The notes beneath the pieces were generated by a model. It worked only from the letters and a program-made list of their open reading frames with translations, was not told where the DNA came from and ran no database searches. Shown in pieces: positions 1 through 24,975 of a stretch of DNA of 24,975 nucleotides. Each line of letters begins with the position of its first letter. Within the stretch, counting starts at the first letter, position 1. The stretch is from a virus. The stretch spans positions 1-24,975 of IMG/VR virus record IMGVR_UViG_3300025410_000599. One strand, 5' to 3'. Made by a program: the position numbers and the translations under genes.

Positions 1-215
1 CAAGTCACGATGAGGTTCGATGAGCCGTTGGTACTCGTAAGCCCAAGGAATCCCGTGGTTTTGAGGATGGCGTAGGAGTTTGGCGGTTGACCAATCTTCA
101 TCGAGAAAGTCCAACCACTGCTGAAATCTAGGGGGTTCCCGCTTGAGTCAAGCCATAAAAAGTTTGCACTTGGGAGGTTTGCGGCGGGCGTTGGGTATTC
201 CAAAGTGTCGGGCAT
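1..215 (-). CDS. Tail-associated structural protein, 5' part only (runs off left edge)
   Basis: The minus frame is open from an ATG at 215 to the left edge, giving about 71 residues that begin MPDTLEYPTPAANLPSANF. The ATG shares its A with the stop codon of the upstream gene (TAATG), the tight coupling seen at 17465, 13644 and 19913 in this window. The N-terminus holds the phrases LWLDSSGNPLDFSSGW and TFSMKIG, which resemble short beta-rich phage proteins built around 'dsdGnpvdlsg..ftvkig' (baseplate or tail accessory proteins). It follows two structural genes, so a tail or baseplate accessory role is likely. The family assignment is from memory of the pattern and is weak; the coding call is firmer because the frame is open, coupled and in order. 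Confidence 0.6.
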   Translation of the reverse strand, partial: MPDTLEYPTPAANLPSANFLWLDSSGNPLDFSSGWTFSMKIGQPPNSYAILKTTGFLGLTSTNGSSNLIVT

Positions 216-1402
216 TAGGTGTTATTCCATTTCCTCTCGGTAAACGATGATACATCGCCCTCTTGGAAAGTTGAGTTGGCGTTTGGTTCCTCGAAGACCG
301 GAACACTAGGTTCAGCATACGACACAGTATTGACTTCTTGGTTCGTGTAAGTGTCGTAATAGTCTTGGAAGATAATTGGTGCGGAGACAAAGAGTTGACC
401 GATAAGCGATACGGCAACTTGCCACTGGGAAAGTGACGAAGAACCGTTTTTGGTCGCCGCTAGTGAGCGAAGTTCCGAGGCGGTTTGCCTAAATGCGACC
501 CGAGAAGCCTCAAAGCGAGACTGTTGTTTGGAGCTCGTTGTCTTCTGTATTTCAGCAGCCGAACCAGAGCGAATGATTGAGCGAGCCGCAACGCCGACCG
601 TCGCCATAAGACCAGCGGCGTAGGCAACTTTGGAAATTGCGGTCAAACGCTTCGACGTTGTGGCTTGCTTGAGCGACACCGCCGAGGCCGGATTCTTGGA
701 TTGCGAACGCCCCGATGTGGTCTTTTGCGTTTCAGCAACCGCACTTGTTGGGTTCTTTCCGGCGCTCTTGACCCCATCGGTAGACGAAGAGATGGATTCG
801 CTTGCGTTCCGAGGCATATTATTCGTGCGAACCTCGGTCTTTGCCTCAATGAGCGACGTTGCCTGAACCTTGTAACCGGCCTGTGCTTTGGAAGTCGCTT
901 GTGCGAACTTCTCTATAACAGCAGAAGTGGGGTTGTTGGTGAGGGTTCGACCCGCCGACTGCGAAAGCACGAAGTACGTTTCCCCAACAAGGTTGAACGT
1001 CAAAGTCTTACCACTCTCCTGTGACATTGAGAGTGAACTCGCCCCAACGGGTGCGTGAGCCTGTGTCTTTGCCTCTTCTTGGGATGACGCAGCAAAAACA
1101 GCACTTACTGGTGCGTTTACTACGTTCCTTTGGGAAGTTTGGAGTTCGGTGAGGCTTGTTGCGCTTATTACGTTTAGCCCGGTGCTACGAGTGTTGGTTT
1201 GGAAAACGTAATACGGGGTTGCCGAAGTCGGTGAGTTTGTAGTCGTGCGCGTATCAGCAGATACATCTTTAGCGAAGGCGATTCCGACTACTCGGTAGGC
1301 GTGACCAATCGCACCATTGGCGTAAAGACCAATAAAAGACGTATTTCCGCCCCCGTTATAGAGGCCCTGAAATACTCCATAGGTAGGCGTGGTGACGGGC
1401 AT
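215..1402 (-). CDS. Repetitive Ser/Thr/Ala-rich phage structural protein
   Basis: A 395-residue protein, ATG at 1402 with a purine-rich AAGGG just upstream. The N-terminus (TPTYGVFQGLYNGGGNTSFIGLYANG) reads like a structural-protein start. From about residue 50 to 330 there are degenerate repeats of roughly 20 residues with the core N-P-T-S-A-V followed by Q-x-T-T-S; the clearest copies are NNPTSAVIEKFAQATSK, KNPTSAVAETQKTTSGR and KNPASAVSLKQATTSKR. The last 60 residues are acidic with aromatic residues (IIFQDYYDTYTN) and no repeat. I recognise no enzyme motif. It lies 18 bases after the 231-residue structural gene and is stop-start coupled to the next gene, so a tail or appendage component is the best inference. 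A repetitive shaft is one reading of the repeats. The exact role is unknown. Confidence 0.75.
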   Translation of the reverse strand: MPVTTPTYGVFQGLYNGGGNTSFIGLYANGAIGHAYRVVGIAFAKDVSADTRTTTNSPTSATPYYVFQTNTRSTGLNVISATSLTELQTSQRNVVNAPVSAVFAASSQEEAKTQAHAPVGASSLSMSQESGKTLTFNLVGETYFVLSQSAGRTLTNNPTSAVIEKFAQATSKAQAGYKVQATSLIEAKTEVRTNNMPRNASESISSSTDGVKSAGKNPTSAVAETQKTTSGRSQSKNPASAVSLKQATTSKRLTAISKVAYAAGLMATVGVAARSIIRSGSAAEIQKTTSSKQQSRFEASRVAFRQTASELRSLAATKNGSSSLSQWQVAVSLIGQLFVSAPIIFQDYYDTYTNQEVNTVSYAEPSVPVFEEPNANSTFQEGDVSSFTERKWNNT

Positions 1403-1420
1403 AGCCCTTACCTAGCCCGA

Positions 1421-2116
1421 CTAGTTGCTCATCAACCAAGTAGGTGTGATGGTTAGGGTGTCGTTTACGGCGAGAGTGGGCGTAGAACCATCAGCAAAGT
1501 TGGCTGCGTAGAGCAACTTACCCGACGAACCACTTGCGGCGGTGGTGATGAAGTATCCAGTCGAAGCCGTTGACCAAGAACCAGTCGCAGGGCCGAAAGT
1601 GATTGCCGAAGCGGTGGTCTTCTGCCCACCAACTGCGTCACCAATCTTGATGGCCGCATTGGAAGTGGCGGTGGCTGCGGCGTTCAGAACGATTTGGTTC
1701 GAGCCGGGGAGTGAGGTGATAACGAATGAGGTCGCCGCACCCGAACCCTGCGAACCGCCCGTGGCACTAGCGATGTCAATGGTCATACCAACGGCGAGGC
1801 TAGCGTAAGTACCAGTGGTGAACGTTCCCGCCGTGATGACGTAGGAAGCCGTTACAGAGCCACTAAGGGTCGTGGCAGCGTATGGGGTAGACCAGATGGT
1901 TGCGAGGGCAGGTGCGCCAAATGAGGCCGCTTTGCGAGAGTATCCCGAGCCGGTCTGCTCGAACCAACTAGTACCGACTGCTGAAAGGGTCGTGGTGGCG
2001 GCAGGAATCGTTCCCGTGAAAAGACCGATGTAAAGAGCCGAGTAGGTCGTGGGGCTTGCGGTGATGACTTGGTTGAATAGGACATCCAAGCCTTCGTTGA
2101 TAAATACCTGTGCCAT
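1421..2116 (-). CDS. Phage minor tail/structural protein with internal insert
   Basis: A 231-residue protein. ATG at 2116 has a good Shine-Dalgarno (AGGAGA, four bases upstream). The start MAQVFINEGLDVLFNQ, followed by YIGLFTGTIP, SGYSRKAASFG, GQKTTASAITFGPATGSW and the end LAVNDTLTITPTWLMSN, matches the usual layout of small phage tail proteins of the 'NEGLD...ALFTG...SGYsR...A.tFGpA' type. Residues about 85-160 look like an inserted glycine/serine/alanine-rich beta domain, which would make this protein longer than plain members. It begins a short run of structural genes after the glycosyltransferase cluster. A TTTCCAAA word lies in the 61-base gap upstream, but no convincing -10 is spaced correctly from it. 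Confidence 0.7.
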   Translation of the reverse strand: MAQVFINEGLDVLFNQVITASPTTYSALYIGLFTGTIPAATTTLSAVGTSWFEQTGSGYSRKAASFGAPALATIWSTPYAATTLSGSVTASYVITAGTFTTGTYASLAVGMTIDIASATGGSQGSGAATSFVITSLPGSNQIVLNAAATATSNAAIKIGDAVGGQKTTASAITFGPATGSWSTASTGYFITTAASGSSGKLLYAANFADGSTPTLAVNDTLTITPTWLMSN

Positions 2117-2177
2117 ACAGTCTCCTAATCGGGGATTTCGCTGGCTCTATCTTGCCACAGGATTTGGAAAAAGCGGG

Positions 2178-3410
2178 CTACACCCCGAGTCGCCCACCAT
2201 ATCGTTCGCCACCCTTGAGGGCGATGAGGTTCGCCAAAACGTAAGGAATATTGTTGTTTTGGTGAAACGCCGATGGGAAGAACGTCATAAGTCGGCTTGA
2301 TTGGAAGTTGACCTTGAGCTCGGGAACGTATCGGCGGTAGTTTTCGTCAATGAAGTACCAGAACGAGTTTTGGTTGTAATAGGCGATGTGGGTGGGGTCT
2401 TGGAACGCACCCCGACCATCGGTTGAGGGGGTCATTGAGAGAATCATCCCGCCATCAGCAAGAACACGGTACATCTCGTTCCAAAGTCGAATCTTGTCGG
2501 AGATGTGTTCGATGAAGTCAAAGGCTCGGATAACGCCGACCGAGTTGTCTTCCATATTCCCAAAAACGTCGAAAATATCGCCAGTGATATCAGCATCGTG
2601 TAAGTCAACGCTTGTAAAGCCCGGTGCTGAGTTGTGCGCCCCGCCGAGGTCGAGAGCGTGTAGCCCATTGTCACGCGCCCATTTCAGCACGAGGGATTGG
2701 ATTGTCCGGTCATACATTCGCACCGTTTCCTCTTGGATTTTGGGATTGAGGATTGGGTCGGCCTGCGTCTGCGAGCCGTGAATCCTTTGTAAATAAAGGT
2801 TTTCGTGAATAGGTAGGAACTTTGTGACGAGGTAAAGTCGCGCCATTAGGTCTTGGTCGTCAAGGATTTCCAAATCTTGATTGTATCCCCCGGCAGATTC
2901 GTAGGCCGACTTTCTAAATGCTCGTAGGTGATTCGGGGCATACCAAATATATGCGACGTTGTGCGGGTGAGCCGACTTCGTTCGAGTGACTTTCCATTCC
3001 CCGTCTTGGTAGTACGCCCACCCGTAACTCAAGTCAAACTCCGTGAGGTTTGGTGTTCCGTCTTCGTTCATCTGGGCAAAGTCGGAGAAAACAAAGCCGA
3101 CCTCAGGGTTCTCGAAAGCCTCCGCTACTTTGGAAAGTGCTTCTGGCATAAGCAAGTCATCGTGGTCGAGTTCCAAAAGGATTTCACCATCGCAGAGTTC
3201 GGCGGCCTTTGCCTTGAGTGCGCCCACCCCCTTGACCCACGGCTTTGCGTGGTGAACCTTGATACGGGAGTCGTGTGGCGGTTCCCACTCTGCGCCGTTG
3301 TTTAGTAGGACAGTCCACTCCCAGTTGGGGTTGGTTTGTAGGTGCAGACTATCGGCGGCCTCGTTTAGCCACTTGGGATTGTGACTGGGCGTGAATACCG
3401 AAATCTTCAT
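2178..3410 (-). CDS. Glycosyltransferase family 2 fused to SAM-dependent methyltransferase
   Basis: A 410-residue two-domain enzyme. Residues 1 to about 215 form a GT-A family 2 glycosyltransferase: start MKISVFTPSHNP, nucleotide-sugar fold, metal-binding LDHDD at 81-85 and ILDDQD at 182-187 in the acceptor or catalytic region. Residues about 250-390 form a Rossmann methyltransferase of the type-11 kind: LDLGG at 253-257, then VDLHDADITGD, AFDFIEHI, and the 'RVLADGGMILSMTPS' strand. The likely chemistry is sugar transfer and methylation of the sugar or of the acceptor. It is last of three glycosyltransferases that follow the tail fibre. Its ATG at 3410 has no Shine-Dalgarno, but a TATAGT hexamer (3418-3423) ends 7 bases upstream, overlapping the stop of the preceding gene, so it may also be made from its own leaderless mRNA. 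Substrate unknown. Confidence 0.88.
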   Translation of the reverse strand: MKISVFTPSHNPKWLNEAADSLHLQTNPNWEWTVLLNNGAEWEPPHDSRIKVHHAKPWVKGVGALKAKAAELCDGEILLELDHDDLLMPEALSKVAEAFENPEVGFVFSDFAQMNEDGTPNLTEFDLSYGWAYYQDGEWKVTRTKSAHPHNVAYIWYAPNHLRAFRKSAYESAGGYNQDLEILDDQDLMARLYLVTKFLPIHENLYLQRIHGSQTQADPILNPKIQEETVRMYDRTIQSLVLKWARDNGLHALDLGGAHNSAPGFTSVDLHDADITGDIFDVFGNMEDNSVGVIRAFDFIEHISDKIRLWNEMYRVLADGGMILSMTPSTDGRGAFQDPTHIAYYNQNSFWYFIDENYRRYVPELKVNFQSSRLMTFFPSAFHQNNNIPYVLANLIALKGGERYGGRLGV

Positions 3411-3417
3411 AGAGCCA

Positions 3418-3423
3418 ACTATA
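3418..3423 (-). promoter_or_regulatory. Candidate -10 (TATAGT) for leaderless mRNA of the GT-methyltransferase
   Basis: Reading leftwards, TATAGT (5 of 6 matches to TATAAT) is followed by 7 bases and then the ATG at 3410. No Shine-Dalgarno precedes that ATG. No clear -35 is seen. The same spacing recurs at seven other genes in the window. Confidence 0.45.
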
Positions 3424-4516
3424 GACTCTTGCGACTCTCCAAAGTTGCCCGTGCTTTGATGATTTCAGCATCGTACTTGCGTGGGTTATCCGATACTTGT
3501 GCGGCCATCTTTAGGTGAGCCAATGCCTTTTCGTTCTCGCCCATCTGGGCGTAAGCGTAAGCGATTCCTGCGTAGGGCGCATCGTCATACACCATCGGGT
3601 TTATCGGCCTACCATCGTGGTTCTTCTTTGCCCCGAGTGCGCCTCGCAAGAAAGGGATTGACTTGGAGAACTGCCCTGCTCGTATGTGCATATCAGCAAC
3701 CAGCATCCAAGCCTCGGGCGAGCTCGGGTCGTAGGCGATGGCGTTGAGCCACGATTGGAGAGTTAGGGCGAAGTTACCGATTGCGGCGTGACAATGCCCC
3801 ATATCTAGCAAGGCTTCGTACTTCTCCCAGTTGTCTCCCGACACTTTTAGGAAATCAGCAAACTGTAAGACCGCATCGTCGTAACGCCCCACGTCACGAA
3901 GTTCTCGAGCCCGATACAACTTCGTTCGGGAAGAGTTGTCACCATCGGCAATCATCTGGTCGAGGATGCGTAGGTTTCGCTTCGCACCGTTCTCTCTATC
4001 GGTATAGGGGTCCTCAATCACCACGTCATCAAGAACGATGTATCGGGGGTTCTGGCAAGAAAGAACCTCGTGAACCCGATTCTCCCAATATGGGTTTGCT
4101 TTCATACGAGCAATACGAGGAAAAATGGAGGTTACTCGTGGGTTTCCCCACTCGTCGAGGAGGCGATTCGTGTGTATCCAAACTAAATCAGTTGTTTCAG
4201 TTAGGAACCAGTCGGCTTTCTTTAGTTCCCGTAATTTGGATAGGTTTTCGGGTTTCAGCACATCTCCTGTATCTAGCCACATCGCCCAGTCGCACGTTAC
4301 TTTGGAAAGGGCGTAGTTCCGGGCGGCCGAAAAGTCGTCAATCCACTCGAACTCATACGTTTCAGCACCGAAGTCTTTGGCTACTTCAAGGGTCGCATCT
4401 CTTGAGCCCGTGTCAACAACAACTATCTGGTCGAATAGCCCTTTTACGGATTCCAAAGTGCGGCATAGGGTTTCTTCCGAATCTCGGGCGATTATGTGTA
4501 AGGCGAGGGTCTTCAC
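3419..4516 (-). CDS. Family 2 glycosyltransferase with TPR-like C-terminus
   Basis: A 365-residue protein. The N-terminal half is a GT-A family 2 domain of the WaaE/SunS-like type: HIIARDSEETLCRTLESV, VDTGSRD at 34-40, the conserved EWIDDFSAARNYAL, and WLDTGD at 80-85, where the usual metal-binding DxD is written DTGD. From about residue 200 to 355 it is helical with TPR-like repeats (YDDAVLQFADFLK, GNFALTLQSWLNAIAYDPSSPEAWMLVADM, GENEKALAHLKMA). Start is GTG at 4516, overlapping the preceding gene by GTGA, so translation is coupled. It is a clear paralogue of the next glycosyltransferase upstream. It probably works with its two neighbours on a phage surface protein or a host glycan; the acceptor cannot be told from sequence. 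Confidence 0.85.
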   Translation of the reverse strand: MKTLALHIIARDSEETLCRTLESVKGLFDQIVVVDTGSRDATLEVAKDFGAETYEFEWIDDFSAARNYALSKVTCDWAMWLDTGDVLKPENLSKLRELKKADWFLTETTDLVWIHTNRLLDEWGNPRVTSIFPRIARMKANPYWENRVHEVLSCQNPRYIVLDDVVIEDPYTDRENGAKRNLRILDQMIADGDNSSRTKLYRARELRDVGRYDDAVLQFADFLKVSGDNWEKYEALLDMGHCHAAIGNFALTLQSWLNAIAYDPSSPEAWMLVADMHIRAGQFSKSIPFLRGALGAKKNHDGRPINPMVYDDAPYAGIAYAYAQMGENEKALAHLKMAAQVSDNPRKYDAEIIKARATLESRKSL

Positions 4517-5601
4517 TTTCCCTCACTTTTGGGAACCGAAGCGATAATTCTCTCCCTTACGCCCGGAGGGGCTTCGGCAATAGCCAAGGCAAAGAACTGG
4601 TTTGCCAAATCCATTTCACCTAAAGCAAGGTAGCAATTGGCAAGTCGCTCAAGGGGTTGATAGGTGTGGTGGGGAACGATTGCTACCCACGCAGGTTGCT
4701 TGCGATTGTCACCCGAAGCCGCTTGGTAGAAAGGAATCGCCTTACGCCAATTGCCGACCTCGTATTCGATTTCACCTAAGAGGAAGAATGGAGTCGGGAG
4801 TTCGGGGAGGTGTGCCGATGCCTTGAGTAGCATCTCCTTTTGCTTCTCGACGATGCCGAGTTTTCCAAAAGACCGACCGACTACCAAATAGTAATCACCA
4901 GCCGAACCAGAATCCAATTCGAGTTCGCCAATCTTGTCGGCATCTACTACCGCTTCCTCGTAACGTTCCAAGAGTTCCAACTCACGAGCTCGTAGATACT
5001 TGTATCGGTCGTGATTTACGTCATTTATCGCTAGATACTTCTCAATGATGCGGAGGTTTCTATCGGTGGCAACGGACAGTTGCCCCTCGGGGTCATCAAC
5101 AATGAGTCCACGCTCAACGTGGGATATCGGCTCACCAACCACCGGGGCCTCGTGAATCGGCATAATCCAATTGGGGTCTGCTGATTTGCGAATGAGGCGT
5201 GGCGTGGCGTGAAGCGTGTAGACGTTTCCAAACTCGTCATAGTTTCTATTGAGGAAGCCAACGATGTAGTTGACCGTCGAGTTTGGGTCGGTCATAACGG
5301 GTTGCTCTCGTATCCACTCGAATCGAGCGATTGACTCGGGGGTTAGAACATCACCAGCATCAAACCAAGTGACCCAATCGCCCGTTGTCTTGCTTAGGGC
5401 GTAGTTACGAGCCGCCGAGAAGTCATCGTTCCACTCGTAGTCAAAGACCTGCGCGCCGTACATTTCAGCAACGGCTTTCGTTCCATCCGTGCTTCCGGTG
5501 TCAACGATAATCATCTCGTCAACAAACGATTTGACGGAGTTTAGGGTTCTGCCCAACTTGCTCTCGGCGTTGCGAACAATCATATGCAACGAGATTCGCA
5601 C
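4513..5601 (-). CDS. Family 2 glycosyltransferase with TPR-like C-terminus
   Basis: A 362-residue paralogue of the neighbouring glycosyltransferase. I place the start at the GTG at 5601 (MRISLHMIVRNAESK) because AAAGGA lies about 4 bases upstream and the protein then begins at the first strand of the GT-A fold; longer starts to 5628 would overlap the tail-fibre stop and add nine residues without family likeness. Motifs: VDTGSTDG at 33-40, EWNDDFSAARNYAL, and WFDAGD at 79-84 in the metal site. The C-terminal half carries TPR-like helices (YEEAVVDADKIGELELD, GNWRKAIPFYQAASG, ALGEMDLANQFFALAIAEAP). It is the first gene after the tail fibre, 13 bases past its stop, which suggests that the glycosylation cluster and the fibre are expressed together. 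Confidence 0.85.
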   Translation of the reverse strand: MRISLHMIVRNAESKLGRTLNSVKSFVDEMIIVDTGSTDGTKAVAEMYGAQVFDYEWNDDFSAARNYALSKTTGDWVTWFDAGDVLTPESIARFEWIREQPVMTDPNSTVNYIVGFLNRNYDEFGNVYTLHATPRLIRKSADPNWIMPIHEAPVVGEPISHVERGLIVDDPEGQLSVATDRNLRIIEKYLAINDVNHDRYKYLRARELELLERYEEAVVDADKIGELELDSGSAGDYYLVVGRSFGKLGIVEKQKEMLLKASAHLPELPTPFFLLGEIEYEVGNWRKAIPFYQAASGDNRKQPAWVAIVPHHTYQPLERLANCYLALGEMDLANQFFALAIAEAPPGVRERIIASVPKSEGK

Positions 5602-5614
5602 GGGGTTCCTTTGT

Positions 5615-8600
5615 TTAGGCAGCACCAAGCATCATAATCTGAGCGAGGGGGTTGATGCTTAGGCCCGTAATGGTGGTCGGGAGTGACGAACCCGTAGTTG
5701 ACTGACCACGCAAGGTGAGAGTTCCTGTTGTTGCTGTTGCGGGTCCAAAGTTGGTGTAGTTGTTTATCGGAGTAGCCAAAAGGGTACAAGCGGTACTTGC
5801 GTAAACTCCAATAAAGTACGCACTCGGACCCGTAATCGTGACCTGCGACGTTAGGGTTCCCGTAACCAAACCAGTAGAGGTGTTCGCTACGGCGGTCGTT
5901 ACGCCCAATCGGGTCGCGTAGTTATAGATTGCGAACGTTATGGTTCCGCCAGAACCCGCAGTGGTGATGTAGGCGTAGATGTTGTTGAGGGTCGTTCCGC
6001 CAGTGAGCTCGGCCGCAAAGTAGTAAACGCTTGTGCTCGCAAGGGCAAAGGTACTCGAAGCAGTGGTGGGGTCAGCAGTCCACGTCTTTAGGGCGTTTAC
6101 TGATGGCGAGAATGCTGGTGGGGATGGACTCCAAGAGGGCAAACTCACACCAGTAGATGTAAGAACCGCACCAGTGGTTCCCGCAGAAATCCAACTAAGC
6201 GAGCTCGAAAGGCCAGTGGCAAGTAACGCACCCGTCGCACCCGCACTTAGCCAAGCGGTGTTATTCGAAGATGGGTTGTAGAGAAGAGAACCCGTAGTAC
6301 CTGCGGCGAGGGGGAGATACGTCGAGGTTGACGTGCTGTAGTAAAGAATCGCACCATTACCCGGAACCGTTGATATTCCCGTGCCACCGTTGGCGACCGG
6401 CAAAATACCCGTAACGCCCGTGGTCAATGGAATGTTGGTGAACGTATTGTTCGCACCACTCATTGTCTTGTTCGTCAACGTTGCGGCGATGGCGTTCGCT
6501 ACGAGAGTGTCCGTGTTGGTTGTGCTAGAGGGCAGGTAGAAAGTTTGGCTGTTGCTACCGCTATTGAACGTCAGGCTGGCGGTGTAGCCATTTCCCAAAT
6601 TGTCGTTGATGGTAATGGGCGCATTGGTTGCGTTGTAGGTGACAAGACCGCTACCGAACGAGGCAGGGGTGGCTCCGCCGAAACTAGGCCCGTTTCCATA
6701 GACAATCGGGCCTGAACCCGTCACTTGGCTTGCGCTAAAATACCAAATACCGTTGAGGAAGATGAACTGTGTGGTAACGCCACTCTGAACCTGAACCGAA
6801 GTTAGACCCGTGGTTGTGTTGACGTATCCCTGCTCTTGGGTAAAAGTGTTGGTTCCGCCACGAGCAACGGTCGCATTAGCCGTGATGTAGTTGGCGACGG
6901 TGTTGATTGTTCCGTTTGCGGGCGACGTTGGAAGCGTGATGGTAAAGCCCGACGAACCCGTAAGAATCGTGTATTCACCAGCAGCGGCCGTACCAGCACC
7001 CGTGCGGAGAGTCGCAGAAACCGTGGCGGTAGGCGATGCTGTAGAGGTTGCAGTGATTCGACCCTTACCGTCAATCGTTAGGACTGGAATAGCCGTAGCC
7101 GAGCCGACCGTAGAAGAGCCGGAGTATGCCGTTGCGAGGGTGAGTGCGCCCGAGCTCGCCAACGTAGCATCACCAGAAACTGCTTGGGTTCCCCACGAAC
7201 TTCCGTTTGATACGAGGATGTTGCCCGATGCTGGGGTTCCGCCTTGAACGCCGATGCCTTGGATGCCAGAGACACGAGGAGAAGAAGACGATGAGCCCGT
7301 TCCTGCGAGGTCGCCTACGCCATACTGCGCGCCGCCAAGTGCTGATAAGGCTTGTGCGCCAGTGTTCGCTTGCGTTCCGGTTCCACCTTGTTGCAGGCCC
7401 AAAACACCAGCCGTAACGTGGGCAACACTCGTGACCTGAACAACGCCCGAGCTCGAGATTGTCGCATCTCCACTAATACCTTGGATGCCCCACTGGGTTC
7501 CGTTGTAGATGATTTGCTGACCAGAGGCAGTCGGGTTGTTTCCAACGAGTGCGCCCTGAATGTAGTTTTGTGGGCCGGCCGCACCCGTGTTACCTTGATA
7601 CCCTTGGTTGCCTTGGTATCCCTGATACCCCTGTGTACCTTGGTTTCCTTGCGTACCTTGTGTTCCCTGCGCGCCATTACCCGTAGTGAGAAGCGTGGCG
7701 GAGAGGATGGTGTTTTGGTACGAACTGCTACCGACAACTTGCTGGCTAGTCGTGTTTGATGTGTAGGCGGTGAGGTAGATGTAGTCAGTTGAGCCGTTGA
7801 AGTAAACGATTTTGGAACCGTTCACCGTTTGAGGGTTGCTTGTGTTTACTGTTGCACCAACAATCAGCAGCGTCGTACCAGCCGAGTTGTGTAACTGAAT
7901 GTTGGTCTGACCCGTTTGACCACTTGTACCCGTCTGCCACTCGACGGCGAAGTCAATGAGGTAGTAACCAGCGATGGTCGGTTGGAAGTGGTAGTTGGGT
8001 GAACCAGACCACCACGATTGAGGGTCAGATGTAGCCGTGAACTGAATGGTCTGGTCAGAGCCGTTGGTGATTGTCTGGTTGGTTCCTAGTGCGGCAACCG
8101 TGACGTACTGACTTGCGGTAAGCAAACCACCCTGCGTACCCTGATAGCCCTGTGTTCCCTGTGAACCAGTTGCCCCCTGATATCCCTGCGTACCCTGTGC
8201 GCCCGTGCTTCCTGCCACACCTTGATAGCCCTGATATCCCTGTGGCCCTTGAGAACCAGTAGAACCCTGTGCGCCAGTAGAACCCTGCGAACCCGTCGCA
8301 CCTTGATAACCCTGAACACCCTGTGTTCCCTGCGTACCTTGAGCTCCCGTTGAGCCTTGCGACCCCGTAGAGCCTTGTACGCCTTGATACCCTTGAGTTC
8401 CTTGGGAGCCAGTAACACCTTGATACCCTTGCGTACCTTGGCTACCCGTGTTCCCTTGATAGCCCTGACTTCCTTGTGCGCCTGTTACGCCTTGGTATCC
8501 TTGAGTTCCTTGGCTACCCGTCGAACCTTGGTATCCCTGTGTTCCTTGAACGCCCTGCGTTCCTTGGAATCCTTGAGTGCCTTGGAATCCTTGATTACCC

Positions 8601-11600
8601 TGATAGCCCTGAACGCCTTGATAGGTGATTTGTTGGGCGGTAAAGATAACGCTCGGAGTGGCCGGAACCGTTGGGCTTGTTTGTGCGGCGCTTGTGGTGA
8701 TTGCGATTGTTGTGTTTGATACCGCCCACGCCAGTTGGATGTAGTCACCCGCATTGACATTGACGACATAGTTGATAGCGGCAATTAGCGCAGCCGAGCC
8801 ACCGTGACTCGTACCGGGAACGTTGTAAATTGAGTTTGACTCGGTGACATCTAAACCATTTAGGCGAAGCCACACGTCAACGTTGTCCGAGTTGCCATCG
8901 GAGTTGGTGAACTGAATCGAGTATTGGATGTTGTACGTTCCGGCGTAAGCAAACGTGACCTTGTTTCCGCTAACGATGGTTACGCCGTAGTTCGCAGCAG
9001 TTGTGTTGATGCCGACAACATAGGCAGCCGTAGTTGATACGGCGGTCTGTGTAGTCGTGTCGTATGCTGAAATGTACGGGGCAACGACTCCACCAGCACC
9101 CTGAACGCCCTGATATCCCTGCGCGCCAATGCCCGCCGCCTCGGTGAAAAGAATGGAGTCCGTTCCAATTCGGATAGACCCGTCAGGGTTAGAACCGTTG
9201 TTGTATTGCACCCACGTCGAGTTTCCGTAGAGCGTTCCACCAATAACGAACACATAGTCGCCACTTTCCACCTGACTCGTGACGTGGTTGTTGTAGTCGG
9301 TGGCACGGGTGAAGACGTACTTGGTACTTGATGAGCCGAGATTGGTGACGGTATAAATACCGTTTTCGATTGCGTTTGTGCGGCCCGTAAACAAAACTCG
9401 GTTTCCCACCGAAAGGGTCACACCGTCAATTGTTCCGAGCGCACCGTTGGCCGTAGCCGTGATGGTCGCACCAACACCCGTGCCGTTTTCAGCATCGGAA
9501 GAACCGGCCGCATAAACGGCGGGCAAGTTGTTCGATGAAACGGCGTTTACGGCTTGGTGAGCATTTGCGGTACTCGTCGCACCCTGATACCCCTGAAAGC
9601 CTTGGCTACCTTGAGCTCCGGTGTTGCCTTGGAACCCCTGCGTTCCTTGGGTCCCTTGTGACCCTGTAGTTCCTTGGTAGCCCTGAACACCTTGAGAACC
9701 TTGCGTTCCTTGATATCCCTGATTACCTTGCGAACCCTGCGAGCCGGTAGCACCGGTCGCGCCCTGACTACCAGTAGAACCTTGATATCCTTGGTATCCC
9801 TGTGCGCCTTGAGAGCCGGTCGCACCTTGGTATCCTTGTGAGCCTTGTGCGCCAGTCGTGCCTTGATAGCCCTGCGAACCTTGTGAACCCGTAGCACCTT
9901 GGCTACCAGTAGTTCCCTGATAGCCCTGCGTGCCCTGACTACCCGTAGTGCCTTGGTAGCCCTGTGTTCCTTGGTATCCCTGCGAACCCTGCTGACCAAC
10001 GACCGTTGTGTAGGTGAGCCCCGTACCCGAGGAGTTCACCACGAGTGCTTGGCCTTGCGCTCCAACGGAGGTTAGACCAGTTCCACCACCTGTAATCGGA
10101 AGAGGCGTTCCAGCAGATAATTTGGAAAGGAAGACAACCGATACGTTGGTCGCCGTGTTGATGACAGAGATTGTGTAGGTAGTCCAAGTGCTGGGGTCTG
10201 CCGAAGCCCATTGAGCTCCGCCTTGGTAGTAAGTGGTGAAAGAGCGCGCGGGAGTCGCCGTTCCCGTTCCGCTTGACGTACCTACCGTGACGTTCGCAAC
10301 TGTGAACTGTGTAGAGTTAGCGGTTGCAACAGGAACATTTGTTAGGTTTAGCGACGAACCAGAAGCGATGCCAAGGCCCGTAATGCTTACAAAGTTACCA
10401 GCAACGAGTGAGTTTGCACAGGTGTATGTGACGGTCGTTCCGTTACCCGAGGCCGCCGTGACGGAGTAGGTGGGTGATGTTTGACCGTTAGTAGGAAGAC
10501 TCGGCGTGGAACCAGATGCGGCAAGTTGGTATCCGTCAATGGTGATTGAGGATGGCAAGTAAGCGGTCGCACCATTGTTGACTTGAAGTGTTGCGGTGCT
10601 GGAGTATTGAGCCGAGCTCGTGCGATATGTGGTCATCACTATTGGATACGAAGCGATTGGGTTCGCCGTGTAAACATAAACTGGACCGTTGCCGTTCGCA
10701 AGAGTGGCGGGAACAGCAGCGGCCAAAACCGAGGCTGTGTTAGTTGTTGCTAAAAACGAAGCAGAGCCTGCGATTGTTGGTTGAGTTAGCGTTGGCGTTG
10801 AGATTGAAGGACCACCAGAATAAACCAACGAGCCGCTTCCCGTGATGCCACTGAAGGGGCCAGCGACTGCGTACCAAAAGCCACCGTAATACTCGATGGT
10901 GTAGCAGGTCGGATAGAGGAAGGCCAGCGACAATGACGAGACACTGCTCGCGCCGTTTTGGATTTTGTCCGAGCCACCTGCGGCAAGGGTGATGGAGTAG
11001 GTGACGTTCTGGTTGAAGATGTAGTTGATGGTTCCGTTTGCCGGGGCCGAGGGCAGGGTGAGGGTGAGAGCACCCGTAACGCCCGACGAGGGGACTACCG
11101 AGAACTCACCAGCCGTGACGGTGGGGTTGCTTGCGGTGGTGTGCGTGACGGTGTTGCTCATCTGCGACAAAAGCGTTGCCTGCGTCGTGCTGATGCTCTT
11201 GCCCTGAATCGCACTAACGACCGAAGCCGTAGCGTTACCCGTAACGTCGCCCGACAATGGAAGCGCACCAGTGGATGAGCCGGTTCCGCCGTTCGTGATT
11301 GGAACTACGCCAGTAAGGGCGAACGTGAGCGTTCCTTGACCGTAGGTGACGCTAATCGGGCCTGTGCCGACCATTGACTGAATAACCGACACCCAGTTTC
11401 CTGCTGAACCAGTTGCCTCGACAAAACCAAGCCAATAGGCGTTCGGGGCGAGGCTAATAGGCGCACCAGCCGTGTATCCGTCAATGTTTTGGGTCGAGAG
11501 GTTTGGATAGACCGAGAGCGAGTAGTTCGGGTTGTTGTTGTCAATGTAGATAAATTGACCATTGGCAACGATTGGGGGAAGCGTGACCGACTGCCCAGCA

Positions 11601-12115
11601 GCCGAGGTGTTTACCTTGTTGTATTGCCCCGTAAGGGTCGGATTCGAGGTCGGCGTAAGAGCCGAGAAGTTGTACGACTGACTCGTTCCGCCATTGGGGA
11701 AAAGAGTCGAGATTACGCTCGTGAGGGCGGAGAAGTCGGTTCCGCCCACAAAGGGGAAGCAGTTGTTGTTGGCCGACGTTCCTGCCGAGTGTGCTGAAAT
11801 CGGCGTTCCATCCCAGCCACGCCCGTTGAGCGTTCCGTCAGTCCAAATCGTGACAACGCCAGTGCTCGTGTTTACGGCGGAACAAAGGATGTGTTCTTCG
11901 GTGACAAGCCCAAAATCCACAACTACGTCAAAAACACCACTCGTTCCTAGGGGGTTGGCGGTTACTTGACCGTTTGGGCCTACTTCATACCACGTTGAGG
12001 CGTTGGAAACCGTAAAAGTTGACTCGACGTATGAACTTGAGAGGGTCGAGGCTAAATAGGTCGGTTTTGCCGAACCCGGCACGGAACGCTGTGCTGTGGA
12101 GGAGGGGTAGGCCAT
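5615..12115 (-). CDS. Giant tail fibre with collagen-like repeats
   Basis: A 2166-residue protein, the largest of the window. The N-terminal 150 residues (FDVVVDFGLVTEEHILCSAV, WTDGTLNGRGWDGTPISAHSAG) form a non-repetitive, probably virion-attaching domain. Collagen-like Gly-X-Y blocks occupy residues about 707-848, 1163-1330 and 1479-1516, with triplets such as GYQ, GTQ, GSQ, GAT and GNT. Between them are beta-rich domains, and the phage-fibre linker 'NGGTG' or 'GGGTG' recurs four times (NGGTGSS, GGGTGLTS, QGGTGTQ, NGGTGIS). The C-terminal 150 residues (TWTADPTTASSTFALASTSVYYFAAEL) resemble a receptor-binding head. Start is ATG at 12115 with no Shine-Dalgarno; a TAGAAT -10 lies exactly 6 bases upstream, so the mRNA is probably leaderless. 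Adsorption is the likely job. Confidence 0.9.
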   Translation of the reverse strand: MAYPSSTAQRSVPGSAKPTYLASTLSSSYVESTFTVSNASTWYEVGPNGQVTANPLGTSGVFDVVVDFGLVTEEHILCSAVNTSTGVVTIWTDGTLNGRGWDGTPISAHSAGTSANNNCFPFVGGTDFSALTSVISTLFPNGGTSQSYNFSALTPTSNPTLTGQYNKVNTSAAGQSVTLPPIVANGQFIYIDNNNPNYSLSVYPNLSTQNIDGYTAGAPISLAPNAYWLGFVEATGSAGNWVSVIQSMVGTGPISVTYGQGTLTFALTGVVPITNGGTGSSTGALPLSGDVTGNATASVVSAIQGKSISTTQATLLSQMSNTVTHTTASNPTVTAGEFSVVPSSGVTGALTLTLPSAPANGTINYIFNQNVTYSITLAAGGSDKIQNGASSVSSLSLAFLYPTCYTIEYYGGFWYAVAGPFSGITGSGSLVYSGGPSISTPTLTQPTIAGSASFLATTNTASVLAAAVPATLANGNGPVYVYTANPIASYPIVMTTYRTSSAQYSSTATLQVNNGATAYLPSSITIDGYQLAASGSTPSLPTNGQTSPTYSVTAASGNGTTVTYTCANSLVAGNFVSITGLGIASGSSLNLTNVPVATANSTQFTVANVTVGTSSGTGTATPARSFTTYYQGGAQWASADPSTWTTYTISVINTATNVSVVFLSKLSAGTPLPITGGGTGLTSVGAQGQALVVNSSGTGLTYTTVVGQQGSQGYQGTQGYQGTTGSQGTQGYQGTTGSQGATGSQGSQGYQGTTGAQGSQGYQGATGSQGAQGYQGYQGSTGSQGATGATGSQGSQGNQGYQGTQGSQGVQGYQGTTGSQGTQGTQGFQGNTGAQGSQGFQGYQGATSTANAHQAVNAVSSNNLPAVYAAGSSDAENGTGVGATITATANGALGTIDGVTLSVGNRVLFTGRTNAIENGIYTVTNLGSSSTKYVFTRATDYNNHVTSQVESGDYVFVIGGTLYGNSTWVQYNNGSNPDGSIRIGTDSILFTEAAGIGAQGYQGVQGAGGVVAPYISAYDTTTQTAVSTTAAYVVGINTTAANYGVTIVSGNKVTFAYAGTYNIQYSIQFTNSDGNSDNVDVWLRLNGLDVTESNSIYNVPGTSHGGSAALIAAINYVVNVNAGDYIQLAWAVSNTTIAITTSAAQTSPTVPATPSVIFTAQQITYQGVQGYQGNQGFQGTQGFQGTQGVQGTQGYQGSTGSQGTQGYQGVTGAQGSQGYQGNTGSQGTQGYQGVTGSQGTQGYQGVQGSTGSQGSTGAQGTQGTQGVQGYQGATGSQGSTGAQGSTGSQGPQGYQGYQGVAGSTGAQGTQGYQGATGSQGTQGYQGTQGGLLTASQYVTVAALGTNQTITNGSDQTIQFTATSDPQSWWSGSPNYHFQPTIAGYYLIDFAVEWQTGTSGQTGQTNIQLHNSAGTTLLIVGATVNTSNPQTVNGSKIVYFNGSTDYIYLTAYTSNTTSQQVVGSSSYQNTILSATLLTTGNGAQGTQGTQGNQGTQGYQGYQGNQGYQGNTGAAGPQNYIQGALVGNNPTASGQQIIYNGTQWGIQGISGDATISSSGVVQVTSVAHVTAGVLGLQQGGTGTQANTGAQALSALGGAQYGVGDLAGTGSSSSSPRVSGIQGIGVQGGTPASGNILVSNGSSWGTQAVSGDATLASSGALTLATAYSGSSTVGSATAIPVLTIDGKGRITATSTASPTATVSATLRTGAGTAAAGEYTILTGSSGFTITLPTSPANGTINTVANYITANATVARGGTNTFTQEQGYVNTTTGLTSVQVQSGVTTQFIFLNGIWYFSASQVTGSGPIVYGNGPSFGGATPASFGSGLVTYNATNAPITINDNLGNGYTASLTFNSGSNSQTFYLPSSTTNTDTLVANAIAATLTNKTMSGANNTFTNIPLTTGVTGILPVANGGTGISTVPGNGAILYYSTSTSTYLPLAAGTTGSLLYNPSSNNTAWLSAGATGALLATGLSSSLSWISAGTTGAVLTSTGVSLPSWSPSPPAFSPSVNALKTWTADPTTASSTFALASTSVYYFAAELTGGTTLNNIYAYITTAGSGGTITFAIYNYATRLGVTTAVANTSTGLVTGTLTSQVTITGPSAYFIGVYASTACTLLATPINNYTNFGPATATTGTLTLRGQSTTGSSLPTTITGLSINPLAQIMMLGAA
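7570..7680 (-). repeat. Collagen-like Gly-X-Y block C within the tail fibre
   Basis: A short block of about 12 triplets (GTQ, GNQ, GYQ, GNT) encoding residues about 1479-1516 of the fibre. The DNA is a degenerate 9-base repeat reading CCTTGGTAT or CCCTGATAC on the plus strand. Confidence 0.8.
8110..8625 (-). repeat. Collagen-like Gly-X-Y block B within the tail fibre
   Basis: The longest block, about 56 triplets, covering residues about 1163-1330. GYQ and GTQ dominate, interrupted by GST, GAT and GVT. Synonymous codons vary from copy to copy, so the DNA repeat is degenerate although the protein repeat is regular. Confidence 0.85.
9570..9997 (-). repeat. Collagen-like Gly-X-Y block A within the tail fibre
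   Basis: About 47 triplets, residues about 707-848, starting GQQGSQGYQGTQ and ending GFQGYQGAT. The same triplet set as block B is used. Such blocks form trimeric rods in phage fibres. Confidence 0.85.
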
Positions 12116-12142
12116 AGCGTCATTCTACGCTTAGTTTGGAAA
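12116..12142 (-). promoter_or_regulatory. Tail-fibre promoter: -10 in an inverted repeat, with AGTTTGGAAA element
   Basis: Leftward -10 is TAGAAT (12127-12122, 5 of 6 matches), 6 bases before the ATG at 12115. It lies in a perfect 5-bp inverted repeat, AGCGT-AGAATG-ACGCT (12116-12131). Five bases upstream of the -10 is TTTCCAAACT (complement AGTTTGGAAA, 12133-12142), which is shared with the HTH and capsid promoters. No TTGACA-like -35 is visible, so the 10-mer may stand in for it as an activator site. Confidence 0.6.
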
Positions 12143-12152
12143 TATCCGAGTG

Positions 12153-12623
12153 TTACCAGCCGTAGCGTGACTGCAAACTATCGGGTTTTACGGCGCGGTC
12201 AATAATCAGCACACCGTCGAGATGGTCGAGCTCGTGTTGGAAGACTTGCGCCAACTCCCCTCGTGCCTCTACCCTGATTTCTTTTCCATCGAGGTCGTAG
12301 CCCGTAAGAACACAAGTCGTGCTTCGCTCAATCTGGCAAATGCGATTTGGAACCGACAAGCAACTCTCTGGTGCGGTTTCTATTTCAGCGCCGAGCGAAA
12401 GAACTGGGTTGATGACCACTTCGTAAAAGCCCGTATTGTCGGCATCGTAGATAAATACGCTCTTGGTAATGCCGATTTGGTTTGCCGTGATTGCCGACCC
12501 GCCGTGCCGATACATAACCTCGGCCATATCTTGAGCAAGGAGTGCGATGCTACGGTCTATTGCCGTTACGGGTCTAACCGGGAGGGCTAAAACCGCATCC
12601 GGGAAGTGGCGTAGACCGAGCAT
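12153..12623 (-). CDS. def: Peptide deformylase
   Basis: A 156-residue peptide deformylase that removes the formyl group from the initiator methionine of nascent proteins. All three metal-site motifs are present: GSAITANQIG (42-51, motif 1), ESCLS (86-90, motif 2 with the cysteine ligand) and QHELDH (129-134, motif 3 with two histidine ligands and the catalytic glutamate). The ATG at 12623 (MLGLRHFPDAVL) lies one base after the TGA of the small Cys-rich gene, and the protein then begins as the family does; longer in-frame extensions overlap that gene. Its short length is typical of phage deformylases known from marine and freshwater phages. In motif 2 a serine replaces the usual glycine (ESCLS for EGCLS), which some class II and III enzymes tolerate. 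Translation is probably coupled to the upstream gene. Confidence 0.93.
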   Translation of the reverse strand: MLGLRHFPDAVLALPVRPVTAIDRSIALLAQDMAEVMYRHGGSAITANQIGITKSVFIYDADNTGFYEVVINPVLSLGAEIETAPESCLSVPNRICQIERSTTCVLTGYDLDGKEIRVEARGELAQVFQHELDHLDGVLIIDRAVKPDSLQSRYGW

Positions 12624-12624
12624 T

Positions 12625-12795
12625 TCAGCAGTTGCAGTTACAGTTGCCACCGCACTTCTTGGCGACAATCGTTTCGGTAACGTCGAGCGTGGTTTCGATA
12701 TTGGAAACGTTCCCAGAGACAGAAACGAGTCGGGGCATCTTGCCAGTCGAACTCGGGTGGGCGGCGATGCTTTCAGCAATACTACGGTCGGTCAT
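12625..12795 (-). CDS. Small protein with Cys-rich C-terminus (56 aa)
   Basis: An ORF from ATG at 12795 (MTDRSIAESIAAHPSSTG) to TGA at 12625. It overlaps the end of the DUF1003 gene by 14 bases, and the deformylase ATG follows its stop after a single base, so it fills the gap exactly and is very likely translated. The last nine residues are CGGNCNCNC directly before the stop: four cysteines in nine residues, preceded by KK. This suggests a metal-binding or thiol tail. The middle (RLVSVSGNVSNIETTLDVTETIV) looks like a beta strand pair. I recognise no family. Alternatives are a leader-type peptide or a small structural add-on. A GAACGAA stretch upstream is at best a weak ribosome binding site. 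Confidence 0.65.
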   Translation of the reverse strand: MTDRSIAESIAAHPSSTGKMPRLVSVSGNVSNIETTLDVTETIVAKKCGGNCNCNC

Positions 12796-13303
12796 TTCGT
12801 TCCCTCTCTATGGTTATCAACGATTGTACGCTTCTTACGAGCTCGTGAAGAGCCAAAGTAGCGGCTTTTGTCTCGTGGAGTTCCTTCTCAAGTTTGTGTA
12901 TGACGACACTGCTCGCCTTGGAGATGGAAAGGTGGGAAAGTGCCTGCTCGGCCGCAATCGCATCTGCGCGCTTGGCGGCAATCAGCAAAATCGCCCCCTG
13001 TAAACCAGCGAGCATAGAGAGAAAGAGGTTGAGCAGGATAAAGGGATACGGGTCGAACCCCTTGTTGTTGAGCCAAAAGACGTTTACGCCAGCCCATACG
13101 ACCATAAAACTTAGGAAAGCAAAGACAAAACTCCACGAACCCATCCGATTGCGAACGGAGTCGGCGGCCTTTTCACCACGGGTAAGTTCTGCGCCCGTGC
13201 GAACGCCGGGTAGCGGAGTCCACGGATTGTTCGGGTCGTACCATTCTTCGTCTTCGACCCCATCTGTCCACTCTGGGAACAATGGCTCCTTTTCGTCGGT
13301 CAT
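12782..13303 (-). CDS. DUF1003-family membrane protein
   Basis: A 173-residue protein. The start is the ATG at 13303 (MTDEKEPLFPEW), which overlaps the preceding stop as ATGA and has GGAG eight bases upstream; a longer frame reading back to 13474 is a shadow of the upstream gene. After an acidic N-terminus, the motif TRGEKAADSVRNRMGSWSFV begins the DUF1003 core. Two membrane segments follow at about residues 70-92 (SWSFVFAFLSFMVVWAGVNVF) and 104-128 (FILLNLFLSMLAGLQGAILLI, then AAKR). The C-terminal third is a coiled coil (HKLEKELHETKAATLALHELV). DUF1003 proteins are known in actinobacteria and other bacteria, but their function is not settled. In a phage it may affect the cell membrane; that is inference. 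Confidence 0.8.
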   Translation of the reverse strand: MTDEKEPLFPEWTDGVEDEEWYDPNNPWTPLPGVRTGAELTRGEKAADSVRNRMGSWSFVFAFLSFMVVWAGVNVFWLNNKGFDPYPFILLNLFLSMLAGLQGAILLIAAKRADAIAAEQALSHLSISKASSVVIHKLEKELHETKAATLALHELVRSVQSLITIERERNDRP

Positions 13304-13644
13304 TTCAGCATCTCCGCACGGGTCACAATGTTGATTCCTACGAGTTCTTCGAGTTGTTGTGGGCGATGACGGTGGTACGCCATAATCTGCTTGCCGATTT
13401 GGGTGGCAAACATAACTTCGGCCTTGGTTCCATTCGAGCCGGCCCAACCGGGCAGGAGAATCAAGCCATCGCACTCAAGTAATTGGCGATACGACTCGGC
13501 TTTGGAGAGCTCGGTTCCACCCTCAATGATTTCAGCAGGGCAGAAGATTTCGTGGGTGCGTCGCAGGGTAACAAGAGCCTCCTCGAATGAGGGAAGATTG
13601 TTGTGGGGTACGCCCGTTCTAGGTCCAGCAAGGTAATACGGCAT
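13300..13644 (-). CDS. DUF4406 / nucleoside 2-deoxyribosyltransferase-like protein
   Basis: A 114-residue protein. The start MPYYLAGPRTGVPHNNLPSFEEA is the family signature ('iYiAGPmtG.p..N...F'), followed by ECDGLILLPGWAGSNGTKAEVMFATQIGK, with the conserved DGLxxLPGW and the S-N-G-x-x-x-E motif that carries the catalytic-type glutamate. The fold is that of nucleoside 2-deoxyribosyltransferases, which exchange bases on deoxynucleosides; phage members with this short length often carry the label DUF4406 and may act in nucleotide salvage or hydrolysis. The ATG shares its A with the stop of the metallophosphoesterase gene (TAATG), and the end overlaps the next start by ATGA, so it sits in a tightly coupled operon. 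Confidence 0.85.
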   Translation of the reverse strand: MPYYLAGPRTGVPHNNLPSFEEALVTLRRTHEIFCPAEIIEGGTELSKAESYRQLLECDGLILLPGWAGSNGTKAEVMFATQIGKQIMAYHRHRPQQLEELVGINIVTRAEMLK

Positions 13645-14885
13645 TAGATAATGAGCAAGTCTCCCCAGCCACGCTTACCGTAAGCCGTTCCTACGCCAAA
13701 AGTCAACATACCGGCAGGTGAACCCTTGCCAGTTTGGTCGGTAAACCACTTTGAGCCACCGTCTTGTGCGGGGCATTGGAAGCAGGTTCGACCAGAACCC
13801 TCGGATGCGATGTAATGGTGAAAGTGGCCGCTAACCACTATGTCGGCTTCGGAAGCCTTTGTACGGCCCCTAATTTGCCCCAGAATCCACGATTCAATCT
13901 TGGCAATAGTTCCGCCACCATTACCCTTGCCGAACTGGTGTCCGTGCGCCAGAGTGACGATGATGCCACAAACGTTTAGGGTCATTGTGAGGTCTTCCTC
14001 AATCAAGCCCTCGAACTGCGGGAACGAGACATTTCCAAACCTCGCTGGGTTTCCAGCGCAGATTTCAGCAACGCCCTCAAATACGGACAAATCCATATTG
14101 TCGGTCCACGTTGTAAATGCTTTCCCCGAGGAGTTCCTGTTTTCTCCGTGGTTCCCCGGAACGGCGACCACAACGAGTGGAATCTCTGGGAAGTTGTCTA
14201 CGCAGAGGTCTACGAAGCGAAGAATGAGGCGACGGGCGACTTTCTGCTGTTCCCGTGAATCCAAATCAACGGAAAACGCCTGCATCGCATAGTGGTTCGA
14301 GCAGTTTTCAACTAAATCGCCCATTCCGCAGCAATAGATGACTGATGGGCCACGACCAATCTTGATGAGCTCCTTGATTCGCTCAATGGCGGCATCCTGT
14401 GAGGCGATGATTCGCTCGACGGTCGCAGGAGTTCCACCGCCCTCCCCCTTTCCAAGTTGGAAGTCAGCAAAAAACGCCATAAATGCTCGTTCTTCTTTTG
14501 AGACTTCTCGCTTAGGGGTCTTTGCGGGCTTCTTCATTATCTCTTTGCAGAGAGCCTCGATATCAGCACGGTCGCCCTTTTCGGAACGGCGACGGATTTG
14601 AGCTCGGTAGTATCGCATCTTGGCGATTTCGCCACCACCGACATTGGAATCCCACGCGCGAATGTGGACAGAGCCGTCAACGATTTCGGTGAGGTTCGGG
14701 TCAAGACCCCAATCCTGAATCACCATATCCCAAAGTGCTTGGTCGGGTTCTGTGTCGGTCGCAGGGCTGTCTATATAGCCCTTAGAGCCGTCCCAGCGAA
14801 TCTCTCGCTCGTATCCCTTAGTCAACGATTCACGCCTTGCTTGAGCGCGTTTGTTGGCTTCTACTTCAGCACTCTCAAATGACAT
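13644..14885 (-). CDS. Calcineurin-like metallophosphoesterase
   Basis: A 413-residue protein. The two-metal phosphoesterase motifs are in order in the C-terminal two thirds: FFADFQLGKG (about 139-147, D-x-Q where the family has D-x-H), CCGMGDLVE (185-193), VPGNHGE (242-248), TLAHGHQFG (311-319) and VSGHFHHY (351-358). The N-terminal 130 residues (REIRWDGSKGYIDSP, VHIRAWDSNVGGGEIAKMRYYRAQI) are a separate domain that I do not recognise. Related phage proteins are annotated as metallophosphoesterases of unknown substrate; nuclease or phosphatase activity is possible. Start overlaps the HTH gene by 11 bases. The His-to-Gln change in motif I is visible in the sequence and may alter metal preference. 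Confidence 0.88.
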   Translation of the reverse strand: MSFESAEVEANKRAQARRESLTKGYEREIRWDGSKGYIDSPATDTEPDQALWDMVIQDWGLDPNLTEIVDGSVHIRAWDSNVGGGEIAKMRYYRAQIRRRSEKGDRADIEALCKEIMKKPAKTPKREVSKEERAFMAFFADFQLGKGEGGGTPATVERIIASQDAAIERIKELIKIGRGPSVIYCCGMGDLVENCSNHYAMQAFSVDLDSREQQKVARRLILRFVDLCVDNFPEIPLVVVAVPGNHGENRNSSGKAFTTWTDNMDLSVFEGVAEICAGNPARFGNVSFPQFEGLIEEDLTMTLNVCGIIVTLAHGHQFGKGNGGGTIAKIESWILGQIRGRTKASEADIVVSGHFHHYIASEGSGRTCFQCPAQDGGSKWFTDQTGKGSPAGMLTFGVGTAYGKRGWGDLLII

Positions 14886-15126
14886 ATGAGTCCTTGTATT
14901 TAGTCACCTTTGGGCAACCGCATCCGTCTTTGAGGTGACGTGAAAGTGTTTTGTCGCTTAGGCGTTTTCCGTCGCTCGACGCAACGCGCGCAATCCAACC
15001 AATCGGCTTCTTTTCTTCGAGCCATCGGGAGAGTGTCTCTTGGTCTTCCTTGTCTAAAGAGTCAAAGAACTCAATAAAGCGACAAGTGCGTTCTGATTCC
15101 CGCTTTTCAGCATCGGCTAACGACAT
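14875..15126 (-). CDS. Small helix-turn-helix DNA-binding protein
   Basis: An 83-residue protein starting at ATG 15126 (MSLADAEKRESER). The TTG six bases further up is less likely because a TACAGT -10 lies exactly 6 bases before this ATG. The C-terminal half (ETLSRWLEEKKPIGWIARVASSDGKRLSDKTLSRHLKDGCGCPK) has the shape of the short HTH proteins of actinobacteriophages, in which a recognition helix ends 'xxSRHxxxxC'. It heads the metallophosphoesterase, DUF4406, DUF1003 and deformylase run. A perfect 8-bp inverted repeat covers its promoter, and one arm of it recurs at two other promoters, so it is a candidate late-gene regulator that controls itself. That regulatory role is inference. Confidence 0.7.
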   Translation of the reverse strand: MSLADAEKRESERTCRFIEFFDSLDKEDQETLSRWLEEKKPIGWIARVASSDGKRLSDKTLSRHLKDGCGCPKVTKYKDSYVI

Positions 15127-15153
15127 ATCCAAACTGTAGCATCAGTTTGGAAA
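15127..15153 (-). promoter_or_regulatory. HTH-gene promoter within an 8-bp inverted repeat
   Basis: The perfect inverted repeat CCAAACTG-TAGCAT-CAGTTTGG (15129-15150) spans the leftward -10 TACAGT (15138-15133), which is 6 bases from the ATG at 15126. The right arm extends to AGTTTGGAAA (15144-15153), the 10-mer also present at the tail-fibre and capsid promoters. This is the layout of an autoregulatory operator. Confidence 0.6.
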
Positions 15154-15163
15154 CCAAATGTCT

Positions 15164-15604
15164 CTACTTTTGGGGAGACTTTTTGGCTACCTTTTTGGCG
15201 ACCTGCTTGACGGGCTTAGTAGGCGACGAGGCGGCCTTCTTGTGCTTTTCAGCACTAGCAACCGGCTTCTTGGCGGGAGTCTTCTTTGGGGCTACCGCTT
15301 TCTTCACGGGGGTAGCCTTGCGAACGGCCTTGACTTCCTCAACGATTTCAGCATCGGTCGGTGCGATTACGTCAACAAACTCATCGGCGGCCTTGATGTT
15401 CGCCTCAATTTCCTCTTGCTTTACGAGTTGGGCGTAGTGGGCAACGACCTTTGGCTCAAGCGGTTCTACCCAGCCACGAGCCTCGACGTAAATCTTCCCT
15501 TGCCAACTCCAGTCATCGGATGAAACAAGTTCACCACGATTGTAGGTAACGCCGTTGATTGGAAAGCCACGGATAACTCGGTGTGTGTAACGCTTAGAAG
15601 TCAT
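15164..15604 (-). CDS. Small protein with histone-like Lys/Ala/Pro-rich tail
   Basis: A 146-residue protein. The N-terminal 60 residues (YTHRVIRGFPINGVTYNRGELVSSDDW, YVEARGWVEPLEPK) form a compact, probably SH3-like or beta-rich domain; a helical acidic linker (EEIEANIKAADEFVDVIAPTDAEIVEEV) follows, and the last 50 residues are KAVAPKKTPAKKP-type repeats rich in Lys, Ala and Pro, like histone H1 tails. It lies just downstream of the capsid terminator and has its own leaderless promoter. The basic tail suggests nucleic-acid or negatively charged surface binding; a head-completion or connector role is possible from the position. No family is recognised. Confidence 0.7.
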   Translation of the reverse strand: MTSKRYTHRVIRGFPINGVTYNRGELVSSDDWSWQGKIYVEARGWVEPLEPKVVAHYAQLVKQEEIEANIKAADEFVDVIAPTDAEIVEEVKAVRKATPVKKAVAPKKTPAKKPVASAEKHKKAASSPTKPVKQVAKKVAKKSPQK

Positions 15605-15616
15605 AGGGTCACAATA
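15605..15616 (-). promoter_or_regulatory. Candidate -10 (TATTGT) for leaderless mRNA
   Basis: Leftward TATTGT (15616-15611) lies exactly 6 bases before the ATG at 15604, and the intervening GACCCT is not a ribosome binding site. It lies just beyond the capsid-operon terminator, where a fresh start of transcription would be needed. No good -35 is visible. Confidence 0.45.
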
Positions 15617-15630
15617 TCACCACACAAAGC

Positions 15631-15660
15631 AAAAACCCCCCACCCGTGAGGGCAGGGGGC
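15631..15660 (-). terminator. Intrinsic terminator of the capsid operon
   Basis: Reading leftwards, a G/C stem (CCCCC, 2-base internal loop, CCC, TCAC loop, GGG, 2 bases, GGGGG) is followed at once by TTTTT. It begins 22 bases after the major capsid stop codon. Confidence 0.85.
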
Positions 15661-15681
15661 TTTCGCTGTGAACTACTGGGC

Positions 15682-16683
15682 TTAGATAATCGAAGACCAG
15701 AAGTAGCCGAGGTCGGCAGCAACGACCTTGTTGTCGAAGGCAATTTCACCCTCAACACGGTCGGCCTTGAGCTCTTCCATACGGAAGCGCGAGACACCGA
15801 CAGTCGTTCCAAGACCACCCGAAACACCAGTCCACATAAAGGTGTAGCCAGCCGAGGGGGTCAGCAAACCGGGGTTAGGTGCGGAGTAGCACAGAAGAGC
15901 CGAGTTACCAGCAACGAACGCAAAGTTGTCGTTCGTTGGGCTGTTCGAGCCTTCGTTGGCGTTGTTGACAACGGCCTTGGCGACAAGCACACGGTCCACG
16001 CCGAACAGTTGTGCGAGCAACTCTTCAGTTACAATCGCACCGGCTTGGGTGTACTTGTAGCGGTCAATCAGCAGAGGGTGGTTCTTCAAGGTTTGGAAAA
16101 CCTTGTAGCCCAAGACGAAAGTGTTGGGCTCGTAACCAGTGTTCTGCAGAATTGAAGCCTTGGCGATGTCCACCTGTGCGATGGGGTCCGAGGTGTAAGA
16201 CGTTGGGTTGTTCACATAGTCAGACCAAACCGTACCTGCCTGAGCAGTGGTGGTCGTACCAGTGACGGTCGTTGACCAAACACCTGCGGCGAAGAAGTCG
16301 TTAGTCCACTGGACTTCCTTACGGAGAAGCAGACGTTGCGTAACGAACTGCGTAGCCTCCATATCGGGGTTCAATGGGTTGTCGGCGTTCGCACGGGTCT
16401 GGTCGCCAATGTCCTTGTGGAAAGCGTAAACGTCAGCCGAGTACGTTTCGGTCTGCAAGCCGTAGCCTGAACCAGCCGAAGCAGTACCGTCAGCACGACG
16501 CTGCGCCTCGTCACGGAACCAGTCTTCCTTGGTGTAGCGGAAGTAAAGGTCGGACTTCTTGTCCACCGGCACGACAGGGAAAACCCGGTCAGCGATGAAG
16601 TTGTTGGTGTTCTGCAAGTAAGCAACCGAGATGTTGGTCAAGATTGCGTCAATGTGAACGTTGTTTACGTTGGGCTGTGGCAT
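15682..16683 (-). CDS. Major capsid protein
   Basis: A 333-residue protein, ATG at 16683 with AGGA about 7 bases upstream. The sequence VHIDAILTNISVAYLQNTNNFIADRVFPVVPVDKKSDLYFRY, RANADNPLNPDMEATQFVTQRLLLRKEVQWTNDFF and the C-terminal DNKVVAADLGYFW are the recognisable pattern of a major capsid family (lambda gpE/HK97-fold type) frequent in environmental phages. Length fits. It is the last gene of scaffold, decoration and capsid, and a strong terminator follows directly, as expected for the most highly expressed protein. Residues about 145-160 are Thr-rich (STTVTGTTTTAQAGT), probably a surface loop. Confidence 0.95.
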   Translation of the reverse strand: MPQPNVNNVHIDAILTNISVAYLQNTNNFIADRVFPVVPVDKKSDLYFRYTKEDWFRDEAQRRADGTASAGSGYGLQTETYSADVYAFHKDIGDQTRANADNPLNPDMEATQFVTQRLLLRKEVQWTNDFFAAGVWSTTVTGTTTTAQAGTVWSDYVNNPTSYTSDPIAQVDIAKASILQNTGYEPNTFVLGYKVFQTLKNHPLLIDRYKYTQAGAIVTEELLAQLFGVDRVLVAKAVVNNANEGSNSPTNDNFAFVAGNSALLCYSAPNPGLLTPSAGYTFMWTGVSGGLGTTVGVSRFRMEELKADRVEGEIAFDNKVVAADLGYFWSSII

Positions 16684-16703
16684 AGTTCCTCAGTCCTTTC
16701 TAA

Positions 16704-17465
16704 CTAAGCCGCACGGCCTGCGTTGTGGCAGGCGATAGCGGCAGTGATGTAGTCACCGGCGGCGGCGGAGCTCGAAAGAGCCGTACCAACAACGAAGTCG
16801 GTGGTGTCCGCAGGTGCGGTGTTCACCGAACCACCAGAGGAGTACGTGATGGTACTAGCAGCAGGGTTGGCAACCGTGAAGGTGTAAGAACCTGACGAAC
16901 CACCAACGGCGGTAATCAGACCCTCAACGTTCAGCGAGCCGGAACCCGAGCCAGTGGCAACAATGCCCGTGACGATGGCAGTCTGACCAACCGTGAAAGC
17001 GGTGGTCGAGCTCGTGGTGTAAACCACCTGCGTACCACTGGCAACGGCGTTGGTGATGGTTGCGGTCTGGGTGGTTCCACCGATACCGAACTTCACCGAA
17101 ACGGCCTGACCCGAAGCGTTGACCGTAATGGCATCGCCCACGCTTACAAGACCACCGGCAATAACCTTGGTGATACCCGAAATCGTGACTTCAGCCTCGT
17201 CAACACCCTCAACAACGCCAAGAGCGTTGTAGCGAACCTTAGGCGCGTTCTGAACAACACCCAGAGGGCGAGTCGAAGCGGCCGAAACGACACCAACGAG
17301 AGGTGCGTTCTGGTTCGAGCCGGGGTTAGCGGCACCAGTCAGGTAAACGAACGAGAACTGCGTCATAGGCGCAGAGGAGTTCGTGTTGGTCAACTGACCA
17401 CCCATCGTCGAAACGTCAGGTGAGCAAGTCAACTTGAGTGCGTATGGATTTTGTTCCCAAGCCAT
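16704..17465 (-). CDS. Capsid decoration/stabilising protein with inserted beta domain
   Basis: A 253-residue protein between scaffold and capsid genes. The framework fits the short DUF2190-type capsid decoration proteins: LVGVVSAASTRPLGVVQNAP, EAEVTISGITKVIAGGLVSVGDAITVNASGQAV, and the end FVVGTALSSSAAAGDYITAAI. Between residues about 125 and 225 is an extra Ig-like or beta module (ITNAVASGTQVVYTT, FTVGQTAIVTGIV, YTFTVANP) that resembles a segment of the tail fibre (VTAASGNGTTVTYTC, GNFVSITGL, TQFTVANV). The inserted module is probably displayed on the capsid surface. Its ATG shares an A with the upstream stop (TAATG). The decoration role rests on position and the framework motifs. Confidence 0.8.
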   Translation of the reverse strand: MAWEQNPYALKLTCSPDVSTMGGQLTNTNSSAPMTQFSFVYLTGAANPGSNQNAPLVGVVSAASTRPLGVVQNAPKVRYNALGVVEGVDEAEVTISGITKVIAGGLVSVGDAITVNASGQAVSVKFGIGGTTQTATITNAVASGTQVVYTTSSTTAFTVGQTAIVTGIVATGSGSGSLNVEGLITAVGGSSGSYTFTVANPAASTITYSSGGSVNTAPADTTDFVVGTALSSSAAAGDYITAAIACHNAGRAA

Positions 17466-18250
17466 TAGCGACCAGCCTTTTCATTGAGGTAAGAGGTGTA
17501 GAGGTCAGGGTTCGTCTGAGCAACCGACAACAGCGCGGCCTCGAACGATGGGGCAACGCCAGAGGCAACAGCAGCCTTAGCGAGCGATTCCATCTTCGAG
17601 TAAGCGTCGTCAGCGGCAGGTGCTTCGCTTGAACCGACTTCCTTGAAGACCACGTTGGACTCAAGCAGAGCGTTAGCAGAGTCGAGAGCCTTCACAACCT
17701 CGTTAGCGAGGGCGGTGTCGGTCTCGGCAAGGCGACGAAGCGCAGGGCCAAGAATGGTGGGGTCCGAGTTGAGGTGCGACCACTCGGCAGCCTTGATAAC
17801 CGCAGCCTCATCAGCACGAGCCTCACGCTCGGCAATAAGGGCACGCTCACTAGCAGCAGCCTTGTAAAGAGCCTCTTCAGCAGCGGCCTTGCTCTCATCA
17901 AGCATCTTCTTGATGACAGCAGGCATAGCCTTGATAATCTCTTCTTCGCTCGCAACCTCGGGGATAACGACGACTTCAGCCGCCTTGAGTGTTTCACTCA
18001 TTGTTTCCTCCTGTGGAGTTTGGACAACAGCAGGGGCGGTCGCCTCTACTGGTACTTCGATTACCTCGGTGGACTTCTCCACTTCGGCGGTGTGTCCATC
18101 GGCAAGAGCCTCCGGGCGCAGTTCGTCAAGAACGGCGGTCACATCGGATTGAGAGGCTGATTTCATAACGGCCCAACCATCGTGGAGGTGCGCCGGGCGG
18201 TCAACGCCCGACGTTTCCTTGATTGAGAGTCGCACTAGTTTGCGAGCCAC
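17465..18250 (-). CDS. Prohead scaffold-like protein
   Basis: A 261-residue protein starting at GTG 18250, five bases after a strong AGGAG; the ATG two bases upstream is out of frame and quickly stops. The N-terminus KLVRLSIKETSGVDRPAHLHDGWAVMKSA carries the 'ev S.VDrPAh...w.v.Ks' signature often found at the end of phage prohead proteases or at the start of their scaffold domains. From about residue 55 to 200 it is Glu/Ala/Lys-rich and predicted coiled coil (SEEEIIKAMPAVIKKMLDESKAAAEEALYKAAASERALIAEREARADEAAVIKAAEW is split here by eye at residues 100-155). It lacks visible protease catalytic motifs. Its position immediately before decoration and capsid genes fits a scaffold that fills the prohead. 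Confidence 0.82.
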   Translation of the reverse strand: MARKLVRLSIKETSGVDRPAHLHDGWAVMKSASQSDVTAVLDELRPEALADGHTAEVEKSTEVIEVPVEATAPAVVQTPQEETMSETLKAAEVVVIPEVASEEEIIKAMPAVIKKMLDESKAAAEEALYKAAASERALIAEREARADEAAVIKAAEWSHLNSDPTILGPALRRLAETDTALANEVVKALDSANALLESNVVFKEVGSSEAPAADDAYSKMESLAKAAVASGVAPSFEAALLSVAQTNPDLYTSYLNEKAGR

Positions 18251-18271
18251 ATCTTCTCCTAAGAACTTTCA

Positions 18272-18289
18272 CCATCGGAGAACCGATGG
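18272..18289 (-). promoter_or_regulatory. 5'-leader hairpin of the capsid operon
   Basis: A perfect 7-bp stem, CCATCGG-TTCT-CCGATGG on the minus strand, lies between the promoter and the Shine-Dalgarno (AGGAG, 18260-18256). No T-run follows, so it is not a terminator; stabilising the 5' end of an abundant mRNA is the likely effect. Confidence 0.55.
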
Positions 18290-18303
18290 CCTTGACATCT
18301 GAA

Positions 18304-18331
18304 ATCGTAGAGGCGATTTCCAAACTGTCAA
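18304..18331 (-). promoter_or_regulatory. Capsid-operon promoter with internal AGTTTGGAAA
   Basis: Leftward -35 TTGACA (18331-18326, perfect) and -10 TACGAT (18309-18304) are separated by 16 bases. The spacer contains AGTTTGGAAA (18326-18317), the 10-mer shared with the HTH and fibre promoters but in the opposite orientation. With a perfect -35 here, binding at the spacer could repress rather than activate. Confidence 0.75.
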
Positions 18332-18362
18332 TGGTTGAACTCTTGGAGTGTGTTTTTTGCCT

Positions 18363-19178
18363 TTAGAAAGGGGAGTATTCGGGCTGTGCGAAGACAGGGC
18401 AGATGCTCTTGAACGAACACCACTTGTCACAAAGATTGTTTGGGGTAGGCGGAAAGAAGCCGAGCTCGTACCAGTTCTCAATCTTCCCCCACGCCTCTCG
18501 CACTCGCTTTTCTGCGTAGGCGATATCAGCATCGGTCACTTCGACCGTGAGGGTTTTGCCAAACTGAACGTAGAGGAGTCGAATCTGCTTTGGTCGCTCG
18601 CCCAAGACCTGCTCACAGAGGTAGGCGTAAATCTTTGAGGGAAGCAAAGCCGAAGCCTTGTATTTGTCTTGCGGCACTTTGCCCGTCTTGTAGTCAACAA
18701 TCTCTAGTACGCCGTTGGCATCTCGGTCAAGGCGGTCAAGGATTCCTCGGAGTGTCCACCCACCCATATCCACATCCATTTGGATTTCGATGCCCTCGGA
18801 GGTGATTTGCGTGGGGTCTTCCATCGTGAAGTAGGTGCGGATGTATTTGGCAACGTCGCGCCCGAAGACTTGGATGCCCTGCTCGTCAATCCCCATCTCT
18901 TCGGCATACTCGGGGGTCACTAGACCTCGGAACATTTCTCGCATAAGGGCAAGGGTGTAGTCAACCGTGCGGAGCTCGGGCGTTTCAGCAGTTTGATTGA
19001 ACATCTCTTCGAGGATGGCGTGGAAGACGGTTCCCCGATAGGTTTCCATCTTCTTCTTCTCGGGCAACTTGTCAATGCTCGAATATTGGTATTGCCGGGG
19101 GCAGGACTCAATCTGGTTTACTCGGCTTGGTGATACGCCGTAGGGCTTGGGGCCGAGCGTGACGGGGGTTGAGTTCAT
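18363..19178 (-). CDS. PD-(D/E)XK nuclease, Cas4/RecB-like, with Cys cluster
   Basis: A 271-residue protein (start ATG 19178, MNSTPVTLG; a GTG nine bases upstream is less likely because a TAGTGT -10 covers it). Motifs: SPSRVNQIESCPRQY with Cys26, RGTVFHAILEEMF with His53, LRGILDRLDR with Asp at about 148, and EIVDYKTGK (159-167) with the catalytic Asp and Lys. Three more cysteines (C250, C254, C260 in LCDKWCSFKSICPVF) would join Cys26 to bind an iron-sulphur cluster as in Cas4 and AddB-type nucleases. Such phage exonucleases act in recombination or DNA processing. It lies between the capsid operon and the accessory genes and is divergent from the only plus-strand gene. Confidence 0.92.
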   Translation of the reverse strand: MNSTPVTLGPKPYGVSPSRVNQIESCPRQYQYSSIDKLPEKKKMETYRGTVFHAILEEMFNQTAETPELRTVDYTLALMREMFRGLVTPEYAEEMGIDEQGIQVFGRDVAKYIRTYFTMEDPTQITSEGIEIQMDVDMGGWTLRGILDRLDRDANGVLEIVDYKTGKVPQDKYKASALLPSKIYAYLCEQVLGERPKQIRLLYVQFGKTLTVEVTDADIAYAEKRVREAWGKIENWYELGFFPPTPNNLCDKWCSFKSICPVFAQPEYSPF

Positions 19179-19196
19179 AGGTTCCACACTACCAAA
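19179..19196 (-). promoter_or_regulatory. Candidate leaderless promoter of the nuclease gene
   Basis: Leftward TAGTGT (19191-19186) lies 7 bases before the ATG at 19178. It falls in an inverted repeat CACACTAC-CAAA-GTGGTGTG (one wobble pair) at about 19186-19205, a possible operator. The -35 is weak. Confidence 0.4.
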
Positions 19197-19219
19197 GTGG
19201 TGTGACGATAGAAAGTAAC

Positions 19220-19248
19220 TTGACTATGGTTTAGTCGTTAGGTAGAGT
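19220..19248 (+). promoter_or_regulatory. Plus-strand promoter for a leaderless gene
   Basis: TTGACT (19220-19225), a 17-base spacer, and TAGAGT (19243-19248), followed after 6 bases by ATG at 19255. This is a near-ideal -35/-10 pair, so transcription should begin at or beside the start codon. Confidence 0.75.
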
Positions 19249-19254
19249 GTTGGG

Positions 19255-19647
19255 ATGATTCTAGAAAACTCATCAAGCGAAGAGCCAATCAGCAGAGAAG
19301 AATCGCAAATCGCCCTCGCCTTTGCCTGTGGCGCAGCCCTCGCCATTCTTCATAACAACGCCGATATCCCTATGGGGAAGATTGACTTTGACATCCGAGA
19401 GACAATCATTAGGGGGCACGAAGTCTTGGGGCGAGAGCCAGACCCGAATACCAAGCAAGAGGTCTATCTAGAAACCGTTTGTAGTCTCATTACGAGAGGT
19501 GATATGAAGTTGGCCAATGAACTCATATGTGGCCTTGTATCTCTCGGACACTTCTCAACACAAGGGCTACACACTATGCCCGAGGTGGTGGCAGTTCCAC
19601 ACCCCGAGGACATAAGAATCCCCGAAGAGTGGCTCAACGAAAACTAG
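19255..19647 (+). CDS. Unknown protein, the only plus-strand gene
   Basis: A 130-residue protein starting at ATG 19255, beginning MILENSSSEEPISREE. It has no Shine-Dalgarno but a good promoter ending 6 bases upstream. It looks helical: QIALAFACGAALAILHNN, VYLETVCSLITRGDMKLANELICGLVSLGHF; the C-terminus is Pro/Glu-rich (VVAVPHPEDIRIPEEWLNEN). I recognise no domain. It is convergent with the minus-strand 89-residue gene, and the two stop codons overlap in a single CTAG. A gene on the opposite strand with its own strong promoter, next to a divergent nuclease promoter, is the setting of a phage regulator or early-expressed gene, but nothing in the protein proves that. Confidence 0.7.
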   Translation: MILENSSSEEPISREESQIALAFACGAALAILHNNADIPMGKIDFDIRETIIRGHEVLGREPDPNTKQEVYLETVCSLITRGDMKLANELICGLVSLGHFSTQGLHTMPEVVAVPHPEDIRIPEEWLNEN

Positions 19648-19913
19648 TCGAAGAGTGGCTTGAGCTCGTTGTATTCGGCTACCTCGGCAAAGGCCGCACT
19701 AATCGTTTCAGCAAGAACGATTGCGTCTTCCTTTGACCCGGCATAGACCGAGAAATCTTGGATTGGTGCGATGATTCCGCCAACGTTATCCTTGCGGATG
19801 ACACGGAGTTCGCTTGGCCTCTCGGCATCTTCGGGTGTCCAAATGACGAACTCGTAAGCACCGTCTTTTGCTCGGACTTGTCCGAAGTCGAGGTCTTCCC
19901 AAGTAAGGGGCAT
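19644..19913 (-). CDS. Hypothetical protein (89 aa)
   Basis: Start MPLTWEDLDFGQVRAKDGAYEF, ATG coupled to the preceding stop (TAATG). The core (EFVIWTPED, ELRVIRKDNVGGIIAPIQDFSVYAGSKEDAIVLAETISAAF) looks like a small alpha/beta fold with three strands and a final helix. No family is recognised. It is co-transcribed with the 91-residue gene upstream and ends tail-to-tail with the plus-strand gene. Confidence 0.6.
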   Translation of the reverse strand: MPLTWEDLDFGQVRAKDGAYEFVIWTPEDAERPSELRVIRKDNVGGIIAPIQDFSVYAGSKEDAIVLAETISAAFAEVAEYNELKPLFD

Positions 19914-20188
19914 TACTGCACAACCTCTTCTGCGAACTGCGTGAGGTGAACGAACTTGTCGAGTTGGGCGCGTAGCGATTCGTTCGACTCGCCAGCAATC
20001 GCAAGGGCGTGAATGAGTCGAGCTCGGTCGGCTTCTAGGGCATCGCTCTTTATCTGCAACTCATTAGCCTTTTCATAGAGGCTCAAGGCCGCGCTGATTA
20101 GGTTCCCGATGTCGGTAGCGTTGTAAGCATCCTGCGTAACGCCACGCCACACCTTGTCAGTAAGTTCGTGGATATTGGTTGAGGCCAC
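19913..20188 (-). CDS. Hypothetical helical protein (91 aa)
   Basis: GTG start at 20188 with AAGGGG seven bases upstream and an extended -10 promoter before that. The sequence is nearly all helix (ALSLYEKANELQIKSDALEADRARLIHALAIAGESNESLRAQLDKFVHL), with a coiled-coil heptad pattern in the middle. It shares this style with the 97-residue protein encoded at 20657-20950. Function unknown. Confidence 0.6.
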   Translation of the reverse strand: MASTNIHELTDKVWRGVTQDAYNATDIGNLISAALSLYEKANELQIKSDALEADRARLIHALAIAGESNESLRAQLDKFVHLTQFAEEVVQ

Positions 20189-20194
20189 GGTGTT

Positions 20195-20220
20195 CCCCTT
20201 TCGTTGACCCCACTATACCA
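20195..20220 (-). promoter_or_regulatory. Extended -10 promoter and ribosome binding site
   Basis: Leftward TGG-TATAGT (20220-20212) is an extended -10, and AAGGGG (20200-20195) precedes the GTG at 20188. This gene is thus leadered, in contrast to its leaderless neighbours. Confidence 0.5.
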
Positions 20221-20233
20221 TACCTGCGTTGAT

Positions 20234-20641
20234 TTACACCCCACCCATATATTTGAGTAGGTCTTTTAGGGGCGTTTCGGGTGTCGGGGCGTATTCCACC
20301 TCGGTTACAAACTCGCAATCAGCACAGACGATTTGGATAAAGCCGTTCTCAATTTTGCGAACTCGCCAATCGTGGATACAGGTTCGCCTATCGCCGTTGT
20401 TGACTATTTTTATTTGCCTCGTAAGGGGGTCACGGGCGATTCGACGTTGACGCTCTAGGCGGCTGATTATGGCGTGAACCGTTGATTTACTACTTACTTC
20501 GATTGCCTTGCCAATGGAAGCATATGAGGGCGGGAATCCATACTTCTCCCAATACCAGTTGATATAGCGAACAACTTTGTCATCTCTCTCACGGATTTCC
20601 TCGTAAGTGAGGGGGGTCCGAGGCGGTTGCCATTGTCGCAT
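20234..20641 (-). CDS. LexA-type winged-helix regulator with Cys motif, no peptidase domain
   Basis: A 135-residue protein from ATG 20641 (MRQWQPPRTPLTYEEIRERDD). Residues about 18-75 match the LexA N-terminal winged helix: VVRYINWYWEKYGFPPSYASIGKAIEVSSKSTVHAIISRLERQRRIARDP, including the 'GfPPS...I...v.SkSTVh..i..Le..G.i.rdp' signature (residues given in two overlapping parts by position rather than as one motif). After it comes a short segment with RRTCIHDWRV and QIVCADCEF, i.e. C-x-H and CxxC, likely a small zinc-binding unit. The LexA self-cleavage domain is absent. A TAGAGT -10 sits 6 bases before the ATG. It is probably a transcription regulator; its targets are unknown. Confidence 0.8.
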   Translation of the reverse strand: MRQWQPPRTPLTYEEIRERDDKVVRYINWYWEKYGFPPSYASIGKAIEVSSKSTVHAIISRLERQRRIARDPLTRQIKIVNNGDRRTCIHDWRVRKIENGFIQIVCADCEFVTEVEYAPTPETPLKDLLKYMGGV

Positions 20642-20676
20642 CACCCCACTCTAGCACTAGGAATAACGCTTGTTTA
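20642..20676 (-). promoter_or_regulatory. Leaderless promoter of the LexA-like gene
   Basis: Leftward TAAACA (about 20676-20671), a 17-base spacer and TAGAGT (20653-20648), followed after 6 bases by the ATG at 20641. The -10 is identical to the two plus-strand promoters at 19243 and 24859. It lies at the 3' end of the upstream gene. Confidence 0.55.
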
Positions 20677-20950
20677 GATTCTCCTGTACCGCTTGACCCA
20701 AGATTTCCTCGATAAGCGTTTCAGCAAGTGCCTCTGATTTGGAATATGCCGCAAGCCTCCCGGCGGCAATATTGAAAGCCATCCGATAAAGGTCACGCTC
20801 TTGTTCCATTTCAGCAAGGGATTCCACAAGTGCCTGATTGGTTATCCCGGCGGCGTGGAGGCTCTTGGAGACAATGGTGGCGTTCTCCGTTTGTGCGGTA
20901 AGGGATTGGGAGAGCTCCTCGATGACCCTTAGTTTGGATTTACGGCTCAC
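20657..20950 (-). CDS. Hypothetical helical protein (97 aa)
   Basis: GTG start at 20950 overlapping the upstream TGA (GTGA). The protein is helical throughout: VIEELSQSLTAQTENATIVSKSLHAAG, ALVESLAEMEQERDLYRMAFNIAAGRLAAY, ETLIEEILGQAVQENL. The central heptads could form a coiled coil. No family is recognised. It belongs to the small-gene run downstream of the methyltransferase. Confidence 0.6.
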   Translation of the reverse strand: MSRKSKLRVIEELSQSLTAQTENATIVSKSLHAAGITNQALVESLAEMEQERDLYRMAFNIAAGRLAAYSKSEALAETLIEEILGQAVQENLNKRYS

Positions 20951-21114
20951 TGGGCGACTTTCCGATACTTGTCAGGGATTGGGCCGTTGTAGGGCGCACC
21001 GTTGTATTCCGAGGTAAACGGGAACCGAGCTCCGCACGGGATACACATCACATATGTCTTTGCCCCAGCGTTCATAAGAATCCACTTATGCTTGTTGTCT
21101 ACGCATCCCGCCAT
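20947..21114 (-). CDS. Small CxxC protein (55 aa)
   Basis: ATG at 21114 (MAGCVDNKHKWILMNAGAKTY), TGA at 20947. The central VMCIPCGARF holds a CxxC knuckle, and with Cys4 and His9 could bind one zinc. The pattern 'H.W.......y....C..CG' is common in small phage proteins that describe a zinc ribbon. It overlaps both neighbours (16 bases upstream, 4 bases downstream), which supports translation. Function unknown. Confidence 0.65.
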   Translation of the reverse strand: MAGCVDNKHKWILMNAGAKTYVMCIPCGARFPFTSEYNGAPYNGPIPDKYRKVAQ

Positions 21115-21293
21115 TTCGCCCTCTCGCTGATTGTTTTGCGAAAGAACGCTACTGCACTATCGGCTTCCTTGCGAGTGTTGAAGTCTTTGGTCTTGATAAC
21201 GAGGTGATAGGTTCCGTCGCCATCGTGGATAGTCTCAATGAAATATCCGTAGCCGAGCCAAAAGTCTACTTTTTTAGCCACTTCGCCCACCAC
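21099..21293 (-). CDS. Hypothetical small protein (60-64 aa)
   Basis: The frame reads VDFWLGYGYFIETIHDGDGTYHLVIKTKDFNTRKEADSAVAFFRKTI, a plausible alpha/beta mini-domain with two strands and a helix. Two GTG codons at 21293/21290 and another at 21281 could start it; all overlap the end of the 40-residue gene. I give the longest form, though 21281 is nearer to a purine stretch. No family is recognised. Confidence 0.5.
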   Translation of the reverse strand: MVGEVAKKVDFWLGYGYFIETIHDGDGTYHLVIKTKDFNTRKEADSAVAFFRKTISERAKWRDA

Positions 21294-21388
21294 TTCTTCT
21301 CAATGGGCTTCTTGCGAGATTCGTAAACGTCTTCTCGCCACGTTGCCCACTTCTCTTTGGCCGTGATGCTCGGTCGCACTTGCTTCAT
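21266..21388 (-). CDS. Trp/Lys-rich 40-aa peptide
   Basis: ATG at 21388 overlaps the stop of the last methyltransferase ORF by ATGA and has AGGGAGAG about 4 bases upstream, a better ribosome binding site than most genes here. The peptide has about ten lysines, four arginines and five tryptophans, ends KKWWAKWLKK, and is strongly basic. Possible roles are nucleic-acid binding or membrane activity; neither can be shown. Overlap, a strong ribosome site and the compact operon support it as real. Confidence 0.6.
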   Translation of the reverse strand: MKQVRPSITAKEKWATWREDVYESRKKPIEKKWWAKWLKK

Positions 21389-21702
21389 TGGCTCTCCCTT
21401 TGGTGAATCTCAACGATTCCTGCGATTACCCAGTTCACTACGGGAACCGCTACGGCATTACCCATCTCCTTGTACCGATTGGTGTCGGAGTTGATGTTTG
21501 TCCACCCACGAGGAAAGCCCTGTAGCGACTCGCACTCCTCTGGCGTGATTCGACGTACTCTCGTTTCAGCACTACGGACTGGAACGTTTCCGCCACCCGT
21601 TCCCATAAAAGCAAGGAGAGTCGGGGATACGGCTTCGTGGACTCGCATTTCACCAGTACGGCGATTTGCTTCATAGACCGTGTTGTTATCTAGCGTGGAC
21701 AC
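21385..21702 (-). CDS. C5-methyltransferase C-terminal fragment 3 (motifs IX-X)
   Basis: A 105-residue protein. I choose GTG 21702 because GAGGGG lies 7 bases upstream; the TTG at 21708 would be only one base from it. It starts MSTLDNNTVYEANRRTG, then has one target-recognition-like segment (SPTLLAFMGTGGGNVPVR, about 26-43), motif IX (RRITPEECESLQGFP, 50-64) and motif X (EMGNAVAVPVV, 79-89). These are the parts that contact DNA and complete the SAM pocket in C5 methyltransferases. There are no catalytic motifs, so alone it cannot methylate. It overlaps fragment 2 by 17 bases. It is a diverged paralogue of fragments 1 and 2, not a copy. Confidence 0.85.
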   Translation of the reverse strand: MSTLDNNTVYEANRRTGEMRVHEAVSPTLLAFMGTGGGNVPVRSAETRVRRITPEECESLQGFPRGWTNINSDTNRYKEMGNAVAVPVVNWVIAGIVEIHQRESQ

Positions 21703-22000
21703 TGACAATCCCCTCGATTACCCAATCAACAACTGGAACTGCAACTGCGTTCCCCATTTGCTTGTAGCGATAGCGGTCAATCTGCCCGTTGTCAGTCCAC
21801 CCAATCGGAAAGCCTTGTAACGCCTCGTACTCGCTAGGCGTGAGTCGGCGTAGTTGGGGCTTGGTGGCAAACACTTGGGCGTGGTGGCTCTGCACACTCG
21901 GTTGGTGTGCTGAAACCGTGCCAGAAACCTCTACGGGCGTGGCACTAAAGGTATTTGCCTTGGCATCCTCACGGATTGAGTAGGCAAGTGCGTCAGCCAC
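21686..22000 (-). CDS. C5-methyltransferase C-terminal fragment 2 (motifs IX-X)
   Basis: A 104-residue protein, GTG start at 22000 overlapping fragment 1 by 8 bases. Residues 5-44 (LAYSIREDAKANTFSATPVEV, then SVQSHHAQVF) are a target-recognition-type segment that I know from intact phage cytosine methyltransferases, where it precedes motif IX. Here motif IX is RRLTPSEYEALQGFP (51-65) and motif X QMGNAVAVPVV (81-91). The catalytic half is missing, and the frame is intact. Either it associates with the upstream catalytic ORF or it is a relic kept by coupling. Confidence 0.87.
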   Translation of the reverse strand: MADALAYSIREDAKANTFSATPVEVSGTVSAHQPSVQSHHAQVFATKPQLRRLTPSEYEALQGFPIGWTDNGQIDRYRYKQMGNAVAVPVVDWVIEGIVSVHAR

Positions 22001-22811
22001 GGTTCTGAATACCCACGATTCCGGCGATTACCCACTCCACGACTGGTATGGCGACCGCATTACCCATCTGCTTGTATCGGTGCGTGTTGGCTTGTTCCTT
22101 GCCATCAGCACGGAGAAGAGTGTGGTTGTCGGGGAAACCCTGTAGTCGCTCGCACTCCATTGGGGTAAGGCGACGAACGACCGACTCGGTACGAACGGCG
22201 GGATATCCCTGTCCGGGCTTGCCACCGCCCGTTGCGAGTGCGTTCGTCACGTCAACCTCTCGGATTTCGGCGCGCTGATTCTCGACCACCGCTTTAGGGG
22301 TGAGGATGTTGTGTCGGTTGTTATCCACAGTTCTTGCCACCGCATCCGTTCGGTACACACGATATGGCTGTGGCATTTCGGGCCACGGCGTTAGCGAACC
22401 CACTTCGGAGTTGTTCTCCATTTCAGCACCAGCGCTTTCTTCTATAAGGATGAGATGGCGATTGTTGTCAACCGTTCTCGTTGGGGTATCCGTGCGATAG
22501 ACCATATTTGCTTGACCCATTTCGGGCCACGGGGTCAAGTTGCCCGTTGGGGTTGCCTCTACATCGTAAAACGTTGCGAGTTGGTTATCGCCCATATGAG
22601 CTCGGAGGGTTGGGGCTATTTCAGCAGGGTCGTGACCCTCGATTCGACTCAACGCACCCGGCTCAAAGACTTGAGGGTTCTGGGGAACCATAACCGAAGC
22701 ACCGCCCGTAGCCGTAAGGGTGTACGAGGGGTCGCCCGGATTTCCGATGCCCAAACCGTTCTGCTTCTTCTCTAGGCCGCGCCCGTCTTGGATTGGAATT
22801 GGCTCACTCAT
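21993..22811 (-). CDS. C5-methyltransferase C-terminal fragment 1 (several recognition segments plus motifs IX-X)
   Basis: A 272-residue protein from ATG 22811 (MSEPIPIQDG), overlapping the catalytic ORF by 8 bases; an upstream ATG at 22883 is a frame extension inside that ORF. Recognition-type segments with the 'TL/TxTA' core lie at about 28-43 (YTLTATGGASVMV), 67-85 (PTLRAHMGDN), 109-124, 157-171 and 189-207. Residues 90-119 and 138-168 are an internal duplication (LTPWPEM...VYRTD...RTVDNNRH in both). Motif IX is RRLTPMECERLQGFPD (213-228) and motif X QMGNAVAIPVV (248-258). No motif I, IV, VI or VIII is present. This is the natural partner of the catalytic ORF, as in the split enzymes M.AquI and M.EcoHK31I. 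Confidence 0.88.
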   Translation of the reverse strand: MSEPIPIQDGRGLEKKQNGLGIGNPGDPSYTLTATGGASVMVPQNPQVFEPGALSRIEGHDPAEIAPTLRAHMGDNQLATFYDVEATPTGNLTPWPEMGQANMVYRTDTPTRTVDNNRHLILIEESAGAEMENNSEVGSLTPWPEMPQPYRVYRTDAVARTVDNNRHNILTPKAVVENQRAEIREVDVTNALATGGGKPGQGYPAVRTESVVRRLTPMECERLQGFPDNHTLLRADGKEQANTHRYKQMGNAVAIPVVEWVIAGIVGIQNRG

Positions 22812-23955
22812 CTTCGCCCGTTTCAGCAAAGGTCGTGTGGACAGAAACCATTGGGATTCCAAGGCCGATGAAGTCACTCCCACTCGCCGTGACGGTCGGG
22901 GCGATACCCTCTCCGTACATTGAGTTGACTCGACGTTCTACGACTACGTTCGCACCGGCTCGCTTGAAGTCGGTGGCAGTTAGCGTTCCGAATGGGGGCG
23001 AATCAGCATACCCACTAAAGTTCCCACCCGAATAAGCCGATTGCTCGACAACAATAAAGTCCTCTTGGCTCATAGATGCCCGAAGCGTGTTTAGCCCCTC
23101 GGCGTATTGGGCGAAGTCACTCTTAGAAAAAGGGATGGTCGAGCTCTCGTCAGCGACGGGCTCTCCCTCCTCTAACGGCTCAAACGCATATGGCGTGTTA
23201 TTGCTACCCGTTGAGGCGAGCAAAGTGGTTGACGTTTCAGCAACTCGCAAGTCGCCGCGCTGGTTCTGCGTGACTACTGCGGGTCGGGCGTGTAGCCCTC
23301 GGCCTGCTTCTCCAAGGCTGTCTGTAGTGCTACTGGCAAGGTCTTCCCACGCCGCTTCGCTCTCGCCAGAATCCCCGCACACGCTTTCGCGCTCAAATAA
23401 TACTTCTGTGGCACTTCGCCAGTCTCCAGCACGTCGGCCAACGATGAAGACGCGCCGCCTGCGCTGGGGAACTCCGAAGTATTGAGCATCCAACACCCGC
23501 CAACTGACGCCGTACCCGAGTTCGACCAACGTGGCGACAACGCTTCCCATATCTGCCCCTCCGTTACTGGAAAGAAGACCGGGGACGTTTTCGAGGACGA
23601 ACCACTCTGGTTGGACTTCTTCGATGATGCGCGCGACTTCGTAGAAGAGGCCGCTTCTCTTTCCAGCCAGCCCTGCACGTCTTCCGGCAACGGAAAGGTC
23701 TTGGCAGGGGAATCCTCCGACAAGGATTCCGTTTCGTGGAACAAAGCCTGCTGAAATAAGTTGCTCACCTGTTACCTCCGTAACATCGTTGAATAGTTGG
23801 GTGTCTGGGAACTGCTTTGCCAAAACCGCTTGCGCGTGTTTGTCAATCTCTACTGCCGCCACGACTTTCACGCCGTTGCGTTCGAGAGCAAGGTCGAAAC
23901 CCCCCACGCCCGCAAAGAGAGAAACCGCAGTCATCTGATTGGTTTCGTTTGCCAT
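22804..23955 (-). CDS. C5-cytosine DNA methyltransferase, catalytic part (motifs I-VIII)
   Basis: A 383-residue protein. I start it at ATG 23955 (MANETNQMTAVSLF) because a TATGAT -10 lies 7 bases upstream; ATGs at 23964 and 23967 overlap that hexamer. It transfers methyl groups from SAM to C5 of cytosine. Motif I FAGVGGFD (14-21), motif IV GGFPCQDLS (80-88, catalytic Cys84), motif VI VLENVPG (120-126) and motif VIII QRRRRVF (164-170) are all intact. After residue 190 comes a variable region with four 'TL/TV-x-A' segments (TTLLASTG, NTLRASMS, GTLTATDF, PTVTASGS). Motifs IX and X are missing; the ORF ends at 22804 and these motifs occur in the three following ORFs. No restriction enzyme gene is near, so it is probably an orphan, protective phage methyltransferase. 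Confidence 0.93.
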   Translation of the reverse strand: MANETNQMTAVSLFAGVGGFDLALERNGVKVVAAVEIDKHAQAVLAKQFPDTQLFNDVTEVTGEQLISAGFVPRNGILVGGFPCQDLSVAGRRAGLAGKRSGLFYEVARIIEEVQPEWFVLENVPGLLSSNGGADMGSVVATLVELGYGVSWRVLDAQYFGVPQRRRRVFIVGRRAGDWRSATEVLFERESVCGDSGESEAAWEDLASSTTDSLGEAGRGLHARPAVVTQNQRGDLRVAETSTTLLASTGSNNTPYAFEPLEEGEPVADESSTIPFSKSDFAQYAEGLNTLRASMSQEDFIVVEQSAYSGGNFSGYADSPPFGTLTATDFKRAGANVVVERRVNSMYGEGIAPTVTASGSDFIGLGIPMVSVHTTFAETGEDE

Positions 23956-23968
23956 AGGACACATCATA
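23956..23968 (-). promoter_or_regulatory. Candidate -10 (TATGAT) for the methyltransferase operon
   Basis: Leftward TATGAT (23968-23963, 5 of 6 matches) is followed after 7 bases by the ATG at 23955, with no Shine-Dalgarno. No clear -35 is seen. A copy of the abundant octamer TGCTGAAA lies 28 bases further upstream (23996-24003), in the short intergenic gap. Confidence 0.45.
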
Positions 23969-24013
23969 ACTGATGCGCTATAGCCGTGCAGGGTATTTCA
24001 GCAGGAAAAGTTC

Positions 24014-24649
24014 CTAGCCGGTACAACCGTCTTCCCACTCGGGGGCAAAGCCTCCGTTGTGCTTCCAATACCAAACGGCAACGGCACTTTGCTCTTGGGG
24101 AGTGGCGTAATTGGCATCCATTATGGATAGACCGATTTCCTTAGCCCCGTATTGCCAAATGTAGGGCAGGAATTGGTATAGACCCTCCGCCCCCGAATAC
24201 TGGTTCGTGTCGTTGGGGTGATTACGGCTCTCGACGTAGCGGATACAAGCGAACGTCACTTGGGCCGCCATAGGCAGAGCTCGGGTCGGGTCATCTGCCG
24301 TGGGCTGATACGCCGTTGGGTCGTACCTCCACGTCTGCCACAAGGATTCCCCGATTGTGTAGGAATCCCTAGTCACAAAGGCGTGAGCCGTGCGGTGAGC
24401 CACTATGGGCGATTTCACCACGGCCTTTACCTTGGCAACGTGCGGCGTGAGGGTCTTGGGTGCGTGAATGACGGGGGCTACGAAACCGCTTGGTTCCGAG
24501 TTCGTCATCGGCCCCAACGCCCCAGCCGAGGCGATGATGGTGATGTATTTGGGTGTCGCACTCTGTACGGTGTGGGCGTGTGGATGGCTTGATGCCGCGC
24601 CGACACTAAGAGCGATGATTAGAGCAACACCTCTAATCGGACCCCTCAC
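24014..24649 (-). CDS. Secreted transglycosylase-type lysin, Rpf-like
   Basis: A 211-residue protein starting at GTG 24649. Residues 1 to about 25 are a signal peptide (MRGPIRG, hydrophobic VALIIALSVGAAS, then SHPHAH). A linker rich in Ala, Pro, Val and Lys runs to about 95. The C-terminal domain is lysozyme-like: FACIRYVESRN with the catalytic Glu140, YSGAEGLYQFLPYIW, YATPQEQSAVAVWYWKHNGGFAPEWEDGC. Cys135 and Cys209 would form the disulphide typical of resuscitation-promoting factors and related actinobacterial transglycosylases. It should cleave peptidoglycan glycan chains outside the membrane and reach it through the Sec route without a holin, or be a virion-associated enzyme. It overlaps a 19-codon upstream ORF by GTGA. 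Confidence 0.88.
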   Translation of the reverse strand: MRGPIRGVALIIALSVGAASSHPHAHTVQSATPKYITIIASAGALGPMTNSEPSGFVAPVIHAPKTLTPHVAKVKAVVKSPIVAHRTAHAFVTRDSYTIGESLWQTWRYDPTAYQPTADDPTRALPMAAQVTFACIRYVESRNHPNDTNQYSGAEGLYQFLPYIWQYGAKEIGLSIMDANYATPQEQSAVAVWYWKHNGGFAPEWEDGCTG

Positions 24650-24705
24650 CGAACTTCCGAGGTCGAGGGATAGGACACACTTCTACTTACGTTGATGGCG
24701 TTCAT
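24646..24705 (-). CDS. Possible leader peptide upstream of the lysin (19 aa)
   Basis: ATG at 24705 with AAAGGTGG about 6 bases upstream, encoding MNAINVSRSVSYPSTSEVR, and a TGA that overlaps the lysin GTG (GTGA). The lysin itself has no good ribosome binding site, so translation through this small ORF could deliver ribosomes to it. It may equally be fortuitous. Confidence 0.4.
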   Translation of the reverse strand: MNAINVSRSVSYPSTSEVR

Positions 24706-24727
24706 AACGACCACCTTTCTTGGGTAG

Positions 24728-24742
24728 CCTCGTCAAACGAGG
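24728..24742 (-). promoter_or_regulatory. Leader hairpin before the lysin unit
   Basis: A perfect 6-bp stem with a 3-base loop (CCTCGT-TTG-ACGAGG on the minus strand) lies about 20 bases before the ribosome binding site of the leader ORF. No T-run follows. A possible promoter, TTGCCG-17-TAAACT, lies upstream at about 24750-24778. Confidence 0.4.
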
Positions 24743-24779
24743 ATATACAAGTTTACCCGAGTGTGACATCCCCGGCAAG

Positions 24780-24826
24780 TATCAACTGATATAGCCTCAT
24801 CTATCAGGGATTTTGGTGATTTATCA
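24780..24826. promoter_or_regulatory. Three TATCA repeats between divergent promoters
   Basis: TATCA occurs at 24780, 24802 and 24822, i.e. about every two helical turns; the first is part of the small palindrome TATCA-AC-TGATA. They lie between the lysin leader and the plus-strand promoter and could be operator half-sites. The gap 24706-24975 otherwise holds the hairpins and promoter listed separately and no convincing gene. Confidence 0.3.
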
Positions 24827-24835
24827 AGGAATGAC

Positions 24836-24864
24836 TTGCTTATGTCACTAAACCCTAGTAGAGT
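24836..24864 (+). promoter_or_regulatory. Plus-strand promoter
   Basis: TTGCTT (24836-24841), a 17-base spacer and TAGAGT (24859-24864). The -10 and spacer length are identical to the plus-strand promoter at 19220-19248. The first ATG, five bases later, is followed directly by TAG, so no protein starts there. Confidence 0.55.
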
Positions 24865-24870
24865 AGTTTA

Positions 24871-24975
24871 TGTAGTAACCGCAGTCGCCTGATGTAAAGA
24901 CCCCACGAGGAAGTGGTCGTCGGGGGCTGCGGAAGCAGTAACTCTCTATGCCGTAGGGCATCGGGGGGGAACGGG
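24871..24975 (+). ncRNA. Candidate structured non-coding RNA (continues past right edge)
   Basis: Downstream of the plus-strand promoter the sequence folds well by inspection. CCGCAG (24879-24884) pairs with CTGCGG (24927-24932) and encloses a hairpin of CCCCACGA (24901-24908) with TCGT-C-GGGG (24917-24925, one bulge). A third hairpin, ATGCC-GTAG-GGCAT, spans 24948-24961. All three plus-strand ATGs here meet a stop codon within two codons. It matches no RNA family I recognise, and its 3' end is outside the window. Confidence 0.45.

Follow-up and report, generated by a model that had tools for sequence, protein, structure and literature searches.

Phage C5 methyltransferases of the SPR and phi3T kind carry several interchangeable recognition stretches on one catalytic core, all within a single chain. 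In Type I systems with several HsdS genes, one modification subunit is served by alternative specificity subunits. C5 methyltransferases divided between two chains have also been described: in M.AquI, one chain holds motifs I to VIII together with a portion of the variable region and the second chain holds the remainder with motifs IX and X, and several monomeric C5 methyltransferases can be reassembled from inactive halves (PMC3404938). M.EcoHK31I has motif X in its large chain and a small chain with motif IX only (PMC3404938).

The locus analyzed here lies on IMG/VR record IMGVR_UViG_3300025410_000599, of which the whole 24,975-base stretch is referred to as the window. Neighboring genes encode major head, head scaffolding, tail-fiber, and exonuclease proteins, so the source is a tailed phage; the phage carrying the split methyltransferase operon is of freshwater origin. 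The initial annotation described one catalytic ORF lacking motifs IX and X, followed by three ORFs that carry these motifs and no catalytic ones, with overlaps of 8, 8, and 17 bases. Re-calling the ORFs and comparing them with PF00145 bore out all four reading frames, their positions, their motif content, and the overlaps (Table 1). The catalytic chain is referred to here as alpha and the C-terminal chains as beta1, beta2, and beta3. For beta3, an alternative start at TTG 21708 gives 107 aa and extends the last overlap to 23 bases. Elsewhere in the window, two adjoining genes (positions 3419 to 5628, minus strand) both match a phage beta-1,4-glycosyltransferase family (PHROG 13126) and adjoin the gene for a 2166-aa tail-fiber-like protein, and positions 12153 to 12779 (minus strand) match a phage peptide deformylase family (PHROG 2890).

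Table 1. Features of the split methyltransferase locus (window coordinates)
Feature	Coordinates	Strand	Evidence
alpha, catalytic half of split C5 methyltransferase	22804..23967	(-)	ORF call, sequence, PF00145
Shine-Dalgarno-like GGAGG before nested GTG	23775..23779	(-)	sequence
nested gene, +1 frame of alpha, GTG start, 164 aa	23274..23768	(-)	open-frame shuffle, Shine-Dalgarno-like starts, reduced dS, AlphaFold2, PHROG 16143
alpha/beta1 stop/start overlap ATGAGTGA	22804..22811	(-)	sequence; identical in L001
beta1, 272 aa, ATG 22811	21993..22811	(-)	ORF, sequence, PF00145; dN/dS 0.06-0.17
beta1/beta2 stop/start overlap GTGGCTGA	21993..22000	(-)	sequence
beta2, 104 aa, GTG 22000	21686..22000	(-)	ORF, sequence, PF00145; dN/dS 0.06-0.14
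beta3, 105 aa from GTG 21702	21385..21702	(-)	ORF, sequence, PF00145; dN/dS 0.14-0.19

Alpha ends at position 22804 and starts at ATG 23967 or ATG 23955, the latter probably being the conserved start. Its sequence reads through C5-methyltransferase motifs I to VIII, including motif I, motif IV (PCQ), motif VI (ENV), and motif VIII (QRRRR), and continues into a tail of recognition-like stretches without motif IX or X. PF00145 aligns to alpha over profile positions 1 to 165 of 324 only (E = 1.5e-56) and to beta1, beta2, and beta3 over approximately positions 245 to 322 only (E = 1e-11, 7e-11, and 2e-12, respectively), and the NCBIfam model TIGR00675 is split between alpha and the betas in the same manner. 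This division of the domain across ORFs is far beyond chance. Apart from alpha and the betas, the 24,975-base record, which is itself a fragment, contains no further PF00145 match and no second alpha that might serve the spare betas.

Most of beta1 is an array of target-recognition-like stretches (approximately five, each short) that the initial annotation overlooked; these are followed by motif IX (RRLTPMECERLQGFP) and motif X (GNAVAIPVV). Beta2 and beta3 each consist of a single recognition stretch (YSIREDAKANTFSATP...SHHAQVF and YEANRRTGE...MGTGGGNVP, respectively) ahead of motifs IX and X. Against the IX/X profile, the three chains score 98, 94, and 85 bits, inside the range of fused enzymes. 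Since betas are short elsewhere too, with sole betas down to 91 aa (L107), beta2 (104 aa) and beta3 (105 to 107 aa) are not too short. The ATGAGTGA and GTGGCTGA overlaps suggest translational coupling, of which they are the usual form.

The four-ORF order, for which a search of phage genomes had been proposed, was recovered with frames intact in independent contigs (L001, L002, L083, and L084) that share both gene order and reading frames with the window. The frameshifts that decay of the second and third C-terminal ORFs might have left in related phages were not found, the frames being intact in at least four independent contigs. Because the splits are common to independent assemblies, a frameshift or assembly artifact was ruled out. 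The number of betas varies, with three in the window, L001, and L002 and four in L083. L083 and L002 are 98.9 to 99.5% identical on either side of an extra 114-aa beta present in L083 only; the two differ by one whole beta, and betas are thus gained or lost as units. In both contigs, a gap and a separate 63-aa ORF come between the alpha stop and beta1. The L002 copy of this ORF (positions 5870 to 6061) comprises recognition-like stretches only, severed from the alpha tail, with neither catalytic nor IX/X motifs. Across all three betas, dN/dS against relatives is 0.06 to 0.19 (NG86), with several beta dS values above 1 and hence imprecise. The window and L001, compared at low divergence, give beta ratios of 0.14 to 0.17, so the conclusion does not depend on the imprecise values: judged from these substitution ratios, every beta is under purifying selection.

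For a survey of related arrangements, IMG/VR was scanned using alpha, each beta, and one further beta as queries, 84,980 cellular genomes were scanned as well, and loci were classified by two custom profiles, A (motifs I to VIII) and B (motifs IX and X). The 305 nonredundant viral arrangements comprised 131 fused AB, 124 split A-B, and approximately 11 multi-beta loci, counts that carry query bias and are not prevalences. Multi-beta loci, a small minority of these 305, belong to approximately six phage lineages (the window clade with L001, L002, L083, and L084; L129; L191; L255/L288; L147/L155; and L362/L364), and no multi-beta cluster occurred among the 77 loci from cellular genomes. Split enzymes with one beta per alpha are common among the viral arrangements and are also annotated in Mycobacterium Omegavirus isolates. 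In L255 (positions 5010 to 6530) and L288, the order is beta-alpha-beta, with a 93-aa beta directly upstream of alpha and another after it. L147 (positions 3524 to 4177) and L155 (positions 5360 to 6013) have a single ORF with two complete recognition-IX/X units in tandem, preceded by a split alpha and a 799-aa beta. In Mycobacterium phage Thibault (L165, positions 1039 to 2840), an HNH endonuclease gene and another ORF interrupt the split methyltransferase genes.

The recognition stretch of beta2 recurs, with identities reaching 79%, in 34 sole betas and 37 fused enzymes, that of beta3 is present in 74 sole betas and 47 fused enzymes, and stretches of beta1 turn up in other betas as well as in fused chains. 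Betas of one genome have one motif-X type in common and different recognition stretches, and across split systems, the divergence of alpha correlates with that of the beta IX/X region (Mantel r = 0.69; 0 of 300 permutations). A shared motif-X type and correlated divergence are what would be expected of betas that dock on a common alpha; duplication in place would produce them too, and the shared type is therefore no independent proof of such docking. In the structural model of a naturally fused homologue (L065), the catalytic and IX/X parts are confident and the recognition region between them is low-confidence. The model has one HhaI-like fold, and its best matches among solved structures include M.HhaI and M.HaeIII.

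From this evidence, we consider it likely that the locus encodes a split C5 methyltransferase laid out like M.AquI, in which one alpha works with three alternative C-terminal chains to yield several specificities. The initial annotation had cited both M.AquI and M.EcoHK31I for such an enzyme; the M.AquI-type reading with three intact betas gains support from the anatomy, the dN/dS values, the conserved contigs, the gain and loss of cassettes, and the use of the same recognition stretches as recognition units in enzymes of other phages, while the M.EcoHK31I precedent is weakened by the presence of motif X in its large chain. Alpha would supply SAM binding and catalysis through motifs I to VIII, and each beta would bring its own recognition stretch or stretches together with motif IX and a motif X helix to complete the SAM site. 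With one beta at a time completing alpha, the three pairs (alpha-beta1, alpha-beta2, and alpha-beta3) would coexist and target different cytosines for methylation, and this varied methylation would shield phage DNA from several host restriction enzymes. The betas would behave as cassettes gained or lost singly, and a small +1-frame protein encoded inside alpha would be made from the same message and probably work with the same enzyme. Docking of the betas on alpha, their differing specificities, the anti-restriction role, and translational coupling are what we infer from this arrangement. As a counterpoint, beta2 and beta3 are without the longer recognition array of beta1, and the recognition-like tail of alpha could alter what each alpha-beta pair reads.

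Three other accounts of the betas were weighed. The initial annotation had offered the alternative that the second and third C-terminal chains are decaying duplicates, in which case only alpha-beta1 would be an active methyltransferase. Beta2 and beta3 are indeed short and downstream in the operon, and phage duplicates are common; nevertheless, dN/dS values of 0.06 to 0.19, intact frames, normal motif profile scores, the existence of a shorter sole beta, and the rise of multi-beta loci in several lineages lead us to reject decay as highly improbable. Alternatively, the extra betas might have a regulatory or decoy role: vying with beta1 for alpha, they would dampen or redirect its activity while forming no enzyme of their own. 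Retention of the docking motif X would suit this role, but a decoy would not need a recognition stretch, and the extra betas keep one that is used as a recognition unit elsewhere; we regard a decoy function as unlikely. Finally, ribosomal frameshifting could join the ORFs into one long multispecific chain, making the splits only apparent, as might be suggested by the overlap of adjacent frames and by the many fused alpha-beta chains with long recognition arrays (131 of the 305 viral arrangements). Against such a chain stand the gap and separate 63-aa ORF that follow the alpha stop in L002 and L083, and in a product with three successive IX/X units, just one motif X could occupy the SAM site. 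Inspection of the alpha/beta1 overlap by eye revealed no slippery sequence, and we find frameshifting very unlikely. The architecture itself is real, conserved, and under selection, and most likely one catalytic chain is served by alternative specificity chains.

Within alpha, the initial annotation overlooked a nested gene in the +1 frame. Such an ORF could also arise as a by-product of structural conservation in the DNA or RNA without being a translated gene, and this has to be considered. The nested ORF is unannotated in every isolate record examined, including those of Mycobacterium phages Lucky2013 and Dove and the dmt genes of P7 and P1, where it is present, and the case made here is drawn from sequence; both points would be compatible with a by-product. 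The reading frame itself argues otherwise. Of 377 alpha-bearing loci, 349 contain a nested homologue, which lies in the +1 frame wherever an alpha overlaps it, and many P1-like plasmids also yield matches to the nested protein. Among 91 divergent alphas, 86% have an open +1 frame over the region, compared to 2.7% of synonymous-codon shuffles (which do not keep codon-pair context), whereas the +2 frame is open in none of the 91, compared to 0.75% of shuffles. In cellular relatives, the +1 frame is open in 3 of 28 only; the alpha protein sequence therefore does not force it open. Candidate starts have a Shine-Dalgarno-like element ahead of them in 41% of cases, compared to 11% for control codons, and one or more starts with such an element are present in 67 of 78 nested ORFs. 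In the window, GGAGG ends six bases ahead of the nested GTG at 23768, and the same element precedes the nested start in L002, L007, L075, and L182.

Substitution patterns also weigh against a by-product. Between the window and L002, synonymous divergence in alpha is approximately four-fold under that of the betas (0.35 versus ∼1.4 to 1.6) because a second reading frame overlaps it. In 88 disjoint pairs, dS of alpha falls from 1.48 ahead of the nested start to 0.46 in the nested gene and 0.29 past motif VIII, a 3- to 5-fold drop inside the nested region, and the share of differing four-fold sites declines from 52% to 24% to 13% across the same segments. Past motif VIII, where the nested C terminus is constrained, dN/dS of alpha is ∼1.08. 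DNA similarity to isolate phages falls inside the nested interval (window positions ∼23754 to 23334), and the window/L001 pair alone has too few changes to separate the nested part from the following part of alpha. In L348, L350, and L351, moreover, the nested +1 ORF runs in frame into a recognition stretch and motifs IX and X to form a 253-aa chain, and L282 has a similar fusion. A structural by-product is accordingly quite improbable, and these patterns point to a conserved overlapping gene under selection in the +1 frame of alpha, which is the stronger new sequence-level result of this study.

The natural nested-beta fusions suggest that the nested protein probably acts with a beta subunit. 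AlphaFold2 gives it a low-confidence, probably disordered N terminus and a confident helical domain at approximately residues 110 to 156; a fold search returned no PDB match for the confident last 50 residues. The window protein matches PHROG 16143 ("DNA methyltransferase," 139 positions; E = 5.3e-9), as do 91 of 92 nested proteins overall. No Pfam or NCBIfam methyltransferase match and no catalytic motif was found in it, and the PHROG label was probably borrowed from the overlapped alpha gene; Pfam, NCBIfam, and PHROGs give the protein no function. In L498 (positions 2504 to 4297), a 597-aa chain runs from motifs I to VI, without a change of frame, into sequence of the nested protein and from there into recognition stretches and motifs IX and X, reflecting either a frame switch or an unusual fusion. 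In phage Thibault, the nested frame is likewise in pieces. A search of the openly licensed literature found no paper describing one alpha with several betas or a nested gene within phage C5 methyltransferases.

Phage C5 methyltransferases might more generally form a modular multi-gene class, with a shared catalytic chain, interchangeable cassette specificity chains, and, acting with the specificity chain, a widespread overprinted +1-frame third component that is present even in P1 dmt; we put this forward tentatively, as a conjecture with somewhat less than even prospects. Annotation seems to have missed a conserved overlapping gene in one of the most intensively studied families of phage enzymes, including in phage P1, where it is directly testable. 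If alpha works with every beta, phages could acquire a new specificity by adding a gene of ∼100 codons with the catalytic part untouched. Such a system would be a natural source of parts for programmable split methyltransferases and would go some way toward explaining how phages keep up with restriction by their hosts. Together, the alpha-beta arrangement and the nested gene suggest that phages build DNA-marking enzymes from interchangeable parts.

Among known systems, M.AquI (CYCGRG) is the closest in layout: the large chain of the window likewise has motifs I to VIII without IX or X, and its small chains likewise contain a distal variable region with motifs IX and X and no catalytic motifs. 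M.AquI is described with one small chain, however, whereas the present locus has three (four in L083) and a gene nested in alpha. M.EcoHK31I (YGGCCR) is also a two-chain C5 methyltransferase, but it is a weaker precedent because both motif IX and motif X lie in beta here. Its small chain is reportedly read from an alternative frame overlapping the large chain, and it may therefore be a characterized precedent for an alternative-frame small chain, resembling the nested-beta fusion of L348. Mycobacterium phages Lucky2013 (gp113/114) and Dove (107/108) have a homologous alpha, the nested +1 ORF, and an adjacent beta, differing in having one beta only. Compared with the multispecific enzymes of SPR and phi3T, recognition units are spread here over four chains and each beta has its own motifs IX and X, although individual units of the window are found again in fused single-chain enzymes. 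Should every beta prove to work with alpha, phage cytosine methylation would parallel the alternative HsdS subunits of Type I systems, which differ in methylating adenine and in using unrelated proteins; here, beta would also complete the cofactor site. The locus thus belongs to the split C5 methyltransferase family and has a known layout, to which multiple betas and a nested gene are additions.
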